From an uncultured Bacteroidota bacterium (lineage in GTDB: Bacteria; Bacteroidota; Bacteroidia; Bacteroidales; P3), in NCBI GenBank assembly GCA_902774845.1, contig CACYJU010000007.1, forward strand, positions 1-64,000: DNA of 64,000 nt, read 5' to 3'. Positions within the stretch are counted from its first letter, which is position 1; each line of letters starts with the position of its first letter. Positions 1 through 64,000 of the stretch are shown piece by piece. The position numbers and the translations under genes are program-made. A model generated the notes under the pieces. It saw only the letters and a list, made by a program, of their open reading frames with translations, was not told the DNA's origin and searched no databases.

Positions 1-138
<138 letters not shown>

Positions 139-149
139 TTAAGGATTAA

Positions 150-1163
150 TTATTGAATTTGTTTATTTGTTTTTGTCGGAATATATCTCATATGCAGATA
201 AATTTGCCAATCGATAAAATCAATGGAATCGTAATAAGATGCAAGAATATTGAAAAAATTCTCATACGTTATGCCACGGAATGTTTTTTTGCCATACACC
301 GAGAGCATCTTTTCATATTGGGGTATTACCCTTTCAAAATGTGTATTGAAACTGGGATAAATGGTGACAGAATTAAAGTGCTTCAAATCATACTCAATAT
401 TAGCATTGTTTATCATTGAAGCTCCAAGAATATGATTACGCCAAATTTGCCGGTAATCATTTTTTACAAGAGGTGATTGAGGAAGTGGAATGTTTACAAT
501 ACTATCGGTGTAGTATCTGCTGTTTAGAGTCACGTCTTTGTAATTCTTATTTTCACCCAACATTATATCGCGCCATTCTTTTGAGTCGTGTTTTAATTGA
601 TATCCCCGTTCTGTATATTTTATCTCTATTCCTATGCCACCAAGTTGCCCATCCTTATGTTTGTACAATACGAATGTGTCGAACGAAGTACCATCATTTA
701 ACGTATATTGTTTCTCAGGAGCATACTCGATCTTGATATCAATAACTGTCTCTACTTGATTGCCTCCAATCAGTTCATCAAACACATTTGCTGCCGCATT
801 CAAATCGTCCTGCATTGGAACGAAAAAATTGAATGGTATATGCTCGCTGCGTAACATATTGGCGTAAATTGGTTCGAGTTGCCATGGTTTACTATTGGGG
901 TATCGACTTTTGATTGAAGCATCAATTTTATTCCAATATGGGGTATAGAAATTTTTCCCTTCTTTTGCGTCCTCCAATTTCAGATAAGCACCATATTTTC
1001 CATATCTATGTTCATGGTCATGTGAACAATGCAATCTTTCAAATCTATAGTTAGACTGATGTTTACGCGCAATGCGTTTAATAGCATTATCACTCCCACA
1101 GATTAGTGGCTGCGGATTCTCATCTTCTGCTCTTAGCGCTTTCTTTATTTTTAATTCTCTCAT
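150..1163 (-). CDS. PGN_0703-like putative PD-(D/E)XK restriction endonuclease
   Basis: This is a 337-residue soluble protein with no signal peptide. A nuclease-fold core can be read around residues 140-185: the pair VIDIKIEY and TSFDTFVLYKHKDG leads into GIGIEIKYTE, which fits the E-x-K strand of PD-(D/E)XK enzymes. Overall it resembles the PGN_0703 family of putative restriction endonucleases found in Bacteroidales. No methyltransferase gene is adjacent, so a modification partner is not evident here. It lies in the same direction as the ORF6N gene upstream (129 nt gap) and nifJ downstream (23 nt gap), and has an AT-richer composition than the housekeeping genes around it. Nuclease activity is inferred from the motif; specificity is unknown. 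Confidence 0.6.
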   Translation of the reverse strand: MRELKIKKALRAEDENPQPLICGSDNAIKRIARKHQSNYRFERLHCSHDHEHRYGKYGAYLKLEDAKEGKNFYTPYWNKIDASIKSRYPNSKPWQLEPIYANMLRSEHIPFNFFVPMQDDLNAAANVFDELIGGNQVETVIDIKIEYAPEKQYTLNDGTSFDTFVLYKHKDGQLGGIGIEIKYTERGYQLKHDSKEWRDIMLGENKNYKDVTLNSRYYTDSIVNIPLPQSPLVKNDYRQIWRNHILGASMINNANIEYDLKHFNSVTIYPSFNTHFERVIPQYEKMLSVYGKKTFRGITYENFFNILASYYDSIDFIDWQIYLHMRYIPTKTNKQIQ

Positions 1164-1292
1164 TTCTATTGATGTTTATCTCAGCATTCTCCTATTTTGT
1201 TCTTGTTCTCCGCTTCGCTATCGAATGTTTTTCGACATTGCTTCTATTCGGTCGCGATATTCACTGGACATTTCCCATTTCTTCCAGCACGG

Positions 1293-1862
1293 TTATTTGC
1301 TGTCGTTTTTTCTTACTCGTTTTACTGTATGTTTGATTTTACCGATAAGGAAGTTTATCTCTAATGAGGATTCCGTCTCTGAGGGCTCGAGGTCGGTCAG
1401 CACCATGTCGGTCAGCACCTCGCCAAAATGGTGCATTTTCTTCTCCTGGACACTCTTGTCGGTCTCTTTGTGCAGTTCAACCAGTTCGCGTTTCAATCCC
1501 CGAACCTTGGCAAAAGTCTCGATAATGGCAAACGTAGCCTCTGTCGCCTTCTCGCTCTTCAATATCGTCGCCAACATATAAAGTCCCTTTTCGGTAAAGA
1601 CCTTAGTTGCTGATCTACTTTTATTTGAAACATTTGTGGTCGAAATTTTCGACCGCAAAGTGCGTAACTCACTCTTTGTGAGTTCAAACATATAATCATC
1701 TGGGAACTTGTCGGGATTGTTCCTTACAGCCTCATTAACACGTCGTGTCTCCACACCATACAACTCCGCAACATCCGCATCGGCAATAACGTCCTGCCTG
1801 CGAATAGTGGCGATTTTGTTTTCCACCTCAACGTATGGTATCAAAGCATTTAAATCATCCAT
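1293..1862 (-). CDS. ORF6N domain DNA-binding protein
   Basis: This is a 189-residue protein. Residues 9-60 (YVEVENKIATIRRQDV, then DADVAELYGVETRRVNEAV and PDDYMFELT) match the ORF6N domain, a KilA-N-related DNA-binding module frequent in phage and Bacteroidetes accessory regions. The middle has the usual TKVFTEKGLYMLATILKS segment, and the C-terminal third is helical and charged. Such proteins are thought to act as regulators; the target is unknown. A promoter (TTTG-20-TACCTTTG) lies about 260 nt upstream, and three related palindromes occur in the leader and inside the coding region, which suggests self-regulation. That last point is inference. Confidence 0.75.
   Translation of the reverse strand: MDDLNALIPYVEVENKIATIRRQDVIADADVAELYGVETRRVNEAVRNNPDKFPDDYMFELTKSELRTLRSKISTTNVSNKSRSATKVFTEKGLYMLATILKSEKATEATFAIIETFAKVRGLKRELVELHKETDKSVQEKKMHHFGEVLTDMVLTDLEPSETESSLEINFLIGKIKHTVKRVRKNDSK
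1633..1659. promoter_or_regulatory. Near-perfect 27-bp palindrome inside the ORF6N gene
   Basis: The arms TTTGTGGTCGAAA and TTTCGACCGCAAA face each other around one central T, with a single mismatch. The core GGTC(R)AAA/TTTCGACC recurs at 1884-1909 and 1985-2011. This fits an operator for a dimeric DNA-binding protein, possibly ORF6N itself; it is also within codons, so a coding constraint cannot be excluded. Confidence 0.45.
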
Positions 1863-1883
1863 TTTTGTTCCCTTTTGTCTATT

Positions 1884-1909
1884 TTGCGGTCGAAAATTTT
1901 GATCACAAA
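1884..1909. promoter_or_regulatory. Imperfect palindrome in the ORF6N leader
   Basis: TTTTGCGGTCGAAAA faces TTTTGATCACAAAC. It shares the outer TTTG/CAAA and inner GGTCGAAAA words with the palindrome inside the gene. It lies 22-47 nt upstream of the ORF6N start. Confidence 0.4.
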
Positions 1910-1984
1910 CTGTATAACTTATTGTTTATTTGATCATTTACCGTCCCGGCAGATTCTCTTTTCCCTTTACCAATCGGACTTTCT

Positions 1985-2011
1985 CAAAGGTGGTCAAATT
2001 CGACCACTTTG
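1985..2011. promoter_or_regulatory. Third member of the GGTC/GACC palindrome family
   Basis: CAAAGGTGGTC and GACCACTTTG flank AAATTC. The element lies in the long leader between the ORF6N promoter and its start codon. It could work as an operator or as a hairpin in the RNA. Confidence 0.4.
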
Positions 2012-2125
2012 TTGTTATTACCGCTGCTTTGCTTGACCTTTAATTTCCCTTTTATTATATTTGTTTTTCCTTAATATTTTATAAATCAAAACAACACACT
2101 ATATTTCGCATATAGTGAGGACTGA

Positions 2126-2157
2126 CAAAGGTACGAAATATTCGTTTATTCCGCAAA
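2126..2157 (-). promoter_or_regulatory. Bacteroidetes-type promoter for the ORF6N gene
   Basis: On the minus strand TTTG (2157-2154) is followed after 20 bp by TACCTTTG (2133-2126), an excellent match to the phylum's -33/-7 consensus. Transcription would begin near 2119, leaving a leader of roughly 257 nt. Apart from the palindromes, nothing else is recognisable in 1863-2182. Confidence 0.6.
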
Positions 2158-2182
2158 AATAAATTTGGAAGGGAAATGTTTC

Positions 2183-2521
2183 CTACAACTCTTGCACTTT
2201 CTTGTCGAGGTTTTCCACGACTTTCTTGTGTATCGTGGCATACTTGTCGGAATGCCGCATGTAGTAGGCCATACTCTCGTCGAACTGCTCGCGTGTGACT
2301 CCGTGCTTGCTGAAAAGGCTGTCGTAGGTGGCTATGATAACGGGGTCGGTTATCACGCTGTCCATCCCGCGTTCAACCGCATAGAAGCCCTCCAAAAGAT
2401 AGGCGTCCGTCAGCAGAGCCGTCATCGCCTCGTCTTTGATAAGATTCTTAGGTTTGCGGCTACAGGAGGCCAGCATAAGTGTGGCAAGAATCAGAACGGC
2501 AATTATATGCATCTTCTTCAT
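2183..2521 (-). CDS. DUF4296 domain lipoprotein
   Basis: This is a 112-residue protein with a lipoprotein signal (MKKMHIIAVLILATLMLASC, with Cys20 as the lipid site) and a helical domain LLTDAYLLEGFYAVERG...YDSLFSKHGVTREQFDESMAYYMRH. That is the pattern of DUF4296, a family confined to Bacteroidetes. It is probably anchored in the outer or inner membrane facing the periplasm; its role is not known. It lies 26 nt downstream of yifB in the same direction and is likely co-transcribed with it. Confidence 0.75.
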   Translation of the reverse strand: MKKMHIIAVLILATLMLASCSRKPKNLIKDEAMTALLTDAYLLEGFYAVERGMDSVITDPVIIATYDSLFSKHGVTREQFDESMAYYMRHSDKYATIHKKVVENLDKKVQEL

Positions 2522-2547
2522 ACGTGTTTTCTTTTACGGAATTGAAC

Positions 2548-4086
2548 TTATTTGCCCCAGTTCTCGCGGTCGAGCGAGCGGTAGGTTATGGCTTCTTGGA
2601 GGTGGTAGTCTTTTATATCCTGGCTGTTGTCGAGGTCAGCTATGGTGCGGGCTACTCTTAGGATACGGTCGTAGGCTCTTGCTGAGAGGCCCAGACGGTT
2701 CATGGCGGTCTCCATGATGGTGCGGCACTCGTCGGTGAGGGCACAATGCTGGCGGGTGAGCTTGCTGGTCATCTGCGCGTTGCAATGGACCTTGGGGTTG
2801 CCTTGAAAGCGCTCGGTTTGGATGGCTCGTGCAGCTATCACACGCTCTCGGATGACGGCACTACTCTCGGATTGGACTTTCTTGCCCAGCTCCCTGACGG
2901 GCACGGGCGTCACTTCGATATGGAGGTCGATGCGATCCATAAGAGGGCCGCTCACTTTATTAAGATAGCGACGGACGGAACCAGGTGCACAAGTGCATTC
3001 GACTGTGGGATGGTTGTAGTAGCCGCAGGGGCAGGGGTTCATGGCGGCGATGAGCATGAACGATGCCGGATAGTCGATGGTCTGTTTGGCTCGACTTATA
3101 GTGATATGTCGTTCCTCCATAGGCTGACGCAAGACTTCGAGCGCAGTTCTATGAAATTCAGGCAGTTCGTCGAGAAACAAGACGCCATTATGGGCAAGAC
3201 TTATTTCGCCCGGCTGAGGGTTCGAGCCGCCTCCACAAAGTCCCACATCCGAGACAGTATGGTGGGGAGAACGAAAGGGTCGTACCGAGATGAGGGCGTC
3301 GTCTTTGTGCATCTTGCCCGCAACGGAGTATATCTGAGTAGTTTCGAGCGATTCGCTCAGGGTGAGCGGGGGCAGAATGCTGGGCATACGTTTTGCCAGC
3401 ATGGTCTTGCCGCTGCCCGGAGGGCCTATGAGGATGGCATTATGGGAGCCGGCCGCCGCAATCTCGAGGGCACGCTTGACATTGGCTTGGCCTTTGACGT
3501 CGGCGAAATCGAACTCGTAGGCGTTGAGCGACTTGGCGAACTCGGCACGAGTGTCGAACGAGGTCTGCTCGAGCGTGCCGTTATGGTTGAAGAAATCAAT
3601 GACATCCTTGAGGCTGTCGGCGCCATAGACTTCGAGGTTGTTGACGATGGCCGCCTCACGCGCGTTGGCCGAGGGGACGATAATTCCCTTGCATTGGCGG
3701 CTGCGAGCCTCGATGGCGATGGGGAGGACGCCTTTGATGGGTCGCAGGGAGCCGTCGAGTCCCAGCTCGCCCATAATCACATACTTGTCCAGCTCTTCGG
3801 AATCGAGATCACCATTGGCGCCCAGTATGCCGACGGCGATGGTGAGGTCGTAAGCGGAGCCCTCTTTCTTGAGGTCGGCGGGCGCGAGGTTGATGATGAC
3901 GCGTTTCCCGGGCACACGATAGCCATAGACTTCGAAAGCGGAGATGATGCGCTGGGTGCTTTCCTTGACTGCGTTGTCGGGGAGGCCCACTATGTTGAGG
4001 CCTATACCTTGACAGACATTCACCTCGACGGTGACCGTTACGGCGTTGACCCCGATGATTGCGCAACCGTATGTTTTTACAAGCAT
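2548..4086 (-). CDS. YifB/ComM family Mg-chelatase-like AAA+ ATPase
   Basis: This 512-residue protein starts MLVKTYGCAIIGV, as in the family. The N-terminal Lon-protease-like ChlI domain (about residues 20-145) is followed by the AAA+ core with Walker A GPPGSGKTMLAKRM, Walker B VLFLDELPEF, and a cysteine-rich insert with CPCGYY and CTCAPG. A C-terminal Mg-chelatase domain follows (LSARAYDRILRVARTIADL). ComM-type proteins are helicases that promote branch migration during natural transformation; whether this strain is competent is unknown. Length is normal for the family. The downstream partner is the DUF4296 lipoprotein. Confidence 0.92.
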   Translation of the reverse strand: MLVKTYGCAIIGVNAVTVTVEVNVCQGIGLNIVGLPDNAVKESTQRIISAFEVYGYRVPGKRVIINLAPADLKKEGSAYDLTIAVGILGANGDLDSEELDKYVIMGELGLDGSLRPIKGVLPIAIEARSRQCKGIIVPSANAREAAIVNNLEVYGADSLKDVIDFFNHNGTLEQTSFDTRAEFAKSLNAYEFDFADVKGQANVKRALEIAAAGSHNAILIGPPGSGKTMLAKRMPSILPPLTLSESLETTQIYSVAGKMHKDDALISVRPFRSPHHTVSDVGLCGGGSNPQPGEISLAHNGVLFLDELPEFHRTALEVLRQPMEERHITISRAKQTIDYPASFMLIAAMNPCPCGYYNHPTVECTCAPGSVRRYLNKVSGPLMDRIDLHIEVTPVPVRELGKKVQSESSAVIRERVIAARAIQTERFQGNPKVHCNAQMTSKLTRQHCALTDECRTIMETAMNRLGLSARAYDRILRVARTIADLDNSQDIKDYHLQEAITYRSLDRENWGK

Positions 4087-4116
4087 GTGAAGGATTGATC
4101 AGAGGTTGGTAATAAA

Positions 4117-4145
4117 CAAAAACCAGCCCGAATGGACTGGTTTTA
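4117..4145 (-). terminator. Terminator after rpsT
   Basis: Read on the minus strand, AACCAGTCC-ATTC-GGGCTGGTT forms a hairpin with one wobble and is followed by TTTTGTTT. It lies between the rpsT stop and the yifB start and fits an intrinsic terminator. Confidence 0.6.
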
Positions 4146-4186
4146 TTGAACCCTTAAATAACCATATCTCATGTACAGGTCGCCAA

Positions 4187-4438
4187 TTACATGGCGTTGA
4201 CCTGACGCATAAGTTTCGATTTGAGATTGGAGGCCTTGTTCTTGTGGATAACGGAACGTTTTGCGAGCTTGTCGATGACGGAGAGCATGTGGGGGAGCTT
4301 CTCCACGGCTACGTTCTTGTCCTCAAGGGCTCTGAAATCACGCAGAGCGTTACGCATGGTTTTTGCGTAGTATTTGTTCTCTACTCTTTTTGATTCGTTG
4401 GAACGGATTCTTTTTTTTGCTGACTTGTGATGTGCCAT
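4187..4438 (-). CDS. rpsT: 30S ribosomal protein S20
   Basis: This 83-residue, lysine/arginine-rich protein begins MAHHKSAKKRIRSNESKR and contains NKAARRKSRL-like helices (KNKASNLKSKLMRQVNAM), as in bacterial S20. It binds 16S rRNA in the small subunit. ATG at 4438 is chosen because it gives the conserved N-terminus; the frame is open further upstream only by running through the tRNA-Glu gene. It is probably transcribed from the tRNA-Glu promoter at 4574-4604 and ends at the hairpin at 4117-4145. Confidence 0.95.
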   Translation of the reverse strand: MAHHKSAKKRIRSNESKRVENKYYAKTMRNALRDFRALEDKNVAVEKLPHMLSVIDKLAKRSVIHKNKASNLKSKLMRQVNAM

Positions 4439-4464
4439 AATTGTCTTTAAATCTTTTTTGTTCG

Positions 4465-4539
4465 TACTCGGTGCGGGATTCGAACCCGCGATTTTGAGAA
4501 TGAAAATCTCACGTCCTGGGCCAGCTAGACGAACCGAGC
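4465..4539 (-). tRNA. tRNA-Glu (anticodon UUC)
   Basis: The minus strand folds into a full cloverleaf: a 5' acceptor GCTCGGT pairs with ACCGAGT (a G1-U72 wobble), the anticodon arm is TGAGA-TTTTCAT-TCTCA with anticodon TTC, and the T arm is GCGGG-TTCGAAT-CCCGC. CCA is not encoded. The gene sits just upstream of rpsT in the same direction. Confidence 0.93.
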
Positions 4540-4573
4540 ATTTCTTTGCTGACTTTTTCGCAAAAAGAGATTG

Positions 4574-4604
4574 CAAAAGTACACACATTTTTTTTATTCA
4601 CAAA
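4574..4604 (-). promoter_or_regulatory. Promoter of tRNA-Glu (and probably rpsT)
   Basis: TTTG (4604-4601), a 19-bp spacer and TACTTTTG (4581-4574) on the minus strand match the Bacteroidetes consensus. The start point would be near 4567, about 28 nt ahead of the mature tRNA. The same arrangement precedes tRNA-Ala. Confidence 0.65.
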
Positions 4605-4828
4605 ATAATTTTCAAACAAAACCTGCAAAAGTCTTTTATTTTGGAGTTGTATTCGCTGATATTGAACAGGTTGCACGATTTGGAAAAGTTGAGAATTTGT
4701 ATTGATTTTTGTTCATAACTCTTGTTTCGAGGTCCTTCGGAACATTTTTGTCCTATCGTTTTGATGCTTTTTTTGTCCTGGAAGGGGTGCTATGTTTGGC
4801 ATGGGGAAATGGGATTTTTTGATGGTAG

Positions 4829-4869
4829 TTTATGCGGAGCTTGTGCGGAGTTAGGTGGGAGTTAGATGG
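4829..4869 (-). repeat. 41-bp dispersed repeat, copy 1
   Basis: Read on the minus strand this matches 30490-30530 at 38 of 41 positions; both contain the 19-mer ACCTAACTCCGCACAAGCT. The rest of the 483-nt gap before iorA shows only further low-complexity GGTAG/GGTGG words and no gene. Confidence 0.6.
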
Positions 4870-5012
4870 TAGGCAAATGATAGGGAGGTGATAGGTAAGT
4901 CGGATTTTGAGATGGTGGTTGAGGTTGGGTTGGTTTATGAAGGGAAAGAGGTTGCTTTTTGAGGGTATGTTTTATGTGTTTGTGGGTGATTCTATGGTTG
5001 TTATGTGGGGAA

Positions 5013-5044
5013 TTTGGAAAAACGGCAAAATTTGTGTACCTTTG
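5013..5044 (+). promoter_or_regulatory. Promoter of iorAB
   Basis: TTTG at 5013-5016 is followed after 20 bp by TACCTTTG at 5037-5044. This is a near-consensus Bacteroidetes promoter, with a start point near 5051 and a short leader to the iorA ATG at 5088. Confidence 0.65.
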
Positions 5045-5087
5045 CAAAAATTTTCACATTAATAATTAATCACAAAACATACACAGC

Positions 5088-6674
5088 ATGTCAAAGTTAC
5101 TACTTCTGGGCGATGAAGCTATAGCCCAAGCGTTTATAGACGCAGGCGGAAGCGCCATCAACAGCTATCCAGGCACCCCCTCAACACAGATTACCGAATA
5201 CGTGATGAAGTCGAAAGAGGCCAAGGCGAAAGGCGTTGTCGCGAACTGGTGCGCCAACGAGAAGACGGCTCTCGAGGCATCCATAGGCGTGGCCTATGCC
5301 GGCAAACGCGCTATGACCTGCATGAAGCATGTGGGACTCAACGTGTGTGGCGACCCCTTCATGAACGCCGCAATCATCGGCACGAAAGGTGTGCTTATCG
5401 TTGTCGCCGACGACCCGTCGATGTTCTCCTCGCAGGATGAGCAGGACAGCCGCTACTATGGACACTGGGCAATGATCCCCATGCTGGAACCCAGCAACCA
5501 GCAGGAGGCTTACGACATGGTCTTCTTCGGCTATGAACTGAGTGAAAAGATGGGGACTCCCATACTTATGAGAATACCTACCCGCTTGGCACACAGCCGC
5601 GCCGGCGTGGAGCGTCGCGAGCCGCTGCCGCAGAATCCGCTGAGCAGCCCTTCAGACCCCAAGAGCTTCGTACTCCTTCCGGTCAACGCAAAACGTCTTT
5701 ACAGAGACCTGATCGACAAGCAGCCCGCTTTCACGAAATCGAGCGAGGAGAGCGGTTTCAACCAATACATCCCGGGTACCGACAAGTCGAAAGGTATAGT
5801 CACCACAGGTATCGCATTCAACTACCTGATGGAGAACTATGCTGGCGGCAAGTGCCCCTATCCTATCGTGAAGGTGACCCAGTATCCTCTGCCGTTCGAC
5901 ATGCTGAACAAGCTCTATGATGAATGCGACGAGATCTTCGTGCTCGAAGACGGCCAGCCCTTCGTGGAGGAACATATCAAGGGATTCCTCGGCAAAGGAA
6001 AGCCCGTACACGGACGCCTTGACGAGGTGATACGCCGCGATGGAGAACTGAACGCAGAGAAGGTGGCGAAGGCCCTCGGATTGAAAGTCGAGAACGGTCC
6101 TGCAGTACCCGAAGTGGTCACCAACCGCCCACCGGCACTCTGCCAAGGTTGCCCGCATATCGACAGCTACGAGGCAGTCGTTGAGGTGATGAAGAAATAC
6201 CCCAACGGACGCGTCTTCGGCGATATCGGATGCTACACCCTCGGTTTCAATATGGGTGCCATCAACACCACCGTCTGCATGGGAGCTTCGGTGACTATGG
6301 CGAAGGGCGCTGCCGAAATGGGAATCTTCCCCTCGATAGGCGTTATCGGAGACGGCACCTTCGGACACAGCGGCATGACCGGCCTGCTTGACTGCGTGAA
6401 CGAGAAAGCAAACGTGGTCATCATGATTCTCGACAACGACATCACGGCTATGACCGGCGGACAGCCGTCGAGCGCCAACATGAAGCTCTTCAACATCTGC
6501 AAGGGACTTGGTGTCGACGAGAAACATATCCGCCATATCGTGCCCCTGAAGAAAAACCACGAGGAATTCATGAAGATTCTCGAAGAGGAGATTGCATACG
6601 AAGGAGTGAGCGTCATCATACCGCAACGAGTATGCATCGTTGAGAACAAAAAACGTGTGGCAGCAAATAAATAA
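5088..6674 (+). CDS. iorA: Indolepyruvate:ferredoxin oxidoreductase, alpha subunit
   Basis: The 528-residue protein has the pyrimidine-binding domain at the N-terminus (GGSAINSYPGTPSTQITEYV), a central transketolase-like domain, and a C-terminal TPP domain with RPPALCQGCPH and the GDGTFGHSGM...LDNDITAMTGG diphosphate/Mg motif. With IorB it oxidises aryl pyruvates from aromatic amino acids to aryl-acetyl-CoA and reduces ferredoxin in the cytoplasm. Archaeal IorA carries a C-terminal two-[4Fe-4S] ferredoxin domain; here the chain ends soon after the TPP domain with no CxxCxxC cluster, so electrons must leave by another carrier. It is 21 nt upstream of iorB. Confidence 0.92.
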   Translation: MSKLLLLGDEAIAQAFIDAGGSAINSYPGTPSTQITEYVMKSKEAKAKGVVANWCANEKTALEASIGVAYAGKRAMTCMKHVGLNVCGDPFMNAAIIGTKGVLIVVADDPSMFSSQDEQDSRYYGHWAMIPMLEPSNQQEAYDMVFFGYELSEKMGTPILMRIPTRLAHSRAGVERREPLPQNPLSSPSDPKSFVLLPVNAKRLYRDLIDKQPAFTKSSEESGFNQYIPGTDKSKGIVTTGIAFNYLMENYAGGKCPYPIVKVTQYPLPFDMLNKLYDECDEIFVLEDGQPFVEEHIKGFLGKGKPVHGRLDEVIRRDGELNAEKVAKALGLKVENGPAVPEVVTNRPPALCQGCPHIDSYEAVVEVMKKYPNGRVFGDIGCYTLGFNMGAINTTVCMGASVTMAKGAAEMGIFPSIGVIGDGTFGHSGMTGLLDCVNEKANVVIMILDNDITAMTGGQPSSANMKLFNICKGLGVDEKHIRHIVPLKKNHEEFMKILEEEIAYEGVSVIIPQRVCIVENKKRVAANK

Positions 6675-6695
6675 CCTTTAAATTCCGACTTAATC

Positions 6696-7259
6696 ATGAA
6701 AAAAGATATCATACTTTGCGGTGTCGGAGGCGACGGTATCGTCTCTGTAGCCAAAATCATAAGCGATGCCGCTCTGAACCTCGGCATGAATGTGAAACAG
6801 AGCGAGATTCACGGAATGTCGCAACGCGGTGGCAGCGTTTTCTCCCACCTGCGTATCAGCAGCGAGCCTATCTTCGCCGACGTCATCCCCGAAGGTAAGG
6901 CCGACATCATCCTCAGCTCTGAACCTATGGAAGCTCTCCGCTATCTTCCTTTCCTTTCACCCGATGGTTGCGTTATCACCAACAGCGATCCGTTCATCAA
7001 TATCACCAACTATCCTGACATCGAAAAGGTGAACGCAGAACTGAAGAAACTGAAGAAATGCGTCAGCTTCAACGCCAACGAGATCGCCAAACAGCTCCAC
7101 GCTCGCGGCAACATGGTGCTCCTTGGTGCAGCTGCTCCCTATCTCGAGATTGATTTCGTAGAGTTGGAGAAAGCCATCCAGAATATCTTCGGACGCAAGG
7201 GCGAAGAGGTGGTGAACACCAACATCGCAGCCATCCGTGCTGGACGCGACGCTAAATAA
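6696..7259 (+). CDS. iorB: Indolepyruvate:ferredoxin oxidoreductase, beta subunit
   Basis: This 187-residue protein has the 2-oxoacid:acceptor oxidoreductase gamma-type fold: GVGGDGIVSVAKIISDAALN near the start, then SEIHGMSQRGGSV, the family signature. It completes the IorAB heterodimer and is normally the smaller partner of about 190-200 residues, so the length is right. It follows iorA at a 21-nt gap and is closed by a strong hairpin terminator. Confidence 0.93.
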   Translation: MKKDIILCGVGGDGIVSVAKIISDAALNLGMNVKQSEIHGMSQRGGSVFSHLRISSEPIFADVIPEGKADIILSSEPMEALRYLPFLSPDGCVITNSDPFINITNYPDIEKVNAELKKLKKCVSFNANEIAKQLHARGNMVLLGAAAPYLEIDFVELEKAIQNIFGRKGEEVVNTNIAAIRAGRDAK

Positions 7260-7283
7260 GCGAAGCTTTTAGTAGTTATAACA

Positions 7284-7317
7284 AATGCGGTGAAGCACAA
7301 ACTTCACCGCATTTTTT
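7284..7317 (+). terminator. Terminator of iorAB
   Basis: AATGCGGTGAAG-CACAAA-CTTCACCGCATT is a perfect 12-bp stem followed by a T run. It also separates the converging gldD transcript. Confidence 0.8.
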
Positions 7318-7334
7318 GTTTTATTGGAGAAAGG

Positions 7335-7925
7335 TTATCTCCACTGTAAGGTTTCCACAATACGATCTACATCCTTTTGGAGATATTCTATCACCGGCGC
7401 GAGGGAGTCGTTGTTGGGGGTGTAGTTGAGGAAAAGGGCGCCGCGGAGGAAATGCTGGGTGCTGTCGGTAAGCCAGAACTGATAGGTAGAGCCCGCGTTC
7501 TTGCCCCCCACTTTGACGATGGTAGCATAAACACGACCCTCAGGATCGGAAAGATTTATCTCCTTCTCACCAGTTGATTGACTGTGGTGAAGGGCCAGCA
7601 TACGAGAGGCGGTATCAACGAGAGAGTTGAGGTCGTCAATAGAACGGAAATGCTTATAGGTTAGGTTTATGATGCCCTTATATTGTGGATACAAGATATC
7701 GAAATACTTGGTGCGGCTGTCATCCTGCTTCCAGATTACCAAAGCCTCTTGAGGGCGCTCAAAGGTGAAAGGCAGAGCGGAGGTGTCATAAACAACGTAT
7801 TCTTTCTGCGGCATATCCATGCGGATATAAGCTTTAGGTTTCGGAACATAGTCGTTACCACCACAGCTATAGAGAGCAAGAGAAGCACAAAAGGCAAGAA
7901 AGGGTAAAAAGAACTTTTTATTCAT
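7335..7925 (-). CDS. gldD: Gliding motility lipoprotein GldD
   Basis: The 196-residue protein has a lipoprotein signal (FLAFCASLALYSCGG, Cys21) and the GldD pattern YVPKPKAYIRMDMPQKEY...LPFTFERP, with ILYPQYKGIINLTYK in the middle. GldD is a Bacteroidetes outer-membrane-associated lipoprotein first tied to gliding and to type IX secretion; non-gliding relatives keep it. That agrees with the T9SS cargo protein at 53922-55034. Its start overlaps the end of pcm by 4 nt (ATGA), which indicates translational coupling. Confidence 0.88.
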   Translation of the reverse strand: MNKKFFLPFLAFCASLALYSCGGNDYVPKPKAYIRMDMPQKEYVVYDTSALPFTFERPQEALVIWKQDDSRTKYFDILYPQYKGIINLTYKHFRSIDDLNSLVDTASRMLALHHSQSTGEKEINLSDPEGRVYATIVKVGGKNAGSTYQFWLTDSTQHFLRGALFLNYTPNNDSLAPVIEYLQKDVDRIVETLQWR

Positions 7926-8578
7926 TGGTATTTGTATTGTACATTTCCGAGCATTGGGACAAAACGGCAGTTGCCAAAATGTTCGATGAGGGGCTCTTCG
8001 CCTTGACGTTTTGTGACACGAAGCATCTCCTGTTGCTCGTTGCCGACCGGAATCACCATTATGCCGTCGGGTTTGAGCTGATCCATCAATGGTTGCGGTA
8101 TGTAGGGGGCGCCGCAGGTGATAATGACGCGGTCGAAAGGTGCATAGTCGACCTCGGTAAGTCCCTTATAGCCGTCACCAAGGAAACATTTGGCGGTGTA
8201 GCGGAGAGACCAGAGCAGACTTTTGGTTTTATCAAAAAGACCCTTCTGGCGCTCTATGGTGAAGACCTTGGCTCCAAGTTCACATAAGATAGAGGTCTGA
8301 TACCCACTACCCGTTCCTATCTCAAGCACCTTCATACCAGGCTTAACGCCCAGCAGCTGAGTTTGAAAGGCTACGGTAGACGGTTGTGAGATTGTCTGGT
8401 CGCAAAGAATGGGAAGAGCTTGGTCGTCATAGGCATGTTCAACGAGAGCAGAATCCATAAACCAATGGCGCGGCACTTTCTCCATAACCGAGAGGACCGA
8501 CTCATCGGTGATACCCTTAGCCCGTAGATTACGGCACATCTGTAAACGTTGGCCTTGCTGTTTGTAGGAGTCTTGCAT
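7922..8578 (-). CDS. pcm: Protein-L-isoaspartate O-methyltransferase
   Basis: This 218-residue SAM-dependent enzyme contains VPRHWFMDSALVEHAYDDQALPI and QTISQPSTVAFQTQLL, the substrate loop of Pcm, followed by the SAM motif VLEIGTGSGYQTSIL. It methylates damaged isoaspartyl residues so that proteins can be repaired. Length and motif order are normal. It precedes gldD with a 4-nt overlap and follows the HAD hydrolase gene by 46 nt; function and neighbour do not obviously connect. Confidence 0.92.
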   Translation of the reverse strand: MQDSYKQQGQRLQMCRNLRAKGITDESVLSVMEKVPRHWFMDSALVEHAYDDQALPILCDQTISQPSTVAFQTQLLGVKPGMKVLEIGTGSGYQTSILCELGAKVFTIERQKGLFDKTKSLLWSLRYTAKCFLGDGYKGLTEVDYAPFDRVIITCGAPYIPQPLMDQLKPDGIMVIPVGNEQQEMLRVTKRQGEEPLIEHFGNCRFVPMLGNVQYKYQ

Positions 8579-8624
8579 CTGTGTTGAAAGGTTAAATAGT
8601 TTATTGGATAAAATAGAGAGATGT

Positions 8625-9242
8625 CTATAATAGATTGAAGTTCAGGTCACATATATCTTCGCCAGGAACCAGCCAATGGGCTTGTAGACCGACGGAGGCG
8701 GCCCCTTCACAATGAGCCTTACAATCGTCCACAACCAATGTCTCAGATGGCATGAGGTGGTGCTTGTCGACTATATGCTGGAAGACAGACGGGCTTGGTT
8801 TTCTATCGTGCAGGTCACAGCTAAAAAAGACCTCATCGAAACAATCATTCAAGATATCAAATCCCGCACTTTGTTTCATGTATTCCTTGAAATATGCTGC
8901 GTTGGTTTCATCGCTGTTGCTCAGCAAGAAGATTTTATATCTATCTTTCAGGCGTTGAAGCAGTTCTATATGTCTATGCGGAAAGTCGACAATGATAGTG
9001 TTCCACGCATCTAGGATCTGGGAGTCGGATAGCGGGCAATCAAGGATCACGCGGACTTGGCTTATGAAATCAACTGTTGAAACCAATCCCGCCTCATACC
9101 TTTTGGTCAACCCCTCATCGCGAAGTGTCTGGTAAGGTTTTTCGACAGTAACGCCATAGTCGTGGAAGCGACGGTTCATCAACTCGATATCCAGAGTGAT
9201 GATAGGGCCACAAAGATCGAATATGATGTTATTTATTTTCAT
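8625..9242 (-). CDS. HAD-superfamily (subfamily IA) hydrolase
   Basis: Starting from ATG at 9242, which gives MKINNIIFDLCGPII, the protein has 205 residues. A TTG 30 nt upstream is open but unlikely. Motif I keeps the nucleophile Asp, but the usual second Asp of DxD is Cys, as in the YihX-like branch where this site is Gly. Motif II is FLLSNSDETN, motif III RKPSPSVF and motif IV TLVVDDCKAHCEGA. It is probably a sugar-phosphate or similar small-molecule phosphatase; the substrate is unknown. Its start overlaps the thiL stop by 14 nt, so the two are likely co-translated. Confidence 0.82.
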   Translation of the reverse strand: MKINNIIFDLCGPIITLDIELMNRRFHDYGVTVEKPYQTLRDEGLTKRYEAGLVSTVDFISQVRVILDCPLSDSQILDAWNTIIVDFPHRHIELLQRLKDRYKIFLLSNSDETNAAYFKEYMKQSAGFDILNDCFDEVFFSCDLHDRKPSPSVFQHIVDKHHLMPSETLVVDDCKAHCEGAASVGLQAHWLVPGEDICDLNFNLL

Positions 9243-10296
9243 TACTGTCGGAAGGCCATCCCTGAGCGACAAGTTTGATGGCCGTGTTCTGAGGAGTCAC
9301 AAGTTTAGCACCAGAGGCCTGATCGGTTATATGACCTATAACGTGAACGCCTTCAATGGTTTTTACTTTCTCGTAGTCGTTCTGCGAAATGGTGAAGAGC
9401 AGTTCATAATCCTCACCACCGTTGAGGGCGTTGCTGACGGGAAGCATATTGTTGCTCATCTCGCTACATACACGAGTGGTCTGATAATCAATAGGAATGC
9501 GGTCCTCATAGACCTCACAACCGCAGGAAGACTCTTTACAGATATGCAACAATTCGCTTGCCAATCCGTCGCTGACATCTATCATGCTTGTCGGCACAAT
9601 CTCCTTTTTACGAAGTTCGGCAATGATGTCAAAACGAGGTTCAGGTTTAAGGAAGCGTTCCAGGACATAATCGTATCCATCGAGGTCGGGTTGGAATGAG
9701 GGGTCGGCCTGATAGGTCACCTTCTCACGCTCCAGAACCAAAAGTCCGGAATAGGCGCTACCCAAATCACCACTACAACAAATAAGGTCATACTGTTTGG
9801 CGCCACTGCGGTAGACGACTTTGTCCTCATCAGCAGTTCCGACGGCGGTAACCGTTATCACCAACCCGCTAAGGCTTGTGGTGGTGTCCCCACCCACGAG
9901 GTCGACATCATAGCGTTCGCAGCAGCGGTAGATGCCCTCATAGAGTTCCTCGATGGCCTCAACAGAGTAGCGGTTGCTCACCGCCATACTCACCAGGACC
10001 TGCAGGGGAACACCATTCATGGCGGCAATATTACTCAGCGAACGTGCTACAGCCTTGTACCCAAGGTGTTTGAGGGGTGTGTACATCATGTCGAACTGAA
10101 CACCCTCGCTCATAGTATTGGTCGACACCAAGACCTTCTGCTTGCCCGTACCAATCACCGCACAGTCATCACCAATACCCTTCACGGTACTTTTATTGTT
10201 GGGTTTGAACCGTTCAGCGATGCGATTGATCAACGCAAACTCACCCAAAGAAGAAAGTTCGGTCCGGTTCTCCCCGGCATATTCCAACTGCTCCAT
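9229..10296 (-). CDS. thiL: Thiamine-monophosphate kinase
   Basis: From ATG at 10296 (MEQLEYAGENRTELSSLGEFALINRI) the protein has 355 residues, typical of ThiL; an open upstream stretch encodes a hydrophobic string that does not belong to the family. GIGDDCAVIG, DMMYTPLKHLGYKAVARSLSNIAAMNG and VGGDTTTSLSG are the Mg-ATP and substrate motifs. It phosphorylates thiamine phosphate to the diphosphate cofactor, which PFOR, IorA and related enzymes in this window need. The gene heads a four-gene run with the HAD hydrolase, pcm and gldD. Confidence 0.93.
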   Translation of the reverse strand: MEQLEYAGENRTELSSLGEFALINRIAERFKPNNKSTVKGIGDDCAVIGTGKQKVLVSTNTMSEGVQFDMMYTPLKHLGYKAVARSLSNIAAMNGVPLQVLVSMAVSNRYSVEAIEELYEGIYRCCERYDVDLVGGDTTTSLSGLVITVTAVGTADEDKVVYRSGAKQYDLICCSGDLGSAYSGLLVLEREKVTYQADPSFQPDLDGYDYVLERFLKPEPRFDIIAELRKKEIVPTSMIDVSDGLASELLHICKESSCGCEVYEDRIPIDYQTTRVCSEMSNNMLPVSNALNGGEDYELLFTISQNDYEKVKTIEGVHVIGHITDQASGAKLVTPQNTAIKLVAQGWPSDSNENK

Positions 10297-10535
10297 CGTA
10301 TAGTAATTATAAATTAAGATGTATATAAACGGAAAGATGATTAAATTATTTTTGGCAGGTTGCACAATTTCAAAGATTACGCAAAGAAAATGGATGCCGA
10401 GCAAAGATTTTGCATTATTTTCAGCACCTACACTATGGTATAAGGGAGAAATTTGGATTTTTTTCGTCCCTGCATAGGGATTTTAACACCTAAATACGGT
10501 TTTTGGATACCATTTTATTGCTTTTTCGTCACATT

Positions 10536-10570
10536 TTTGTGGTATAAAGCATTTCGAGGGAGTACTTTTG
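10536..10570 (+). promoter_or_regulatory. Promoter of the acyl-CoA ligase gene
   Basis: TACTTTTG at 10563-10570 is a strong -7 element, and TTTG at 10536-10539 stands 23 bp upstream, a little wider than usual. It serves the ATG at 10614. The divergent gap 10297-10613 has no gene. Confidence 0.5.
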
Positions 10571-10613
10571 CAAAAAATTTCGAAACAAGGAAACCTTAAA
10601 ACACACAATTAAT

Positions 10614-12275
10614 ATGTATACTGAATTTGATCACTATTTTGTAAGACTGCAAAACTCAATCAACAAACACTGGGACAGCGACGCACTGTGTGACTACCGC
10701 GGCAAGTCGATGACTTTCGGACAGATGGCGACAAGCATAGCCCAGATACATACCTTTTTCGAGACCGCCGGAATAAAAAAAGAAGACCACATAGCCCTGT
10801 GCGCGAAGAACTGTGCAAGCTGGGCCTTGTCGTTCATATCGGTGGCAAGCTACGAGACAGTTGTGGTGCCCATACTGGTCGATTTCAAGCCAGACAGCAT
10901 CCAAAAGCTGGTCACCCACTCTGACTCGATAATGCTCATGACAGACAATGACACCTGGAAAAAGCTGGACATCAACGCAATGCCAGGATTGAAGGCAGTC
11001 ATCAACATAGAAAACACGGAACTGCTGTACTGCAATGACGAAGCAATAAAGACAGCGCACGACAACCTGGTGGAGAACTTCAAGGCGAAATACCCCGAAG
11101 GGTTAAAGAAGGAGGATGTGAAGGCGCTGCTTCCGACGGACAACATGGACAAGCTGTCAGTGATAAACTACACCTCAGGCTCGACGGGAGACCCAAAGGG
11201 CGTGATGCTTACGCACAGATCGCTGAGCGCCGGAATCGACTACGGCCACAGACATATTCCTGTATATCCCGGAGACCACATGGTGAGCATGCTACCGATG
11301 GCACACATCTACGGGTTGGCGTTTGAATTCCTATACCCCCTATCAGGCGGAGCGACAATACATTATCTCGGCAAGAGCCCCTCACCCACCCTGCTGTTGC
11401 AGGCAATGAAAGACGTAAGGCCGTACCTTATCTGCACGGTGCCGCTGGTGATGGAGAAGATATACAAAGCCTCGCTGAAGCCAGTGCTGAGCAAGCCCGT
11501 GATGAAGGTGTTGACAAAGATACCGGGACTCAACATGATAATATTCAACAAAGTGAGAGAGAAACTGGACGGAGCATTCGGAGGAAGAGTGAGAGAGTAT
11601 GTGATGGGAGGAGCGCCGCTGAACCCAGAAGTGGAAGACTGCTTCAGGAAGATAAAGCTGCACTACACAGTGGGTTACGGCATGACGGAGGCGTCGCCGC
11701 TGCTTGCCTACGCCAGCTGGAAGACCTATGCCAAGAGATCGTGCGGACGGTCGGTGGACTGCGGAGACGCGAGAATAGATTCAGCCGACCCGACCAAGAT
11801 AGTGGGAGAAATACAGGCAATCGGCCCCAACATCTGCATAGGATACTACAAGAACGAGAAAGCCACGAAAGAGCTGTTTACTGAAGACAGATACATCCAC
11901 ACCGGCGACTTGGGCCTGATTGACAAAGACGGCAATATCTTTATCAAAGGGCGCAGCAAGAACATGATACTTTCGGCAAACGGCCAGAATATATATCCCG
12001 AAGAGGTAGAAGCCGTGGTGAACAATCAGGAGTATGTAGCAGAATCGGTGGTTGTGGACCGCGACACGAAGCTTGTGGCATTGGTTTACCTGAATCCAGA
12101 TGCGATGAAGAGAGACGGAATCGGATACGAGCAAATAGAGACGGTGAGAAACAACATATTGAACGGTGCCAACGAGTCGTTGCCCGTGTACAGCAAGATA
12201 GCCAAAGTGGAGTTGCGCGACGAGCCTTTTGAGAAGACACCGAAGATGAGCATCAAGCGATTCCTGTACAGTTAA
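10614..12275 (+). CDS. AMP-dependent long-chain acyl-CoA synthetase
   Basis: The 553-residue protein is an ANL-superfamily ligase. It has the phosphate loop NYTSGSTGDPKGVMLTHRSL at about residue 185, an adenine-binding GGAPLNPEVEDCF and YGMTEASPL, the hinge YIHTGDLGLID and the C-terminal lysine region EKTPKMSIKRFLY. It activates a fatty or related acid to acyl-CoA via acyl-adenylate. The family resembles FadD but has no membrane anchor. It is a single-gene unit with its own promoter and terminator. The substrate chain length cannot be told; a role in feeding the pigment pathway is possible but not indicated by context. Confidence 0.85.
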   Translation: MYTEFDHYFVRLQNSINKHWDSDALCDYRGKSMTFGQMATSIAQIHTFFETAGIKKEDHIALCAKNCASWALSFISVASYETVVVPILVDFKPDSIQKLVTHSDSIMLMTDNDTWKKLDINAMPGLKAVINIENTELLYCNDEAIKTAHDNLVENFKAKYPEGLKKEDVKALLPTDNMDKLSVINYTSGSTGDPKGVMLTHRSLSAGIDYGHRHIPVYPGDHMVSMLPMAHIYGLAFEFLYPLSGGATIHYLGKSPSPTLLLQAMKDVRPYLICTVPLVMEKIYKASLKPVLSKPVMKVLTKIPGLNMIIFNKVREKLDGAFGGRVREYVMGGAPLNPEVEDCFRKIKLHYTVGYGMTEASPLLAYASWKTYAKRSCGRSVDCGDARIDSADPTKIVGEIQAIGPNICIGYYKNEKATKELFTEDRYIHTGDLGLIDKDGNIFIKGRSKNMILSANGQNIYPEEVEAVVNNQEYVAESVVVDRDTKLVALVYLNPDAMKRDGIGYEQIETVRNNILNGANESLPVYSKIAKVELRDEPFEKTPKMSIKRFLYS

Positions 12276-12320
12276 TCAAGATCAATAGTCCCTATTGATA
12301 AACGCGTGTGTTTCAAGGAG

Positions 12321-12350
12321 CCCGTATCCCGAAAGGGGGTACGGGTTTTC
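12321..12350 (+). terminator. Terminator of the acyl-CoA ligase gene
   Basis: CCCGTATCCC-GAAA-GGGGGTACGGG followed by TTTTC forms a strong GNRA-looped hairpin 45 nt after the stop codon. Confidence 0.75.
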
Positions 12351-12382
12351 CGATTATGGGAGAGGTGTCGGGAGGGGGTATC

Positions 12383-12413
12383 GAAGGATTCAGAAGATTC
12401 GGAGAATTCTGAG
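12383..12413 (+). repeat. Short tandem array (9-mer, drifting)
   Basis: Three drifting copies of GATTCRGA/GAATTCTGA follow one another in the birA leader region. It is one of many such arrays in this window. Confidence 0.45.
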
Positions 12414-12444
12414 ACATTAATCAGAGGGATTTCCTTAAAATGAG

Positions 12445-12452
12445 TACTTTTG
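12445..12452 (+). promoter_or_regulatory. -7 element of birA promoter
   Basis: TACTTTTG matches the -7 box; no good -33 TTTG is found at the right distance. A start near 12459 supports the birA ATG at 12528 over the in-frame TTG at 12450, which overlaps the box itself. Confidence 0.45.
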
Positions 12453-12527
12453 TATGCAGCCAAGGATTTATGCCAACAGAGGGAAACGAATAGTAATCAA
12501 CACAATAGCGTACGAGCTGACAGACTT

Positions 12528-13271
12528 ATGAAGATAATAGAATTCGAAGAACTGGAGTCAACCAACGGATACTGCGGAGGCTTGGACCTAGGGAGCGTGG
12601 AGGATTTCACCACCGTGTGGGCGCACAGACAGACAGCCGGACGAGGGCAACGAGGGAACCGATGGGAGAGCGAAGGGGCGAAGAACCTGACGTTCAGCGT
12701 GGTGTTGCACCCAGTGTTTCTGCCGGCGAGGCGTCAGTATGAGTTGACGAAGGCGCTAGCGCTCGGAGTGAGCGACTGGGTAATGGACGAAGCCGACAGC
12801 AAGCGAGTGGAGATAAAATGGCCCAACGACATTTATGCCGAAGGGAAGAAGATATGCGGCATACTGGTAGAGAACAAGATAGGGGAACGGTACGAGACAG
12901 CGGTGTGCGGAATAGGAGTGAACATAAACCAGACAGAGTTTGGAGAAGGAGCACCCAACGCCACATCGTTGCAACTGCTGACGGGAAGAGAGTATGAGCT
13001 GAGAGGGATGCTGGAGAGGCTGCTGGAGAGCCTGCGAAAGAGATATGAGCAGTTGGCGAAGACAGGACATCAGGCAGAGGGAAACCCTATCGACGAAGAA
13101 TATATGAAGAGGATGATGTATCTAGGAGAAGAAAGCAAGTATGTCTATCGAGGAGAAACAATCAGTGCGACAATCACAGGAGTGTCGCAGTGGGGACACC
13201 TGCAGCTGACGACAAACGACGGGAGGAAAATAGAGTGTGAGATTAAGGAGATAGTGTTTAGCCGACAGTAG
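12528..13271 (+). CDS. birA: Biotin--[acetyl-CoA-carboxylase] ligase
   Basis: From ATG at 12528 (MKIIEFEELESTNGYC) the enzyme has 247 residues and no N-terminal helix-turn-helix, so it is a monofunctional ligase rather than a repressor. The biotin-binding loop is TAGRGQRGNRWES (GRGRRG type), and KWPNDIYAEGKKICGILVEN carries the catalytic lysine region. It attaches biotin to carboxylase carrier proteins. Its stop codon directly abuts the stop of the converging sulfoxide-reductase gene (13271/13272) with no spacer. Confidence 0.92.
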   Translation: MKIIEFEELESTNGYCGGLDLGSVEDFTTVWAHRQTAGRGQRGNRWESEGAKNLTFSVVLHPVFLPARRQYELTKALALGVSDWVMDEADSKRVEIKWPNDIYAEGKKICGILVENKIGERYETAVCGIGVNINQTEFGEGAPNATSLQLLTGREYELRGMLERLLESLRKRYEQLAKTGHQAEGNPIDEEYMKRMMYLGEESKYVYRGETISATITGVSQWGHLQLTTNDGRKIECEIKEIVFSRQ

Positions 13272-14276
13272 TCAACGGCTGTTTTTCACCTCGTTGATGA
13301 GGTCGAGCGGAATGTGGCAGTAGCCGTCGGGGTGTTTATGAAGGTAATCCTGATGGTATTCTTCGGCGAGGTAGAAGGCGGTGAGAGGGGTGACTTCGAC
13401 GACAAGGGGGTCGGAGTAGTTATTGGCGAGTTTTTTTAAGGAATGGCGAATGACTGGGAGGTCGTCGGGGTCGGAGAAGTAGATGCCCGTGCGGTAGCGA
13501 GTGCCGATGTCGTGAGCCTGACGGTTGAGGGATGTGGGGTCGATGGTTTTGAAGAACATCTCGAGGAGCTTGGATAGAGGCAAGACAGAAGCGTCGTAGC
13601 GGACGTGGACGGTTTCGGCGTAGCCGGTGGAGTCGGTATAGACCTGCTCGTAGGTGGGGTTTTCGATGTTTCCGTTGGCGTAGCCGGCTTCGGCCTTAAG
13701 CACACCCTGGAGAAGCGAGAGGTAATGCTGAGTGCCCCAGAAGCAGCCGCCAGCGAGATATATGTCGCGTATAGGCGAATGGAGCGAGGCATAGGCGTTG
13801 GAGAGGATGTCGGCAATCTGCTCGAGGTGGAGACGGTCGGTGTCGTCGAAGGTGCCGAGCTGGTCGCTATCGATGTCGAGGACGGCCCAGATGGATTTTT
13901 TTTCTTGTGTATGTGTTGGTGCGTTAGTGTTGGAGACGAACAGCGGGACGACAATCTCGCTGCGGGATTGGGAGCTGCAGGCGATGTGGCCGGGGAACTG
14001 CTCGACATCGGGCACGACGACGCTACGCTGCTCCTTCCAGGCGGTACCGCAAACACCCTTGCCGAAGGGGATATTGGTGCAAGCCACAGGACCTTGGAAT
14101 GTGGAAAGAATAAGCTCGTCGCCGGCGACACGATAGAAGCCTGTCCACCAGAATCCGAAGGTGTGGTGAAGGAGGGCTGCGGTATTGGAAAGGAGCGATA
14201 CGAGGTCGACTGGCTCAGCGGCGAACTGACGTATCTGCTGAATGAGGAGCTGGTATTTTTCGGTTTTTGTCGACAT
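13272..14276 (-). CDS. Fusion: free-methionine-(R)-sulfoxide reductase (GAF) + MsrA
   Basis: This is a single 334-residue chain. Residues 1-165 form a GAF domain of the fRMsr (MsrC) type. Cys66, Cys76 and Cys100 lie in GPVACTNIPFGKGVCG and GHIACSSQSRSEIVVP, with the same 10- and 24-residue spacing as the three redox cysteines of the E. coli enzyme. Residues 170-334 are MsrA: IYLAGGCFWG with catalytic Cys178, then EAGYANG and DIGTRYRTGIYF. The first half would reduce free methionine R-sulfoxide, the second S-sulfoxides free or in proteins. MsrB is absent here. The fusion suggests one cytosolic enzyme covering both stereoisomers of the free amino acid. Confidence 0.88.
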   Translation of the reverse strand: MSTKTEKYQLLIQQIRQFAAEPVDLVSLLSNTAALLHHTFGFWWTGFYRVAGDELILSTFQGPVACTNIPFGKGVCGTAWKEQRSVVVPDVEQFPGHIACSSQSRSEIVVPLFVSNTNAPTHTQEKKSIWAVLDIDSDQLGTFDDTDRLHLEQIADILSNAYASLHSPIRDIYLAGGCFWGTQHYLSLLQGVLKAEAGYANGNIENPTYEQVYTDSTGYAETVHVRYDASVLPLSKLLEMFFKTIDPTSLNRQAHDIGTRYRTGIYFSDPDDLPVIRHSLKKLANNYSDPLVVEVTPLTAFYLAEEYHQDYLHKHPDGYCHIPLDLINEVKNSR

Positions 14277-14446
14277 AGAAAAAATTTGGTTGGGCGTTTT
14301 TTTTGAATGAGAAAAATGTAACGAAGATAGAGTCCATTTTATTGCAGAGCGGCAATAAGCGACTAATAATTAGTAATTTGCGCCATAGGCCAGAAGAAAA
14401 CTTTTGCATAAGGTGCGAGAAGTGCGGTCACAACGTCATTATGTGT

Positions 14447-14482
14447 GTGTCATTAGGGTGTCATTAGGGAGTCATTAGGGAG
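14447..14482 (+). repeat. Tandem array GTCATTAGGG x3
   Basis: Three near-copies of a 10-11-mer (GTCATTAGGGT/A) lie in the 373-nt divergent gap between the Msr fusion and the glycosyltransferase gene. The remainder of the gap holds only promoter-like AT-rich sequence. Confidence 0.55.
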
Positions 14483-14586
14483 TTACATATAGTCAGATAG
14501 GTAAAGATATTGAAGGTTGCCGATTTGACAAATATGGTCTCAGAAGAAATTTGGGGTCAAGTAGTTGATTTTTGAAGTTTTTTTCG

Positions 14587-14594
14587 TATCTTTG
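14587..14594 (+). promoter_or_regulatory. -7 element for the glycosyltransferase/DPP4 transcript
   Basis: TATCTTTG is a consensus -7 box, 56 nt ahead of the ATG at 14650. A weak GTTG lies about 19 bp upstream as a poor -33. Confidence 0.5.
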
Positions 14595-14649
14595 TCGGTC
14601 GAAATTGGTGTGCACATTTGTTTTATTGTTACACAAAAACCCAATATAA

Positions 14650-15375
14650 ATGTCTAAGTATTTAGTTGTTACGCCGACATATAACGAAAAGGAGAACATC
14701 GAAAGCATCATTCGTAAGGTGTTTTCGTTGCCTATCGGAGCGCATATGCTTATTGTGGAAGACAACTCGCCAGATGGAACAGCCGATATCGTGAAGGGGC
14801 TTATGACGGAGTTTCCAGATAGGCTTTTTATCCTCGAGAGGAAGGGAAAGCTGGGATTGGGGACGGCCTATCTGGCGGGATTCAAGTGGGCGTTGGAGAA
14901 CGGGTACGACTATGTGTGTGAGATGGATGCCGACTTTTCGCACAATCCCGACGACCTGCCGCGTATGTTCGGCGCCTGCGAGGAAGGGAAGGGCGATGTG
15001 ATAATCGGATCGCGATATGTGGACGGGAAGATAAGCGTGGTGAACTGGCCGATGGGAAGGCTGATAATGTCGTACTATGCGTCGGTATACGTGAGGCTGG
15101 TGACGGGGATGAAGGTGTACGACGCGACGGCCGGATTCGTGTGCTACAGCCGGAAGGTGCTGGAGAAGATGAAGTTCGAGAAGGTGAAGTTTGTGGGATA
15201 TGCGTTCCAGATAGAGATGAAGTACACGGTGACGAAGCTGGGATACAAAATCCACGAGATACCGATCGTGTTCACAGACAGGGTGCTGGGCGAGAGCAAG
15301 ATGAGCATGAAAATCTTCAAGGAGGCGTTCTTCGGAGTGTTCTCGCTGAAGTTCAGAAACTGGAGCAACTATTAG
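14650..15375 (+). CDS. Polyprenol-phosphate mannosyltransferase (DPM1-like GT2)
   Basis: This 241-residue GT-A enzyme begins VVTPTYNEKENIESI and has the nucleotide motif LIVEDNSPDGT, the metal motif EMDADFSHNPDDLPRM and GSRYVDG. It transfers a sugar, probably mannose from GDP-mannose, to polyprenyl phosphate on the inner face of the cytoplasmic membrane. It lacks the C-terminal membrane helices of some relatives, as usual for soluble DPM1-type forms. The product may feed periplasmic glycosylation, such as that of the DUF2723 protein at 56108-58309 (inference). The DPP4 gene follows at 51 nt. Confidence 0.87.
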   Translation: MSKYLVVTPTYNEKENIESIIRKVFSLPIGAHMLIVEDNSPDGTADIVKGLMTEFPDRLFILERKGKLGLGTAYLAGFKWALENGYDYVCEMDADFSHNPDDLPRMFGACEEGKGDVIIGSRYVDGKISVVNWPMGRLIMSYYASVYVRLVTGMKVYDATAGFVCYSRKVLEKMKFEKVKFVGYAFQIEMKYTVTKLGYKIHEIPIVFTDRVLGESKMSMKIFKEAFFGVFSLKFRNWSNY

Positions 15376-15426
15376 ATGCATGGACAGGTTAAACCAAATG
15401 TAGATCAAATTTGAAAAAATAAGCTT

Positions 15427-17418
15427 ATGAAAAAATATTTTGCATTAACCGTTTTATTGTTCAGCACTCTGGCGACCTTCGGACAGGACAAGGTGCTGGA
15501 TTGGAAGCAGCTGATGGATTACAGCTTGTATCCCCAAAGACAGATACGCGGCATCATCTTCGAACCGGGTACGGAGAGGGTGATGTATACGAGAGGTGAC
15601 GAGACCTATGTGTTCGACGGAAAGGTGACGAAGGTGCTCACCCCCGAGCAGAAAGATGAATATGAGGATATGCTGAAGCCCGCGGCAGACAAGCGTGTGG
15701 AGACAAAAGACGGAAGCCTTTATGTGGACAACAAGCTGGTTGAGACCGCCGACGGGTACAACATCGTGCTGGGCGAAAGCGTGCACCGCAACGAGTTCGG
15801 CATCAACAAGGGAATCTTCTGGTCGCCCCGAAAGACGAGGTTGGCCTTCTACCGCATGGATCAGAGCATGGTGAAAGACTACCCCATCGTGAACACCAAA
15901 GCCCGCGAAGCTGAGGCGAAACCGATAAAATACCCTATGGCCGGAATGAAGAGCCACGAGGTCACCATCGGCGTTTACAACACCATAACGATGAAGAAGA
16001 TCTACCTCCAGACACGCAAAGACGAGAGCGTCAAGGAGAAGGAGATGTATCTGACAAACATCGCGTGGAGCCCCGACGAGAAATACATCTATGTGGCGAA
16101 GATAAACAGAGAGCAGAACCACATGTGGATGGAGCAGTACAACTCGACCACGGGCAAACGTGAGAAGGTACTCTTCGAGGAGAAGAACGAAAGGTATGTG
16201 GAGCCTGTTGACGCCATGATCTTCACCCCCAAAGGGGACCAGTTCCTGTGGTTCTCGATGAGAGACGGATACAAACATCTGTATCTCTACAACACCGACG
16301 GAAACCTGGTTCGTCAGGTGACCAAGGGGAAGTTTGAAGTGGAAGGATTCATCGGCTTCGACCAGAGCGGAGAGAACATCTTCGTGTACGCCAACAAAGA
16401 CAACCTCGTGGGACGCGATGCCTACAAGGTGAACTTGAAAAGCGGCAAGATGGAATGCCTGACCAAACCGCGCAACGGGAAGCCCTACGGAACCCACACG
16501 ATAGTGATGAGCGACGACCGCACCCGCTACGTCGACCTCTGGAGCAGCGTGGAGATGCCCACCCGTGCCGACTACCGCATCGTGGGCGGAAGCGGCCCCG
16601 AGAAGACGCTCCACACCTCAGAGAATCCGCTGGAGAAATACGATATGCCCTCATACGACATCGGAACCATCAAGGCGGCAGACGGAGTGACCGACCTGTA
16701 CTACCGACTGATAACGCCTCCGGGAAAGAAGACCGGAAAGAAATACCCGACGTTGGTTTACGTTTATGGCGGCCCCCACTCTCAGCTGGTGACCGACAGC
16801 TGGATGGCTGGAGCAAACCTCTACTTCACCTTCCTCGCTCAGCATGGATATGTGGTGTTCACCCTCGACAACAGAGGTACGGACAACCGCGGATTCGAGT
16901 TCGAAAGCTGCATCCACAGACAGGTGGGACAGAACGAGCTTGCCGATCAGATGGCGGGAGTCGATTTTCTGAAATCGCTGCCTTATGTCGACCAAGACCG
17001 CATCGGAGTGGAAGGATGGAGCTTCGGCGGATTCATGACCATCACGATGAAGCTGGCCCACCCCGAGATTTTCAAGGTGGCTTGCGCCGGAGGTCCTGTG
17101 ATCGACTGGAAATGGTATGAAGTCATGTATGGCGAACGCTATATGGACACCCCGCAGGAGAACCCCGCAGGATATGAGAAAGCATCGCTGCTGAGCAAAG
17201 CGAAAGACCTCGAAGGGAAGCTGCTCATAATTCACGGCTGCGAGGACAACACGGTGGTGTGGCAGCACTCGCTCGAATTCATCGAACGTTGCATCAACAA
17301 CTACAAGCAGGTTGACTATTTCGTCTATCCCCACCATGAGCACAACGTCATGGGCAAAGAGAGGGTACACCTGTATAAGAAGATGTTCGACTACTACGAG
17401 GACTATCTGAAAAAGTGA
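15427..17418 (+). CDS. Dipeptidyl peptidase IV (family S9B)
   Basis: The 663-residue exported peptidase has a signal peptide (MKKYFALTVLLFSTLATFGQ), an N-terminal eight-bladed propeller domain (residues about 30-400) and a C-terminal alpha/beta-hydrolase domain. The nucleophile motif is GWSFGGF, the acid HGCEDNTV and the base HHEHNV. It removes Xaa-Pro or Xaa-Ala dipeptides from peptides in the periplasm or at the surface, supporting amino-acid fermentation along with IorAB and the C69 dipeptidases in this window. Length is a little below that of human DPP4, as in Porphyromonas-type enzymes. Confidence 0.9.
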   Translation: MKKYFALTVLLFSTLATFGQDKVLDWKQLMDYSLYPQRQIRGIIFEPGTERVMYTRGDETYVFDGKVTKVLTPEQKDEYEDMLKPAADKRVETKDGSLYVDNKLVETADGYNIVLGESVHRNEFGINKGIFWSPRKTRLAFYRMDQSMVKDYPIVNTKAREAEAKPIKYPMAGMKSHEVTIGVYNTITMKKIYLQTRKDESVKEKEMYLTNIAWSPDEKYIYVAKINREQNHMWMEQYNSTTGKREKVLFEEKNERYVEPVDAMIFTPKGDQFLWFSMRDGYKHLYLYNTDGNLVRQVTKGKFEVEGFIGFDQSGENIFVYANKDNLVGRDAYKVNLKSGKMECLTKPRNGKPYGTHTIVMSDDRTRYVDLWSSVEMPTRADYRIVGGSGPEKTLHTSENPLEKYDMPSYDIGTIKAADGVTDLYYRLITPPGKKTGKKYPTLVYVYGGPHSQLVTDSWMAGANLYFTFLAQHGYVVFTLDNRGTDNRGFEFESCIHRQVGQNELADQMAGVDFLKSLPYVDQDRIGVEGWSFGGFMTITMKLAHPEIFKVACAGGPVIDWKWYEVMYGERYMDTPQENPAGYEKASLLSKAKDLEGKLLIIHGCEDNTVVWQHSLEFIERCINNYKQVDYFVYPHHEHNVMGKERVHLYKKMFDYYEDYLKK

Positions 17419-17435
17419 CCAGTGAGTCCTCTCCC

Positions 17436-17466
17436 TATCAACATATCAACATTCAACATTCAACCC
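17436..17466 (+). repeat. Tandem array of ATCAACAT-type octamers
   Basis: TATCAACATATCAACATTCAACATTC-type units run up to within a few bases of the riboflavin synthase start. In the sense direction of the downstream gene the array is free of G. Confidence 0.6.
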
Positions 17467-17472
17467 ACAAAC

Positions 17473-18093
17473 ATGTTTACAGGAATAATTGAAACCACCG
17501 CGCGTGTGGTGAAAATAGAGAAAGAGAACAGCAACTATCACTTCACCCTGGAGGTGCCCTTCGGCGACGAGCTCTCCATCGACCAGAGTATGGCGCACGA
17601 CGGATGCTGCCTGACGGTGGTGAAGGTCGACAAAGAGAAGAAGCAGTATGTGGTGACCGCTATGGATGAGACCATGCTGAAGACCAACCTCGGAAGCTGG
17701 CAAGTGGGCACAGAGGTCAACGTGGAGCGTTCGATGCGTATGGACGGACGTTTCGACGGACACATCGTGCAAGGCCATGTCGACCAGACGGCTACCTGCA
17801 CCAAGGTGGTGGACGACAACGGAAGCTGGCGTTTCTATTTCGAATATGACGCGAAGAACGCACCCTCGATAACGGTACCCAAGGGGAGCATCTCAATCAA
17901 CGGAGTAAGCCTGACGGTGGTGGACAGCGAGAAAGGGATGTTCTCGGTGGCGATAATACCTTACACCTACAAGGTGACGAACTTCCACAACTTCAAACCC
18001 GGAACGGTGGTGAACATAGAGTTCGACGTGTTCGGAAAATATGTGCAGCGATTGCTAGAAGAGTACGTCAAGCAGGGAGTGATTGGCAGGTAG
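17473..18093 (+). CDS. ribE: Riboflavin synthase, alpha subunit
   Basis: From ATG at 17473 (MFTGIIETTARVV) the protein has 206 residues with two tandem lumazine-binding barrels; each has a start like FTGIIE/FDGHIVQGHVD and SLTVV-type segments (CCLTVVKV, VSLTVVDS). It dismutates two 6,7-dimethyl-8-ribityllumazine molecules to riboflavin. An in-frame codon at 17422 is upstream but would add a tail encoded by the tandem array, so it is rejected. The gene stands 54 nt after the DPP4 stop. Confidence 0.93.
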   Translation: MFTGIIETTARVVKIEKENSNYHFTLEVPFGDELSIDQSMAHDGCCLTVVKVDKEKKQYVVTAMDETMLKTNLGSWQVGTEVNVERSMRMDGRFDGHIVQGHVDQTATCTKVVDDNGSWRFYFEYDAKNAPSITVPKGSISINGVSLTVVDSEKGMFSVAIIPYTYKVTNFHNFKPGTVVNIEFDVFGKYVQRLLEEYVKQGVIGR

Positions 18094-18152
18094 CGGTTAG
18101 TAGGTAGCAGGTAGAGAACCTTATCAACGTATCAACATATCAACATTTAACA
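18087..18152 (+). repeat. Two adjoining tandem arrays in the glmS leader
   Basis: A GGTAGCRGTTAG/GTAGGTAGCAG word series (18087-18115) is followed by ATCAACGTATCAACATATCAACAT (18122-18152), close in word to the array at 17436-17466. Together they fill most of the gap before the glmS ATG. Confidence 0.6.
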
Positions 18153-18167
18153 TAACTATCAAAAATC

Positions 18168-20030
18168 ATGTGTGGAATAGTAGGATATATCGGGCCTCAG
18201 GAAGCCTACGACATCTTAATCAAAGGACTCCATCGATTAGAATACCGCGGATATGACAGCGCCGGAATAGCGCTGATAAACGGCAACCGAGAGCTTTCGG
18301 TATATAAGGCCAAAGGCAAAGTGTCAGCCCTCGAAGACTCGGTGGCCGACAAAGACACCACCGGCACCATCGGCATCGCCCACACCCGCTGGGCAACGCA
18401 CGGAGAGCCCAATGTGGTGAACGCACACCCCCATTATTCGCAATCCAAAAACCTCGCTCTGGTGCATAACGGCATCATCGAGAACTACAAGACCCTGCGC
18501 GAGGTGCTCATCAAACACGGCTACCATTTCGAGAGCGAGACCGACACCGAAGTGCTGGTCGAGCTGATAGAGTACATGAAAGAGTCGCACGGATGCGACC
18601 TCGTGAGAGCCGTCCATCTGGCGCTGAAGAACGTGGTGGGAGCCTACGCCATAGCCGTGCTCGACAAGACCAACCCCAACCGTCTCATAGCCGCCCGCAA
18701 GGGAAGCCCGCTCATCTTGGGTATCAGCGCAGCGAAGAAAGGCAAAGAGCCCGAGTTCTTCCTCGGAAGCGACGCTACGCCCATCATCGAGTATACCGAC
18801 CAGGTGGTCTATCTGAAAGACGAGGAGATAGCGGTGCTGAACCGCGACGGAAGCTACGAGATAACCAACCTCAGCAACGTGAAGCAGACACCGCAGCTGC
18901 AAACCCTCCAGGTGAGCCTGGACGAGCTGGAGAAAGGCGGCTATCCGCACTTCATGCTGAAAGAGATCTTCGAGCAACCCAAGGCTATGCGCACCTGCAT
19001 AGGAAGCCGTATCGACAAGCGGCACAAGGACGTCATACTGAGCGGCATCATCGACCATAAGGACAAGTTCCTCAACGCACGCCGCATCATCATCTGCGCC
19101 TGCGGCACCTCGTGGCACGCAGCCTTGATAGGCAAGTATTTCATCGAGGAGGCGGCACATATACCCGTCGAGGTGGAGTATGCCTCGGAGTTCCGCTACC
19201 GCAATCCCGTCATCTTCCCCGACGACGTGATGATAGCTGTGTCGCAGTCGGGCGAGACGGCCGACACGCTCGCAGCCATAAAGCTGGCCAAAGAGAAGGG
19301 CGCGTTCATCTACGGAGTGTGCAACGTGATAGGATCGTCGATAGCGCGCGAGGCCGAGTCGGGCACCTATATCCACGTCGGCCCTGAAATCGGTGTAGCC
19401 TCGACCAAAGCCTTCACCGGACAGGTGATAACCATTTCGCTCATAGGTCTCGCCATAGCCAAGGAGAAGAAGACCCTAAGCGACGAGACATACACGATGC
19501 TCGTCGACGAGCTGAACGCCATACCCGAGAAGATGCAGTGGACGCTGGACAACAACAAAGGCATCGACAACTTCGCGCAGATGTTCACCTACTGCAAAAA
19601 CTTCATATACCTTGGACGCGGCTACAACTACCCCGTAGCCTTGGAGGGCGCCTTGAAGCTGAAAGAGATAAGCTACATCCATGCCGAAGGCTATCCCGCA
19701 GCCGAGATGAAGCACGGCCCCATCGCGCTGGTGGACGAGGAGATGCCGGTGGTGGTGATTGCACCGAAACGCGGAATGTACGACAAGGTGGTGAGTAACA
19801 TCCAGGAGATAAAATCACGCAAAGGAAAGATTATCTCGGTGGTTACCGAAGGCGACGAGACGGTACGCGCGTTGAGCGACTACTGTTTCGTGATACCCGA
19901 CACGCGCGACTGCTTCGTGCCGTTGCTGGCGGTACTGCCGTTGCAGCTGCTGTCGTACTATGTGGCCGTTGCCAAAGGACGCAACGTCGACCAACCCCGC
20001 AACCTCGCGAAGAGCGTGACCGTGGAGTAG
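18168..20030 (+). CDS. glmS: Glutamine--fructose-6-phosphate aminotransferase
   Basis: The 620-residue protein starts MCGIVGYIGPQ, so Cys2 becomes the Ntn nucleophile of the glutaminase domain (HTRWATHGEP and NGIIENY follow). Two SIS isomerase domains fill the C-terminal half (CGTSWHAALIGKY, SQSGETADT, LGRGYNYPVALEGALKLKE). It makes glucosamine-6-phosphate for peptidoglycan and LPS. Length is standard. No glmS ribozyme is seen in the leader, which is occupied by tandem arrays. A hairpin shared with the converging acyltransferase gene ends the unit. Confidence 0.95.
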   Translation: MCGIVGYIGPQEAYDILIKGLHRLEYRGYDSAGIALINGNRELSVYKAKGKVSALEDSVADKDTTGTIGIAHTRWATHGEPNVVNAHPHYSQSKNLALVHNGIIENYKTLREVLIKHGYHFESETDTEVLVELIEYMKESHGCDLVRAVHLALKNVVGAYAIAVLDKTNPNRLIAARKGSPLILGISAAKKGKEPEFFLGSDATPIIEYTDQVVYLKDEEIAVLNRDGSYEITNLSNVKQTPQLQTLQVSLDELEKGGYPHFMLKEIFEQPKAMRTCIGSRIDKRHKDVILSGIIDHKDKFLNARRIIICACGTSWHAALIGKYFIEEAAHIPVEVEYASEFRYRNPVIFPDDVMIAVSQSGETADTLAAIKLAKEKGAFIYGVCNVIGSSIAREAESGTYIHVGPEIGVASTKAFTGQVITISLIGLAIAKEKKTLSDETYTMLVDELNAIPEKMQWTLDNNKGIDNFAQMFTYCKNFIYLGRGYNYPVALEGALKLKEISYIHAEGYPAAEMKHGPIALVDEEMPVVVIAPKRGMYDKVVSNIQEIKSRKGKIISVVTEGDETVRALSDYCFVIPDTRDCFVPLLAVLPLQLLSYYVAVAKGRNVDQPRNLAKSVTVE

Positions 20031-20042
20031 GCAGATGTCTTG

Positions 20043-20060
20043 AAGCTGTTTCTAACAGCC
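20043..20060. terminator. Bidirectional hairpin between glmS and the acyltransferase gene
   Basis: GCTGTT-TCT-AACAGC forms a short stem between two converging stop codons. The flanking sequence is only weakly T-rich, so terminator strength is uncertain. Confidence 0.4.
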
Positions 20061-20062
20061 CG

Positions 20063-21181
20063 TTAATTTCTTACTGCGCAGGCGTATATTTCAAGGAAAT
20101 ACCTGCGCAGTTTTTGTGTGTCGAGGTTCGGGTTCTCAGCCAGCACCTCGTCGAGGCGCCGTGAGAAGGTCTCGTATTGCGACGGAGTGTATTTCTCGGC
20201 ATACTTCCTGCTGCCGTTCATCATGTCGTAGGCAATGAAGTTGTTCGGCGAGAGATGGTAGCCGCCGTTGATGCGGCTGTCGAGCAACGCGGCCATAGCG
20301 ATGCAAAAGTCGTTGCGGTTGGTGGGGAAGTTGGATATCTCGTCGAGCGATATGGGTGTTCCGATGGTGAGGTGCACCTCGCCTTTCGGCTGCACGATAC
20401 CCGTGACGATACTGTTCAGGTCCTCGTTCTTCGATTTCACATATTCCCCGTTTTCCGACTTGCAGAGCTCGATAGCCTTGAGGCTGTCGCAAGGTTCCCA
20501 CTCGTACGAAATCGAAAGCGGCACGATATTGAGGGCGTTGTACCCCTGCACGATATCCCTGTGGGGCGACTGCATGCCCAGCATCTTTATCAGCGCCGGG
20601 TCAGTGAGGTCGTATCCGTCCTTGGTGCGTCCCCCACGCTGTGCAATCCATATCGACTCGTTGTCCTGGAGTATGGAGTGGTTGATATAGTCAGAGAGGT
20701 GCAGCATCGAAGCGTAGAATTGCTTGGCTGTGCCGGCACGCTCGGTGCGGAACATCTTGTTGCACAACCCCAGCTCACGCAGGAATTCATTCTTCATCAG
20801 GTTCGAGCCAAAGGTGATGCGGGTGGTCGACATCCCGTGGGTGTCGAGTATGCATTGCAGCAGGTAGGCGTCGAGCACGATGTCACGATGGTTGGAGATA
20901 TAGAGGTAGGCCTTGTGTGGGTCGATGTTTTCGAGGCCCGAGAAGGAGAAAGAAGTCATGGTCTTTTCTATGACCACCTTCATGCCCTCCACCATGATCT
21001 CGTGCTGCAGCTGCGCCGTGCTTTCTATGGCGAGGAGATGCTTGACGAAGTCCTCGAACGAGCAGTCGGGGAAAGCGTAACTCACTATCGATTTCAGCTC
21101 GTCGTACTTTACAATACGGGTCATCGCCTCGCGCATCTCGGAGTCGGTATAGTGGCGTATGTCGTCGAAACAGGTATTCAT
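20063..21181 (-). CDS. PlsC/PlsB-like acyltransferase
   Basis: The 372-residue protein has an acyltransferase core: NHRDIVLDAYLLQC in place of the classic NHxSxxD (the acidic residue after His is shifted), FGSNLMKNEFLRELG, and QRGGRTKDGYD for the EGxR block. It probably acylates a glycerol-phosphate-type or lipid acceptor. Two nucleotides separate it from the upstream PaaK-like ligase, so the pair works as a unit: one activates an acid, the other transfers it (inference). Both run in the same direction as the pigment operon beyond the island. The exact substrate is unknown. Confidence 0.7.
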   Translation of the reverse strand: MNTCFDDIRHYTDSEMREAMTRIVKYDELKSIVSYAFPDCSFEDFVKHLLAIESTAQLQHEIMVEGMKVVIEKTMTSFSFSGLENIDPHKAYLYISNHRDIVLDAYLLQCILDTHGMSTTRITFGSNLMKNEFLRELGLCNKMFRTERAGTAKQFYASMLHLSDYINHSILQDNESIWIAQRGGRTKDGYDLTDPALIKMLGMQSPHRDIVQGYNALNIVPLSISYEWEPCDSLKAIELCKSENGEYVKSKNEDLNSIVTGIVQPKGEVHLTIGTPISLDEISNFPTNRNDFCIAMAALLDSRINGGYHLSPNNFIAYDMMNGSRKYAEKYTPSQYETFSRRLDEVLAENPNLDTQKLRRYFLEIYACAVRN

Positions 21182-21183
21182 GG

Positions 21184-22479
21184 TTATTTGCGTTTTCTCT
21201 CGTCGATAAACTTGATAGGTTTTCTGCTTTGAGGCGGGAAGATGATGCGGCGGAGGTTGTCGTCCGAGAGCACCTCGATGTCGGGAGCCACACGTATGCG
21301 AGAGCGGAAACTGTCCTTGAGCTCTTTCACCACGTCAGCGTCCTGACCGCTGCTGAGGCTTATCTTCACCAGCACGTCGTCGGTGCCAGCGTCGTTCGTG
21401 CCCACCACCACGCAGTAGTTCTCCACATAGCTGCAGTTGTCCAGCACGTCGTTTATTGCCGGAGGATAGAGTGTGGTGCCCTTCAGCTTTATCATATTGT
21501 TCTTTCGACCCACGAGAGGCGAGAGACGATAGGAGTTGCGGCCGCAACGGCATTGCTCCGTATGTTTGGCCGCCATATCGCCCGTGCGGAAACGCAGCAG
21601 AGGCATAGCCTCCACGCCCAGGGTGGTCACCACCACCTCCCCCACTTCGCCGTCGGGCACAGGACGGTTGTCCTCGCCTATGATCTCCACGATTATCAGC
21701 TCCGGATGCACATGACCGCCGCAGCCGAAAGGACACTCCGAGAAGGTGGCGCCCATCTCGGTCGAAGAGTAGGTGGCGAAGAGGTCCACATCCCATTTCT
21801 CCTTTATGCGGCGCCCCAGCAGGTTGAGCGAGAAATCCTGCTCACGAAGGCCCTCGCCAATGCCTATTATGCGCTTCACGCTACTGCCGCGATAGTCGAT
21901 GCCGTGCTCGTCGGCATACTGCAGCAGCTTAAGTATGAACGACGGCACACACATGAGAGTGTCGGGTTGCAGGCGACGGATGGTGTCCCACTGCAGCTCA
22001 GGGATGCCGTTGCCCACGCGTATGACCGACGCGCCCATCTCGCGGATGCCGAGGAAATAAGCCAAACCCGCCATAAAGCGCTTGTCGAGGGTGGTCATAA
22101 GCTGGACGATATTGCCAGGTTTCAAGCCAGCGCACTCGAACGACTTCCTTTCGTTGTAAGCCAGACGCTGGAGGTCTTTCTCCGTGCAGCCGAAGGTCAC
22201 AGGGTCGCCAAGGGTGCCGGAAGTGGTGATATAGTCGATAATCTTCTCCTTAGGGCAGCAGCGGAAGTCGTCGTTATACAGTTGCAGGTCTTTCTTTTCG
22301 GTGAAAGGGATGTTCGTCAGGTCCTCAATATGACGTACGGCGTCGATATCGATGCCCGCCTGAGAGAAAAGGCGCTGATAGTAGGGCGAATTACCTTTGA
22401 GGTAAGCGAGAGCCTTGACCAGCAAGTCATCCTGGAAAGCTTTTATATCATCGCGCGACTGAAATTCAATATCTTTCAT
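21184..22479 (-). CDS. Phenylacetate-CoA-ligase-like adenylate-forming enzyme
   Basis: This 431-residue PaaK-family protein has the N-terminal helix bundle (YLKGNSPYYQRLFSQAG), the phosphate loop YITTSGTLGDPVTFG, GIGEGLREQ, TYSSTEMG and the hinge FRTGDM. The cysteines in SECPFGCGG and TEQCRCGRNSY may bind a metal. PaaK relatives load aryl or acyl acids onto CoA or ACP. Paired with an acyltransferase and reading toward it, it is the nearest candidate in the window for activating the aromatic starter of the pigment pathway, though the accessory island lies between. That link is inference. Confidence 0.72.
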   Translation of the reverse strand: MKDIEFQSRDDIKAFQDDLLVKALAYLKGNSPYYQRLFSQAGIDIDAVRHIEDLTNIPFTEKKDLQLYNDDFRCCPKEKIIDYITTSGTLGDPVTFGCTEKDLQRLAYNERKSFECAGLKPGNIVQLMTTLDKRFMAGLAYFLGIREMGASVIRVGNGIPELQWDTIRRLQPDTLMCVPSFILKLLQYADEHGIDYRGSSVKRIIGIGEGLREQDFSLNLLGRRIKEKWDVDLFATYSSTEMGATFSECPFGCGGHVHPELIIVEIIGEDNRPVPDGEVGEVVVTTLGVEAMPLLRFRTGDMAAKHTEQCRCGRNSYRLSPLVGRKNNMIKLKGTTLYPPAINDVLDNCSYVENYCVVVGTNDAGTDDVLVKISLSSGQDADVVKELKDSFRSRIRVAPDIEVLSDDNLRRIIFPPQSRKPIKFIDERKRK

Positions 22480-22533
22480 GTGGTTTTAGTACAGTAAAGG
22501 TTTGCAAAAGTACGAATAAAAATTTAAAACGAC

Positions 22534-22566
22534 GAAAGCCGAGGCCCTCTGGTGGTCTCGGCTTTA
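22534..22566 (-). terminator. Hairpin terminator at the island edge
   Basis: AAAGCCGAG and CTCGGCTTT form a perfect 9-bp stem around a 15-nt loop. On the minus strand it is followed by TCGTCGTTTTAAATTTTT. It closes whatever is transcribed from the island side and isolates the ligase gene. Confidence 0.6.
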
Positions 22567-22589
22567 CGGCTTATAGGTTGAAAGAGCTC

Positions 22590-22700
22590 TTACTTGGCAG
22601 GCTCCCACTTGCAGCGGACGGGCGACACGATGGCACCCTCCTTCGCCCGCTTCTTCCGCCGTATGAAAGGCAGCACCCCAAAAGAATACAGAAATTCCAC
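22590..22700 (-). other. Small open frame or gene remnant (about 36 residues)
   Basis: A minus-strand frame ending at 22590 encodes VEFLYSFGVLPFIRR followed by a basic, gene-like tail ending CKWEPAK. It has no ATG; GTG at 22700 is the nearest start, and the frame stays open upstream into the next gene in another phase. A terminator hairpin follows at the right distance. It may be a small protein or the C-terminal relic of a gene broken when the island arrived. I cannot name a family. Confidence 0.25.
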
Positions 22701-22744
22701 ATTCAGCCACCAGCGACGTTGATTTTTTTCAAAGAACGCGCAAG

Positions 22745-22781
22745 CCCCCTCTCTAACCAGAGAGGGGGTCGGGGGGTGAGT
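22745..22781. repeat. Dispersed hairpin repeat, copy 1
   Basis: CCCCCTCTCT-AACC-AGAGAGGGGG followed by TCGGGGGGTGAGTC closely matches the element at 61982-62016. Here it overlaps the stop codon of the 22753-23163 gene. Confidence 0.7.
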
Positions 22782-23163
22782 CTTTTCTCTTCTTCTTCTC
22801 CACGTTAATCGGCGTGCTGTGGGGGAAGGCTATGCTGTAGGCGGCATCCAGCGCTTTAAGGTTCACCTTCCGCATCCCTATCCCCAGCCTTACGGACACC
22901 ACCGCCCGCAGAAACTCGCGGCTCGTGCGTGGATACAACGCTGGTGGCGGGATAATGTCTAATCCGTATATCTGCTCCTCGTCGACCACCGTCTTGCTGC
23001 ACACCTCCCAGACGAAATCGTCTGTCGCCTCGCTTCCGAACCACGAGGTCAGCACCCTCCGCGCGCAGAATCTGCGGTATTGCATCCCGAGGAGCCGTCT
23101 CGTGCGCTCCAGCCGTAGCCAGAGCTGCACGAAACATTCCTGATTGTTCTCTATCGTAATCAT
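22753..23163 (-). CDS. Hypothetical protein, island gene
   Basis: This 136-residue protein is rich in Arg and aromatic residues (LWLRLERTRRLLGMQYRRFCARRVLTSWFG), lacks a signal peptide and looks globular and helical. I do not recognise a family. The last residues, DSPPDPLSG, are encoded by a dispersed hairpin repeat that continues past the stop, so the natural C-terminus was probably replaced. It is 62 nt downstream of the primase-like gene in the same direction, with a 30-bp direct repeat in the gap, and may form one transcript with it. Confidence 0.6.
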   Translation of the reverse strand: MITIENNQECFVQLWLRLERTRRLLGMQYRRFCARRVLTSWFGSEATDDFVWEVCSKTVVDEEQIYGLDIIPPPALYPRTSREFLRAVVSVRLGIGMRKVNLKALDAAYSIAFPHSTPINVEKKKRKDSPPDPLSG

Positions 23164-23185
23164 ATCCGAAATCCAATTTTGAAAA

Positions 23186-23215
23186 TGACTAATGACTAAT
23201 GACTAAAATGACTGA
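23186..23215 (+). repeat. 30-bp direct repeat, left copy
   Basis: The sequence is made of AATGACT heptamers ending in AAAATGACTGA and is identical over 30 bp to 30327-30356. The two copies bracket about 7.1 kb of accessory genes. Confidence 0.65.
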
Positions 23216-23225
23216 TGCCGATATA

Positions 23226-25523
23226 CTATTTCGTTTTGCGAAAAACACCCTTCTCTAAAAACACCACCAAGCCCTGTTTACGCCAGTTCTTGAGCATCTG
23301 TTCTACTGCGTTCCTACTCACTCCGGCTCCTTTGATCGCTATGCTTTGCTGCGTCGCCTGCTCAAAGGTGAACTGCAGATCCAATCGGTCATAGATGGTG
23401 TCGTTCTTGCCGCGCTTTACGCGCACAACTCTTTCGCTTCCCGCATACTCCCTGCTCGCAAAGGCGTTCTCTATCCTCTCCCTGAAGAAGTGCAGCGCGT
23501 TCTCCAGCAGCGAGTCGGCCACCACATCATACACCTCCAGCATCTGCGCCGTTTGCGCCTTTATCAGAAGCTCCTTCCAGAGGTCGGGATGTTGCTTCAG
23601 GCGGTTCTCCGCACCGTTCAACCCATGCTTCTGTATGAGCCCTTCGCACACCTTGCAGAGCATCAGGCAGCAGGTCATCCTCTGCGCCGTCACGCACACG
23701 CGGAACCTCTGGCGCGCTCCCACCTTGTCGTCGTTCATCATCGTCTCCAGGCGCACTCTCTCGAGCCATTCGCGTCCTTTGGCTTCGAGCTTCGGCAGCA
23801 CCACCTCGCCTTGCATCAGCGGCAGCAGGTGGGCTATCTGCTGTATGCGCTCCTCCTGTCGCGGGGTCAGCACGTAGGGCTTCTCCTCCAGCGGAGCGTA
23901 CGTGTTGTCTGGCGTCCTGGCGATGGCTATGCGGCTCTGGAAGCCGTCGGTGTAGTTGTTCACCACTCTATACAATGCGTCGGGCGTTCCGCACATCGTC
24001 ACGTTCCACAGCAGCCGCTCGATATGCACGTTCACTGCTTCTGCCGAGCGTGCCTCTCGCTCGTATTTTGTGCCGTCATAGCTCTGTCTGAGCATAATCG
24101 AAAAGTCGCTCATCGTCGATTTCCACTTCTGCGCCACCGTGTCGGCTTCGGGCGTGAACGAGTAGGCGTGCTTCCCCTCGGTGTTGGCCAGCCGCTCGGC
24201 CAGGTTCGCCACCGTGTTGTTCAGCGTCAGGCACCTCACCGGCAGCTTCGGCTCCTCGGGTTGCTCTTTCTTGTTCTTCGCCGCTCTTTTCTTCGCGCGC
24301 CACTCGTCCTCCTGCGTCTGGTACATCTTGTCCAGCGCCTGCACCTCGCTCATCCAGGCGTCCACCACAGGGTCGATCGACCCTTTGCCCGACGCGAAGT
24401 CGCCTGCGATATAGGCTATGATGTTCAGCCCTTTCTTCTGCCCGTGCACGTCGAGCGTCACGCCTGTCGCCAGCGCCCCGATGCAGGGACAAACGGCCGT
24501 CACCACAGGCATCGCCAGCTGCGGCCCCACCGCCTCCACCGAGTCTTTCACTCCTTGCGGAAGCTTTCTCAGCGAAAGTTGTGCATCAGTAGCCGAACCC
24601 TCGCTCTCGTCCGCCGTCTCCTCGCTTCCCGCACCCCTCTTGAGCACCATCACTATCTCGTCCATCACGCGCGATCCTTTCGTAGGTTCCTTGCAGGCGG
24701 AGTGGACGATCGTGCGCATCTCCTCTATCGGAAGCCCGTATCTGGGCATCACCTCCAGCAGCCATTCCTCCCTGTCGTCGCAGATAGCTCTCAGGTTAGC
24801 CGCCAGCCGATGCAGCTGCTTGTTCCTCTCGCCCTCCGAGGGCTCTCCGCCAACCCGACGCCAATACTCCGCAATAATCTCCGCATATCCAACCCCCTTA
24901 AACTCCCGAGGAAAACGTTTCTCCTCCGCAACCTCCATCTCCTCCGGAGCCTCCGGTAAATCCGGGATATCCGTCTTCTCCGGAATCTCCGCACCCCCGC
25001 CAAGTTCAAACACCTCATCATCCAAATAGACAAGATCCTCCGCGTTGTCGGTAGTAGTAAAGAACACCCGGGTGATGTCCTTCGCCCCTTGGTCGTATTC
25101 CACGCCCAGCAGCTCGCTCGCCCACCGCAGGTTCTCCTCTTGCGTCAGCTCCGCCCTGCGGCGGAATACCAGATGGTATCCCGCGCCCCGTGCGCTCAGT
25201 TCGAGCATAAGAAGGCCCAGTTCTTCTTTCTTGGAAAGGATGCGTTCCTTCGTCGCTTCCAGTTCTTCGGCCTTGATGTGGTCGATATCCATACCCACCG
25301 AGTTGCTCGCTTGTGTGGCGCCTTTAAGCTTGCCGTCCTCGCCGGGCAGACAGCTGTAGTTCATCTGCAGCAAGTGTGTCTTCTGCGTCTCGTCGCCGTT
25401 TCTGATGGCCATCACGGTGGTTTTCTGCTTGCGGCTTCCGCGCAGCGTCAGATAGGACTCTCTCGATTCGATGGGGCGCATCATCTTCGCACCGCCTTTA
25501 TAATAAATTACGTATGTACTCAT
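23226..25523 (-). CDS. VirE-N/BT4734-like (AEP-like primase) + DUF3987 ATPase protein
   Basis: The 765-residue protein starts with a VirE-N/BT4734-like domain. Its motifs read like an archaeo-eukaryotic primase: GMDIDH (residues 77-82, DxD), SARGAGYH (110-117, the SxH block) and KDITR (148-152, third acid). A Glu/Pro-rich linker (about 175-205) and a helical segment lead to a DUF3987 region with a P-loop GDFASGKGS (374-382). This pairing suggests a primase-helicase-like factor, as carried by mobile replicons and by Bacteroides chromosomal islands. No integrase or origin is seen nearby. Activity is inferred. The gene is GC-rich like its neighbours, and its leader holds an ATCAACAT array. Confidence 0.7.
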   Translation of the reverse strand: MSTYVIYYKGGAKMMRPIESRESYLTLRGSRKQKTTVMAIRNGDETQKTHLLQMNYSCLPGEDGKLKGATQASNSVGMDIDHIKAEELEATKERILSKKEELGLLMLELSARGAGYHLVFRRRAELTQEENLRWASELLGVEYDQGAKDITRVFFTTTDNAEDLVYLDDEVFELGGGAEIPEKTDIPDLPEAPEEMEVAEEKRFPREFKGVGYAEIIAEYWRRVGGEPSEGERNKQLHRLAANLRAICDDREEWLLEVMPRYGLPIEEMRTIVHSACKEPTKGSRVMDEIVMVLKRGAGSEETADESEGSATDAQLSLRKLPQGVKDSVEAVGPQLAMPVVTAVCPCIGALATGVTLDVHGQKKGLNIIAYIAGDFASGKGSIDPVVDAWMSEVQALDKMYQTQEDEWRAKKRAAKNKKEQPEEPKLPVRCLTLNNTVANLAERLANTEGKHAYSFTPEADTVAQKWKSTMSDFSIMLRQSYDGTKYEREARSAEAVNVHIERLLWNVTMCGTPDALYRVVNNYTDGFQSRIAIARTPDNTYAPLEEKPYVLTPRQEERIQQIAHLLPLMQGEVVLPKLEAKGREWLERVRLETMMNDDKVGARQRFRVCVTAQRMTCCLMLCKVCEGLIQKHGLNGAENRLKQHPDLWKELLIKAQTAQMLEVYDVVADSLLENALHFFRERIENAFASREYAGSERVVRVKRGKNDTIYDRLDLQFTFEQATQQSIAIKGAGVSRNAVEQMLKNWRKQGLVVFLEKGVFRKTK

Positions 25524-25530
25524 GATGATT

Positions 25531-25572
25531 TATGTTGATAGGTTGATATGTTGATGGGTTAAAGGTTAATGG
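25531..25572 (-). repeat. Tandem array of ATCAACAT-type units in the primase leader
   Basis: Read toward the 25523 start, the sequence runs CATCAACATATCAACCTATCAACAT just ahead of the ATG. The words are the same as in the riboflavin synthase, glmS and mrp leaders. Confidence 0.55.
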
Positions 25573-25963
25573 TTTTGCGGACTTTCTGGGCTATCGCTTT
25601 CGCCTGTCTTACCAGCTCGTCGGGCAGCTCTTTCTTGCGGCGTTTCTCCATCGTGAAGACGAAGTAGTACTTGCCGTCGCGGCCTAAGGTCAGCGAGCTG
25701 TTGTCCTCGCGGAAGATGGGCGTGTTGCGCTTGCGTCGCGGACGTTCGGTGATATAGACGTAGCCGTCGCGCATAGCCTGCACCTTGCATTCGGCGATGA
25801 AGGGCTCCATCTCCACGTAGTCGAGGCACACGAAGTCCATGATGTTCAATCCGTCTTCGGTCTTTGTGAAGTCCATAAAGCCCTTGAGCGATGTGTTCGG
25901 TGCCGGGATAGGGGTACGTTGACCTTTGTTCTGGGTGTTGCTGTTTTTGCTCTGTTTCTTCAT
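25559..25963 (-). CDS. Hypothetical basic protein, island gene
   Basis: This is a 134-residue protein with a disordered basic N-terminus (MKKQSKNSNTQNKGQR), a central acidic helix (DFVCLDYVEMEPFIAECK) and a basic C-terminal half (ERPRRKRN, MEKRRKKELPDELVRQ). No family is recognised. Its charge pattern and its place just upstream of the primase-like gene in the same direction suggest a nucleic-acid-linked accessory factor (inference). The stop lies 36 nt before the primase start, with a tandem array in the gap. Confidence 0.6.
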   Translation of the reverse strand: MKKQSKNSNTQNKGQRTPIPAPNTSLKGFMDFTKTEDGLNIMDFVCLDYVEMEPFIAECKVQAMRDGYVYITERPRRKRNTPIFREDNSSLTLGRDGKYYFVFTMEKRRKKELPDELVRQAKAIAQKVRKTINL

Positions 25964-26110
25964 TGTTTTAAGAGTTTTGCGAGAGAAGTTTTCAGAAGGG
26001 TGGCCACCGATTCTCGCGAGACTTCATCCGCTTCAACTCTGGTTAAAAATTATTGTTTATTGGCTTCACGACTGAAACCGAAGGCAAAAATAGGAAACAA
26101 CAAGACGCAA

Positions 26111-26143
26111 AAAAGGCAATAACCGAATGTTATTGCCTTTTAT
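26111..26143. terminator. Bidirectional terminator
   Basis: AAAAGGCAATAAC-CGAAT-GTTATTGCCTTTT is a perfect 13-bp stem with T/A runs on both sides. It closes the coiled-coil gene pair (26206-27302) on the minus strand. Confidence 0.8.
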
Positions 26144-26205
26144 TGGTTTTCTTATTGGCAGGTCACCCCAACCAATAACAAAATCCGCTGTTGCGTTATT
26201 GGATG

Positions 26206-26691
26206 TTAGTGCGTTTTGAAGATGCGGTCGATGTCGTCACACACCTTTTCGGAGGGAGAATTTGCCGTTTTCAGGTTAGGCGGCAACATCTTGTTGTCTT
26301 TCAGGCAGAAAACGCTTTGTGCAATGGTCCAGTCTTTGAGCCAATAACGTATGATATAAGCCAGCGCAGCCGTCGAAGAGTGCCACACTATGGGGTGTTG
26401 AGGGGCGGTGCCTTCTCCACAGCAGACATAGACCCACCCGAGGCGTTCCACCTCGCTGCGCCTTATCCATTCCTTCTCGGTGAGGCGTGTGTAGACGTTC
26501 TCCCAGTGTTCGATGCCGTCTTGGTCGCCGTCTAACCCGAAATTCGGATATATTTCTTGTTGGTCGGCGTTTGGGGCAGTCTTGCCTACGGGCGAAGGTG
26601 TTCCAAAATTGTTGGTTTGGTGTTCGATGTGCGGCTGGTAGTTGAATATCCAGGCGAACTGGTTGAGGGTTGTAGGATTGTCGTTGTTCAT
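26206..26691 (-). CDS. Hypothetical protein of a coiled-coil gene pair
   Basis: This 161-residue soluble protein has an N-terminal segment IFNYQPHIEHQTNNFGTPSP, which resembles the C-terminal tail of the upstream neighbour. It is followed by a conserved-looking acidic/aromatic domain (HWENVYTRLTEKEWIRRSEVERLGWVYVCCGEG). Its ATG overlaps the neighbour's stop by 4 nt. No family is recognised. The segment from residue 60 to 130, rich in Trp and Tyr, looks like a compact binding domain; the shared tail suggests that the two proteins contact each other or a common partner. Confidence 0.6.
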   Translation of the reverse strand: MNNDNPTTLNQFAWIFNYQPHIEHQTNNFGTPSPVGKTAPNADQQEIYPNFGLDGDQDGIEHWENVYTRLTEKEWIRRSEVERLGWVYVCCGEGTAPQHPIVWHSSTAALAYIIRYWLKDWTIAQSVFCLKDNKMLPPNLKTANSPSEKVCDDIDRIFKTH

Positions 26692-27302
26692 TGTTCGAGG
26701 AGTCTATTGGTTGGCTGATTGGGTTGAGGGGTCGGAAAGTGGTTGGTTTGCTGTTGTATCTGAGGTTTGTAGTTTTGGATTTGAGTCTTTTCGGACTCGT
26801 CGTCGAGGTGTTCGAGGAGCTCTTTGATGTCGTCTGAGACGTCTAGTTTGGCTGTGGCGAGCAATTCGGTTATGACAGTCTTGGCGGCCTCGCGCTTGGA
26901 GGCGATCTTGCGTTTGGAGATGTTCAGGTAGGTGCGGAGGTTCTTTTCGAAGTCGTCCTGCGGGGATTTCTTGGCCATTCCGGCTGAGAGTTTGTTCATC
27001 TCGGCGAGTTGTCGGTCTTTCGCCTCGATTTGTCGGTCTTTTTCCTCCAGTTGACGTTTGTACTCCTCGATTTGTCGGTCTTTCTCTGCCAACAGTCGCT
27101 CTTTCTCCTCCAGTTGTTGTCGCTGCGATTCGCTTTCTTCTTTCAGTTTACGGTTTTCCTCGACAATCGCCGCCATGTGGTCTATCAGCTTTATCTCATC
27201 CTCCAAAGATGTCAGTTTTACGAATAGTTCGGTCTGCTCTTTGTCGAGTTCCCTGCGCCTCATCCGCGCCATTTCCAGAAGGTCATTAAAAGTGTTATCC
27301 AT
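26688..27302 (-). CDS. Coiled-coil protein of the same gene pair
   Basis: The 204-residue protein is dominated by a long coiled coil (about residues 10-110) with a run of EKDRQIEEYKRQLEEKDRQI heptads. A short helical domain follows (NLRTYLNISKRKIASKREAAK), then a Gln/Asn/Pro tail IQNYKPQIQQQTNHFPTPQP. The tail echoes the start of the downstream protein. No signal peptide or membrane helix is present. The role is unknown; structural or scaffolding work is the natural guess. A promoter-like TACCTTTG and a perfect inverted repeat precede it. Confidence 0.65.
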   Translation of the reverse strand: MDNTFNDLLEMARMRRRELDKEQTELFVKLTSLEDEIKLIDHMAAIVEENRKLKEESESQRQQLEEKERLLAEKDRQIEEYKRQLEEKDRQIEAKDRQLAEMNKLSAGMAKKSPQDDFEKNLRTYLNISKRKIASKREAAKTVITELLATAKLDVSDDIKELLEHLDDESEKTQIQNYKPQIQQQTNHFPTPQPNQPTNRLLEQ

Positions 27303-27360
27303 AGTAAAGTTGTGTGTTTGAAAAGGTTAAAAATGTGGTTTGAAAAGTGAGAAAAAATAT

Positions 27361-27382
27361 CATGTTGCCAACCAGCAACATG
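27361..27382. promoter_or_regulatory. Perfect 8-bp inverted repeat upstream of the coiled-coil gene
   Basis: CATGTTGC-CAACCA-GCAACATG lies between the -7 box and the start codon of the 27302 gene. It could be an operator or a leader hairpin. Confidence 0.4.
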
Positions 27383-27411
27383 TGTCAAATGCAACCCGTT
27401 TATGTTTGCCA

Positions 27412-27419
27412 CAAAGGTA
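27412..27419 (-). promoter_or_regulatory. -7 element for the coiled-coil gene pair
   Basis: TACCTTTG is read on the minus strand about 110 nt ahead of the start codon. No -33 TTTG sits at the ideal distance. Confidence 0.45.
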
Positions 27420-27576
27420 CGAAGAAAGCGTCGAAGGTTTTGAGGAATTTATGAACATTTTTTACCAGTCAGATTTATTACACCTTCATACAGCGAATTA
27501 GCAATGTAAGGCGCGAGTGGATTGGTTAGAATGGCTTTGGATCGACTCATGCCGCATGAGAAAGAAAAACTTTTCG

Positions 27577-27584
27577 TATATTTG
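27577..27584 (+). promoter_or_regulatory. -7 element for the secreted hypothetical gene
   Basis: TATATTTG is 22 nt ahead of the ATG at 27607; the -33 region is not recognisable. Confidence 0.4.
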
Positions 27585-27606
27585 CAGTTGTTAATATGAT
27601 ATCAAT

Positions 27607-28299
27607 ATGAAAAAAACTGTTGCTCTTGTTTTTGGTTTATTGCTAACCGTCGTATCTTATGCTCAAAAGGATGTTACGAAGTTTTTAGGGATTCCTGTGG
27701 ACGGCACAAAAGCCGCTATGATACAGAAACTTAAAGCTAAGGGTTTTAAACACAACGTAACATTTGACTACTTGGAGGGCGAATTCAATGGAAGGGATGT
27801 TGAGGTTCATGTTGTTACGAACAACAACAAAGTGTGGAGAATAATGGTCAAGGATAAATATCCAACATCGAAGGAATCAACCATCAAGACAAGGTTCAAC
27901 ACATTATGCGACCAGTTTGTGAAAAATGGGAAATACATCCCTGCAAATTTGACTGGGGAATATAAGATAGATGAAGACGAGGACATTTCAGTCCAAATGG
28001 AAGTTTACAATAAGGTGTATGAAGCAGTTTACTTTCAGACTTCAGAAAACGACAGGGACTCGGCAGCGGTACGAAAATGGGCGGAAGACATTGTAAGCAA
28101 GAAATACACAGAAGAGGAGCGAGAAAATATGAGTGAGGAGGAATCCCAACAACTATTTATGGATCTGGTCGTCGAATGGATCACGGAAAGAATATCGAAG
28201 AAATCAGTGTGGTTTACAATTTCAGAGTTGTATGGCGATTATTCGATAATCCTTTACTACGATAATGAATACAACCACGCGAACGGCGAAGATTTATAA
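27607..28299 (+). CDS. Secreted hypothetical protein
   Basis: The 230-residue protein has a clear signal peptide (MKKTVALVFGLLLTVVSYAQ) and a mature part that begins with a short repeat-like domain, KFLGIPVDGTKAAMIQKLKAKGF, a pattern I associate with small Bacteroidetes periplasmic proteins. The C-terminal half is acidic (EEERENMSEEESQQ). It is not a lipoprotein. No enzyme motif is seen. It is the only plus-strand gene in this part of the island and has its own promoter; AT-richer composition than the primase gene suggests a separate origin. Confidence 0.65.
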   Translation: MKKTVALVFGLLLTVVSYAQKDVTKFLGIPVDGTKAAMIQKLKAKGFKHNVTFDYLEGEFNGRDVEVHVVTNNNKVWRIMVKDKYPTSKESTIKTRFNTLCDQFVKNGKYIPANLTGEYKIDEDEDISVQMEVYNKVYEAVYFQTSENDRDSAAVRKWAEDIVSKKYTEEERENMSEEESQQLFMDLVVEWITERISKKSVWFTISELYGDYSIILYYDNEYNHANGEDL

Positions 28300-28334
28300 A
28301 TGTTATCAGTAATCAGTATTTAGCAGTTTGGATT

Positions 28335-29633
28335 TTACTTATGCTGAATACAATTATCATCAAATAAGGAGTACTGTGCGGGATTATTAGTTCTCACAGC
28401 ATATTGATTCAGTTTTTTTTGAGGGATGAACTCGTTGAGCCAACCATTCTTCCGAGACACTTCATACGCTCCTTTGTATAGTTTAACAAATTCAGATCGA
28501 CTGGAACACTTTCTTGCGGCTTCCTTGCAAGCTTCGTATGTCCACTTTCGTGGGGACACCTTTGGAATGGGTTTCACAAACCAATTGTAATCATCTAACC
28601 ATCTATTTTGGGAAGCAACCTGATAGGCGGGGTGATTTCCTTTCCCGAAATCCCATCTTGTATTGTATTTTAATGCTTCATTATAGCATGTTTCGTATGT
28701 CCATTTCTTGTTTCCGAGAGTACTAAACCATGTATAATCATCAATCCAGCCCTTTCGCAATGCTTTAGCATAAGCCGATTGACAATTGTCACTAAATTCT
28801 GTCCTCGAATTGTATTTTCGGGCCTCATCATAGCATTCTTTTCTTGTCCATCTACGTGCAGAACCTCCTATTGAACCATGTCCGACACCTGTTTTTGCTC
28901 TATTTAGCAAAACCCATCCATTTTTTTCATAATGTTTTACAACCTCATCTTCATATTTTTGAGCCTCTAAAACAGTACAGTTATCATACCAATAAACAGG
29001 TTCAGGAACACTTATAGCGTGGTCTCTGGCAAATGTTAAAACAGGCGAACAAGACTTTCCGAAAGTGGATATGCCTAAATGTTCCAAATGGCGTCTCTTT
29101 TTATCGTCAGTAAGGCCTACATACACAACATTATATCCTTTAAATTCGTAAGAATACACGCATCGTATTCTTTCTTTCAAATCAATTTGTGATGGTATGA
29201 AATCTTCTATCCAACCGTTCTTGACAGCAATGTTATATACAAACTGATTTCCCTTGTAAAAGTCCGTTCTACTTGAATATTTTTTTGCTTCTTCCCGTAC
29301 TCTCTCATAATTATTCCAGTATCCTTTAGGTTTGAATAGAAGAGGCATCCAATCATAATCATCGAGCCACCCTCGCTGTAAGGCTTTAGCATACGCACTC
29401 CTACTCTTTTTTTGGAATTCTGTCCTAGATGCGTATTTTTTTGCTTCTTCATAGCAGGATTCATAGGTCCACCGGATTGATCGATAACCTCGGACAAACC
29501 AGGTATAATCTTTTATCCAACCATGTCTTGTTGCTGCGTGGTATGCGCGGGGATTATTCTCGGCAAATTCAGTAGAACATTTACATTGTTTAGCTAATTC
29601 GTAGCACTCATCATATGACCAAATATGCCGCAT
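28335..29633 (-). CDS. GIY-YIG nuclease flanked by three plus three helical repeats
   Basis: The 432-residue protein carries six copies of a 42-residue repeat (about residues 5-46, 55-96, 106-147, 262-303, 311-352, 364-405), each like WTYExCYxEAxKYxSRTEF...AYxxAxxxGWLDDY. Between repeats 3 and 4 lies a GIY-YIG domain: VYSYEF...VYVGLT (159-175), Arg180/181, Glu228-230 and Asn244. The tail has QYSLF (420-424), which fits a beta-clamp-binding motif. The repeats probably bind DNA, as the NUMOD/IENR repeats do in homing enzymes. It is AT-rich, ends 4 nt from the XRE gene and is likely controlled by that regulator (inference). Confidence 0.75.
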   Translation of the reverse strand: MRHIWSYDECYELAKQCKCSTEFAENNPRAYHAATRHGWIKDYTWFVRGYRSIRWTYESCYEEAKKYASRTEFQKKSRSAYAKALQRGWLDDYDWMPLLFKPKGYWNNYERVREEAKKYSSRTDFYKGNQFVYNIAVKNGWIEDFIPSQIDLKERIRCVYSYEFKGYNVVYVGLTDDKKRRHLEHLGISTFGKSCSPVLTFARDHAISVPEPVYWYDNCTVLEAQKYEDEVVKHYEKNGWVLLNRAKTGVGHGSIGGSARRWTRKECYDEARKYNSRTEFSDNCQSAYAKALRKGWIDDYTWFSTLGNKKWTYETCYNEALKYNTRWDFGKGNHPAYQVASQNRWLDDYNWFVKPIPKVSPRKWTYEACKEAARKCSSRSEFVKLYKGAYEVSRKNGWLNEFIPQKKLNQYAVRTNNPAQYSLFDDNCIQHK

Positions 29634-29636
29634 AAC

Positions 29637-30104
29637 TTATTCTCCTTTCTTCACGAAATCGAGTTGCATGTCCAATGCGGAGGCTATCCGGCATAGAATA
29701 TCTAATCCTGGAGAATACTTCCCCTGTTCTATTCGGCTCATGTTGGCTGGTGTGATTCCTGACTTTTGTGCCAACGTTTTGGCATCCATCTGCTGTTCCT
29801 CCCGCAGCTCTTTTATCCTATGCCCGATGCGCTCACGGTCAAGATCTCGGTCAGGACCGGCGAAAAGGGGCATTTCGAATCCGTGGGAAACGAGTTGTTG
29901 AGAGAGATAATTGAAATAGTCTTTTCTCTCTAATTTGAAAAAATTGTCGGTAATCGTACAGATGGCTTGGGAATACTCTTTTTCTTGTATCAAAGGCCAA
30001 GAGGTACTGAAGCCAACTACAAAAATCCCTTCGGTGGGGTGCTCTACTTTAACTTGCGAAGTTCCATTCTTCGCTTCTGCAATTGATAAAATCTTTGTTT
30101 CCAT
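29637..30104 (-). CDS. XRE-family transcriptional regulator
   Basis: This 155-residue protein has an N-terminal 85-residue domain of unknown fold and a C-terminal helix-turn-helix of the Cro/CI type: RIKELREEQQMDAKTLAQKSG then ITPANMSRIEQGKYSPGLDIL. It sits 3 nt upstream of the GIY-YIG nuclease gene in the same direction, so the two form an operon with the regulator first, a layout typical of self-controlled nuclease or addiction-type loci. A TATCTTTG -7 box is at 30160-30153. A nested palindrome lies about 115-240 nt upstream and is a candidate target. Confidence 0.85.
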   Translation of the reverse strand: METKILSIAEAKNGTSQVKVEHPTEGIFVVGFSTSWPLIQEKEYSQAICTITDNFFKLERKDYFNYLSQQLVSHGFEMPLFAGPDRDLDRERIGHRIKELREEQQMDAKTLAQKSGITPANMSRIEQGKYSPGLDILCRIASALDMQLDFVKKGE

Positions 30105-30152
30105 TACGATACGTTTTTAAAGTGTTCGACACATTTATAATGAATTCGCTTG

Positions 30153-30160
30153 CAAAGATA
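30153..30160 (-). promoter_or_regulatory. -7 element of the XRE/GIY-YIG operon
   Basis: TATCTTTG on the minus strand is 49 nt ahead of the XRE start codon. The -33 match is poor. Confidence 0.45.
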
Positions 30161-30217
30161 TAAATAATTATCAAATTAGATAATTTATCCCAAATTTTAA
30201 CATTTTTAGTCAAAATC

Positions 30218-30345
30218 AGTCATTAGTCATTAGTCATTTTCATTTTTGGATCTGTCATTTGGCTCACTATAATATAAAATTTATTTTATATTATAGTGGC
30301 GATTTTGACACATGTGAAATCGATTTTGACTAATGACTAATGACT
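30218..30345. repeat. 128-bp nested palindrome (MITE-like)
   Basis: The outer arms AGTCATTAGTCATTAGTCA (30218-30236) and TGACTAATGACTAATGACT (30327-30345) are exact inverse copies. The inner arms CACTATAATATAAAAT (30265-30280) and ATTTTATATTATAGTG (30283-30298) are another exact pair, and both share the same dyad at 30281/30282. It encodes nothing. It could be a miniature mobile element, a cruciform, or an intergenic regulatory hairpin. Confidence 0.7.
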
Positions 30346-30356
30346 AAAATGACTGA
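30327..30356 (+). repeat. 30-bp direct repeat, right copy
   Basis: Identical to 23186-23215. It also forms the right arm of the nested palindrome and extends 11 bp past it. Confidence 0.65.
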
Positions 30357-30454
30357 ATGACCACTTTTAGTTCTCAATCACTTGACTTTCAGTTGTCAAT
30401 AATTTTTTTCAAAAAAAATTGCCGTACCATTCGTAGACCGCAATGGCGAGGTTG

Positions 30455-30462
30455 TACTTTTG
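30455..30462 (+). promoter_or_regulatory. -7 element for the 30627 gene
   Basis: TACTTTTG is followed by a leader of about 160 nt that contains the second copy of the 41-bp repeat. Only TTCG is found near -33. Confidence 0.45.
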
Positions 30463-30489
30463 CATCGTCATTCAAACCCAAGCAATCGC

Positions 30490-30530
30490 CCACCTAACTA
30501 CCACCTAACTCCGCACAAGCTCTGCATAAA
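30490..30530 (+). repeat. 41-bp dispersed repeat, copy 2
   Basis: 38 of 41 positions match the inverse of 4829-4869. Immediately after it runs an AATCCGGA-type tandem (30531-30556). Confidence 0.6.
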
Positions 30531-30626
30531 AATCCGGAGAATCCGGAAAATCCGTTCCAACCTGAAAACTCTAAGCGCTTAAGTTATAATTAACCCAATC
30601 AATCAACCCTTAAAAACCTAAAAACT

Positions 30627-31364
30627 ATGGCAAACACTCAACACAACCCAATCACGACCAAATGGTCCGGAGCCGTAGGAGGCTTCACCTACAGAATCCT
30701 GCGCGGAAAGCAGATCATCGCCGAGCGCGCCTCGCACATCAACAACCCCAAGTCCGCCGGTCAAACTCGCGTACGCATGAAGTTCAAGCTGGCCAGCCAG
30801 TTCAGCTCTCTCTGGAACGCCATCCTCAACGCCAACCTGGCTAAGGTAGAGACCGACTCCGTCCTCAACCGCGCACTCGCCACCAGCGTGGCTTACCATG
30901 TGGCTGACATCAGCCAGCACGCAGCTATCGTCGACCTCGAGGACTTCGAGAACGCCTTCAACGCCCGCACCCGTCAGGCGGCCTCCGCTGGCATGACCGT
31001 CCACTTCAACGCCGTCACCCAGGACATCGTCGCAGCCGACGGCGACGTGGTCACCTACCAAGTCGTAGCCTTCGACGAGGAGTCGAACCCCATCGGATTC
31101 AACACCGTCACCTACGTCTCCGACGGAACGGCGAAGAACATCGACCTGCCCGTCATCAAGGGCGACGCCAGCCGCTACGACCTCATGGCCTTCTCCACCA
31201 CGCTGGACGAGAACACCGAGTACACCGGCCCGCTGGGCAACATCAAAGGCGACGACCCCGAGTCGCTCTCGGCCAACACCTACAGCGTCCTGGTGAGCGC
31301 CCTCTCGAGCGTCAGCGGAACTATCAACGGCATCCAAACCGGCTCTTACCTGGTGACTCCGTAA
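30627..31364 (+). CDS. DUF6266-like protein of unknown function, strongly biased codons
   Basis: The 245-residue protein lacks a signal peptide. Its start (WSGAVGGFTYRILRGKQIIAERASH, then NPKSAGQTRVRMKFKLAS) has the look of DUF6266, a Bacteroidetes family whose N-terminus has a Gly-rich strand set followed by NPxTxxQxxxRxKF. The remainder is beta-rich, with D/T/S-rich turns. Codons end almost always in C (AAC, ATC, GAC, TCC), the pattern of a highly expressed gene, in contrast to the AT-rich genes before it. It has its own promoter and terminator. I would guess a structural role; family membership is tentative. Confidence 0.55.
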   Translation: MANTQHNPITTKWSGAVGGFTYRILRGKQIIAERASHINNPKSAGQTRVRMKFKLASQFSSLWNAILNANLAKVETDSVLNRALATSVAYHVADISQHAAIVDLEDFENAFNARTRQAASAGMTVHFNAVTQDIVAADGDVVTYQVVAFDEESNPIGFNTVTYVSDGTAKNIDLPVIKGDASRYDLMAFSTTLDENTEYTGPLGNIKGDDPESLSANTYSVLVSALSSVSGTINGIQTGSYLVTP

Positions 31365-31393
31365 ACTCCCATCAGCCCTGTGCGGGCACGCAC

Positions 31394-31425
31394 AAAGGCA
31401 CCCCTCGTAAGAGGAGTGCCTTTTC
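31394..31425 (+). terminator. Terminator of the 30627 gene
   Basis: AAAGGCACCCCTC-GTAA-GAGGAGTGCCTTTT forms a hairpin with one mismatch and a U-rich tail, 30 nt after the stop codon. Confidence 0.8.
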
Positions 31426-31548
31426 GTTATCGTTTTGGTTTTGTTAAACCTGTTTTACCTGTTTTTCCCCTTAACACAAATTGCCATATAATTGACCATT
31501 AATTAATGGATAATTCGTGGAAATTAATGTTCTAAAACTCACACAGAT

Positions 31549-31688
31549 ATTTGTTTTCTTTGTCTTTCTTGTCTTTAATTATGGTCGGCCCAAAGGGCTG
31601 ACTATCGTCAAAATCTTATTTAAAATCGTTCAACTCTTCTTTTAAAAATTTTCTAATTGATTTTTTTAAGATTTTGAGCGAAGCGACC
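31549..31688 (+). repeat. GGTCG/CGACC dispersed repeat, copy A (longest)
   Basis: It starts with ATTTGTTTTCTTTGTCTTTC, passes through GGTCGGCCCAAAGGGCTGA and ends GATTTTGAGCGAAGCGACC. Three other copies are at 61864-61971, 63133-63180 and 63239-63355. No reading frame is conserved. The other bases of the 393-nt gap 31365-31757 are AT-rich and featureless. Confidence 0.7.
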
Positions 31689-31757
31689 CTCTTGGTGTAT
31701 GGGTGTAATCGTGTAAAGGTGTAGGATTATCGTTTGCCTCCTTCGGAGTCATTCTGC

Positions 31758-32603
31758 TTAGTAGCGGCTTATCCACTTGAGGAACTCCTCTTTCCAAGGG
31801 CGGCATTCGGGGGTGCCTTTCTTCTCGCTCACGCCGAAGCCGTGGCCGCCGGTCTTGTACTGGATGTATTTATGCTCAACCCCCTTCGCGGTGAGGGCGG
31901 AGTCGAGGAGGATGCTGTTATGATAGTCGACCACAGGGTCGTCGACACAGTTGACGAGGAAGACGGGCGGGCAGTCGGACGGCACATGACGCTCGAGCGA
32001 GAAGGAGTCGCGCAGGTTAGGGTCGCGCCACCCTTTGTCGCCCAGCAATCCGCGACGCGAACGACGGTGGACACAGTCTTCGGTCATGGTGACGACGGGA
32101 TAGATGGGAGCCACGAAGAGGGGTTTTACCTCACGCTCGAAACAACCCATAGTCATCACCAGATGGCCGCCGGCGGAGAAGCCCATCATGCCGATGCGGG
32201 TGGTGTCGACAGCGTACTCTTTGGAATGGTCGCACAGCCAGCGCAGGGCGGCATGCGCGTCGAGGAACATATCGGGCTGCTGACGACCGCGACAGATGGT
32301 GCGGTAGTGGAACGCCCACGCCCACCATCCGGCCACACGGTAGCGGAGGACGAAGGCGCTGAAACCCTGACTCTGGAGCCAGCGGGCCACCTCCTGCCCC
32401 TCGCCCTCATAGTCGAGCCAGCAATAGCTGCCACCGGGACAGACGACCACCGTGGCCTTGGGGTTGGAGACGGGGTAGCACTCGAGGGTGACCTTGCGCT
32501 CGGAGCGGTTCCTGCTGCCGGGATAGAGGCGTACGACCGTCTGAGCCGAGAGGGCGGCGACCGACACTACGGTCAACAAAAGATAGGCGACGATGTTTCT
32601 CAC
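31758..32603 (-). CDS. Exported alpha/beta-hydrolase (BD-FAE-like esterase)
   Basis: From GTG at 32603 the 281-residue protein has a signal peptide (RNIVAYLLLTVVSVAALSAQ) and an esterase fold: oxyanion strand VVVCPGGSYCWLDYEGEG, nucleophile elbow MMGFSAGGHLVM, acid VNCVDDPVVDYHNS and base TGGHGFGV. Such enzymes deacetylate or de-esterify plant or dietary glycans in the periplasm. It follows the MMPL-PlsC gene by 14 nt in the same direction, so it may be the last cistron of the pigment operon or an unrelated gene fused to its end by the island boundary. Substrate unknown. Confidence 0.8.
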   Translation of the reverse strand: MRNIVAYLLLTVVSVAALSAQTVVRLYPGSRNRSERKVTLECYPVSNPKATVVVCPGGSYCWLDYEGEGQEVARWLQSQGFSAFVLRYRVAGWWAWAFHYRTICRGRQQPDMFLDAHAALRWLCDHSKEYAVDTTRIGMMGFSAGGHLVMTMGCFEREVKPLFVAPIYPVVTMTEDCVHRRSRRGLLGDKGWRDPNLRDSFSLERHVPSDCPPVFLVNCVDDPVVDYHNSILLDSALTAKGVEHKYIQYKTGGHGFGVSEKKGTPECRPWKEEFLKWISRY

Positions 32604-32617
32604 GGTTGTTTTCTTTT

Positions 32618-35600
32618 CTATAAACTGTTTCTTAACTCATAGTGGAGGTTTTCGGGCAGGCACGCGACGTTGCTTGCCACGAGGAAATCGTCCTCGTTGT
32701 CGAAGGTGTAGCGGTATTCGACATCCTTGTGAGCGAGAGCGCGCAGCAGGGCCACCTCGCCCTGAGCCAGAGGCGCGTCGGGATTGTCCCAACGGCGCAA
32801 GGCCATGCGGCAGCGACGGTAGACGTCGCGGCCTTTGTAGAGGTACTGGGCACGCACGTAAGGCAGGAAGTAGCGCTCGTCCTCGAGGCGTGCGGACATC
32901 TGCCGCATGTGGTCGACATAGAGAGAGCGTATGTCGGAAGCCAGACGGCGGGCGTCGGCCGAGGCGAAAGAGTCGTAGGCGAGACGAGAGCCTATCTCGA
33001 CCGTGATAGCCCCTTCGCGAAGGAGTATGTCGTTCTTGGGCATCACGTCGCCGGCACCATGGATATACAACGGCAGGATGTCGACCCCGAGATCCTGAGC
33101 GAGCTTGAAAGCGCCGCTATGCATGCGGCCTATGGAGCCGTCGACCGAGCGGGTGCCTTCGGGGAAGATCATCACCGAATAGCCTTGGGCGACGAGCGAC
33201 CGCAGCTGAGGGAGGATGGTGTCGTAGCCGGCGCTCACGGGACAGAACTGCGCATAACGTATCACCACGCCGTAAAGCGGGTCGCGCCACACCCAGTCGT
33301 TGGTCAAGACAATCATCTTGGGAGTGAGGCTCAAGACCACCCCCAGATCCAGATGCGACCTATGGTTCGCCACCACGACCGCAGGCTTCTCAAACCGTTC
33401 ATCGTGCGGGTTCTCCACAGCGAACTTCAACTTTGGCAACAGTTTCAACCCAGCCCTCATCAAATGCTGCAAGAACCTGTGGTAGTTCAGCCGCGCCCGC
33501 TCGCCCTTGCCCACAAAGAGCTTATACAGCCAGGTCAACGGCGACACTATAAGCAGGGACACTATGCCAAAGACACCCAAGACATAGAACGTATAGAGCA
33601 GTCGCATGAGCGTTATAGGCACATCCCTGCGCACCCCTTTCCTTATCGTCAGCCAGCGGAAGATGAGCGGAGGCAGATAGCAGGCCATGAGGATGACGGT
33701 GAACATGCCGATGACGGCCACCTCGCCGAGCGAGCGCATGGCCGGATGCTTGGCGAAGATGAGTACGCCGATGCCTGCAAACATAAGTGCCGCCGAGATG
33801 ATCACGCTGCGACGGTAGGTCTTGAGCCTGCGACGGCCGTAGGCGTTCTCGTACATGAGCCCTTCGGTGATGAAGATGGTATAGTCGTCGCCCTGACCGA
33901 AGATGAAGGTGGCCAGGATGATGTTGACGATGTTGAACTTGACCCCGGCGATGTCCATCAAGCCGAGAATCCAGAGCCATCCGACGGTGAGCGGTATGAA
34001 AGAGAGGACGGCCAGCTCGATGCGGCCGAGGGAGAGCCAGAGGAAGAAGAAGACGACGAAGCCGCAGACGTAGAGGATATAGTTGAAGTCGCCCTGCAGG
34101 TCGTCGACGAGGTTGGAGGAGACATCCGACACATCGAAAGCGAAGGAAGAGGAGCCCTGCATCGCGCGGATGGACTCTTTCAGCGCGTCCGCCTGCGATG
34201 GGTCGACGGAGATGAAGGAGACCACCGAGAGGCTCTTTTCGGTTTTGACGATATATCCGGCACAGAGGTCGGCGATGTCGGACATCTCGGAGAGGTCGAG
34301 GGGCGAGTAGTCGGCCTGAAGGCGGTCGTAGAAAGGATCGAACGCCTCGTCAGAGAAGCCGTAGAGGGCTGCCTTGCGGCGGACGGTCTCGACGAGCGTG
34401 GGGTTCTGGGAGAGGAACGCACGCCAGCGGTCGAGCGAGAGCTGCTGAGCCTCGAGCGACGGGAGCAATCCGTCGACACCGCTCACGGAACAGTCGAAAT
34501 GCCCTGCGTCAAGAGTCTTTATCAGTTGCTCATTGGCGACGAGGGCGGAGTCGATACTGCTACCTTCGGAGACGGCGTAGACGACGCTGCGTTCGGAGCT
34601 GTTGTCGGCGGTGCTGCCGAGCAGCTGCAGGTCGGCACGCTGCTGGGCGGTCATATAGTTGATGTTGTGCAGGTCGGCGTCGAACTGAGTCCTTCCGCTG
34701 AGCCATCCGAAGACAACAGTCAGGAGCACCACCACGACGAAGAGCAGCGTGCGCCAGAGCTTGCGACGGCGGGCGGGGTTTACGATGGCAACGGGTTCGT
34801 CGGCCTTCTGAAGGTTTTCCTTATTCTTATTGCCCGAGCGGCCAGCTCCAGCCACAAGGGGCAGCCACAACATGACCACCACGATGGTGCCCACCAGCAT
34901 CAGGGCGCCGAAGAGCCCGAGGTCGCGCATGGCCTCAGCCTTCACGAAGAGGAGGCAGGCGAAGGCGCTCACGGTGGTGATATTGCCCGTGATGAGGGGC
35001 TCGACCATCTCCTTGAGCGAGTCGCGGTTGCTGTGCTCACGCACGTGGTCGAGATAATGGAGCGGATAGTTGACGGCGATGCCTATGAGCACCGATCCGA
35101 TGCCTATCACGATGATGGAGAGCGAAGGTTTTATTAATGCTATAACGCCAAGGGCGAAAAGCCATCCGACAGCCACGCTTGCGGCGAGCCATACGATATT
35201 GCGCTTGCGGCCCATGGTGAAGAAGAGTATGGCCAGAATGAGCACCGATGCGATGGCAAGGCCGAGGATGCTGTCACGTTTCACCTGCTTGGCGTTGGTG
35301 GCCGCAATAAGGCCGGCGCTGACAGCACTTATGGAGACACCCGGAACGGTGGATGCGACCGAGTCGGAGATGGCATCGAGGAGCTTAGCCAGACGAGCGT
35401 AGGCACGGGTGTCGGACGAGGCGTAGGGCACATGGATGAAAGCATAGCCGATGCCGGCGGTATCGATCACGAATCCGTCGACGACGCTGAACTTATCGGC
35501 CACGCTGAGTGAGGAAAGGCGTTGCAGGGCGGGCGAGAAGAGGTTGAGCGGGTCGGCCGAGATGGCTTGAAGCGCCACAGCCGACATAGGGAAAGCCAGC

Positions 35601-36094
35601 ATCTGCTTTATGTTAAGCAGGCATGAGTCGACATATCCCGGCTGAGCCAAGAGCGAATCGATCCTACGGTAGTCGTCGTCGGTGAGATGGATGGCGATAT
35701 TGTCGCTTATGGCATCCATAGCGTCGAGCACACGGCTCTCGTCGACACGACATTCGAGAGCGAGGCAGCTGTCGACATCGGGATGCGAATGCCACACTTC
35801 GTCGAAGAGGTCCATAGCGTCGAGCACCGACTGCTGGCTGTCGACATCGTCGTCAAGGTCGACCTCCGCAGGCCTGAAGAAGATGGTCACATTGCCCTGA
35901 TCGCCCAGCTGGCTGTAGACCTTGGTGTAGCGCCCGTTCTCCTCGCTCTGAGGCAGGAAGGCCGCGATATCCTCGCCGTATTTCAAACGGAAGCTCAGGA
36001 AGACACACAGCAGCACCGAAACCACGAGCAGCAAAGCCGCCATCCATCGATGGGTGCTGAAATAGTCGTATATGGCAAGGATGATTTTAGTCAC
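32618..36094 (-). CDS. MMPL/RND-type lipid exporter fused to a PlsC-like acyltransferase
   Basis: From GTG at 36094 this 1158-residue protein has about 12 membrane helices in two sets typical of MMPL transporters: a helix near residue 15-35, two periplasmic loops, and helix bundles such as LAIASVLILAILFFTMGRKR and FQGDDYTIFITEGLMYENAYGRRR in the second. The C-terminal 300 residues are an acyltransferase with NHRSHLDLG (HX4D), FPEGTRSVDG and a short tail. Aryl-polyene clusters carry these two functions, one exporting the lipid-linked polyene across the inner membrane, the other acylating the carrier; here they are one chain. It is probably the terminal step of the 17-kb operon. Confidence 0.85.
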   Translation of the reverse strand: MTKIILAIYDYFSTHRWMAALLLVVSVLLCVFLSFRLKYGEDIAAFLPQSEENGRYTKVYSQLGDQGNVTIFFRPAEVDLDDDVDSQQSVLDAMDLFDEVWHSHPDVDSCLALECRVDESRVLDAMDAISDNIAIHLTDDDYRRIDSLLAQPGYVDSCLLNIKQMLAFPMSAVALQAISADPLNLFSPALQRLSSLSVADKFSVVDGFVIDTAGIGYAFIHVPYASSDTRAYARLAKLLDAISDSVASTVPGVSISAVSAGLIAATNAKQVKRDSILGLAIASVLILAILFFTMGRKRNIVWLAASVAVGWLFALGVIALIKPSLSIIVIGIGSVLIGIAVNYPLHYLDHVREHSNRDSLKEMVEPLITGNITTVSAFACLLFVKAEAMRDLGLFGALMLVGTIVVVMLWLPLVAGAGRSGNKNKENLQKADEPVAIVNPARRRKLWRTLLFVVVVLLTVVFGWLSGRTQFDADLHNINYMTAQQRADLQLLGSTADNSSERSVVYAVSEGSSIDSALVANEQLIKTLDAGHFDCSVSGVDGLLPSLEAQQLSLDRWRAFLSQNPTLVETVRRKAALYGFSDEAFDPFYDRLQADYSPLDLSEMSDIADLCAGYIVKTEKSLSVVSFISVDPSQADALKESIRAMQGSSSFAFDVSDVSSNLVDDLQGDFNYILYVCGFVVFFFLWLSLGRIELAVLSFIPLTVGWLWILGLMDIAGVKFNIVNIILATFIFGQGDDYTIFITEGLMYENAYGRRRLKTYRRSVIISAALMFAGIGVLIFAKHPAMRSLGEVAVIGMFTVILMACYLPPLIFRWLTIRKGVRRDVPITLMRLLYTFYVLGVFGIVSLLIVSPLTWLYKLFVGKGERARLNYHRFLQHLMRAGLKLLPKLKFAVENPHDERFEKPAVVVANHRSHLDLGVVLSLTPKMIVLTNDWVWRDPLYGVVIRYAQFCPVSAGYDTILPQLRSLVAQGYSVMIFPEGTRSVDGSIGRMHSGAFKLAQDLGVDILPLYIHGAGDVMPKNDILLREGAITVEIGSRLAYDSFASADARRLASDIRSLYVDHMRQMSARLEDERYFLPYVRAQYLYKGRDVYRRCRMALRRWDNPDAPLAQGEVALLRALAHKDVEYRYTFDNEDDFLVASNVACLPENLHYELRNSL

Positions 36095-36107
36095 AACGCG
36101 ATGGGGA

Positions 36108-36851
36108 TTATTTCTTTCTCAGTAACATTGAAGGATAGCCGTAGACGATGGACGCACAGCAGAGGAAGGTGTTGAGGGCGAAGATGCGCATGAAGTCGGC
36201 GAAAGGCCTGAAGTGGCTCACCCGCTCGCCCTTGGGTGCATAATAGACCCTCACGGGCGTCTCGACCAACCGCACACGCCGCCAAGCCGAAAAGACGAGC
36301 AGCTCGAGCTCGGCCTCATAGCGGTTGGTGATGAACCTGCGGCTGGGCAGGCAGGAGAGGGTGTAGAGGCGGAAGCCTGTCTGAGTGTCGCTCAAAGGCT
36401 GGAGTGTCTGCAGATGGAACCAGAACTTGCCGAAACGGTTGGCGAAGCGATTGCCTTTGGGCATCCCGTCGGCCGAGAGGTTGCGGCTGCCCACGACGAT
36501 AATCTTTTTCCAGCCAGAGGAGATCAGCTTCTCGGCCGCAAGGGTCAGGTTGGATATGTCCTCAGGATAATGCTGGCCGTCGCTGTCGAGGGTCACCGCA
36601 TAGTCGTAACCCAGCTCGCGAGCTTTATCAAAACCCTCGCATAGGGCATAACCCTTGCCACGATTGGGAGCGTAGGAGACCACCCTCACGCGTGCATTGT
36701 CGGCATATCGGGCGAGTATCGCAGAGGAGCTGTCGGTACAGCCGTCGTTGACGACAATGACGTCGCCCTCGATGGCGCTGAGGGTACGGTCAATCACGTC
36801 GGACAGGGTGTTCTGGTTGTTGTAGGTTGCTATGACTGCGCAGAAGGTCAT
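36108..36851 (-). CDS. Family 2 glycosyltransferase of the pigment operon
   Basis: This 247-residue GT-A enzyme has VIATYNNQNTLSDVI at the start, VVNDGCTDSSS, the metal motif TLDSDGQHYPED and TGFRLYTLSCLP. A hydrophobic C-terminal stretch (FALNTFLCCASIVYGYP) may touch the membrane. It likely adds a sugar to the lipid anchor of the polyene or to a polyprenyl phosphate. GT2 genes are common in Bacteroidetes aryl-polyene clusters. Gaps of 10-13 nt to lolA-like and MMPL genes show tight operon packing. Confidence 0.82.
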   Translation of the reverse strand: MTFCAVIATYNNQNTLSDVIDRTLSAIEGDVIVVNDGCTDSSSAILARYADNARVRVVSYAPNRGKGYALCEGFDKARELGYDYAVTLDSDGQHYPEDISNLTLAAEKLISSGWKKIIVVGSRNLSADGMPKGNRFANRFGKFWFHLQTLQPLSDTQTGFRLYTLSCLPSRRFITNRYEAELELLVFSAWRRVRLVETPVRVYYAPKGERVSHFRPFADFMRIFALNTFLCCASIVYGYPSMLLRKK

Positions 36852-36861
36852 CGGTATGCAG

Positions 36862-37473
36862 CTATTTCTGTTTGTCCACTTTCAGTTTGTCGAACTCGAT
36901 TATGGTGCAGTTGCCGTCTTTCTCGGTGAGGATTATCTTGTGCACCGTTCCGTCGGCTTTGTTGAAGGTGATGTCGACCGCAGCCATCATGCGCTGCATC
37001 TCGCGCTTTATGGGTTTGGCTTTGACGCAATAGCTCTTGCCGCCATCATAGATAGCGAAGTCGAAGGTTTTTTCGTCTACCACCTTGCCGCCCTGCAACA
37101 TCTCGCTCACCATGTTCGATATGCCCTTCGTCATGCGGTTCGGCTTGCCCCGATGCGTTCCGTCGACGGTCACGTCGCCGCCGCTTATCTTGATCACCTT
37201 GGATTGGGGTTTCTCATACTCCCAGAGGATGAAGTCGTCACGCTTGAAGCTTATCCGCCCGCTCGACTCTACCGATTCCTTCAGGAGGGTGGTCTTCCGG
37301 GTTTGATGGAACAACCCGGTGAACGACTTGATGGCTTTGTTCTTGCCCTCGAGCTCGGCTATGGCGGCCGAACGCTCCTTGCCCGCGAGCTCACGCATCG
37401 ACTGAGCATAGCAGCAGTCGGCACAAAGCAACGCGGCAAAGCATATTATGATTTTTATCCAGTTAGTTTTCAT
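36862..37473 (-). CDS. LolA-like outer-membrane lipoprotein carrier
   Basis: The 203-residue protein has a signal peptide (MKTNWIKIIICFAALLCADCCYAQ) and the LolA curved-sheet signature: FTGLFHQTRKTTLLKE, GRISFKRDDFILWEYEKP and KVIKISGGDVTVDG. LolA-like proteins carry lipidated molecules across the periplasm; in aryl-polyene clusters they are thought to move the pigment lipid to the outer membrane together with the MMPL protein. It is 10 nt from the EamA-like gene upstream and from the GT2 gene downstream. No LolB partner is seen here. Confidence 0.85.
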   Translation of the reverse strand: MKTNWIKIIICFAALLCADCCYAQSMRELAGKERSAAIAELEGKNKAIKSFTGLFHQTRKTTLLKESVESSGRISFKRDDFILWEYEKPQSKVIKISGGDVTVDGTHRGKPNRMTKGISNMVSEMLQGGKVVDEKTFDFAIYDGGKSYCVKAKPIKREMQRMMAAVDITFNKADGTVHKIILTEKDGNCTIIEFDKLKVDKQK

Positions 37474-37482
37474 CGACCACTT

Positions 37483-37854
37483 CTATTTCATGATGAAGAA
37501 ACAACCCACCACAATCAGCACCACGCCGATCCACCGCATCGCCGGCACCTGCTCGCCGAAGACCAGGATGGCGGCCACCATGCCGAAGATATAACCCAGC
37601 GCCGTCATGGGGTAGGCCTGGCTGAAAGGATAGTTCTTGAGTATGTAAAGCCATAGGACGGTGGCGATACCGAAGCTGAGGCCCATGGCGGCAAACCACC
37701 AATCGGTGAGGACACATTTGAAATAGCCCCACGACCAGCTGAATTTGGGGAGCTGCTTCATAGCTATCTTCAGCAACACCTGACCGCCTGCGAGAAACAG
37801 CGTCTGCAGACAAACCAAAGCTCCCATCCGTATAACGCTTCCAGTCATAATCAT
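37483..37854 (-). CDS. Small EamA/SMR-type membrane protein
   Basis: This 123-residue integral membrane protein has four helices (GALVCLQTLFLAGGQVLLKIAMK, WWFAAMGLSFGIATVLWLYILKN, YPMTALGYIFGMVAAILVFG, MRWIGVVLIVVGCFFIMK). The A-YPMTALGY motif and the ending are those of half-sized EamA proteins, which work as dimers, and of ArnE/F-like flippases. In this setting it may flip a polyprenyl-linked sugar or lipid intermediate. It overlaps the flavoprotein gene by 4 nt (ATGA) and is followed by lolA-like at 9 nt. Confidence 0.75.
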   Translation of the reverse strand: MIMTGSVIRMGALVCLQTLFLAGGQVLLKIAMKQLPKFSWSWGYFKCVLTDWWFAAMGLSFGIATVLWLYILKNYPFSQAYPMTALGYIFGMVAAILVFGEQVPAMRWIGVVLIVVGCFFIMK

Positions 37855-38495
37855 ATTTGGTTTTTAATTTTTTCGCACATCCGACGCCCCGCCGCTTTCG
37901 CCTCCAGCAGGTCGTTCTCCCAGTGTTCGGCACGCCAGAGTTCCTTCTCCTCCTTGGGGTGAGCCGCCATAGCATAGCGGTCGTAGTCGTTCACCTGATA
38001 GGTGTTGAACGCCACCACCTTCTCAGGCAGGTCGCCATAGTAGCCGCCGACGAGCAGCTCGAACGAGCGCAGCGCCCGAAGGTTGTCGGAAGTGTCGTTC
38101 ATGGTGTATATGGCCGCCCAGGGAAGACGCTGAGGGGGCGTGAGACGATGGTCGTCATAGCTGAGCCAAGGGAAGATGAGCCGCTCGACGAAGCTCTCCA
38201 TCTGTCCCGTGACCCTTCCGAAAAAGACGGGAGAAGCCAGCACCACACCATCGGCATAGGTGGCCGCCCTCAAAGCCTCAGTCAACCCATCCTTGTAGGC
38301 ACAGACATCGGGCTTGCGGTCTTTCAGCTTGCAGACAAGACAACTGCGGCACCCTTTGAAGTCGAGGTCATAAAGACGGAAGATAGTGACTTGCGCACCA
38401 CCTTCGGCGACACCCTCCGCAAACGACTTTATCATCGCGGATGTGTTCATGTTTTTGCGCGGTCCTCCGTCGATTATGGTTATCTGTTTCGTCAT
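37851..38495 (-). CDS. Flavodoxin-like NAD(P)H-dependent FMN reductase
   Basis: The 214-residue protein belongs to the iron-sulfur-flavoprotein/flavodoxin-reductase group: ITIIDGGPRKNMNTSAMIKSF gives the FMN loop, CRSCLVCKLKDRKPDVC has the cysteine cluster found in that group, and GVVLASPVFFGRVTGQM the second flavin loop. It may reduce an intermediate or keep a redox partner running during polyene synthesis (inference). Its stop overlaps the start of the EamA-like gene by 4 nt. The leader contains a TTTAATGG/TTTAAGAG tandem array. Confidence 0.8.
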   Translation of the reverse strand: MTKQITIIDGGPRKNMNTSAMIKSFAEGVAEGGAQVTIFRLYDLDFKGCRSCLVCKLKDRKPDVCAYKDGLTEALRAATYADGVVLASPVFFGRVTGQMESFVERLIFPWLSYDDHRLTPPQRLPWAAIYTMNDTSDNLRALRSFELLVGGYYGDLPEKVVAFNTYQVNDYDRYAMAAHPKEEKELWRAEHWENDLLEAKAAGRRMCEKIKNQI

Positions 38496-38511
38496 ACAAA
38501 GTGAAGGTGAA

Positions 38512-38562
38512 AGTTTAAGAGTTTAATGGTTTAAGAGTTTAATGGTTTAAGAGATTAGTAGG
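38512..38562 (-). repeat. Tandem array TTTAATGG/TTTAAGAG upstream of the flavoprotein gene
   Basis: Alternating 8-mers TTTAAGAG and TTTAATGG are repeated five times. In the sense of the downstream gene they read CTCTTAAACCATTAAA and contain no G. It fills most of the 120-nt gap. Confidence 0.6.
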
Positions 38563-38615
38563 TAAAAAGGTTCGCTTCGCTGAAAGGGTTTTAAGGGTAT
38601 GAGGTTATTGGGCTT

Positions 38616-38981
38616 TTATTGGAAATTAAACACAAGCGACATGCGGGCACAGACGGCATCCGCTTTGCTGACGGCGACTTTCACGTCGACCGACTGCGGG
38701 TCATCGTGGCCTTCTGCCTGCTGGACGTCGAAGAGGATATCGCCCAACCCGTCGGGTATGATGACGGAGAGGAACTTGACATTTTTTATCTCACTCAGGA
38801 GGAGCTTGCGCCTGAGCTGGCTCTCCATCAAATCGCATACCGCCTGTATAAGGCAGGCGCCCGGAGTTATAGGGCTGTTGGGAAAATGGGCTTTGTAGAT
38901 GACACTATCCTTGTCGGTAGCCATCATAGCGCGGAAACCCGAAGGGGTGGGAGTTGTCTGGATGAGTCGGAAGGGGGTCAT
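38616..38981 (-). CDS. FabZ-like 3-hydroxyacyl-ACP dehydratase
   Basis: This is a 121-residue single hotdog domain with the motif AHFPNSPITPGACLIQAVCDLMES, where His and the following PG and Asp/Glu match FabZ. It would remove water from the 3-hydroxy intermediate so that the polyene gains a double bond at each round. It is one of two dehydratases in the operon (the other at 43288-43719), and its ATG overlaps the stop of the KS-CLF gene by 4 nt. Confidence 0.85.
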   Translation of the reverse strand: MTPFRLIQTTPTPSGFRAMMATDKDSVIYKAHFPNSPITPGACLIQAVCDLMESQLRRKLLLSEIKNVKFLSVIIPDGLGDILFDVQQAEGHDDPQSVDVKVAVSKADAVCARMSLVFNFQ

Positions 38982-41245
38982 ACTGCGGTGAGTAGAGTTA
39001 ACGAATGGTTCTTGCCGTCATTGTTGTAAAGCACCAAAGCCTGGTGTTCGGAGATGCTGACAGGCTCAGCCGATGGCGTAACATAGAGCGCCTGGGGGAT
39101 AGTCCTCTCAGCAAGACAGCATGCAGCTACGTACATCGACAGGGCGGAGGCCGAATAGCACTCGCCGAAGAGGTGTTTGTAGTGAAGCATCGGGATGTCA
39201 CCGAACAGCTCGCCGCAGTGGTCGCAATAATCCTTGCGGCTGCCCTCGCTCCCGTTGAATCCCGAAAGGATGCCTGCAATATCGTGGGAGGTCAACCCAT
39301 TACGACTGAACAAAGATTCGACCGCCTGCTTCAGCTGATTGGACGAAGGCTGATAAAGCATAACCATATCCTTTATCGCACAGAGCGCGTTGCCACGGGA
39401 GTTCTCGCCCAGCACCACCGAGACAGAACACTCAGAGGCCATCTCGCCAGGATTGCCCAGGAATCCCGACTTGCAGAGAAGGTTGTAATAGGATGGGGTC
39501 ATCTCGTCGTGGGAACCCACGAGAGCTGTGGTATGGTAGGTGTTGCAGAGCTGCAACATAGCATCATGCAACGCCGACTCGAAAGATATGCTTCCGTGAG
39601 CGTATGTGGCGTTATATCCATGACAACCCATATTGATCGCTATAAGCGAGCCGATGGTGTTGTGTGTCGACTGCATGAAATGTGTCGGCTTGAGCAGATA
39701 CTCGCCCTCGCGGCATAGTGCATCGAGGAACAGCTGGGTGTTTTCCAAGCATCCAAGGCCGGTTCCGGTCACTATGATATCGGGGTTCTCAACACCGCTC
39801 TCAGCGAGCGCCGACTTCGACACGGCGAGCGCACGCTTGAGCAGACGTCCCATGCGACGCGATTCCATAGGCGGGATGAAAGGCTTGTAGTCGGGCTCTA
39901 TGGAGCGTACGAAGGGTTCGGCATATCGTACGGGATTCTGCATCCAATCACGTGAGAAAGGCTGCTGTGCCGAGATATGCTGAGCTGAGAGCACATATAT
40001 CGGGCGTGGAAAAGCATTGGTTCTTGCTGAAACACTTGCCTGACGGCTTTCGGATGCCGGCTTCACCTTGCTTAGGAGGAGCGACGAGTCGTTGCCTCCG
40101 AAGCCGAAAGAGTTGCAGAGCACATGGTTCAGCTCCACACCTTCGACAAGCTTGGCTACAGGCGCAACACAGTCGGACGAGTCGTTGAAGTTAAGATTAG
40201 GTGGTATGAACGAGTTGTTCATCGCCAGAAGGCAGATGACCGTCTCGATAGAACCTGAGGCGCTGGTGGTGTGGCCGGTGAACGACTTTGTCGACGACAA
40301 CGGTGGGATGTGGGAGCCGAATACACGCTGCATCGCGGCGCTCTCGCTGCTGTCGTTGTTGGGAGTGCCCGTCCCGTGGGCGTTGATATAAGAGATGTCC
40401 GACGGCGTGAGTCCTGCATTACGTATAGCTTCGGTCATCGCACGGAAAGCGCCCTCTCCGTCGGAGGACGATGCCGTCTGATGAAATGCGTCGCAGGCAT
40501 TTCCGTAGCCGTCGAGTGAAATCGTGGCTTTCACCCCTCTGGAAAGGGCGTGTGCTTCACTCTCGAGCACCACGAAAGCGGCCCCTTCGCCGAGGTTAAG
40601 ACCCGTGCGGGTGGCGTCGAACGGACGACAGGGCGTGGTGTCGAGTATGCGCAATGAGTTGAACCCGTTGAGATGGAACTTGGTGATACACTCAGCTCCA
40701 CCCGCAACAACGATATCCGCCACACCGTTCTCGATAAGTCTCGCGCCATAGATGATGGCGTTGGCTGCCGACGAACAGGCGGTAGAGAGCGTGGTGACGG
40801 AGGCGAAAGCGCCGAAATGGTCGGCAATCATCTCCGTACAGGCTCCGCAATCATGAGTGCTGATAAACTCATTATGCTTATCGTTCTCCAGGAGGTCAAG
40901 CCAATACTGCTCGGTGCGGTCCATTCCTCCCACTGTGGTGCCTGAGACGAAAGCGACCTTACGCAGGTCATCACGGGTGAGCTGCGCTTGCTCCAGAGCC
41001 TCTCCCAGAGCCAACATGCCCATAAGGGATGTGCGTGTGGTGGGAGTGCCTTGTGCGATACCCAACAGATGCTCCATCTGCTCGTCACTCATCGGTACCT
41101 CACCGACAGGAAATTCGGTATGCTCTGTTTGCAGAAAGCGCACAGTGCCGATGCCCGAGCGTGACTCAAGCAATGAGCGGAGAGTCGCTTCGCGTCCGAC
41201 ACCAAGGGCCGACACTATCCCACTACCTGTAATCCAGAGACGCAT
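38978..41245 (-). CDS. Fused ketosynthase and chain-length-factor-like protein
   Basis: This single 755-residue chain has two thiolase-fold halves. The N-terminal KS (1-400) is intact: STACSSAAN with Cys157, NAHGTGTPNND with His290 and TGHTTSASG with His325. The C-terminal half (about 413-755) keeps the fold but loses the catalytic set: the nucleophile site reads TYAHGSISFES (His550 for Cys), the first His site reads GFNGSEG, and the second HLFGECYSAS (Glu for His). That is the profile of a chain-length factor such as ApeC or KS-beta, which sets polyene length. Fusion of the pair is notable. ATGA overlap with the FabZ-like gene; 2 nt after the ACP. Confidence 0.85.
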   Translation of the reverse strand: MRLWITGSGIVSALGVGREATLRSLLESRSGIGTVRFLQTEHTEFPVGEVPMSDEQMEHLLGIAQGTPTTRTSLMGMLALGEALEQAQLTRDDLRKVAFVSGTTVGGMDRTEQYWLDLLENDKHNEFISTHDCGACTEMIADHFGAFASVTTLSTACSSAANAIIYGARLIENGVADIVVAGGAECITKFHLNGFNSLRILDTTPCRPFDATRTGLNLGEGAAFVVLESEAHALSRGVKATISLDGYGNACDAFHQTASSSDGEGAFRAMTEAIRNAGLTPSDISYINAHGTGTPNNDSSESAAMQRVFGSHIPPLSSTKSFTGHTTSASGSIETVICLLAMNNSFIPPNLNFNDSSDCVAPVAKLVEGVELNHVLCNSFGFGGNDSSLLLSKVKPASESRQASVSARTNAFPRPIYVLSAQHISAQQPFSRDWMQNPVRYAEPFVRSIEPDYKPFIPPMESRRMGRLLKRALAVSKSALAESGVENPDIIVTGTGLGCLENTQLFLDALCREGEYLLKPTHFMQSTHNTIGSLIAINMGCHGYNATYAHGSISFESALHDAMLQLCNTYHTTALVGSHDEMTPSYYNLLCKSGFLGNPGEMASECSVSVVLGENSRGNALCAIKDMVMLYQPSSNQLKQAVESLFSRNGLTSHDIAGILSGFNGSEGSRKDYCDHCGELFGDIPMLHYKHLFGECYSASALSMYVAACCLAERTIPQALYVTPSAEPVSISEHQALVLYNNDGKNHSLTLLTAV

Positions 41246-41247
41246 AC

Positions 41248-41505
41248 TTATTTGGTTCTATGTTTCGATATATAATCGGCCATAGCAGCAACCGACTTGA
41301 AAATATCCTTGCCCTCGTTGGGGTCTTTTATCTTGATACCGTAGGTTTTCTCCATGAGGACGATGAGCTCGAGAGCGTCAATCGAATCCAAACCGAGACC
41401 TTCGCCAAAAAGCGGGGCGTTGGCATCGATATCCTCGGGTTTGATGTCTTCGAGGTTGAGTACTTCGATAATCTCGTTCTTAAGTTTCAGAATCAGTTCT
41501 TCCAT
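41248..41505 (-). CDS. Acyl carrier protein 1
   Basis: This is an 85-residue acidic protein; the phosphopantetheine site is GLDSIDALELIVLM (Ser in DSID). Length and helices are those of type II ACPs. The stop is 2 nt before the KS-CLF gene's start, so it is likely the partner of that enzyme. Together with the ACP at 44618-44860 it gives the cluster two carriers, as in known aryl-polyene loci, where one carries the starter and the other the growing chain. Confidence 0.9.
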   Translation of the reverse strand: MEELILKLKNEIIEVLNLEDIKPEDIDANAPLFGEGLGLDSIDALELIVLMEKTYGIKIKDPNEGKDIFKSVAAMADYISKHRTK

Positions 41506-41537
41506 TGTGTTTAGTTTTACTATGTTATTTTGTTTTG

Positions 41538-42176
41538 TTATTTTGCCAGTTTTTCTATCTCATGCTGCAGCTCCACCTCTCGTCCCACGACCTCGCTGTC
41601 GACAAGGAAAAGGAGCAGGTCGAACGACGTCTCGCTATAGCAATCCACCCATCCTGTGAGCAGCGACCTGAGGTCTCTGTCTGTGAACGACATCCTGATT
41701 CCGTCGGCCATCGCGGCGCAATCAAAGTGCGGCAACACGATGAAGTTGGTCTCCCCATAGTAGTGGTTGCGTATCGCAATCTCGCCGGTCAACACGTTGG
41801 GAAGGGTGTAGACAAAGAGCGAAGGGCTCGGGAAGAAGGCATCGGGGTCTTTGATGGTTTCTTGATAGTTCCTGTCGTCGGCGAGCGAGCTTGCCGCATT
41901 GAACAGCACCACACCCCTACTCTCTCCGAACTGCTCTTCACGGCGGTTCTCCGCATTCAGCAGCAACTCCGAAGCCACAAAGCCGAGACGGCAGAGTGGG
42001 TCCATCTTGTAGAACTTCGGGTAGTCGCCTATCCGTGCTTTATAAAGATCGGTCAAGAGCGTATCGGCTCCCGCTGCCTCTATCTTCTCTCCATCGAGCG
42101 TCACCTGATATTCCGGAATACCCCCGTAGCACGTCTTGGAGCACTTAATCCTTATGTAGTGTTTTATCAAACTCAT
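41538..42176 (-). CDS. Degenerate ketosynthase-like (half-length) protein
   Basis: This 212-residue protein resembles the first half of a beta-ketoacyl synthase: KMDPLCRLGFVASELLL, VVLFNAASSLADDR, SPSLFVYTLPNVLTGEIAIRN and ETNFIVLPHF. The Cys site and the downstream His motifs are missing. The typical KS spans about 400 residues, so this is either a truncated relic or a specialised non-catalytic subunit. A short KS-like protein of this size is a recurrent member of Bacteroidetes aryl-polyene clusters, in my recollection. Its start overlaps the upstream KS gene by 4 nt, which argues that it is translated and kept. Confidence 0.65.
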   Translation of the reverse strand: MSLIKHYIRIKCSKTCYGGIPEYQVTLDGEKIEAAGADTLLTDLYKARIGDYPKFYKMDPLCRLGFVASELLLNAENRREEQFGESRGVVLFNAASSLADDRNYQETIKDPDAFFPSPSLFVYTLPNVLTGEIAIRNHYYGETNFIVLPHFDCAAMADGIRMSFTDRDLRSLLTGWVDCYSETSFDLLLFLVDSEVVGREVELQHEIEKLAK

Positions 42177-43291
42177 TCCTCCCCTCCTTTCCTAAAACAA
42201 GCAGCGGCATTGCAACCACCAAAGCCTGATATAAGCTTGATGAACGCGCGTTTGTCGGTAGTGCGGTTTTCGGAGGTGACCGACACTGGGCAGCTGACTC
42301 CAAGTCGCTCAAACCCTCGGGTGCCTATCACCGTGTGGTCGTCGACCGCACACATCGAAAGCAACGTCTCCAGTACTCCGGCAGCACCCATCGTATGTCC
42401 GTAATAACCTTTCAAGCTTCCCACCGGAGTATCTATCAATCCGGCACGACTGATGGCTATCGACTCCATCTCGTCGTTATAGAGTGTTGCAGTACCGTGG
42501 GCACTTATGAACGCTATATCCGAAGGATTCGCATTCTGCAAAACCGAACGCAACGCCAGATAGGAACCTTCGCCCGTGCGGGATGGCCCTGAGATATGGT
42601 TGGCGTCGTTCCTTACAGCTCCACAAACCATCTGCCAGCAATCCTGCGCTCTCTCGGCAGTTCCGTAGATCACCGTCGCTGCCGCCTCTCCCAAGTTCAA
42701 CCCTTTCCTTTCCTGATCGAACGGACGACAGGCTTCGGGCGATACGGCCTTGAGCGATTGGAATCCTGTGACAATGAACGGCGACTGCACGTCGGCTCCC
42801 ACCACCACAGCATAATCACACAACCCGAGCGTAAGCGCTCTCATAGCCTCAATCTGCGCACATACTCCCGATATGCAGGCATTCGACACCACCATCGGAG
42901 TACGTCGATTTGAGAAATGGTTCGCAATCTTCTGCGCGGCCACACCCAACAGCAGGTTTTCATGCTCTCCGCCTTCAGCCAGAAGGCTGACGTTGCCTTT
43001 CGTGGTGGATATGATGAACAGCGTTCTGTCTGACGAGACGTCGACATCACATTGTGCGAGCGCCGTCTCGACCGACTGTATGCACATCTTCTCGAACTTC
43101 GTATAATCACCCTCGACGGAGAGGATTCTCTCATCAAGCAGCGAAGCAAAGAAAGGCGTAGGCACGCCCTTCACGCCTTTGTGAAGGCATAATGCCGACT
43201 GGCCGGCTTTCACAGCCTCGTAGTTCTCACCAGTAGTCACTCCAAGTGGCGATATAATATTGTCGGCCAGTTTTACTATCATTCGCTTCAC
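42173..43291 (-). CDS. Beta-ketoacyl-ACP synthase (FabF/ApeR type)
   Basis: The 372-residue enzyme is a complete ketosynthase: SNACISGVCAQIEAM with Cys139, ISAHGTATLYNDEMES and GYYGHTMGAAGVLET give the Cys-His-His triad, and SGFGGCNAAACF the C-terminal strand. It condenses malonyl-ACP with the growing or starter chain. GTG at 43291 overlaps the stop of the upstream dehydratase (GTGA); ATG at 43282 would start MIVKLADNIISPLGV and is equally plausible. Confidence 0.87.
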   Translation of the reverse strand: MKRMIVKLADNIISPLGVTTGENYEAVKAGQSALCLHKGVKGVPTPFFASLLDERILSVEGDYTKFEKMCIQSVETALAQCDVDVSSDRTLFIISTTKGNVSLLAEGGEHENLLLGVAAQKIANHFSNRRTPMVVSNACISGVCAQIEAMRALTLGLCDYAVVVGADVQSPFIVTGFQSLKAVSPEACRPFDQERKGLNLGEAAATVIYGTAERAQDCWQMVCGAVRNDANHISGPSRTGEGSYLALRSVLQNANPSDIAFISAHGTATLYNDEMESIAISRAGLIDTPVGSLKGYYGHTMGAAGVLETLLSMCAVDDHTVIGTRGFERLGVSCPVSVTSENRTTDKRAFIKLISGFGGCNAAACFRKGGEE

Positions 43292-43719
43292 GATTTATCT
43301 GTCAATGCTATTTTCATCTTGCAGGTGGCGATAACCTTGTTGTCGCACGATATCTCGGCGTTCACAAGCGTCAAATTGAACACTTCCTCTTCCACCTCGA
43401 TCTTCGTTTCCAACAACTCTCCAACCACCGGCTTTCTCTCTATACTCATTTTGTTCACCGCCCCGATCACACCTATCCTCACTTTGTCGCCTTTTTCCAA
43501 AGCCATATATCCTATCCTCGCAGCACATGTCTGTGCTATATTCTCCACCAATCCAGCTTCCGAAAACTCTCCCTCCTTGTTGCAGAACAGGTTGTCCCTT
43601 TTTATCTCGAATACCGACATGGAAACCTTCTCCCCACACTCCACAAGACTGTCGACCATCACAAAGGGTCGACGTTGTGGAATCAGTTCCTCTATTTCGT
43701 ATTTCTGGCTGTTTTTCAT
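43288..43719 (-). CDS. ApeP-like 3-hydroxyacyl-ACP dehydratase (hotdog)
   Basis: From ATG at 43719 the protein (143 residues) starts MKNSQKYEIEELIPQRRPFVMVDSLVECGE and has the hotdog helix GLVENIAQTCAARIGY, the ApeP-type sequence seen in aryl-polyene clusters. An ATG 36 nt upstream would create a 40-nt overlap with the acyltransferase; the chosen start gives the ATGA overlap common in this operon. It is the second dehydratase of the pathway. Confidence 0.85.
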   Translation of the reverse strand: MKNSQKYEIEELIPQRRPFVMVDSLVECGEKVSMSVFEIKRDNLFCNKEGEFSEAGLVENIAQTCAARIGYMALEKGDKVRIGVIGAVNKMSIERKPVVGELLETKIEVEEEVFNLTLVNAEISCDNKVIATCKMKIALTDKS

Positions 43720-44612
43720 TTCTCCTTCCTCCAAAAATCGAAATAATTGAACCATTGATACGGGTATTCTCTCACCACCTCCTCCAGAACGGCAGCATAC
43801 TCATTCGCCAACTCTACCGCACGACTCCTTATGTTTTTATCCTCGCTCGACTTGAGTTCCTTCACTACAAAGCGGTATTCTTTCGTTCGCGACTTCATCA
43901 GAAAGACAGCAAACACCCGCACTTCTTTCTGTGCAGCAAATGCAAACGGCCCCATCGGGAAAGCGGCATTTTCTCCCAAGAAGGGGCATTCTATGTATTT
44001 CGTTGAACCGAAAAGCCGGTCGGCATGCATGCTCATCACTTCGCCAGCGTTGATGGCAGCGTTCATCTTTATCACATGCGACATATCCTCACCCGCCGTT
44101 ATCAGTTCTATATTGTGCTCCGACATAAGCCTCCTCCGGTTTGCCATGATGGTCTCTGTCTCGCCTCCATACACCAGAGCGTTGATTTTTTTCTGCTTGG
44201 CGTTAAGTGTGCAACCGACTATCTCGTAGTTACCCACATGCGAACTCAGCATCACAAACCCTTCGGGCTTTTCCAGATATTGGTCTATCACCTCTTTCCC
44301 GTTATCGCAGAAGTGGTACTTCTTCCCGGCAAACACAGCAAAACGGTCTATCACAATCTGCCCGAAGATAAAATGGTTGCGGTATATGTGCCACACCCTC
44401 TTCAATCCTCTGTCGCCCTGATGCCTGAAATACTCACGCATCGACTTATAGCCTTTCCGGTTAAAGAGCATGTAGAACGGTACGACAGCAGCCATTACGC
44501 CATACAGAATGCGCACGTCCATCACCCGCAACACCGCTATAAGAGCTCTCTGCATCCACGATGTGCCGTCGGTGTGGCCCGACCATTGTCTGCTTGTCTC
44601 GCGTTCTTTCAT
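43716..44612 (-). CDS. LpxL/HtrB-like lysophospholipid acyltransferase
   Basis: From ATG at 44612 the protein has 298 residues (a TTG at 44648 would overlap the ACP gene). It has a membrane-anchoring N-terminal helix, HVGNYE (HX4E) in VMLSSHVGNYEIVGCTL, and a C-terminal YPYQWFNYFDFW block. These are the marks of LpxL-type enzymes. In aryl-polyene clusters such enzymes move an acyl chain, possibly the polyene itself, from ACP to a lipid. It sits between the ACP and ApeP-like genes with a 5-nt gap and a 4-nt overlap. Confidence 0.82.
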   Translation of the reverse strand: MKERETSRQWSGHTDGTSWMQRALIAVLRVMDVRILYGVMAAVVPFYMLFNRKGYKSMREYFRHQGDRGLKRVWHIYRNHFIFGQIVIDRFAVFAGKKYHFCDNGKEVIDQYLEKPEGFVMLSSHVGNYEIVGCTLNAKQKKINALVYGGETETIMANRRRLMSEHNIELITAGEDMSHVIKMNAAINAGEVMSMHADRLFGSTKYIECPFLGENAAFPMGPFAFAAQKEVRVFAVFLMKSRTKEYRFVVKELKSSEDKNIRSRAVELANEYAAVLEEVVREYPYQWFNYFDFWRKEK

Positions 44613-44617
44613 TGCTG

Positions 44618-44860
44618 TCACTTGATATTCTCTGCCAGATAGTCGCAAAAATCCCCAAAGGTCTTCATGTTGCGTTTGTCCTCAGCTTTGATTCTGAATC
44701 CCATCTCCTCCTCCACGAATACGGCTATGTCAACAAAATCCAAACTGTCTATTCCGATATCCTCCTTGAGCAGCGACTCTGGTTTCATTTTTTCTTCGTC
44801 AAACTCCAACTCTTCTACAAAGAATTTCTTCAGTTTTTCTACTATTTCCTGTTTTTCCAT
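44618..44860 (-). CDS. Acyl carrier protein 2
   Basis: This is an 80-residue acidic protein; the phosphopantetheine motif is GIDSLDFVDIAVFVEEEMGF. Length is normal. It is 5 nt upstream of the LpxL-like acyltransferase and 24 nt downstream of the O-methyltransferase, which suggests that it delivers the chain to the acyltransferase. Confidence 0.9.
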   Translation of the reverse strand: MEKQEIVEKLKKFFVEELEFDEEKMKPESLLKEDIGIDSLDFVDIAVFVEEEMGFRIKAEDKRNMKTFGDFCDYLAENIK

Positions 44861-44884
44861 CGATTCATTATGTGTTTTTACTTC

Positions 44885-45982
44885 TTATTGTTTCTCGCAA
44901 ATCATGATACTATGTCCGTGTCCAAGGTTGTCCACCATCCGCTCTACCTTCAATCCTGCTTGGTTCACTATCCTCTCCATATCCGATGAGTGGTACATCT
45001 TGCTTGTCCCGTTGGCTATGGCTGTAAAATACAGACTTGTCATCGTGAGGCAGAACGAAGCAAGCTCGTATTTCTGTCTGTCCCAGAAGGTCTCCATGAT
45101 ATAAAGCCTGCTGTCCTTGTCCATGATGGCAGCCGCACGACTCAATATGCTCTCTATCTCATCTTCGCCGAAGCAGTCGAGGAACTGGCTCATCCAGATG
45201 ATGTCGTAGTGCTTGTCTGTCGGGAAAGGGGCGTTCTTGTCGAGCAGGTTTATCCCGTGTCCTGAGATACGTTCCGCTCCCGGTTTCCCGGCTGTATAGT
45301 TCTTCATCAACCCTATCTGCTGGGGCAAATCCATGATGGTCACCTTCACATCTTTGTTGTGTGCCACACATTGCAACGCCCAGCGTCCCGTGTTGCCTCC
45401 CACATCCAGCAGGTTGTCCACCTTCTGGGCGAACACCGTATCCAACGCCTGCGCAAAAGAATTGTCCGAATAGAAGTGGTCGAATCCGAACCAGCTCTTC
45501 TGCACCTGCGGCGGCAAGCTCGACAACCCTTCGTACACCGTTGGCCAGTCGCCAAAATGCTCCAATCCCACAGGTCTTCCCTCTTCCAGCGACTCCTCCA
45601 ACTTGAACCATCCTTCATAGTTCACATCGTGGTTGAATGCCATATTCACCCTCACCAGCTCGTCGGTTATCAGGCACCATCCTGTCTTGGTCAACTCAAA
45701 GTGCTCTTTGTCCTTCCCAAGCATCACCGTCCCTATACACAACGCGGCCTCCATCAACACCTTTATCGCGTATTCGCTCTTGCCCGTACGCTCGACGATC
45801 TCCTTCATCGTCATACCGCCGTCGGCATCGCGGAGCATATCCAGTATACCCCATTTCAACATTATCCTCGAAGCCTGAAACACCACCGGGCCGAAGGCTA
45901 TCCATTCGGCTTTCCGCTGTGCTTCACGCGCAGTCATTTTGTCCTCGCAATACGCTTTTTCTAATGTTGGTGATAGATACAT
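44885..45982 (-). CDS. SAM-dependent O-methyltransferase (plant-OMT type)
   Basis: The 365-residue protein has an N-terminal winged-helix dimerisation domain (WGILDMLRDADGGMTMKEIVERTG) and a Rossmann domain with LLDVGGNTGRWALQCV, VTIMDLPQQIG and YDIIWMSQFLDCF. This architecture is shared by plant caffeic-acid-type OMTs and microbial natural-product OMTs. A likely role is methylation of the hydroxyl on the aryl head of the polyene. It may need prior ring hydroxylation, for which no enzyme is seen here. The gene starts 35 nt after the stop of the secreted-protein gene. Confidence 0.8.
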   Translation of the reverse strand: MYLSPTLEKAYCEDKMTAREAQRKAEWIAFGPVVFQASRIMLKWGILDMLRDADGGMTMKEIVERTGKSEYAIKVLMEAALCIGTVMLGKDKEHFELTKTGWCLITDELVRVNMAFNHDVNYEGWFKLEESLEEGRPVGLEHFGDWPTVYEGLSSLPPQVQKSWFGFDHFYSDNSFAQALDTVFAQKVDNLLDVGGNTGRWALQCVAHNKDVKVTIMDLPQQIGLMKNYTAGKPGAERISGHGINLLDKNAPFPTDKHYDIIWMSQFLDCFGEDEIESILSRAAAIMDKDSRLYIMETFWDRQKYELASFCLTMTSLYFTAIANGTSKMYHSSDMERIVNQAGLKVERMVDNLGHGHSIMICEKQ

Positions 45983-46017
45983 ATTTCTTGTTTAATTAGT
46001 TACCTTCTGTTTTATCC

Positions 46018-46542
46018 TCATTTATTCGTCTTTGCCAAAGTCTCTCCCACTAACTCATAACATTTTGTGAAACGATCGTTGGGGACAAAGTCGCTGTCTC
46101 CATTGGCCCCGTCGATCTCAATGGTGCACACAACCTCGCCGCTGGCGATATCTGACACCTCTATCACACCCCAGCAAAGAGCAAAGAGCTGCCCGGGTAT
46201 CCCGAAAAAGTCTGGACGCCAATCCATATTGGCGATTTTTACAACAACACGATATTTGGCACCCTCTTCTTTTGTTGTAGCTTGCGCTCCCTTGCTTTTG
46301 TTGTTGAATCCTTTGATAAACCCGTTCACCGAATTGTTTAAGCGGGCCTCATAATCCTCTGCACACCAAGTTTTGAAGTCCGTATCCTTATCCCATTTGG
46401 CGTACGAAAAATCGAACTTCACAGCCACCTGCACCTTCTCTTTGGCCCATGCCATCGAGCCTGATTTCACCTTAAGGTCACTCTTGGCGAACACAGCCAT
46501 CGAGAGTACCATCGTCATTGCAAATAAGAAAAACTTTTTCAT
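46018..46542 (-). CDS. Small secreted protein inside the pigment operon
   Basis: This 174-residue protein has a signal peptide (MKKFFLFAMTMVLSMAVFA) and a beta-rich mature part (GAKYRVVVKIANMDWRP, GVIEVSDIASGEVVCTIEIDG). It has no lipobox and no motif that I recognise. It lies between FabG and the O-methyltransferase in the same direction, with gaps of 31 and 35 nt, so it is co-transcribed. Aryl-polyene loci often carry unassigned periplasmic proteins, and it may help the pigment to cross the periplasm (inference). Confidence 0.65.
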   Translation of the reverse strand: MKKFFLFAMTMVLSMAVFAKSDLKVKSGSMAWAKEKVQVAVKFDFSYAKWDKDTDFKTWCAEDYEARLNNSVNGFIKGFNNKSKGAQATTKEEGAKYRVVVKIANMDWRPDFFGIPGQLFALCWGVIEVSDIASGEVVCTIEIDGANGDSDFVPNDRFTKCYELVGETLAKTNK

Positions 46543-46573
46543 GATTGTCTATTTTTTGGTTTATAAATTATTG

Positions 46574-47299
46574 TTAGCATACTCCTCCGTTTATCGATAT
46601 CACCTGTCCCGTGATATATGCGGCCTCCTTCGAGGCGAGGAACGCCACCAGCGCCGCCACCTCTTCAGGCTTGCCTATACGTCCCAGCGGAACGGTTTTC
46701 TTGATCATGTCTTGATCCAGCTCGCTCGTCATATCGGTAGCTATGAATCCGGGCGCCACCACGTTCACGGTCACCTTCCTTGGAGCCACCTCCAACGCCA
46801 GCGCCTTGCTCGCTCCTATCAATCCTGCTTTCGCTGCCGCATAGTTGCATTGTCCCTGCATGCCCGTCAATCCCGATACCGACGAGATGTTCACTATCCG
46901 CCCGTTCCTGTGGGTCATCATGTTTTTCACCACTCTGCGGGTCAGATAAAAGAATCCTCCCAACGTCGTCTCCATCACCTTATCCCATTGCTCGTCCTGC
47001 ATGAACACCAGCAGGCTGTCTTCTCTCACTCCGGCGTTGTTCACCAATACTGCGATATAGTCTTCCGGATGTGCCGCTTCCCACGCTTCTATCGCCGCAT
47101 CCACCTGGCTTCCTTCTTTCACGTCCAGCTTCATCAACTCGGCCTTCCCTCCTGCCGCCTCGATGTTCTCCACCGTCTCTCTGGCCGCCTTCTCGCTATT
47201 GTTGTAGTTCACTATGACCGCATATCCCTCTTTCGCCAATCTCTCGGCGATAGCTTTCCCCAATCCTCTCGAGGCTCCTGTTATCAACGCGTATTCCAT
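46574..47299 (-). CDS. 3-oxoacyl-ACP reductase (FabG)
   Basis: The 241-residue short-chain dehydrogenase has GASRGLGKAIAERLA (NADPH loop), NNAGVRED, the catalytic Ser in NISSVSGLTG, then YAAAKAGLIGASKALA (YxxxK) and the VAPGFIATDM tail. It reduces 3-oxo intermediates, and in the pigment pathway it provides the hydroxyl that the dehydratases remove. It is 16 nt downstream of the ammonia-lyase gene. Confidence 0.9.
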   Translation of the reverse strand: MEYALITGASRGLGKAIAERLAKEGYAVIVNYNNSEKAARETVENIEAAGGKAELMKLDVKEGSQVDAAIEAWEAAHPEDYIAVLVNNAGVREDSLLVFMQDEQWDKVMETTLGGFFYLTRRVVKNMMTHRNGRIVNISSVSGLTGMQGQCNYAAAKAGLIGASKALALEVAPRKVTVNVVAPGFIATDMTSELDQDMIKKTVPLGRIGKPEEVAALVAFLASKEAAYITGQVISINGGVC

Positions 47300-47315
47300 A
47301 ATTCTTCCCCTTGGT

Positions 47316-48836
47316 TTAACGCATCCTCAAATATTTCTCCACCTCCGCTATCTCGTCGTAGAACGGCGTATCTTCGACAAACGCAGGTATTATTTTCCTT
47401 ATCTCATCATACTGCTTCTTCGTCGCCGAGCACAGCTTGTCTGCCTTCTTCAGGCAGTCGGTTGCCTGAGCCAACGCGATAAAGTGTATTGCCATCACCT
47501 GGAAGCAGTTGTCTATCACCTGACGGCACAGCAACGCCGTATTCGTGCCCATACTCACTATATCCTGGTTGTCGTTGTTGTTCGGTATGCTATGCACATA
47601 GTTCGGCATCGCCAGCGTCTGGCATTCTGCCGTCGTGCTCGTCGCCGTAAACTGGCATGCCTGCATTCCGTAGTTCAACCCCAGCACTCCCATATTCAGG
47701 AACGGCGGCAGTATTCCGTTTATCCTGTCGTGGAACAGATAGTTCAGCTGCCTCTCCGCAGTCATCGCCATCCTCACCACCGCTATCTTCACCTTGTCCT
47801 CCTCCAGCGAGATATAGTCTCCGTGGAAGTTTCCTCCGTGATACACGTTCTTCGTTTCGGGATCCACTATCGGATTGTCGCTGGCCGACTGAAGCTCCTC
47901 TTCCAATATCTTTCCCGTCGCCTTCAACGTCTCCCATATCGGCCCCATTATCTGCGGCGTGCATCGCAGCGAGTAGTACGGCTGCACCTTGTGTCCGAAG
48001 GTCACATCGCCCGTATGCCCGTCGTTATACAGCTCATGCTCTCTGTTCAACAGACATTTGCTGTCTGCCGACAACTCTCTCATCTTTCTGGCTATCTCTA
48101 TCTGACCCTCATGTCTGCGGCATTCGTTCAGCGGCGCCGCCATCAGGTCGTTATAGCTTGAGGCTATCTCGTTCATCCACACACTCGCCAGCACCGACCA
48201 CTCCAGCAGCTTCTCCGCATAGTGCTGGTTCACACACGCAATACCGGTCATCACCGAAGTGCCGTTCGTTATCGAAAGCCCTTCTCTGACATGTATTCCT
48301 ATCGGCTTCAATCCCGTCTCCTTCATCACCTCCTTCGTCTCTCTCCATTCGCCTTTATAGTGCACCTTCCCCTCTCCTATCAGCGTCAACGCTATATGTG
48401 CCAGCTGCACCAAGTCTCCGCTTGCCCCCACACTTCCGTGCCTCGGAATGAACGGACAAATCCCTCTGTTTATGAATTCCACCAGCAGCTCCGCCACCTC
48501 TCTGTGCACTCCCGAGCGGCATTGCAGTATCGAACCCAGTCGCGCCATCATCGCCGCCCTCACGCACACATCCTCCAGCGGCTCTCCCGCTCCAGTCGAG
48601 TGGCTCCTGATGATGTTATACTGCAGCTCCTTCAGCTTCTCGTCGTCCACCCTCCATTGAGCCATCGGGCCGAATCCCGTATTGATGCCGTATATCACCT
48701 TCTCTTTGGCGAATCCTTTCAGAAATTCGTGACAATCCTCCACTCCCTTCAGGACCTTCTCGTCAATACATATCTGTTCTCCCTCAAAGAGGACCTTATC
48801 GACTATTTCAAGCGTGAAATTGGAAACCTTCAACAT
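47316..48836 (-). CDS. Tyrosine ammonia-lyase (HAL/PAL family)
   Basis: The 506-residue enzyme carries the ASG triad (Ala138-Ser-Gly140 in GSVGASGDLVQLAHIAL) that forms the MIO prosthetic group, the tyrosine loop YGINTGFGPMAQW and QYNIIRSHSTGAGEP with the His79 position that favours tyrosine, as in the Flavobacterium johnsoniae enzyme of the flexirubin locus, whose sequence it resembles closely. Histidase is the alternative, but the context favours TAL: it opens a ketosynthase operon. It would convert tyrosine to 4-coumarate, the expected aryl starter. A promoter lies about 80 nt upstream. Confidence 0.87.
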   Translation of the reverse strand: MLKVSNFTLEIVDKVLFEGEQICIDEKVLKGVEDCHEFLKGFAKEKVIYGINTGFGPMAQWRVDDEKLKELQYNIIRSHSTGAGEPLEDVCVRAAMMARLGSILQCRSGVHREVAELLVEFINRGICPFIPRHGSVGASGDLVQLAHIALTLIGEGKVHYKGEWRETKEVMKETGLKPIGIHVREGLSITNGTSVMTGIACVNQHYAEKLLEWSVLASVWMNEIASSYNDLMAAPLNECRRHEGQIEIARKMRELSADSKCLLNREHELYNDGHTGDVTFGHKVQPYYSLRCTPQIMGPIWETLKATGKILEEELQSASDNPIVDPETKNVYHGGNFHGDYISLEEDKVKIAVVRMAMTAERQLNYLFHDRINGILPPFLNMGVLGLNYGMQACQFTATSTTAECQTLAMPNYVHSIPNNNDNQDIVSMGTNTALLCRQVIDNCFQVMAIHFIALAQATDCLKKADKLCSATKKQYDEIRKIIPAFVEDTPFYDEIAEVEKYLRMR

Positions 48837-48912
48837 ATTAATACATTAATAAAAATATCAAACAATATGGCTTCTACTGCATTAAAGCAAAACCACTTCT
48901 TGCGTAAAAATA

Positions 48913-48942
48913 CAAAGATACGAAAAAAATGAAAAAATCAAA
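48913..48942 (-). promoter_or_regulatory. Promoter of the pigment operon
   Basis: TTTG (48942-48939), 18 bp and TATCTTTG (48920-48913) on the minus strand match the Bacteroidetes consensus, with a slightly short spacer. The start point near 48906 leaves a leader of about 70 nt. No other clear promoter is seen between the genes of the operon. Confidence 0.55.
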
Positions 48943-49146
48943 ACTTTTCCTGCAAGTTTTTCTCCTCTCAGAATACATAATACCGCAATCATACCCCAAC
49001 ACAAAGTCTATGATTCATCCTGCGCATACCAACTAATTCCTCAAAACTCATAACCCTTTGGTATCCAGCAGAAAATAATCTCCAGATTTTATATCTCTCC
49101 CGTATCAAAAACGAATCAGCGACGTTTTACCTTCGTATTACATACG

Positions 49147-49193
49147 TTTTACCTCCCACTTACCTCCCACTTACCTCCCATTATCCTACCTGT
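49147..49193 (+). repeat. Tandem array of the 11-mer ACTTACCTCCC
   Basis: Three copies of ACTTACCTCCC are preceded by a related TTTTACCTCCC. It lies in the 455-nt gap between the pigment promoter and tRNA-Ala, which otherwise holds no gene. Confidence 0.6.
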
Positions 49194-49251
49194 TTTCTTC
49201 CTGCCACCTTTCACAAAAAAACTCTTTCCATCCAGTCACACAGCAAACAAA

Positions 49252-49287
49252 AAAAAAAGAGACTCGCCTTTTCGAGTCTCTTTTTCC
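49252..49287 (-). terminator. Terminator of tRNA-Ala
   Basis: AAGAGACTCG-cctttt-CGAGTCTCTT is a 10-bp stem with a long T run on the minus strand; it lies directly downstream of the tRNA. Confidence 0.85.
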
Positions 49288-49291
49288 CTTG

Positions 49292-49365
49292 TGGAGTATA
49301 TCGGAATCGAACCGATTACCTCGTGACTGCCAGTCACGCGCTCTAGCCAAGTGAGCTAATACCCC
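49292..49365 (-). tRNA. tRNA-Ala (anticodon GGC)
   Basis: The acceptor GGGGTAT pairs with ATACTCC and has the alanine identity pair G3-U70; the discriminator is A. The anticodon arm is CGTGA-CTGGCAG-TCACG with anticodon GGC, and the T arm is ATCGG-TTCGATT-CCGAT. CCA is not encoded. Confidence 0.93.
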
Positions 49366-49382
49366 ATCTCTTTTTCAGTTTG

Positions 49383-49413
49383 CAAAAGTACATCTTTTTT
49401 TTATTCTGACAAA
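49383..49413 (-). promoter_or_regulatory. Promoter of tRNA-Ala
   Basis: TTTG (49413-49410), a 19-bp spacer and TACTTTTG (49390-49383) have the same spacing and the same -7 word as the tRNA-Glu promoter. Confidence 0.65.
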
Positions 49414-49488
49414 ATATTTTTCGCCTCTCATAACCTAAACACATCATTATCATATACTTTTCCATACCCATCATCCCCATCCCTTCCT

Positions 49489-50247
49489 TCAGAAATTCCA
49501 CTTGAATCCCTCGAAAACATTACGGTATTCCTCTCCCTGTTCTTCCGAAAGTTGCTGCAGATGTCTTATCCTTCGCATCCCCCTCTTCCACATCTTGATG
49601 TCGAACAGGATGAACACCACGAAGAGCGCCGACGTCACCACCCACTTCAATCCGCCATCTTCCATCCCGTCGGGCACCATCAACAACGCATCGAAGGTCC
49701 CGTGAAAGAATACTGGCACCACGAAGGCATACAGCATATATTTTCCCCTCCTGTTAGGAGCGAATTTAGCCAGCGCAAAGTAATAACCCATCATAACAGC
49801 AAAAAGGAAATGGCCGGGCACCGAAAGTACCGCCCGCGTCGCAGCCGTCGCCATCGACACGCTGTACGTCTCCCCGCTGAAGACATACATCACGTTCTCC
49901 ACACACGCAAAACCCAACGACACATAAACCGCATACACTATCCCGTCGAAATACTCGTCGAAATGCCTACTGTTCCACACCAGCAGAAACAACACCAGCA
50001 ACTTGACCAGCTCCTCCGAGAAGCCTGCCACACAGAACCCCTTGTACAATCCTCCCAGAAGCGCCCCATCGGGTTGGAACTCCTGCAGCAATACCTCCAT
50101 GAAAGAGGCCGGAAGCGTTGTCATCGCCCCGCAAAGGAACACCACGATAAGTTTCCCTATCGGCTCCTTGTTTATCTTGTCCGCCTTATAGATGGCAAAA
50201 AGCAATATCAAAACCGGCAATACCGCCGCACAAAGAAGAATAAGCAT
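49489..50247 (-). CDS. PrsW-like intramembrane protease
   Basis: The 252-residue protein has seven to eight membrane helices and the family motifs in order: SEELVKLLVLF (the glutamate pair), YFDGIVYAVYVSLGFACVEN, VPGHFLFAVMMGYYFAL and VFFHGTFDALLM with the conserved His. PrsW proteins are CAAX/Abi-related intramembrane proteases that cut anti-sigma factors; no such target is visible nearby. It is downstream of the C69 dipeptidase, separated by 64 nt that include a tandem array. Confidence 0.82.
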   Translation of the reverse strand: MLILLCAAVLPVLILLFAIYKADKINKEPIGKLIVVFLCGAMTTLPASFMEVLLQEFQPDGALLGGLYKGFCVAGFSEELVKLLVLFLLVWNSRHFDEYFDGIVYAVYVSLGFACVENVMYVFSGETYSVSMATAATRAVLSVPGHFLFAVMMGYYFALAKFAPNRRGKYMLYAFVVPVFFHGTFDALLMVPDGMEDGGLKWVVTSALFVVFILFDIKMWKRGMRRIRHLQQLSEEQGEEYRNVFEGFKWNF

Positions 50248-50280
50248 ATGTGAAATTGAGAATTTAAAATCGGAAAATGA

Positions 50281-50311
50281 CTACTACCCACTAACTGCTA
50301 ACTGCTACCTC
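50281..50311 (-). repeat. Tandem array ACTGCTA in the PrsW leader
   Basis: CTACTACCCACTAACTGCTAACTGCTACCTCC is a heptamer series next to the dipeptidase stop. Similar words occur at 18087-18115 on the other strand. Confidence 0.5.
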
Positions 50312-51997
50312 CTATCGCGCCTTCAGCACCTCGCCCTTCTCCTCGACAATCTGACGGTAGAACCAATCCGGATATTTCGGCTGTTCGGGCGACTGGCTCA
50401 CTCCCGTTTCGGTGGTCTTCAGGCGTCCGTTCTCCTCCTTCTTGATGTTCCCGTCAATATATTTCATCAGCAGCAAGTGGTCGAGCTCACCCCAGCGTTT
50501 CATCATCTGGTCGGCCCAGAGGTTGCAGGTTCTGTTCAGCTCGCCCGTCACCCGTCCTTCGTTCTGCACTCCTCCCAACCTGTTGTCACATCTCGCCACC
50601 TCTTTCACAAACCCGCTCTCCAGCTCGCCCTGCACCTTCCTTATATCTTTTATCATCGAGTCATACCTCAGGTAAGCGAAATTGCTCACCCTATTGAACA
50701 GCCAGAAAGCCGCCGTCTCCGAATACTGCGTCATCGAGCCGTTCCCCGCCTCGAAGCAGGTGGGTATTTGCGTGATGCCGCAATACATCGGGCAGTAGCA
50801 GGTCGAATAGGTGTCGTCGACGCCAAACCACAGTATTCCTCCCACCTTGTCGGGCAGCCAGCTGCGGCATTGTGCCACAAACGAGAATCCCGTCTGCTGC
50901 GTCGATGTCGCCCTCTCGTGCACATACTTCTGTCCGTCCACCTCCCACACCATCGGCCTCCAGCGATAGGGACAATGCCAAGGGCCCGCTCCCACGTCGT
51001 TCGTCATATCCATCGGCGTCCCCTCGAAATGGTCTCTCATAAGCGCCATCACCTCCAGCACGTCTATCTTGTGATCCGGTTTTATCCAAAGGGGCAGCCT
51101 CTCCGCCTCGATGTCTCCCATAGCGTATTTCTCATAGCGTTTCATATCGGGATTCACCCTGTTGAACATAGCGTACACCCTCGCGTCACAGAATCGCGCT
51201 CCGTCGAAGGTAATCGGATTGTATATATCGGCAAACGAGAACTCCTCGTCTTTCCCCGTAAACCATCCATTCTTGCGTGCAAACGCGGCCACGTCGGCTG
51301 AATAGACACATTCCACCTCTGGATTGAAAAGCTTCGAGAAATTCTTGCTGCTGATACTCTTCGTGCTTCCTTTCTTCTCCCACGGGAAGGTCGTTATGCG
51401 CGCCTGGTTCGCGTGTCCGCACACATATCCTTCCGGCACTCTCCTCGCCACCCACACAGCTCCTTTCTCCTTCCCTTTGCTCTGTATCTCGTATATCCAC
51501 ACCTCGTTCGGATCGCATAGCGAAAAACTCTCACCACCGCAGCAGTAGCCGTATTCCTGCACCAGCTCGTCCATCACCTTTATCGCCTCGCGGCAGTTTT
51601 TCGCTCTCTGCAACGCCACATAGATAAGGTTGCCGTAGTCGATGCCTTCGGCGTTGCCGTGCATCAGCTCCTCTCGTCCTCCACAGGTGGTCTCGCCTAT
51701 CGCTAGCTGATACTCGTTGATGAACCCCACCACCGAGTAGGTGTGTGCCGGCTGCGGGATGGAGAGCAGATACTTACGGCTGCCGTAGTCGTATATCTTC
51801 AGCATATCCCCCTTCTGGTGGTCGGCTGCCGGACAGTAGCGCAGCTCGCCGTATCTCACATGCGAGTCCGCCGCGTAGGTTATCATCGTCGAGCCGTCCG
51901 TCGTGCTCCCGCGCGAGAACAAGAAGTTGGTGCAGCCCTTCGCGTCGAAGGTCGCCGCAATAATCAAAACCGTAACTATTATCGAAATCTTCTTCAT
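50312..51997 (-). CDS. Exported C69-family dipeptidase (first of a tandem pair)
   Basis: From ATG at 51997 the protein has 561 residues with signal MKKISIIVTVLIIAATFDAKG, immediately followed by CTNFLFSRGSTTDGSTMITYAADSH. Cys becomes the N-terminal nucleophile after cleavage, as in PepD-type Ntn hydrolases. An ATG at 52015 is rejected because the only TATCTTTG -7 box (52027-52020) would start transcription at about 52013. The enzyme releases dipeptides in the periplasm. Its neighbour upstream is a paralogue with the same order of motifs (GYCCGGESFSLCDPNEVWIYEI). Confidence 0.87.
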   Translation of the reverse strand: MKKISIIVTVLIIAATFDAKGCTNFLFSRGSTTDGSTMITYAADSHVRYGELRYCPAADHQKGDMLKIYDYGSRKYLLSIPQPAHTYSVVGFINEYQLAIGETTCGGREELMHGNAEGIDYGNLIYVALQRAKNCREAIKVMDELVQEYGYCCGGESFSLCDPNEVWIYEIQSKGKEKGAVWVARRVPEGYVCGHANQARITTFPWEKKGSTKSISSKNFSKLFNPEVECVYSADVAAFARKNGWFTGKDEEFSFADIYNPITFDGARFCDARVYAMFNRVNPDMKRYEKYAMGDIEAERLPLWIKPDHKIDVLEVMALMRDHFEGTPMDMTNDVGAGPWHCPYRWRPMVWEVDGQKYVHERATSTQQTGFSFVAQCRSWLPDKVGGILWFGVDDTYSTCYCPMYCGITQIPTCFEAGNGSMTQYSETAAFWLFNRVSNFAYLRYDSMIKDIRKVQGELESGFVKEVARCDNRLGGVQNEGRVTGELNRTCNLWADQMMKRWGELDHLLLMKYIDGNIKKEENGRLKTTETGVSQSPEQPKYPDWFYRQIVEEKGEVLKAR

Positions 51998-52019
51998 GTG
52001 GGTTAGTTTTTTCATATTG

Positions 52020-52027
52020 CAAAGATA
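52020..52027 (-). promoter_or_regulatory. -7 element of the first C69 gene
   Basis: TATCTTTG sits only about 25 nt from the chosen start codon, so the leader is about 16 nt. It overlaps the tail of the upstream terminator. Confidence 0.4.
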
Positions 52028-52031
52028 GCAA

Positions 52032-52067
52032 ATAAAAAAGAAAAGGAGCCGTTTTGTCAGCTCCTTT
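52032..52067 (-). terminator. Terminator of the second C69 gene
   Basis: AAAGGAGC-TGACAAAACG-GCTCCTTTT followed by CTTTTTTATT on the minus strand. Confidence 0.75.
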
Positions 52068-52075
52068 CTTCTTTT

Positions 52076-53833
52076 TTACAGTTTCTTTTCCTCAATCACA
52101 GGACCGTGATCTTCCACAATCTGGCGATAGAACCACTTCGGATATTCCGGCTGATCCGGGAAGGCGCTCATGCCTGTCTCCGTCGTCTTGAAGTGTCCGT
52201 TGGTCTCCTTCTTGATGTTTCCGTCAATATATTTCACCAGCAGGTAGTGATCCAGTTTTGTCCACTCTCTCATCATCTCGTTGGCGCAGCTGCGCGAGGT
52301 GCTGTTCAGCTCATTCTGCAGCTGTGCGTCAGTCAAGTCGGCATATTTGCGGTCGAGGTGAGCTATGTTGCGGATGAATTTCTCCTCAAGCCTGCTCTGC
52401 ACCTTCTGCAGGTCCACTATCATATCGCCATAACGGCTGTAGCAGAAGTTCGTCACTCTGTTGAACAGCCAGAAAGCCGACGTCTCCGAATATTCCGTCA
52501 TCGAGCCGTTGCCCTCGCGGAAGCACTCGGGTATTTCTGTCAATCCGCAATACATCGGGCAGTAGCAGGTCGAGTAGGTGTCGTCGACGCCAAACCAGAT
52601 GATGCCCGCCATCTTGCGGTTCTGGATATAGCTGCGGCATTGCGCCACAAACGAGAATCCCGTCTGCTGAGTCGAAGTAGCTCTCTCGTGCACATATTTC
52701 TTGCCGTCGAGCTCCCAACCCATAGGTCTCCAGCGATAGGGGCAGGTGAACGGGCCGGCTCCCACATCTTTCGTCATATCCATAGCGGTACCCTCATAGT
52801 GGTCTCTCATAAGGTTCATCACCTCGTGCAGGTCCACCTTGTGGTCAGGTTTGATCCAGAGGGGCAGACGCTCTGCCTTCGGGTCTCCCATGGCGTATTT
52901 CTCATATTTCAGCATCCCGCTGTTGATGCGGTTGAACATAGCATACACGCGGGCGTCGCAACCTCTGATGCCGCTGAAGGTCAGCGGGCAGTAAGTGTCG
53001 GCAAACGAGAACTCCTCGTCCTTGCCGTTGAACCATCCTCTCTGGCGGGCGAAGGTGATGACGTCGGCCGAATAGACACACTCCACTTCGCGCATCATGA
53101 GGTTCTTCATGTTGTTGCTGCTTATCGACTTGTACGACCCTTTCGTCTCGAGCGGGAAGGTGGTGATGCGCGCCTGGTTTGCGTGACCGCTCACATATCC
53201 GTCGGGTATGCGGCGAGCCACCCACACAGCGCCGTCCTTGTAGCCTTTATACTGTTTCTTCATCACGGGCTTGCCCTTCACGGTGTCGTATTCTGCACGC
53301 TTGCCTATCATCTCGAGAATCCACACCTCGTCGGGATCGCATATTGAGAAACTCTCGCCTTCGCTGCAGTAGCCGTACTCCTCCACCAGCGAGGTCATCA
53401 CGCGTATAGCCTCACGTGCCGTCTTGGCTCTCTGGAGGGTGATGTAGATAAGCGAGCCGTAGTCGATACCTTTGACCGGAGTGTTCCAGCATTCCTCGCG
53501 TCCGCCGTAGGTGGTCTCGCCTATAGCCAGCTGGTATTCGTTCATGTTGCCCACCACGTTGTAGGTATGTTCCACCTGAGGTATCTCAAACAGCTTCTTG
53601 CCGGTATCCCACTCAACGAGCATGAACATCGTGCCGGCGGGATAGTCGGCAGCCCTGCGATAGTAGAGCTCGCCATAGAGGGTGTGTGAGTCGGCGGCGT
53701 AGGTTATCATCGCCGAGCCGTCCTTCGTCGAACCGGGGGTGAAGAGAAAATTGGTGCAGGCCTCAGCCGGACTTACCATCAACAGCGAGAGCGCACAGCA
53801 CGCAACCGAAAGGATAGTTTTTCTTATCGACAT
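52076..53833 (-). CDS. Exported C69-family dipeptidase (second of a tandem pair)
   Basis: This 585-residue paralogue of the previous gene has signal MSIRKTILSVACCALSLLMVSPAEA and mature start CTNFLFTPGSTKDGSAMITY. Long stretches agree with its neighbour (NMNEYQLAIGETTYGGREE, GYVSGHANQARITTFP, ERATSTQQTGFSFVAQ), so a tandem duplication is clear. The two differ by an insert after WILEM (GKRAEYDTVKGKPVMKKQYKG). It has its own promoter-like TATCTTTG at 53894-53887 and terminator. Together with DPP4 and IorAB it suits a peptide-fermenting life. Confidence 0.88.
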   Translation of the reverse strand: MSIRKTILSVACCALSLLMVSPAEACTNFLFTPGSTKDGSAMITYAADSHTLYGELYYRRAADYPAGTMFMLVEWDTGKKLFEIPQVEHTYNVVGNMNEYQLAIGETTYGGREECWNTPVKGIDYGSLIYITLQRAKTAREAIRVMTSLVEEYGYCSEGESFSICDPDEVWILEMIGKRAEYDTVKGKPVMKKQYKGYKDGAVWVARRIPDGYVSGHANQARITTFPLETKGSYKSISSNNMKNLMMREVECVYSADVITFARQRGWFNGKDEEFSFADTYCPLTFSGIRGCDARVYAMFNRINSGMLKYEKYAMGDPKAERLPLWIKPDHKVDLHEVMNLMRDHYEGTAMDMTKDVGAGPFTCPYRWRPMGWELDGKKYVHERATSTQQTGFSFVAQCRSYIQNRKMAGIIWFGVDDTYSTCYCPMYCGLTEIPECFREGNGSMTEYSETSAFWLFNRVTNFCYSRYGDMIVDLQKVQSRLEEKFIRNIAHLDRKYADLTDAQLQNELNSTSRSCANEMMREWTKLDHYLLVKYIDGNIKKETNGHFKTTETGMSAFPDQPEYPKWFYRQIVEDHGPVIEEKKL

Positions 53834-53921
53834 AATCCAAATAGTTTATTGTTTTTTAATTTGATTAATTCCATTAATTGAAAGTGCAAAGATACTTATT
53901 TTCTACAAATTTCCTAATACC

Positions 53922-55004
53922 TCAATCCATCACCGCCATACTTTGTGTCGTCATCCCCGAAGCTGTCACCACCTTCAACATATAGAACCCTTTTCTCACA
54001 CCGCTTATATCGTAACCCTCGCCAGCACCGCCCCACTCTCTCACCTTCCTCCCCATAACATCATACATCTCAACCCTCAGCACCTGAACCCCACATTGAA
54101 CCGAAAACTGCCTACGAGCCGGATTAGGATATATCTTCAAGTCAAAGTTATCGGCCTTGTCGATACCTTCAGTAGGCTCTGGTGTCCATCCCCCCGGTGG
54201 AGGTGTGCCTTGTGGCGCAATGATTGGAAGGATTGCAGGCCATTCTGGTTCCGTGTTGGGACACCACATGACTATTCCACATGGGTTGTAATCATGTGGG
54301 TAATAATACCTGTACCATGTAACAGGAGTGCTGATTAGTCCTACCGCAACATGTATAAATGGATAAGTTTCCCCATCTTGTATGGTTTCAAAATGTGACA
54401 CCAAATCCAGAGACACAAAGAAGTTTGTATCATCTATATGTAAGGGACGTTCGAAATATCCACAATATAGTGGCACCGACTCGTGGATAATACTATCAAA
54501 TAATATCCATGGATCATTTCCAACTTGCATGGGGTATCCGTCAAAAAACAGGGTCTTTTTTTCCGACCAGTAGCTTATCCTTACAGAATCAACGGCTCTT
54601 GTTCCATCTATAATACCATCTTCGCTGCCTCGTCTCACTTTGAGCCATACAGTATCACGAACATTATCCCATTGCCCCGGCACTCCAATTGGGGGGTAAT
54701 AGTTAGCGAAAGTCGTGCCTAATGCTATTCCATAGAGCACTATGCTTTTCCCATTAGTTTTGTGCTCCATCGTGTAGGCAATTTTACTCAGAGTTCGTGC
54801 AGAACTGTCGGCATGAGAAGCAGTTATATGATATCCAAGTGTTAAAATTGCATTGCTATAACGCTGATAAAAATAACTCGTGTCCGTTATTTGAGAAAAC
54901 ATAAATCTCGGATCACCAATACGGACAGTGTCCTGAGCACATACACTATCTACCACAAAAAAAAGCGCAGTAATGGATAATATTGAATTCCTGAAATATT
55001 TCAT
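53922..55004 (-). CDS. Type IX secretion cargo protein (C-terminal sorting domain)
   Basis: From ATG at 55004 the protein has 360 residues; ATGs at 55013 and 55034 are upstream alternatives. The signal peptide MKYFRNSILSITALFFVVDSVCAQ precedes a beta-rich region with no family that I recognise (WSEKKTLFFDGYPMQVGNDPWI). A Pro-rich linker then leads to a type A T9SS sorting domain: NFDLKIYPNPARRQFSV, VLRVEMYDVMGRKV, GVRKGFYMLKVVT. The protein would be moved across the outer membrane by T9SS and held at the surface. GldD in this window fits the presence of that system. Confidence 0.8.
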   Translation of the reverse strand: MKYFRNSILSITALFFVVDSVCAQDTVRIGDPRFMFSQITDTSYFYQRYSNAILTLGYHITASHADSSARTLSKIAYTMEHKTNGKSIVLYGIALGTTFANYYPPIGVPGQWDNVRDTVWLKVRRGSEDGIIDGTRAVDSVRISYWSEKKTLFFDGYPMQVGNDPWILFDSIIHESVPLYCGYFERPLHIDDTNFFVSLDLVSHFETIQDGETYPFIHVAVGLISTPVTWYRYYYPHDYNPCGIVMWCPNTEPEWPAILPIIAPQGTPPPGGWTPEPTEGIDKADNFDLKIYPNPARRQFSVQCGVQVLRVEMYDVMGRKVREWGGAGEGYDISGVRKGFYMLKVVTASGMTTQSMAVMD

Positions 55005-55173
55005 TGCAGACATCTTATTTACGGATTTACACATATTATCGTCGATTCAGGAGTGGGGGTGAAATTAAAGCGGCAAGTTGCCTTACTTTTAATGGATAAA
55101 AATGTTTCATAATGTTGGTTTATTTGATGTTACAATTAATCTTACCTTAATTCTCACCATCATCTCTCAGATG

Positions 55174-55204
55174 CAAAGGTAACCATTTCCATCGGGAAAC
55201 ACAA
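55174..55204 (-). promoter_or_regulatory. Promoter of the T9SS cargo gene
   Basis: TACCTTTG (55181-55174) with TTG about 20 bp upstream on the minus strand; the leader is about 160 nt. The gap 55035-55348 otherwise shows no gene. Confidence 0.5.
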
Positions 55205-55276
55205 GTCTTTGACTCTCTTTTCGCATTCTTTTTTGTTAAATCTTTCGTCATTCTCTGCTGTTCTTTCTTATTTTTG

Positions 55277-55284
55277 TATTTTTG
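55277..55284 (+). promoter_or_regulatory. -7 element for the small-protein/lptE transcript
   Basis: TATTTTTG is 65 nt ahead of the ATG at 55349; the -33 side is T-rich without an exact TTTG at the right spacing. Confidence 0.35.
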
Positions 55285-55348
55285 CCCCATTGAATCGACG
55301 TTGCTATCGCTCCGTCTTTCCATCTTTCACCTTATCAACTATCGCATC

Positions 55349-55519
55349 ATGGACAACAATTTCAAACAGAAGATAGACGCTCTCGTAACCGAGATATGCA
55401 CCGTCACCGACCTCACCCACAAGATCGAAATACTCAACTACATGGAGCAGCAGTCTTCCTTCATGCTCTGGCAGCTTGAGGACGAACAGCGTATCGACGA
55501 GGACTCGCGTGACTACTAA
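55349..55519 (+). CDS. Small acidic protein upstream of lptE
   Basis: From ATG at 55349 a 56-residue protein reads MDNNFKQKIDALVTEICTVT and ends DEDSRDY. It is helical and acidic with no signal. Upstream codons in the frame encode a hydrophobic string from the leader and are not used. It is 13 nt before the GTG start of lptE and probably coupled to it. No function can be assigned. Confidence 0.6.
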   Translation: MDNNFKQKIDALVTEICTVTDLTHKIEILNYMEQQSSFMLWQLEDEQRIDEDSRDY

Positions 55520-55532
55520 CCCTCTCACTCCT

Positions 55533-56051
55533 GTGAAACGCTCTGCCTCATACCTCCTCTTCCTGCCCCTCTTCCTGGTGGCTTCCTTGCTTGTCGGCTG
55601 CTCTGGCGGCTACAGCTTCACTGGAGCTTCCATCCCTCCTGGAGCCAAAACCATCTCCGTCAAGACCTTCCCCAACTACGCTCCTACGGTGAACCCACAG
55701 CTGAGCCAGAAGCTCTCCGACGACCTGCGCAATATGTTCGCATCGCAGACCTCCCTCAACGTCGCCAACTCCGACGGCGACCTCCAGATCGAAGGAGAGA
55801 TCGTGGGTTACGCCACCCGCGCCTCCTCCCTCTCGAGCAAGGACGAGGTGGCGATGAACCGCCTCACCATCACCATCAAGGTGCGCTTCACCAACACCCT
55901 CAACGAGGAGGCCAACTTCGAGCAAAGCTTCTCGCGATATAAAGACTACAACGCCAGCCGCGACTTCTCCTCCGTCGAAAACGCTCTGGTTGAAGAGATC
56001 GTCAACGAACTCTGCGAGGATGTCTTCAATAAGGCTGTTGTAAACTGGTAA
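55533..56051 (+). CDS. lptE: LPS-assembly lipoprotein LptE
   Basis: From GTG at 55533 the protein has 172 residues: signal KRSASYLLFLPLFLVASLLVGC with a lipobox Cys, then GYSFTGASIPPGAKTISVKTFPNYAPTVNPQLSQ, the LptE fold. A TTG at 55476 is rejected because it would read into the preceding gene and misplace the signal. LptE plugs the LptD barrel and helps place LPS in the outer leaflet. It is followed at 56 nt by the DUF2723 gene. Confidence 0.88.
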   Translation: MKRSASYLLFLPLFLVASLLVGCSGGYSFTGASIPPGAKTISVKTFPNYAPTVNPQLSQKLSDDLRNMFASQTSLNVANSDGDLQIEGEIVGYATRASSLSSKDEVAMNRLTITIKVRFTNTLNEEANFEQSFSRYKDYNASRDFSSVENALVEEIVNELCEDVFNKAVVNW

Positions 56052-56107
56052 ACCCAAGGGGATTGCAATCAAATCCCACAACACCGAATTTATAGAACCT
56101 CCCTTAC

Positions 56108-58309
56108 GTGAACAAGATAGACAAACTGATAGCTCTCTCGCTGGGTCTCATCGGCTCCGTCGTCTATCTGCTCACTCTCGAACCTTCTGTCAGCTTCTGG
56201 GATTGCGGCGAGTTTATCGCCACCTCCTACGCCCTTCAGGTGGGTCACCCTCCCGGAGCTCCCACCTATAACCTTCTCGCCCATTGCCTCATGCTCCTCG
56301 CCGGCGACAACAGCTCCCTGCTGGCGCTCTTCAGCAACGCCCTTTCGGCTTTGGCTGCAGGTACGACGGTGGGGTTGCTGTACAGCATCATACTTATGCT
56401 TGCCCAACCGCAAGAGAGCAAAACGCAACTGACAACACGATGGGCAGCGCTGGTCGGCTCGCTCTGCTATCTCTTCTGCGATACCGCCTGGTTCTCCGCC
56501 ACCGAGAGCGAGGTCTACTCGCTCGCCACCTGCTTCGCCGCCGCTATGGTTTGGGCTTCTCTCCGATGGTATAGCACTCCCGACTCTCCCCGACGCCATC
56601 GCTGGATTCTCCTTCTCGCCCTCCTCTCCGGCCTCAGCGTGGGTGTCCATCAGCTCGCCCTCCTCGCCATCCCTTCCGTCGCCCTCGTCCTCCTCTTCTC
56701 TTTCCTTCGCGAGAAAAAACTCGGAAAGCTCCCCACAAAAAAAACACTCGCAACCCTTATTCTGCTCTCCCTCCTCTTCTTCTCACTCGGCCTCAGCACC
56801 TACGCCATAGTGCCCATCCGTGCTGCCGCGAAGCCTGAGATATGCTACGGCGACCCCTCCACCGCCGAAGGGTTCGCCCGTTACCTCCAACGCGACCAAT
56901 ACGAGAAAGCGCCCCTCTGGCCGCGCCGATGGCGCCATCACGCCAACGATGCAGAGCTCTACGCACAATGGAGCGACAAAGCGGGCGACCTCCAGCTGCT
57001 CACCACCTATCAGTTCGGCTACATGTATCTGCGCTACCTCCTGTGGAACTTCTCCGGACGCTTCAACGACCGGCAGGGGTTCGGAGGCATGCAGAACGGA
57101 CAGTTCATCACCGGACTTCCCCTCGTCGACGACCTCATCGTGGGTTCCTCCGCCCTTCCGCCTTCCGACGCCGCCGGGAAGTCACACAACCGCTATTTCG
57201 CCCTCCCACTCCTGCTAGGCATCCTGGGCGCCGTCCATCAATGCCGTCGTCATCGCAGGGCTTTCTTCGTCACCCTCACCCTTTTCCTCATGGGCGGCAT
57301 CGTCCTGGGGTTCTATATGAACCATCCCGTCTACGAACCGCGCGAGCGCGACTACGCCTACATCCTCTCGTTCCTCGCCTTCGCCATCTGGATAGCCTTC
57401 GGCGCCTTATGGATATTGGTTAAAGCACTCAAGCGAGCAGACACTCAAGCACTCAAGCACTCAAGCATTCAAGCATCCAAGCATTCAAGCATTCAAGCAA
57501 TCAAGCATTCCACCTTCCTCCTCCTTCTCGCCGTACCCGCGCTTATGGCCTTTCAGAACTGGGATGACCACGACCGCAGCCATCGCTACACCGCCTTCGA
57601 CGTAGCCTCCAATATGCTCAACTCCTGCGACCAGGACGCCATACTCATCACCTACGGCGACAACGACACCTTCCCCCTCTGGTATGCCCAGCAGGTCGAA
57701 GGCATACGACCCGACATCACCATAGCCAACGTGAACCTCAAGGGCGGCCGGTATTGGCTGCGCCAAACCCTCCTTGACAACGACTTCCGCCGTCCCGTCT
57801 TCTTCTCCAAGTATATGCACGACTACAACGGAGACGGCTTTAACGGTCATCTCCAGCTTACAGGCCTCTGCTATCGGCTCACCGACCTCCCGTGCGACAC
57901 CCTCGACACCGAGACGTTCGTCCACAATGCCCAGCACCATATCCGTTGGCACAACCCCTCAGGCGTCCACCTCGACCATATCTCGCGCCAGTTCATCGAG
58001 ACCTACTGGCGTTCGGTCGCTATGGTTGCCGAGAGGCTCTCTCTCGAGGGCGACAATAAGAAAGCCGCCACGCTGCTCACCACCACCGAAGCGCAGCTTC
58101 CCCTCGCCTGCGTCTCCGACCGATACCTCCTGCGCGACATAGCACACGCCTACCACGCGGCCGGACAATCCGCCCGCCATGATGCCGTAATAAAACTATT
58201 GAAAGAAAAGATTGCCGACGACACACGCTATTACCTCAGCGTCCGACCCCGACTCCGTCAACACGTCGCCACGCTCTACACCCTCCCCTACGACTTCTGG
58301 AACGACTGA
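56108..58309 (+). CDS. DUF2723 integral membrane protein (O-mannosyltransferase-like)
   Basis: From GTG at 56108 the 733-residue protein has about 10 membrane helices and the family signature LEPSVSFWDCGEFIATSYALQVGHPPGAPTY at residues 25-55 (Asp-Cys-Gly-Glu catalytic loop). A soluble C-terminal domain includes DAILITYGDNDTFPLWYAQQ. DUF2723 proteins resemble PMT/TMEM260-type transferases using polyprenyl-phosphate mannose, which links to the DPM1-like gene at 14650. Between the membrane and soluble parts sits an octamer array (57427-57506) encoding KHSSIQASKHSSIQ. The stop overlaps the converging DUF2520 gene by 22 nt. Confidence 0.82.
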   Translation: MNKIDKLIALSLGLIGSVVYLLTLEPSVSFWDCGEFIATSYALQVGHPPGAPTYNLLAHCLMLLAGDNSSLLALFSNALSALAAGTTVGLLYSIILMLAQPQESKTQLTTRWAALVGSLCYLFCDTAWFSATESEVYSLATCFAAAMVWASLRWYSTPDSPRRHRWILLLALLSGLSVGVHQLALLAIPSVALVLLFSFLREKKLGKLPTKKTLATLILLSLLFFSLGLSTYAIVPIRAAAKPEICYGDPSTAEGFARYLQRDQYEKAPLWPRRWRHHANDAELYAQWSDKAGDLQLLTTYQFGYMYLRYLLWNFSGRFNDRQGFGGMQNGQFITGLPLVDDLIVGSSALPPSDAAGKSHNRYFALPLLLGILGAVHQCRRHRRAFFVTLTLFLMGGIVLGFYMNHPVYEPRERDYAYILSFLAFAIWIAFGALWILVKALKRADTQALKHSSIQASKHSSIQAIKHSTFLLLLAVPALMAFQNWDDHDRSHRYTAFDVASNMLNSCDQDAILITYGDNDTFPLWYAQQVEGIRPDITIANVNLKGGRYWLRQTLLDNDFRRPVFFSKYMHDYNGDGFNGHLQLTGLCYRLTDLPCDTLDTETFVHNAQHHIRWHNPSGVHLDHISRQFIETYWRSVAMVAERLSLEGDNKKAATLLTTTEAQLPLACVSDRYLLRDIAHAYHAAGQSARHDAVIKLLKEKIADDTRYYLSVRPRLRQHVATLYTLPYDFWND
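57427..57506 (+). repeat. Octamer array inside the DUF2723 coding region
   Basis: Ten 8-bp units of the type ACTCAAGC/ATTCAAGC stand in the gene. Adding or losing one unit shifts the frame by two bases, so the array is a possible on/off switch. The same word occurs in intergenic DNA at 63361-63394. Confidence 0.75.
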
Positions 58310-59049
58310 ATCAGCTCGCTCATCGCCTCGTAGGCTTTCAACGCCTCCCTGTTGTCCGCGAGCATCTGCCTGTGGGCCTCTAATGTCTTCTCGTCGTGCC
58401 TTGCCGCAGGGCCCGTCTGCCGTTCGGCCAACCGCGGCTCCATCGCCCGCTCGGCGGTAGCCATGATGAGCGGACGCAGCATAGCGAAATCCAACCCATG
58501 CTGCTCCATTATCTGCTCGCCGAGGGTGTTCAACGCATGAGAGAAGTTGTTGGTCACCACCGAAGCGAGGTGAGCCCACCTCCGCTGCTCGCTGTCGAGC
58601 CGGTAGCATTTCGTCGCCGCCCCTTTCAGCAATTCCTCAATCATCTTCTCCACCTCAGCCGACGACCCCTCGTAGCAGCAGTTCAGGTTGTCGTATTCCA
58701 TCTCCGCCCCTTTGACGAACGAGTGCGGAAACCAGATCACGCCACGACGCACCTGCCTCAGAGCCCCCATCGCCACGCTTCCGCTCGTATGCAGCACCAC
58801 ACCCTCCACCGCAGGCATTCTTTCAGACACCTCGCCAATCTTGTCGTCGGGCACAGCAATGATGTAGAAGTCAGCGAGAGGGTTTATCGCCTCCAGCTTG
58901 TCAGTCGCCGAAGCCCCTACCGCCGAAGCGACCTCGCGGGCGTGATTAATGTCGCGCGACCAAACCTGCGCGATCTGGTGACCCGCAGCCGCGAAGAGCC
59001 TCGCGAGGTGCGAAGCCACATTCCCCGATCCGACAAAAACTATATTCAT
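58288..59049 (-). CDS. Rossmann-fold DUF2520 protein (reductase-like)
   Basis: The 253-residue protein has an N-terminal nucleotide-binding domain with FVGSGNVASHLARLF and IIAVPDDKIGEVSERM, and a C-terminal helical DUF2520 domain (AHLASVVTNNFSHALNTLGEQIMEQHGL). The layout is that of F420/NADP-oxidoreductase-like proteins related to pyrroline-5-carboxylate reductase, whose substrate is unknown. It is about 80 nt from the DUF2795 gene upstream in the same direction and converges with, and overlaps, the DUF2723 gene. Confidence 0.8.
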   Translation of the reverse strand: MNIVFVGSGNVASHLARLFAAAGHQIAQVWSRDINHAREVASAVGASATDKLEAINPLADFYIIAVPDDKIGEVSERMPAVEGVVLHTSGSVAMGALRQVRRGVIWFPHSFVKGAEMEYDNLNCCYEGSSAEVEKMIEELLKGAATKCYRLDSEQRRWAHLASVVTNNFSHALNTLGEQIMEQHGLDFAMLRPLIMATAERAMEPRLAERQTGPAARHDEKTLEAHRQMLADNREALKAYEAMSELIQSFQKS

Positions 59050-59129
59050 CTCTTTTTAATTCCGGTAGGTATAAAAAAGGGGCGGCAGTAAGTCACGTGC
59101 CACCCGTTTATAAACTCAATGTTCAACAA

Positions 59130-59351
59130 TCAATATTCGTCTTCCTCAAAGAAGAAGTCCTCTTTCGTAGGATAGTCGGGCCATATATCCTCGATGGTTT
59201 CGTAAGCTTCACCCTCGTCTTCAATCTCCTGCAGGTTCTCAATCACCTCCATAGGAGCACCCGTACGTTGAGCGTAGTCGATCAGTTCTTCTTTTGTTGC
59301 CGGCCAGGGGGCATCTTCGAGTTTCGAGGCCAATTCCAGAGTCCAATACAT
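59130..59351 (-). CDS. DUF2795 protein
   Basis: This 73-residue acidic protein begins MYWTLELASKLEDAPWPATKEELIDYA and ends FFFEEDEY. The sequence is strongly conserved across Bacteroidetes in my recollection. No enzyme motif is present; its role is unknown. It has its own promoter and is probably a single-gene unit or leads the DUF2520 gene 80 nt downstream. Confidence 0.85.
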   Translation of the reverse strand: MYWTLELASKLEDAPWPATKEELIDYAQRTGAPMEVIENLQEIEDEGEAYETIEDIWPDYPTKEDFFFEEDEY

Positions 59352-59432
59352 AGTTTTTAAATTATAAACAACCTTGTATATGTATGTGATTTCCTATTTT
59401 TTAACAGCCTGATTGATTTTTTCAAGCAACTG

Positions 59433-59462
59433 CAAAAATACACCTTTTACGATAATGGCAAA
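59433..59462 (-). promoter_or_regulatory. Promoter of the DUF2795 gene
   Basis: TTTG (59462-59459), 18 bp and TATTTTTG (59440-59433) on the minus strand; leader about 75 nt. Confidence 0.55.
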
Positions 59463-59471
59463 ATTTGAGAG

Positions 59472-60017
59472 CTATATTTTTTTGAACGTCTCCTCTTTGC
59501 CCTCAGACACAACGAGTTTGCGCGAGATGACGAAAAGGTAATCCGACAGCCGGTTGAGATACCTCATCAGTTCGGGAGCCACCTGACAGGAGTCGGTCAA
59601 CTCCACCACGCGGCGTTCCGCCCTGCGGCAGACGCAGCGAGCCACATGAGCCTGCGCTCCCGCCACACTTCCGCCAGCCGTCACGAACGACCGCAGTTTC
59701 GGCAAGGTCGCGTCGGCTGCGTCGATCCATCCTTCCAGACGTTTGATATCGTCGTCGCCGATCTGCGGCATCTTGGCATAGAGTGCCTCGTCCTCGGTGG
59801 CGAGGAGTGTCTGGATGGAGAAGAGGTCGTCCTGCACGGCTTTCAGCTGTGTGTAGATCTCTTTGCTTACCGGACGAGCATATTCGGCCAGGAGGCCCAC
59901 ATGCGAGTTGAGCTCGTCAACCGTACCGTACGACTCCACCCTCGGGTCGCATTTCTTCACCCTCTTGCCGCCCACGAGCGAGGTGGTGCCACCATCGCCT
60001 GTCTTTGTGTATACCAT
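59472..60017 (-). CDS. Cob(I)yrinic acid a,c-diamide adenosyltransferase (PduO type)
   Basis: From ATG at 60017 (MVYTKTGDGGTTSLVGGKRV) the protein has 181 residues, usual for PduO-type ATP:cob(I)alamin adenosyltransferases. TGDGGTTSL is the ATP loop; RRAERRVVELTD and LMRYLNRLSDYLFV fill the cobalamin-binding helices. It makes adenosylcobalamin. An open frame upstream runs into the NifU-like gene and is rejected. It is 5 nt after that gene's stop, so the three genes here form one operon with mrp. Confidence 0.9.
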   Translation of the reverse strand: MVYTKTGDGGTTSLVGGKRVKKCDPRVESYGTVDELNSHVGLLAEYARPVSKEIYTQLKAVQDDLFSIQTLLATEDEALYAKMPQIGDDDIKRLEGWIDAADATLPKLRSFVTAGGSVAGAQAHVARCVCRRAERRVVELTDSCQVAPELMRYLNRLSDYLFVISRKLVVSEGKEETFKKI

Positions 60018-60022
60018 AGCTT

Positions 60023-60274
60023 TTACCAATCTATACGTTCTACCGATTTCACTTCGGGGATAGCTTTCTTCATAGCCGCCTCGATGCCCTGCTTGAGCGT
60101 AGCCATAGCGTGGGGGCAGGTGCCGCAATGGCCTTGCAGCCTCACCATCACCACCCCTTCGTTGGTCATATCCACATATTCGACGTCGCCGCCGTCCTGC
60201 TGCAGGTAGACCCTTATCTGGTCGAGCGCGTTCTTCACCTTCTGCTCGATGATTGCCTTTTCTTGATCTGTCAT
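60023..60274 (-). CDS. NifU C-terminal domain (Nfu-type) Fe-S scaffold
   Basis: This 83-residue protein has IRVYLQQDGGDVEYVDM and LQGHCGTCPHAMATLKQGIEAAMKK; the CGTC pair binds the transient [4Fe-4S] cluster. It delivers clusters to apoenzymes, which PFOR and other enzymes need. It is 4 nt downstream of mrp and 5 nt upstream of the adenosyltransferase gene. Confidence 0.93.
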   Translation of the reverse strand: MTDQEKAIIEQKVKNALDQIRVYLQQDGGDVEYVDMTNEGVVMVRLQGHCGTCPHAMATLKQGIEAAMKKAIPEVKSVERIDW

Positions 60275-60278
60275 ATCG

Positions 60279-61349
60279 TTATGTAGTTTTCAGTTTGCAA
60301 ATTTCTTTTATCGCGTTCTCCGCCACCCGCATGAAAGCCTCGCTCTCGGGGGTCGGATTCTCGCTCCACAGGGCCGTAGGCTTGCCGCTGTCGCCCGATT
60401 CGGCGATAGCCTGCACCAGCGGTATCTCGCCCAGCAGCGGTATGCCCATCTCCTTCGCCAGGTTGGCGCAACCCTCCTTGCCGAAGATGTAGTATTTGTT
60501 GTTAGGCAGTTCGGCAGGCGTGAAGTAAGCCATATTCTCCACGAAGCCGATGACCGGGATGTTGATTCCAGGGTTGCGGAACATCTCCACACCCCTCACC
60601 ACGTCGGCCAGAGCCACCTTCTGCGGGGTGCTCACGATGATAGCGCTGGCCGAAGGCAGCGTCTGAGCGATCGTGAGCTGTATGTCGCCCGTTCCGGGAG
60701 GCATGTCCACCACGAGGTAGTCGATCTCGCCCCACCAGGTTTCGGTGAGCAGCTGCTTCAACGCGCCGCTCGCCATCGGGCCTCTCCACACTATGGCCTT
60801 GTCGGTGTCGACGAGGAATCCCACCGACATCAGCTTGATGTTGTATTTCTCCACAGGCACCATGTAGGTCTTGTCGCCGTGACGCTCGCCATAGATGTCC
60901 TCCTGCTTGATGTCGAACATGATGGGGATCGAAGGGCCGTAGATGTCGGCGTCGACCAATCCCACCTTCGCGCCGGTCTTAGCCAGCGAGATGGCGAGGT
61001 TCACCGCCACCGTGCTCTTGCCCACGCCGCCTTTGCCCGAAGCCACGACGATGGTGTGCTTGATGTTAGGAAACATCTCTTTCGGGTCGGGCTGCTCCAC
61101 CTTGCGGGTGGTGAGGTTCACCGTCACCTCCGCGTTCTTGTCGACATACTCGTGTATGGCGTTCACGCAGTCGTCGCTCATCCTTTTCTTCATGGGGCAA
61201 CCGGCTGTGGTCAGCACCAGGTCGAACGAGATCTTCAACCCGTCGATATTTATGTTCTCAATCATGCCGAGCTTCATGAGGTTCTGCCCCAGGTCGGGGT
61301 CGTCCACATGGCTCAGCGCCATCTCTACTTGTGTTTTTGTTATGCTCAT
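60279..61349 (-). CDS. Mrp/NBP35-type iron-sulfur cluster carrier ATPase
   Basis: The 356-residue protein has an N-terminal DUF59/MIP18 domain (VEMALSHVDDPDLGQNLMKLGM), the deviant P-loop VVASGKGGVGKSTVAVNLA and the switch DIYGPSIPIMFD. The VVDMPPGTGDIQLT motif follows. It carries Fe-S clusters to target proteins; the following NifU-type gene acts in the same process. The leader has a run of ATCAACAT units ending just before the ATG. Confidence 0.92.
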   Translation of the reverse strand: MSITKTQVEMALSHVDDPDLGQNLMKLGMIENINIDGLKISFDLVLTTAGCPMKKRMSDDCVNAIHEYVDKNAEVTVNLTTRKVEQPDPKEMFPNIKHTIVVASGKGGVGKSTVAVNLAISLAKTGAKVGLVDADIYGPSIPIMFDIKQEDIYGERHGDKTYMVPVEKYNIKLMSVGFLVDTDKAIVWRGPMASGALKQLLTETWWGEIDYLVVDMPPGTGDIQLTIAQTLPSASAIIVSTPQKVALADVVRGVEMFRNPGINIPVIGFVENMAYFTPAELPNNKYYIFGKEGCANLAKEMGIPLLGEIPLVQAIAESGDSGKPTALWSENPTPESEAFMRVAENAIKEICKLKTT

Positions 61350-61358
61350 TTCGTTATC

Positions 61359-61390
61359 GTTGATATGTTGATATGTTGATATGTTGAAAC
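61359..61390 (-). repeat. Tandem array ATCAACAT in the mrp leader
   Basis: Four units of the ATATCAAC word, read toward the 61349 start. The same word occurs in the leaders at 17436, 18122 and 25531. Confidence 0.6.
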
Positions 61391-61391
61391 G

Positions 61392-61817
61392 TTACAAATA
61401 TTTCTTTATTGCCTTCTGCATTATTTCCGCGTGGTCGAATGCGAGGGGCGGCAGCTCGTCGAGCGGGAACCAGCGAGCCTCTTTCGCGTCGTCGCCCCCA
61501 CGTGGGTTGATGGCTTCCTTGTCCACCAGCGCGACGAAGACGACGGTCACCGTCCGTCCGCGAGGGTCACGCCCTTTCTTCGAAGCCACACAGAGTTCTT
61601 CCAACATCACCTCCTCCACGTCGGTCTCCTCCTTCAGCTCGCGACGTGCCGTAGCCTCTATCGACTCGTCCTCTTCGTCGAAGAAACCACCTGGGAAAGC
61701 CCAGCAGTCCTTGAAGGGCTCGTGGCCGCGCTTTATCAGCAGCACCTCGCGCCGCCCTCTGTCGAGCAGCACGATATCGGCAGTCAAAGCCGGTCGGGGA
61801 TAGGCGTAGGAGTACAT
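61392..61817 (-). CDS. NUDIX hydrolase
   Basis: The 141-residue protein has the Nudix box GGFFDEEDESIEATARRELKEETDV (GX5EX7REUXEE) at residues 45-70. The N-terminal YPRPALTADIVLLDRG is like the ADP-ribose/8-oxo-dGTP group. It hydrolyses a nucleoside diphosphate linked to another moiety; the substrate is not known. It lies upstream of mrp in the same direction but with the tandem array between. Confidence 0.88.
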   Translation of the reverse strand: MYSYAYPRPALTADIVLLDRGRREVLLIKRGHEPFKDCWAFPGGFFDEEDESIEATARRELKEETDVEEVMLEELCVASKKGRDPRGRTVTVVFVALVDKEAINPRGGDDAKEARWFPLDELPPLAFDHAEIMQKAIKKYL

Positions 61818-61820
61818 TTT

Positions 61821-61853
61821 GAATGCGTGAATGTGTTAATGTGTGAATTCGTT
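61821..61853 (-). repeat. Tandem array GAATGTGT-type in the NUDIX leader
   Basis: GAATGCGTGAATGTGTTAATGTGTGAATTC is a drifting 8-mer series. In the sense of the gene it reads ATTCACACATTAACACATTC. Confidence 0.5.
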
Positions 61854-61863
61854 AGTGGGAAAT

Positions 61864-61971
61864 GGTCGGCCTAAAGGCCTCAAAATTATTCGAAAATCTT
61901 ATTCAAAATCTTTCAACTCTTATTTTTAAAATTTTCTATTTGATTTTTTTATGATTTTGAGCGAAGCGACC
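61864..61971 (+). repeat. GGTCG/CGACC dispersed repeat, copy B
   Basis: Starts GGTCGGCCTAAAGGCC and ends GATTTTGAGCGAAGCGACC; it is followed directly by the hairpin repeat at 61982-62016. Confidence 0.7.
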
Positions 61972-61981
61972 TTTTTTTTCT

Positions 61982-62016
61982 CCCCTCTCTAAACAGAGAG
62001 GGGTCGGGGGTGAGTC
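61982..62016. repeat. Dispersed hairpin repeat, copy 2
   Basis: CCCCTCTCT-AAAC-AGAGAGGGG followed by TCGGGGGTGAGTC. It ends exactly at the stop codon of the thioredoxin-like gene, where it could act as a terminator hairpin. Confidence 0.7.
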
Positions 62017-63132
62017 TTATTCACCGAATATCTCTTGCAGTTTGTTAGCCAGCTCTTCGCCTCTCAGTTTCTTTCCTATGATGCGGCCTTTGGCGTCGAT
62101 GAGCACCGTGTGGGGAATCGAGCTCACGCCGTAGGCGCGGCCGCCGCTGGAGGTCCATCCTTGCAGGTCGCTCACGTGGTTCGGCCACACCTGACCGGTG
62201 TTCTGTATCGCCTGCAGCCAGGCGTTGCGGTCTTTGTCCAGCGACACGCTGTAGATGTCAAACCCCTTGTCCTTATATTTGTTATAGAGGCGCACCACGT
62301 TAGGCAGCTCGGCCCTGCAGGGAGCACACCACGAAGCCCAGAAGTCGATCAGCACCACCTTGCCCCTCAGGTCGCTCAGCTTGCGTATGTTGCCGTCCTT
62401 GTCTTTCATCTCGATCTCCGGCGCCAGCGATCCCTCCTTGAGGCTCGTAGCCACCATGTGGGCGATGTTAGCCACAAACTGGTTGTCGGCATACTGTGTG
62501 CCCAGCTTTCCGAGCACCTGCTCGTAGAGGTCGCAGTAGGTGGCGAAGTCGTTGTCGAAGTAGGTCACCAGGAAGGCGCTCATCAGGCAGTCGCTGTAGT
62601 TGCCTATCGTCTCCTTTATCGAGAGCTTCTGGCTCACCTGCACCGCCTGCGACTCCTGAGCCAGCACTTTCTTACGCGAGTCGTCGGTCGCCGGGTTGTG
62701 GTATTCGACGTTGATGCGGTCGAAGTCGGCCAGCGAGCCGTAGAGGGCTGCGTTGAACTTCTGGTAGACCTCCATGTTGCGCGACCCCTTCGACGCCACC
62801 ACCTGGAGGAAGTTGTGCTGCGCGTCGTAGCGCAGGTTCATCGAGAGGCTCTTGTCGCCGGGCATCGCCATGAGGTGCACCTGCGGCCCTTTCTGCATCT
62901 GCGGTTGCAGGATGAAGAGGGTCGGCTGCTCAGCTTTGAGGGTGACCTTGTATTTGCCGTTCGAGGCGGGGGTGAGCGTGTCGCGCGCCACCAGCTTCGA
63001 CCCTACGGCCTCGGCCACCACCAGCTTCGTCCCCTCGGGCAGGCCCGTCACCGTTCCGCTCAGTTCGATCTTCTGCCCCCAGACATTAAGACAGAAAACC
63101 ACAGCCAATATAAAACAGATATTTTTTTTCAT
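62017..63132 (-). CDS. TlpA-like thioredoxin with N-terminal DUF4369 domain
   Basis: The 371-residue protein has a signal peptide (MKKNICFILAVVFCLNVWGQ), a DUF4369 domain (IELSGTVTGLPEGTKLVVAEAVGSK) and a C-terminal redoxin with FWASWCAPCRAELPNVV. The WCAPC pair indicates a reducing thioredoxin in the periplasm, as in other Bacteroidetes TlpA/DUF4369 proteins. Its leader is made of the right half of a dispersed repeat (63133-63180). The last base of its stop abuts the hairpin repeat. Confidence 0.9.
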   Translation of the reverse strand: MKKNICFILAVVFCLNVWGQKIELSGTVTGLPEGTKLVVAEAVGSKLVARDTLTPASNGKYKVTLKAEQPTLFILQPQMQKGPQVHLMAMPGDKSLSMNLRYDAQHNFLQVVASKGSRNMEVYQKFNAALYGSLADFDRINVEYHNPATDDSRKKVLAQESQAVQVSQKLSIKETIGNYSDCLMSAFLVTYFDNDFATYCDLYEQVLGKLGTQYADNQFVANIAHMVATSLKEGSLAPEIEMKDKDGNIRKLSDLRGKVVLIDFWASWCAPCRAELPNVVRLYNKYKDKGFDIYSVSLDKDRNAWLQAIQNTGQVWPNHVSDLQGWTSSGGRAYGVSSIPHTVLIDAKGRIIGKKLRGEELANKLQEIFGE

Positions 63133-63180
63133 TTTTAAAATTTTCTAATTGATTTTTTTATGATTTTGAGCGAAGCGACC
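63133..63180 (+). repeat. GGTCG/CGACC dispersed repeat, partial copy C
   Basis: Only the right half (AAAATTTTCTAATTGATTTT to GAGCGAAGCGACC) is present; it adjoins the start codon of the thioredoxin-like gene, so it forms that gene's leader. Confidence 0.65.
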
Positions 63181-63238
63181 CACATTTCCGTAATGCTTCC
63201 GAGTTTTCCGCCTGTTTCCGTAATGAAAATCACCACTA

Positions 63239-63355
63239 TTTGTCTTCTTTGTCTTTCTTGTCTTTAATAATGGTCGGACTTCGTCCTCAAAATCGTTCAA
63301 CTCTTCTTTTTAAAATTTTCTGATTGATTTTTTATTGATTTTGAGCGAAGCGACC
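63239..63355 (+). repeat. GGTCG/CGACC dispersed repeat, copy D
   Basis: Like copy A it includes the preceding ATTTGTCTTCTTTGTCTTTC; the middle is 22 bp shorter. Between copies C and D there is a direct 11-bp duplication TTTCCGTAATG. Confidence 0.7.
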
Positions 63356-63360
63356 CTTTA

Positions 63361-63394
63361 TTCACTCAAGCATTCACACATTCAAGCATTCAAA
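63361..63394 (-). repeat. Tandem array of CATTCAAG-type octamers
   Basis: ACTCAAGCATTCACACATTC and further units, the same word as inside the DUF2723 gene, lie directly after the S41 peptidase stop codon. Confidence 0.6.
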
Positions 63395-63397
63395 CAC

Positions 63398-64000
63398 TCA
63401 CTCCTTCCCTCTCGCCTGCTGCAGCTCGTGGTCGCTGGCGGCGTTGATGCGGTAGAAGGTCTCCGTTCCGTAGAGGCACTCGCCGATGTAGGCCTTCATA
63501 GTAGTTCGTAGCAGTTTGTCGTATTTTCTTGCACTTTTGGCATCTTTCTTCACCCCTTTCTTCGCGCCGTAGGCGTAGAGCCGCTCCATCATCGCGTTGT
63601 CCACCACGTAGCGGTCGGCGAAGGCGTCCTCGTTCGGATAGCGTTTCATAAGACCCTCGTAGTCGCACTTCACCAGGTCGAGCGCCAAATCCATCAGGCA
63701 TCCTTTGTTTATCAAGCTGTTCACATACACCAGGTCCTCGTCTCTGAGATACGAAAGCACCTTGTCGGGGAAGATGCCGCCGCCGCCGTAGACGACACGG
63801 CCCTTCTTGGTGTAGTATTTCGTGGTGTCGGTGATGGCCGACACTATAGAGTCGCTCTCCATCTCAGCCAGCATGCGCTCGAGGTAGCTCTCGTAGTATT
63901 CGTCCGACCCCTTGTCGTAAGGCCTCTGGATGCAGCGGCCCGACGGGGTGTAGTAGCGAGCCACCGTGAGCCAGAGCGCCGCGCCCCCTTTCATGGGGAA
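63398..64000 (-). CDS. S41-family C-terminal processing peptidase, 3' part
   Basis: The frame is open to the right edge. The 200 visible residues begin with LTVARYYTPSGRCIQRPYDKG, the end of the S41 catalytic domain, and continue through YTKKGRVVYGGGGIFPD and a helical tail ending QQARGKE. CtpA-type enzymes cut C-termini in the periplasm. The catalytic Ser/Lys lie outside the window. The stop is followed by a tandem array and two repeats. Confidence 0.85.
   Translation of the reverse strand, partial: FPMKGGAALWLTVARYYTPSGRCIQRPYDKGSDEYYESYLERMLAEMESDSIVSAITDTTKYYTKKGRVVYGGGGIFPDKVLSYLRDEDLVYVNSLINKGCLMDLALDLVKCDYEGLMKRYPNEDAFADRYVVDNAMMERLYAYGAKKGVKKDAKSARKYDKLLRTTMKAYIGECLYGTETFYRINAASDHELQQARGKE

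Follow-up and report, generated by a model that had tools for sequence, protein, structure and literature searches.

The window analysed here, a 64,000-nucleotide stretch of chromosome from a rumen Bacteroidales, carries a gene for a 432-residue GIY-YIG nuclease placed directly behind a small XRE regulator. The effector is shown to be swapped, and the control region kept, across XRE cassettes, because the same XRE cassette elsewhere carries HNH_3, CoiA-like or NUMOD-GIY-YIG genes. We give about an even chance of being right to the reading that this is an autoregulated, horizontally moving defence cassette, in which a recruited phage homing-type nuclease would cut invading DNA.

The repeat nuclease

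The open reading frame picked out by an earlier sequence-only reading is real and intact and lies on the minus strand. The nuclease and XRE genes are each present in a single copy in the genome of the window (G000). The features of the nuclease gene are:

28335 to 29633, minus strand: repeat/GIY-YIG nuclease gene, stop included; 432 residues, intact ORF
29496 to 29624, minus strand: repeat 1, residues 4-46
29346 to 29474, minus strand: repeat 2, residues 54-96
29193 to 29321, minus strand: repeat 3, residues 105-147
28866 to 29183, minus strand: GIY-YIG catalytic core, approximately residues 151-256, with Y160, Y171, G173, R181, E228 and N244
28725 to 28853, minus strand: repeat 4, residues 261-303
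28578 to 28706, minus strand: repeat 5, residues 310-352
28422 to 28547, minus strand: repeat 6, residues 363-404
28362 to 28376, minus strand: QYSLF tail, possible clamp-like motif, residues 420-424; disordered, pLDDT about 33-40

By its residues and its modelled fold the protein is a member of the GIY-YIG superfamily, and cleavage is predicted. The six signature residues of the core are each kept in 96-97% of 74 homologous cores and are invariant in a 34-sequence alignment. Without an alignment, structure prediction gave a poor model (mean pLDDT 58.5), which was replaced by an AlphaFold model from the 34 sequences (mean pLDDT 80.9, pTM 0.36), in which the linkers are of low confidence and the final 25 residues disordered. 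Residues 155-255 of this model match the I-TevI catalytic domain (1mk0) with a Z score of 9.5 over 91 residues at 3.0 A, and the modelled core matches UvrC with a Z score of 5.5. I-TevI was likewise top-ranked in a profile search of PDB sequences (E=0.003); plain Foldseek of the model gave a weak result (E=1.5). The retained Arg, Glu and Asn of the sequence-only reading (R181, E228, N244) align in sequence, and the catalytic residues line up in the model.

No Pfam or NCBIfam family matched the 432-residue protein, PF01541 being absent even at E<=1; 19 of the 34 family members match PF01541, the window protein not among them. Membership of the NUMOD family was rejected for the window protein, which gave no NUMOD match in Pfam; a NUMOD-like domain of the I-HmuI type occurs in two of the 34 relatives. 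Membership of the T5orf172/CapR group was also rejected, since none of the 34 family members matched T5orf172 or CapR/DUF723 in Pfam and the repeat columns, with one conserved Cys per repeat, do not contain a CxxC...CxC pattern. PADLOC-DB 2.0 offered no credible effector model for the nuclease and no system fitting the nuclease and XRE pair, a weak match of the nuclease to Csm2 (0.0076) being regarded as chance. The protein matches PHROG 20046 (E=1.8e-49), annotated 'function unknown'. The nuclease evolves under purifying selection (dN 0.016 and dS 0.185 between the G020 and G095 genes; dN 0.10 with saturated dS between G000 and G020).

The six 42-residue repeats announced beforehand were recovered by a repeat HMM, which scored the window protein at 433.9 bits against 8.0 bits for the best of 1000 shuffles. 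Their pairwise identity is 29-63%, and each is modelled as three helices. The symmetrical hold of three plus three repeats on the core, put forward in the same reading, did not survive comparison: among 78 distinct relatives, almost all of them phage proteins, the number of repeats ranges from 0 to 7 before the core and from 0 to 7 after it, with 2-11 repeats per protein and about 30 different arrangements, 3+3 being one of these. Since repeat numbers per side vary freely, the symmetry is incidental, and it was rejected as a functional feature.

The conserved repeat columns (W, C, A, KY, F, Y, W) are structural, and the most variable ones are columns 18, 21, 25, 29 and 32. The variable columns would look like sequence-reading positions, although loose constraint would give the same picture. 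The proposed resemblance to DNA-reading modules holds in that the modules are real and the array behaves like a DNA-binding one; the modules may themselves read DNA. PDB fold searches produced nothing convincing for the repeat (best Z 3.0), and because these searches used the full model and not a lone repeat, the fold is not claimed as new. A Vibrio campbellii plasmid protein (L010:4974-5912) consists of six such repeats without a GIY-YIG core; the repeat array can therefore stand alone. One phage relative (L173:3848-5761) bears a C-terminal extension of about 300 residues, of unknown type, after its GIY-YIG/repeat part.

QYSLF, at residues 420-424, may be a beta-clamp motif, and it is not shared by the family. 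Its counterparts in the two 82% orthologues are QYSISF and QYLISF (G020 and G095), the G011 nuclease is devoid of the motif, and the phage protein L195 ends in QLVLNF. A loose clamp motif was found in five of 76 tails against 0.83 expected, three of these five being the orthologues. The clamp-like tail is confined to the three orthologues (G000, G020, G095) and one phage protein. Replication coupling via the clamp, suggested earlier, is thus not supported as a property of the family, most of which does not have the motif; judged from its sequence, contact of the tail with the clamp is possible for this small subgroup.

The XRE regulator and its exchangeable effectors

The regulator and the elements upstream of it are:

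29637 to 30104, minus strand: XRE regulator gene; 155 residues, N-terminal domain of about 85 residues and HTH_3
30122 to 30132, minus strand: leader element GTGTCGAACAC, counterpart of GTGGCGnCAACAC
30153 to 30160, minus strand: Bacteroidota -7-like box TATCTTTG (TAnnTTTG)
30166 to 30185, minus strand: putative operator, perfect palindrome AATTATC-TAATTT-GATAATT

The XRE frame is transcribed first and leaves a 3-nt gap to the nuclease, as had been noticed, and the pairing is real and conserved. The N-terminal 85 residues or so of XRE gave no Pfam match, and its PADLOC-DB 2.0 matches concern the HTH part only. Five genomes of the genus carry the window XRE or a close homologue of it (73-81% identity), and in three of them the repeat nuclease comes directly after. 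In G059, XRE is followed by an HNH_3 nuclease (4-nt overlap) and then a second HNH gene; in G058, by an unrelated GIY-YIG with NUMOD1 and then a CoiA-like protein. Distant XRE homologues in other Bacteroidales families likewise adjoin nucleases, and the seven XRE matches in the genus that were weak and generic have no nuclease neighbour of such kind. A nuclease of 56% identity lies beside mreB in G011 with this XRE not nearby, so that the pairing is not obligatory.

A survey of the XRE family across 84,980 genomes yielded 80 loci, 79 of them readable. A recognised nuclease lies directly downstream of XRE in 63 of the 79 loci (Bacteroidota): CoiA-like in 31, HNH_3 in 29 (a count that takes in L084, whose HNH_3 motif has one substitution), repeat-GIY-YIG in two and NUMOD-GIY-YIG in one. 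About 20% of XRE loci have no recognised nuclease downstream. The spacing from XRE to effector is nearly always -14 to +26 nt, and only one of 253 other ORFs of these loci has an HNH_3 or CoiA motif. At least 17 switches of effector type were counted on the XRE tree, an approximate figure from a quick tree with many open forks. The occurrence of XRE over unrelated nucleases suggests a plug-in defence cassette, so far unnamed; no description of the XRE-nuclease pairing was found in the literature searched, in which coverage of subscription papers was limited.

Further variants were seen among these loci. One XRE subgroup (L054-L062, L065, L066, L069), with CoiA-like or HNH_3 effectors, carries a C-terminal fusion of about 130 extra residues with the motif HWQQxRYNxxIGDxxYVYVSE; this extension recalls PUA/EVE-type modified-base readers and has no Pfam match. 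An effector of about 245 residues without a family match follows XRE in two families of the order (L042:1921-2655, L049:741-1481), and a 274-residue effector candidate lies 5 nt downstream of XRE at L081:372-1196 and L093:5327-6151, with no match in Pfam or PADLOC.

The control region is kept upstream of the regulator as well. The 110 bp or so before the XRE start show strong conservation in each of the five close loci whatever the effector, so that the same block stands before three different effector types; beyond it the five upstream sequences are unrelated. The wider family has the palindrome consensus AATTGGnAwATTTGCCAATT; of 75 regions upstream of XRE, 54 contain it within 4 mismatches, where mononucleotide shuffles lead one to expect 0.1. 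In 31 upstream regions the leader GTGGnGnCAnCAC follows the palindrome at a distance of about 60 nt and precedes the ATG, usually by 35 nt. A palindromic putative operator is thus found at the promoter of XRE itself, and autoregulation would be the natural inference.

Genomic place and phage relatives

The cassette of the window lies in a polymorphic block:

22480 to 31757, no strand: insert holding the cassette; 9.3 kb, absent in G024, G054 and G110

In these three genomes AMP-binding and esterase genes flank the place without the insert. The empty site was found from the esterase side; a search by way of the flanking gene 27607-28299, tblastn included, revealed none in the genus. The insert also carries a DUF3987/BT4734-like (VirE-like) gene (23226-25523), small unknown genes and, at 27607-28299, a low-GC (0.39) secreted-looking gene. 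No integrase was seen in it, and no protective methylase adjoins the cassette.

The chromosomal place differs between G000 and G020/G095. In the latter two, an HNH_4 gene and a methyltransferase-HIT gene are followed by the cassette, and in G122, G079 and G108 other genes occupy the cassette's slot after the same methyltransferase-HIT gene: PDC-S73, TIR (CAP12-like), or MTase_II with UvrD/PD-DEXK (GajB-like). The PDC-S73 gene corresponds to nSTAND3-Mrr (E 1e-138) and has a KwaB-like gene nearby. The place held by the cassette in G020/G095 is thus a slot for changing defence genes. When 100 neighbours from the wider XRE-nuclease loci were scanned with PADLOC, without a control set, the matches were scattered, with at most two members per model. 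The HNH_4 and methyltransferase-HIT fusion pair (ThsC-like HIT; L012:11865-14101) recurs in L013, L217 and L219, the methyltransferase-HIT gene is also present in L218, and the pair anchors a variable defence slot in the genus.

The relatives of the nuclease are mainly phage-borne, in Vibrio Schizotequatrovirus, Rhizobium phages and Lak phages, and IMG/VR holds 97 confirmed relatives, many on contigs longer than 100 kb. Phage genomes have several copies, placed between conserved genes and packed tightly amid replication genes, for instance flanking primase or between dCMP deaminase and helicase. The sister phage RHph_Y5A has the same flanking genes and no nuclease at the deaminase-helicase and primase sites, and KVP40 is without the tandem nuclease copies of PVA23. 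With relatives at sites that are empty in sister phages, the family therefore behaves like free-standing homing endonucleases; this presence and absence pattern is the mark of such enzymes, for which cleavage of the empty site is predicted. Bacterial copies are rare: four of 190 genomes of the window's family, all in its genus, and two of 393 genomes in the order.

Competing readings and known systems

In the favoured reading, XRE would bind the operator palindrome of its own promoter and hold the operon at a safe level, by analogy with control proteins and antitoxin-like regulators. The 42-residue repeat array would bind a specific long DNA site and the core, shown to be I-TevI-like in fold and residues, would cut it; in the bacterium the nuclease would have been recruited for cutting phage or mobile DNA on entry. 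The catalytic core and fold, a variable repeat array of the sort typical for sequence-specific modules, phage origin with a homing-like presence and absence pattern, swappable nucleases, the conserved promoter block, the operator, the defence slot, patchy rarity and purifying selection count for the defence cassette; the want of a PADLOC match for the pair, the merely scattered PADLOC matches among neighbours, the lack of an adjoining protective methylase, the G011 nuclease without XRE and the loci without a nuclease (about 20%) count against it. We prefer the defence cassette to three rivals: a selfish homing element, a pair for addiction or abortive infection, and neutral cargo. Defence or mobility, the two options named by the sequence-only reading, was the right pair.

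The first rival is a selfish element, a mobile free-standing homing endonuclease with a borrowed host regulator, which would cut cassette-free relatives and copy itself and XRE into them, with no gain for the host. In its favour are the mainly phage-borne family, its several copies per genome among conserved genes, the clean empty sites of sister phages, the I-HmuI NUMOD-like domain of two relatives and the different places of the cassette in G000 and in G020/G095. We consider this reading rather improbable: the regulator slot also serves CoiA-like effectors, and these are not homing enzymes, the polymorphic unit in the window is the 9.3-kb block and not the gene alone, the G020/G095 slot is common to defence genes, and the nuclease is under purifying selection. 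Regulator-first gene order, the XRE/HipB-like HTH, the putative operator at the promoter and nucleases that swap as toxins do would also suit an addiction or abortive-infection pair resembling a toxin and antitoxin, with XRE holding in check a nuclease that attacks the DNA of its own cell. A long, specific-looking DNA-binding array is however unusual for a self-toxin, the nuclease matches no known toxin family and contact between XRE and the nuclease is without support, which makes such a pair decidedly unlikely. Least probable of all is passive cargo of a genomic island, the nuclease having a role unrelated to immunity such as DNA repair or element maintenance; the occurrence in only four genomes of the genus and the DUF3987/VirE-like gene in the insert would fit, but the catalytic residues are intact, selection is purifying and the cis-regulatory block is conserved.

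The defence cassette may be set beside several known systems. With I-TevI, GIY-YIG homing endonucleases and the T4 Seg proteins the nuclease shares the core fold and residues, DNA-binding modules joined to the core, and free-standing phage genes with empty sites; it differs by three-helix 42-residue repeats on both sides (0-7 per side) in place of NUMODs, and the bacterial copy by an XRE regulator of its own. The ICP1 origin-directed nuclease Odn is one of the T5orf172 nucleases with CapR/DUF723/DUF4397 zinc-finger repeats, and its action against PLE is a precedent for such a nuclease as sequence-specific immunity (PMC10448857, PMC8263062). Nucleases of this group too join a GIY-YIG-related core to a variable number of beads-on-a-string DNA-binding modules, which in the window's family, unlike theirs, are not CxxC...CxC zinc fingers. 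CMoRE, or PD-T4-3, is a single-gene GIY-YIG type IV restriction system (PMC12923530) and likewise a chromosomal GIY-YIG enzyme with a proposed attack on phage DNA; it is set apart by a GIYxY-YIG motif and by a C-terminal domain that senses modification, the window protein by its repeat array and its partner regulator. An E. coli screen reported anti-phage activity for a CoiA-domain protein, and PD-T4-3, the GIY-YIG protein of that screen, is now CMoRE (PMC9519451, PMC12923530). C proteins and type II antitoxin regulators resemble XRE in small size, a palindrome at their own promoter and a nuclease gene immediately downstream; here, in contrast, neither a methyltransferase nor a known toxin accompanies XRE, the swapped effectors belong to at least four nuclease types and the N-terminal 85 residues have no family match.

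The phage nuclease family adds a new type of member to a known superfamily, and the arrangement of a regulator with a swappable nuclease is the newer part of the finding. More tentatively, and with the balance somewhat against it, the XRE cassettes could form an unnamed immune architecture spread across Bacteroidota, in which a single autoregulated control unit of operator, leader and regulator would repeatedly take up different phage-type or CoiA-like nucleases, here one with a freely expandable repeat array on both sides of the cutter that would set its site preference; if so, the window protein would in effect be a naturally occurring nuclease whose DNA-reading array can be adjusted in length. 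The array could be a modular DNA-recognition scaffold, if its modules read DNA one by one, and through the sequences of the XRE operator and leader further nuclease effectors can be sought in Bacteroidota. The XRE cassettes would offer a many-genome case of phage homing-type endonucleases taken over by bacteria under a dedicated switch, making directly testable the old question of how selfish endonucleases become immunity.
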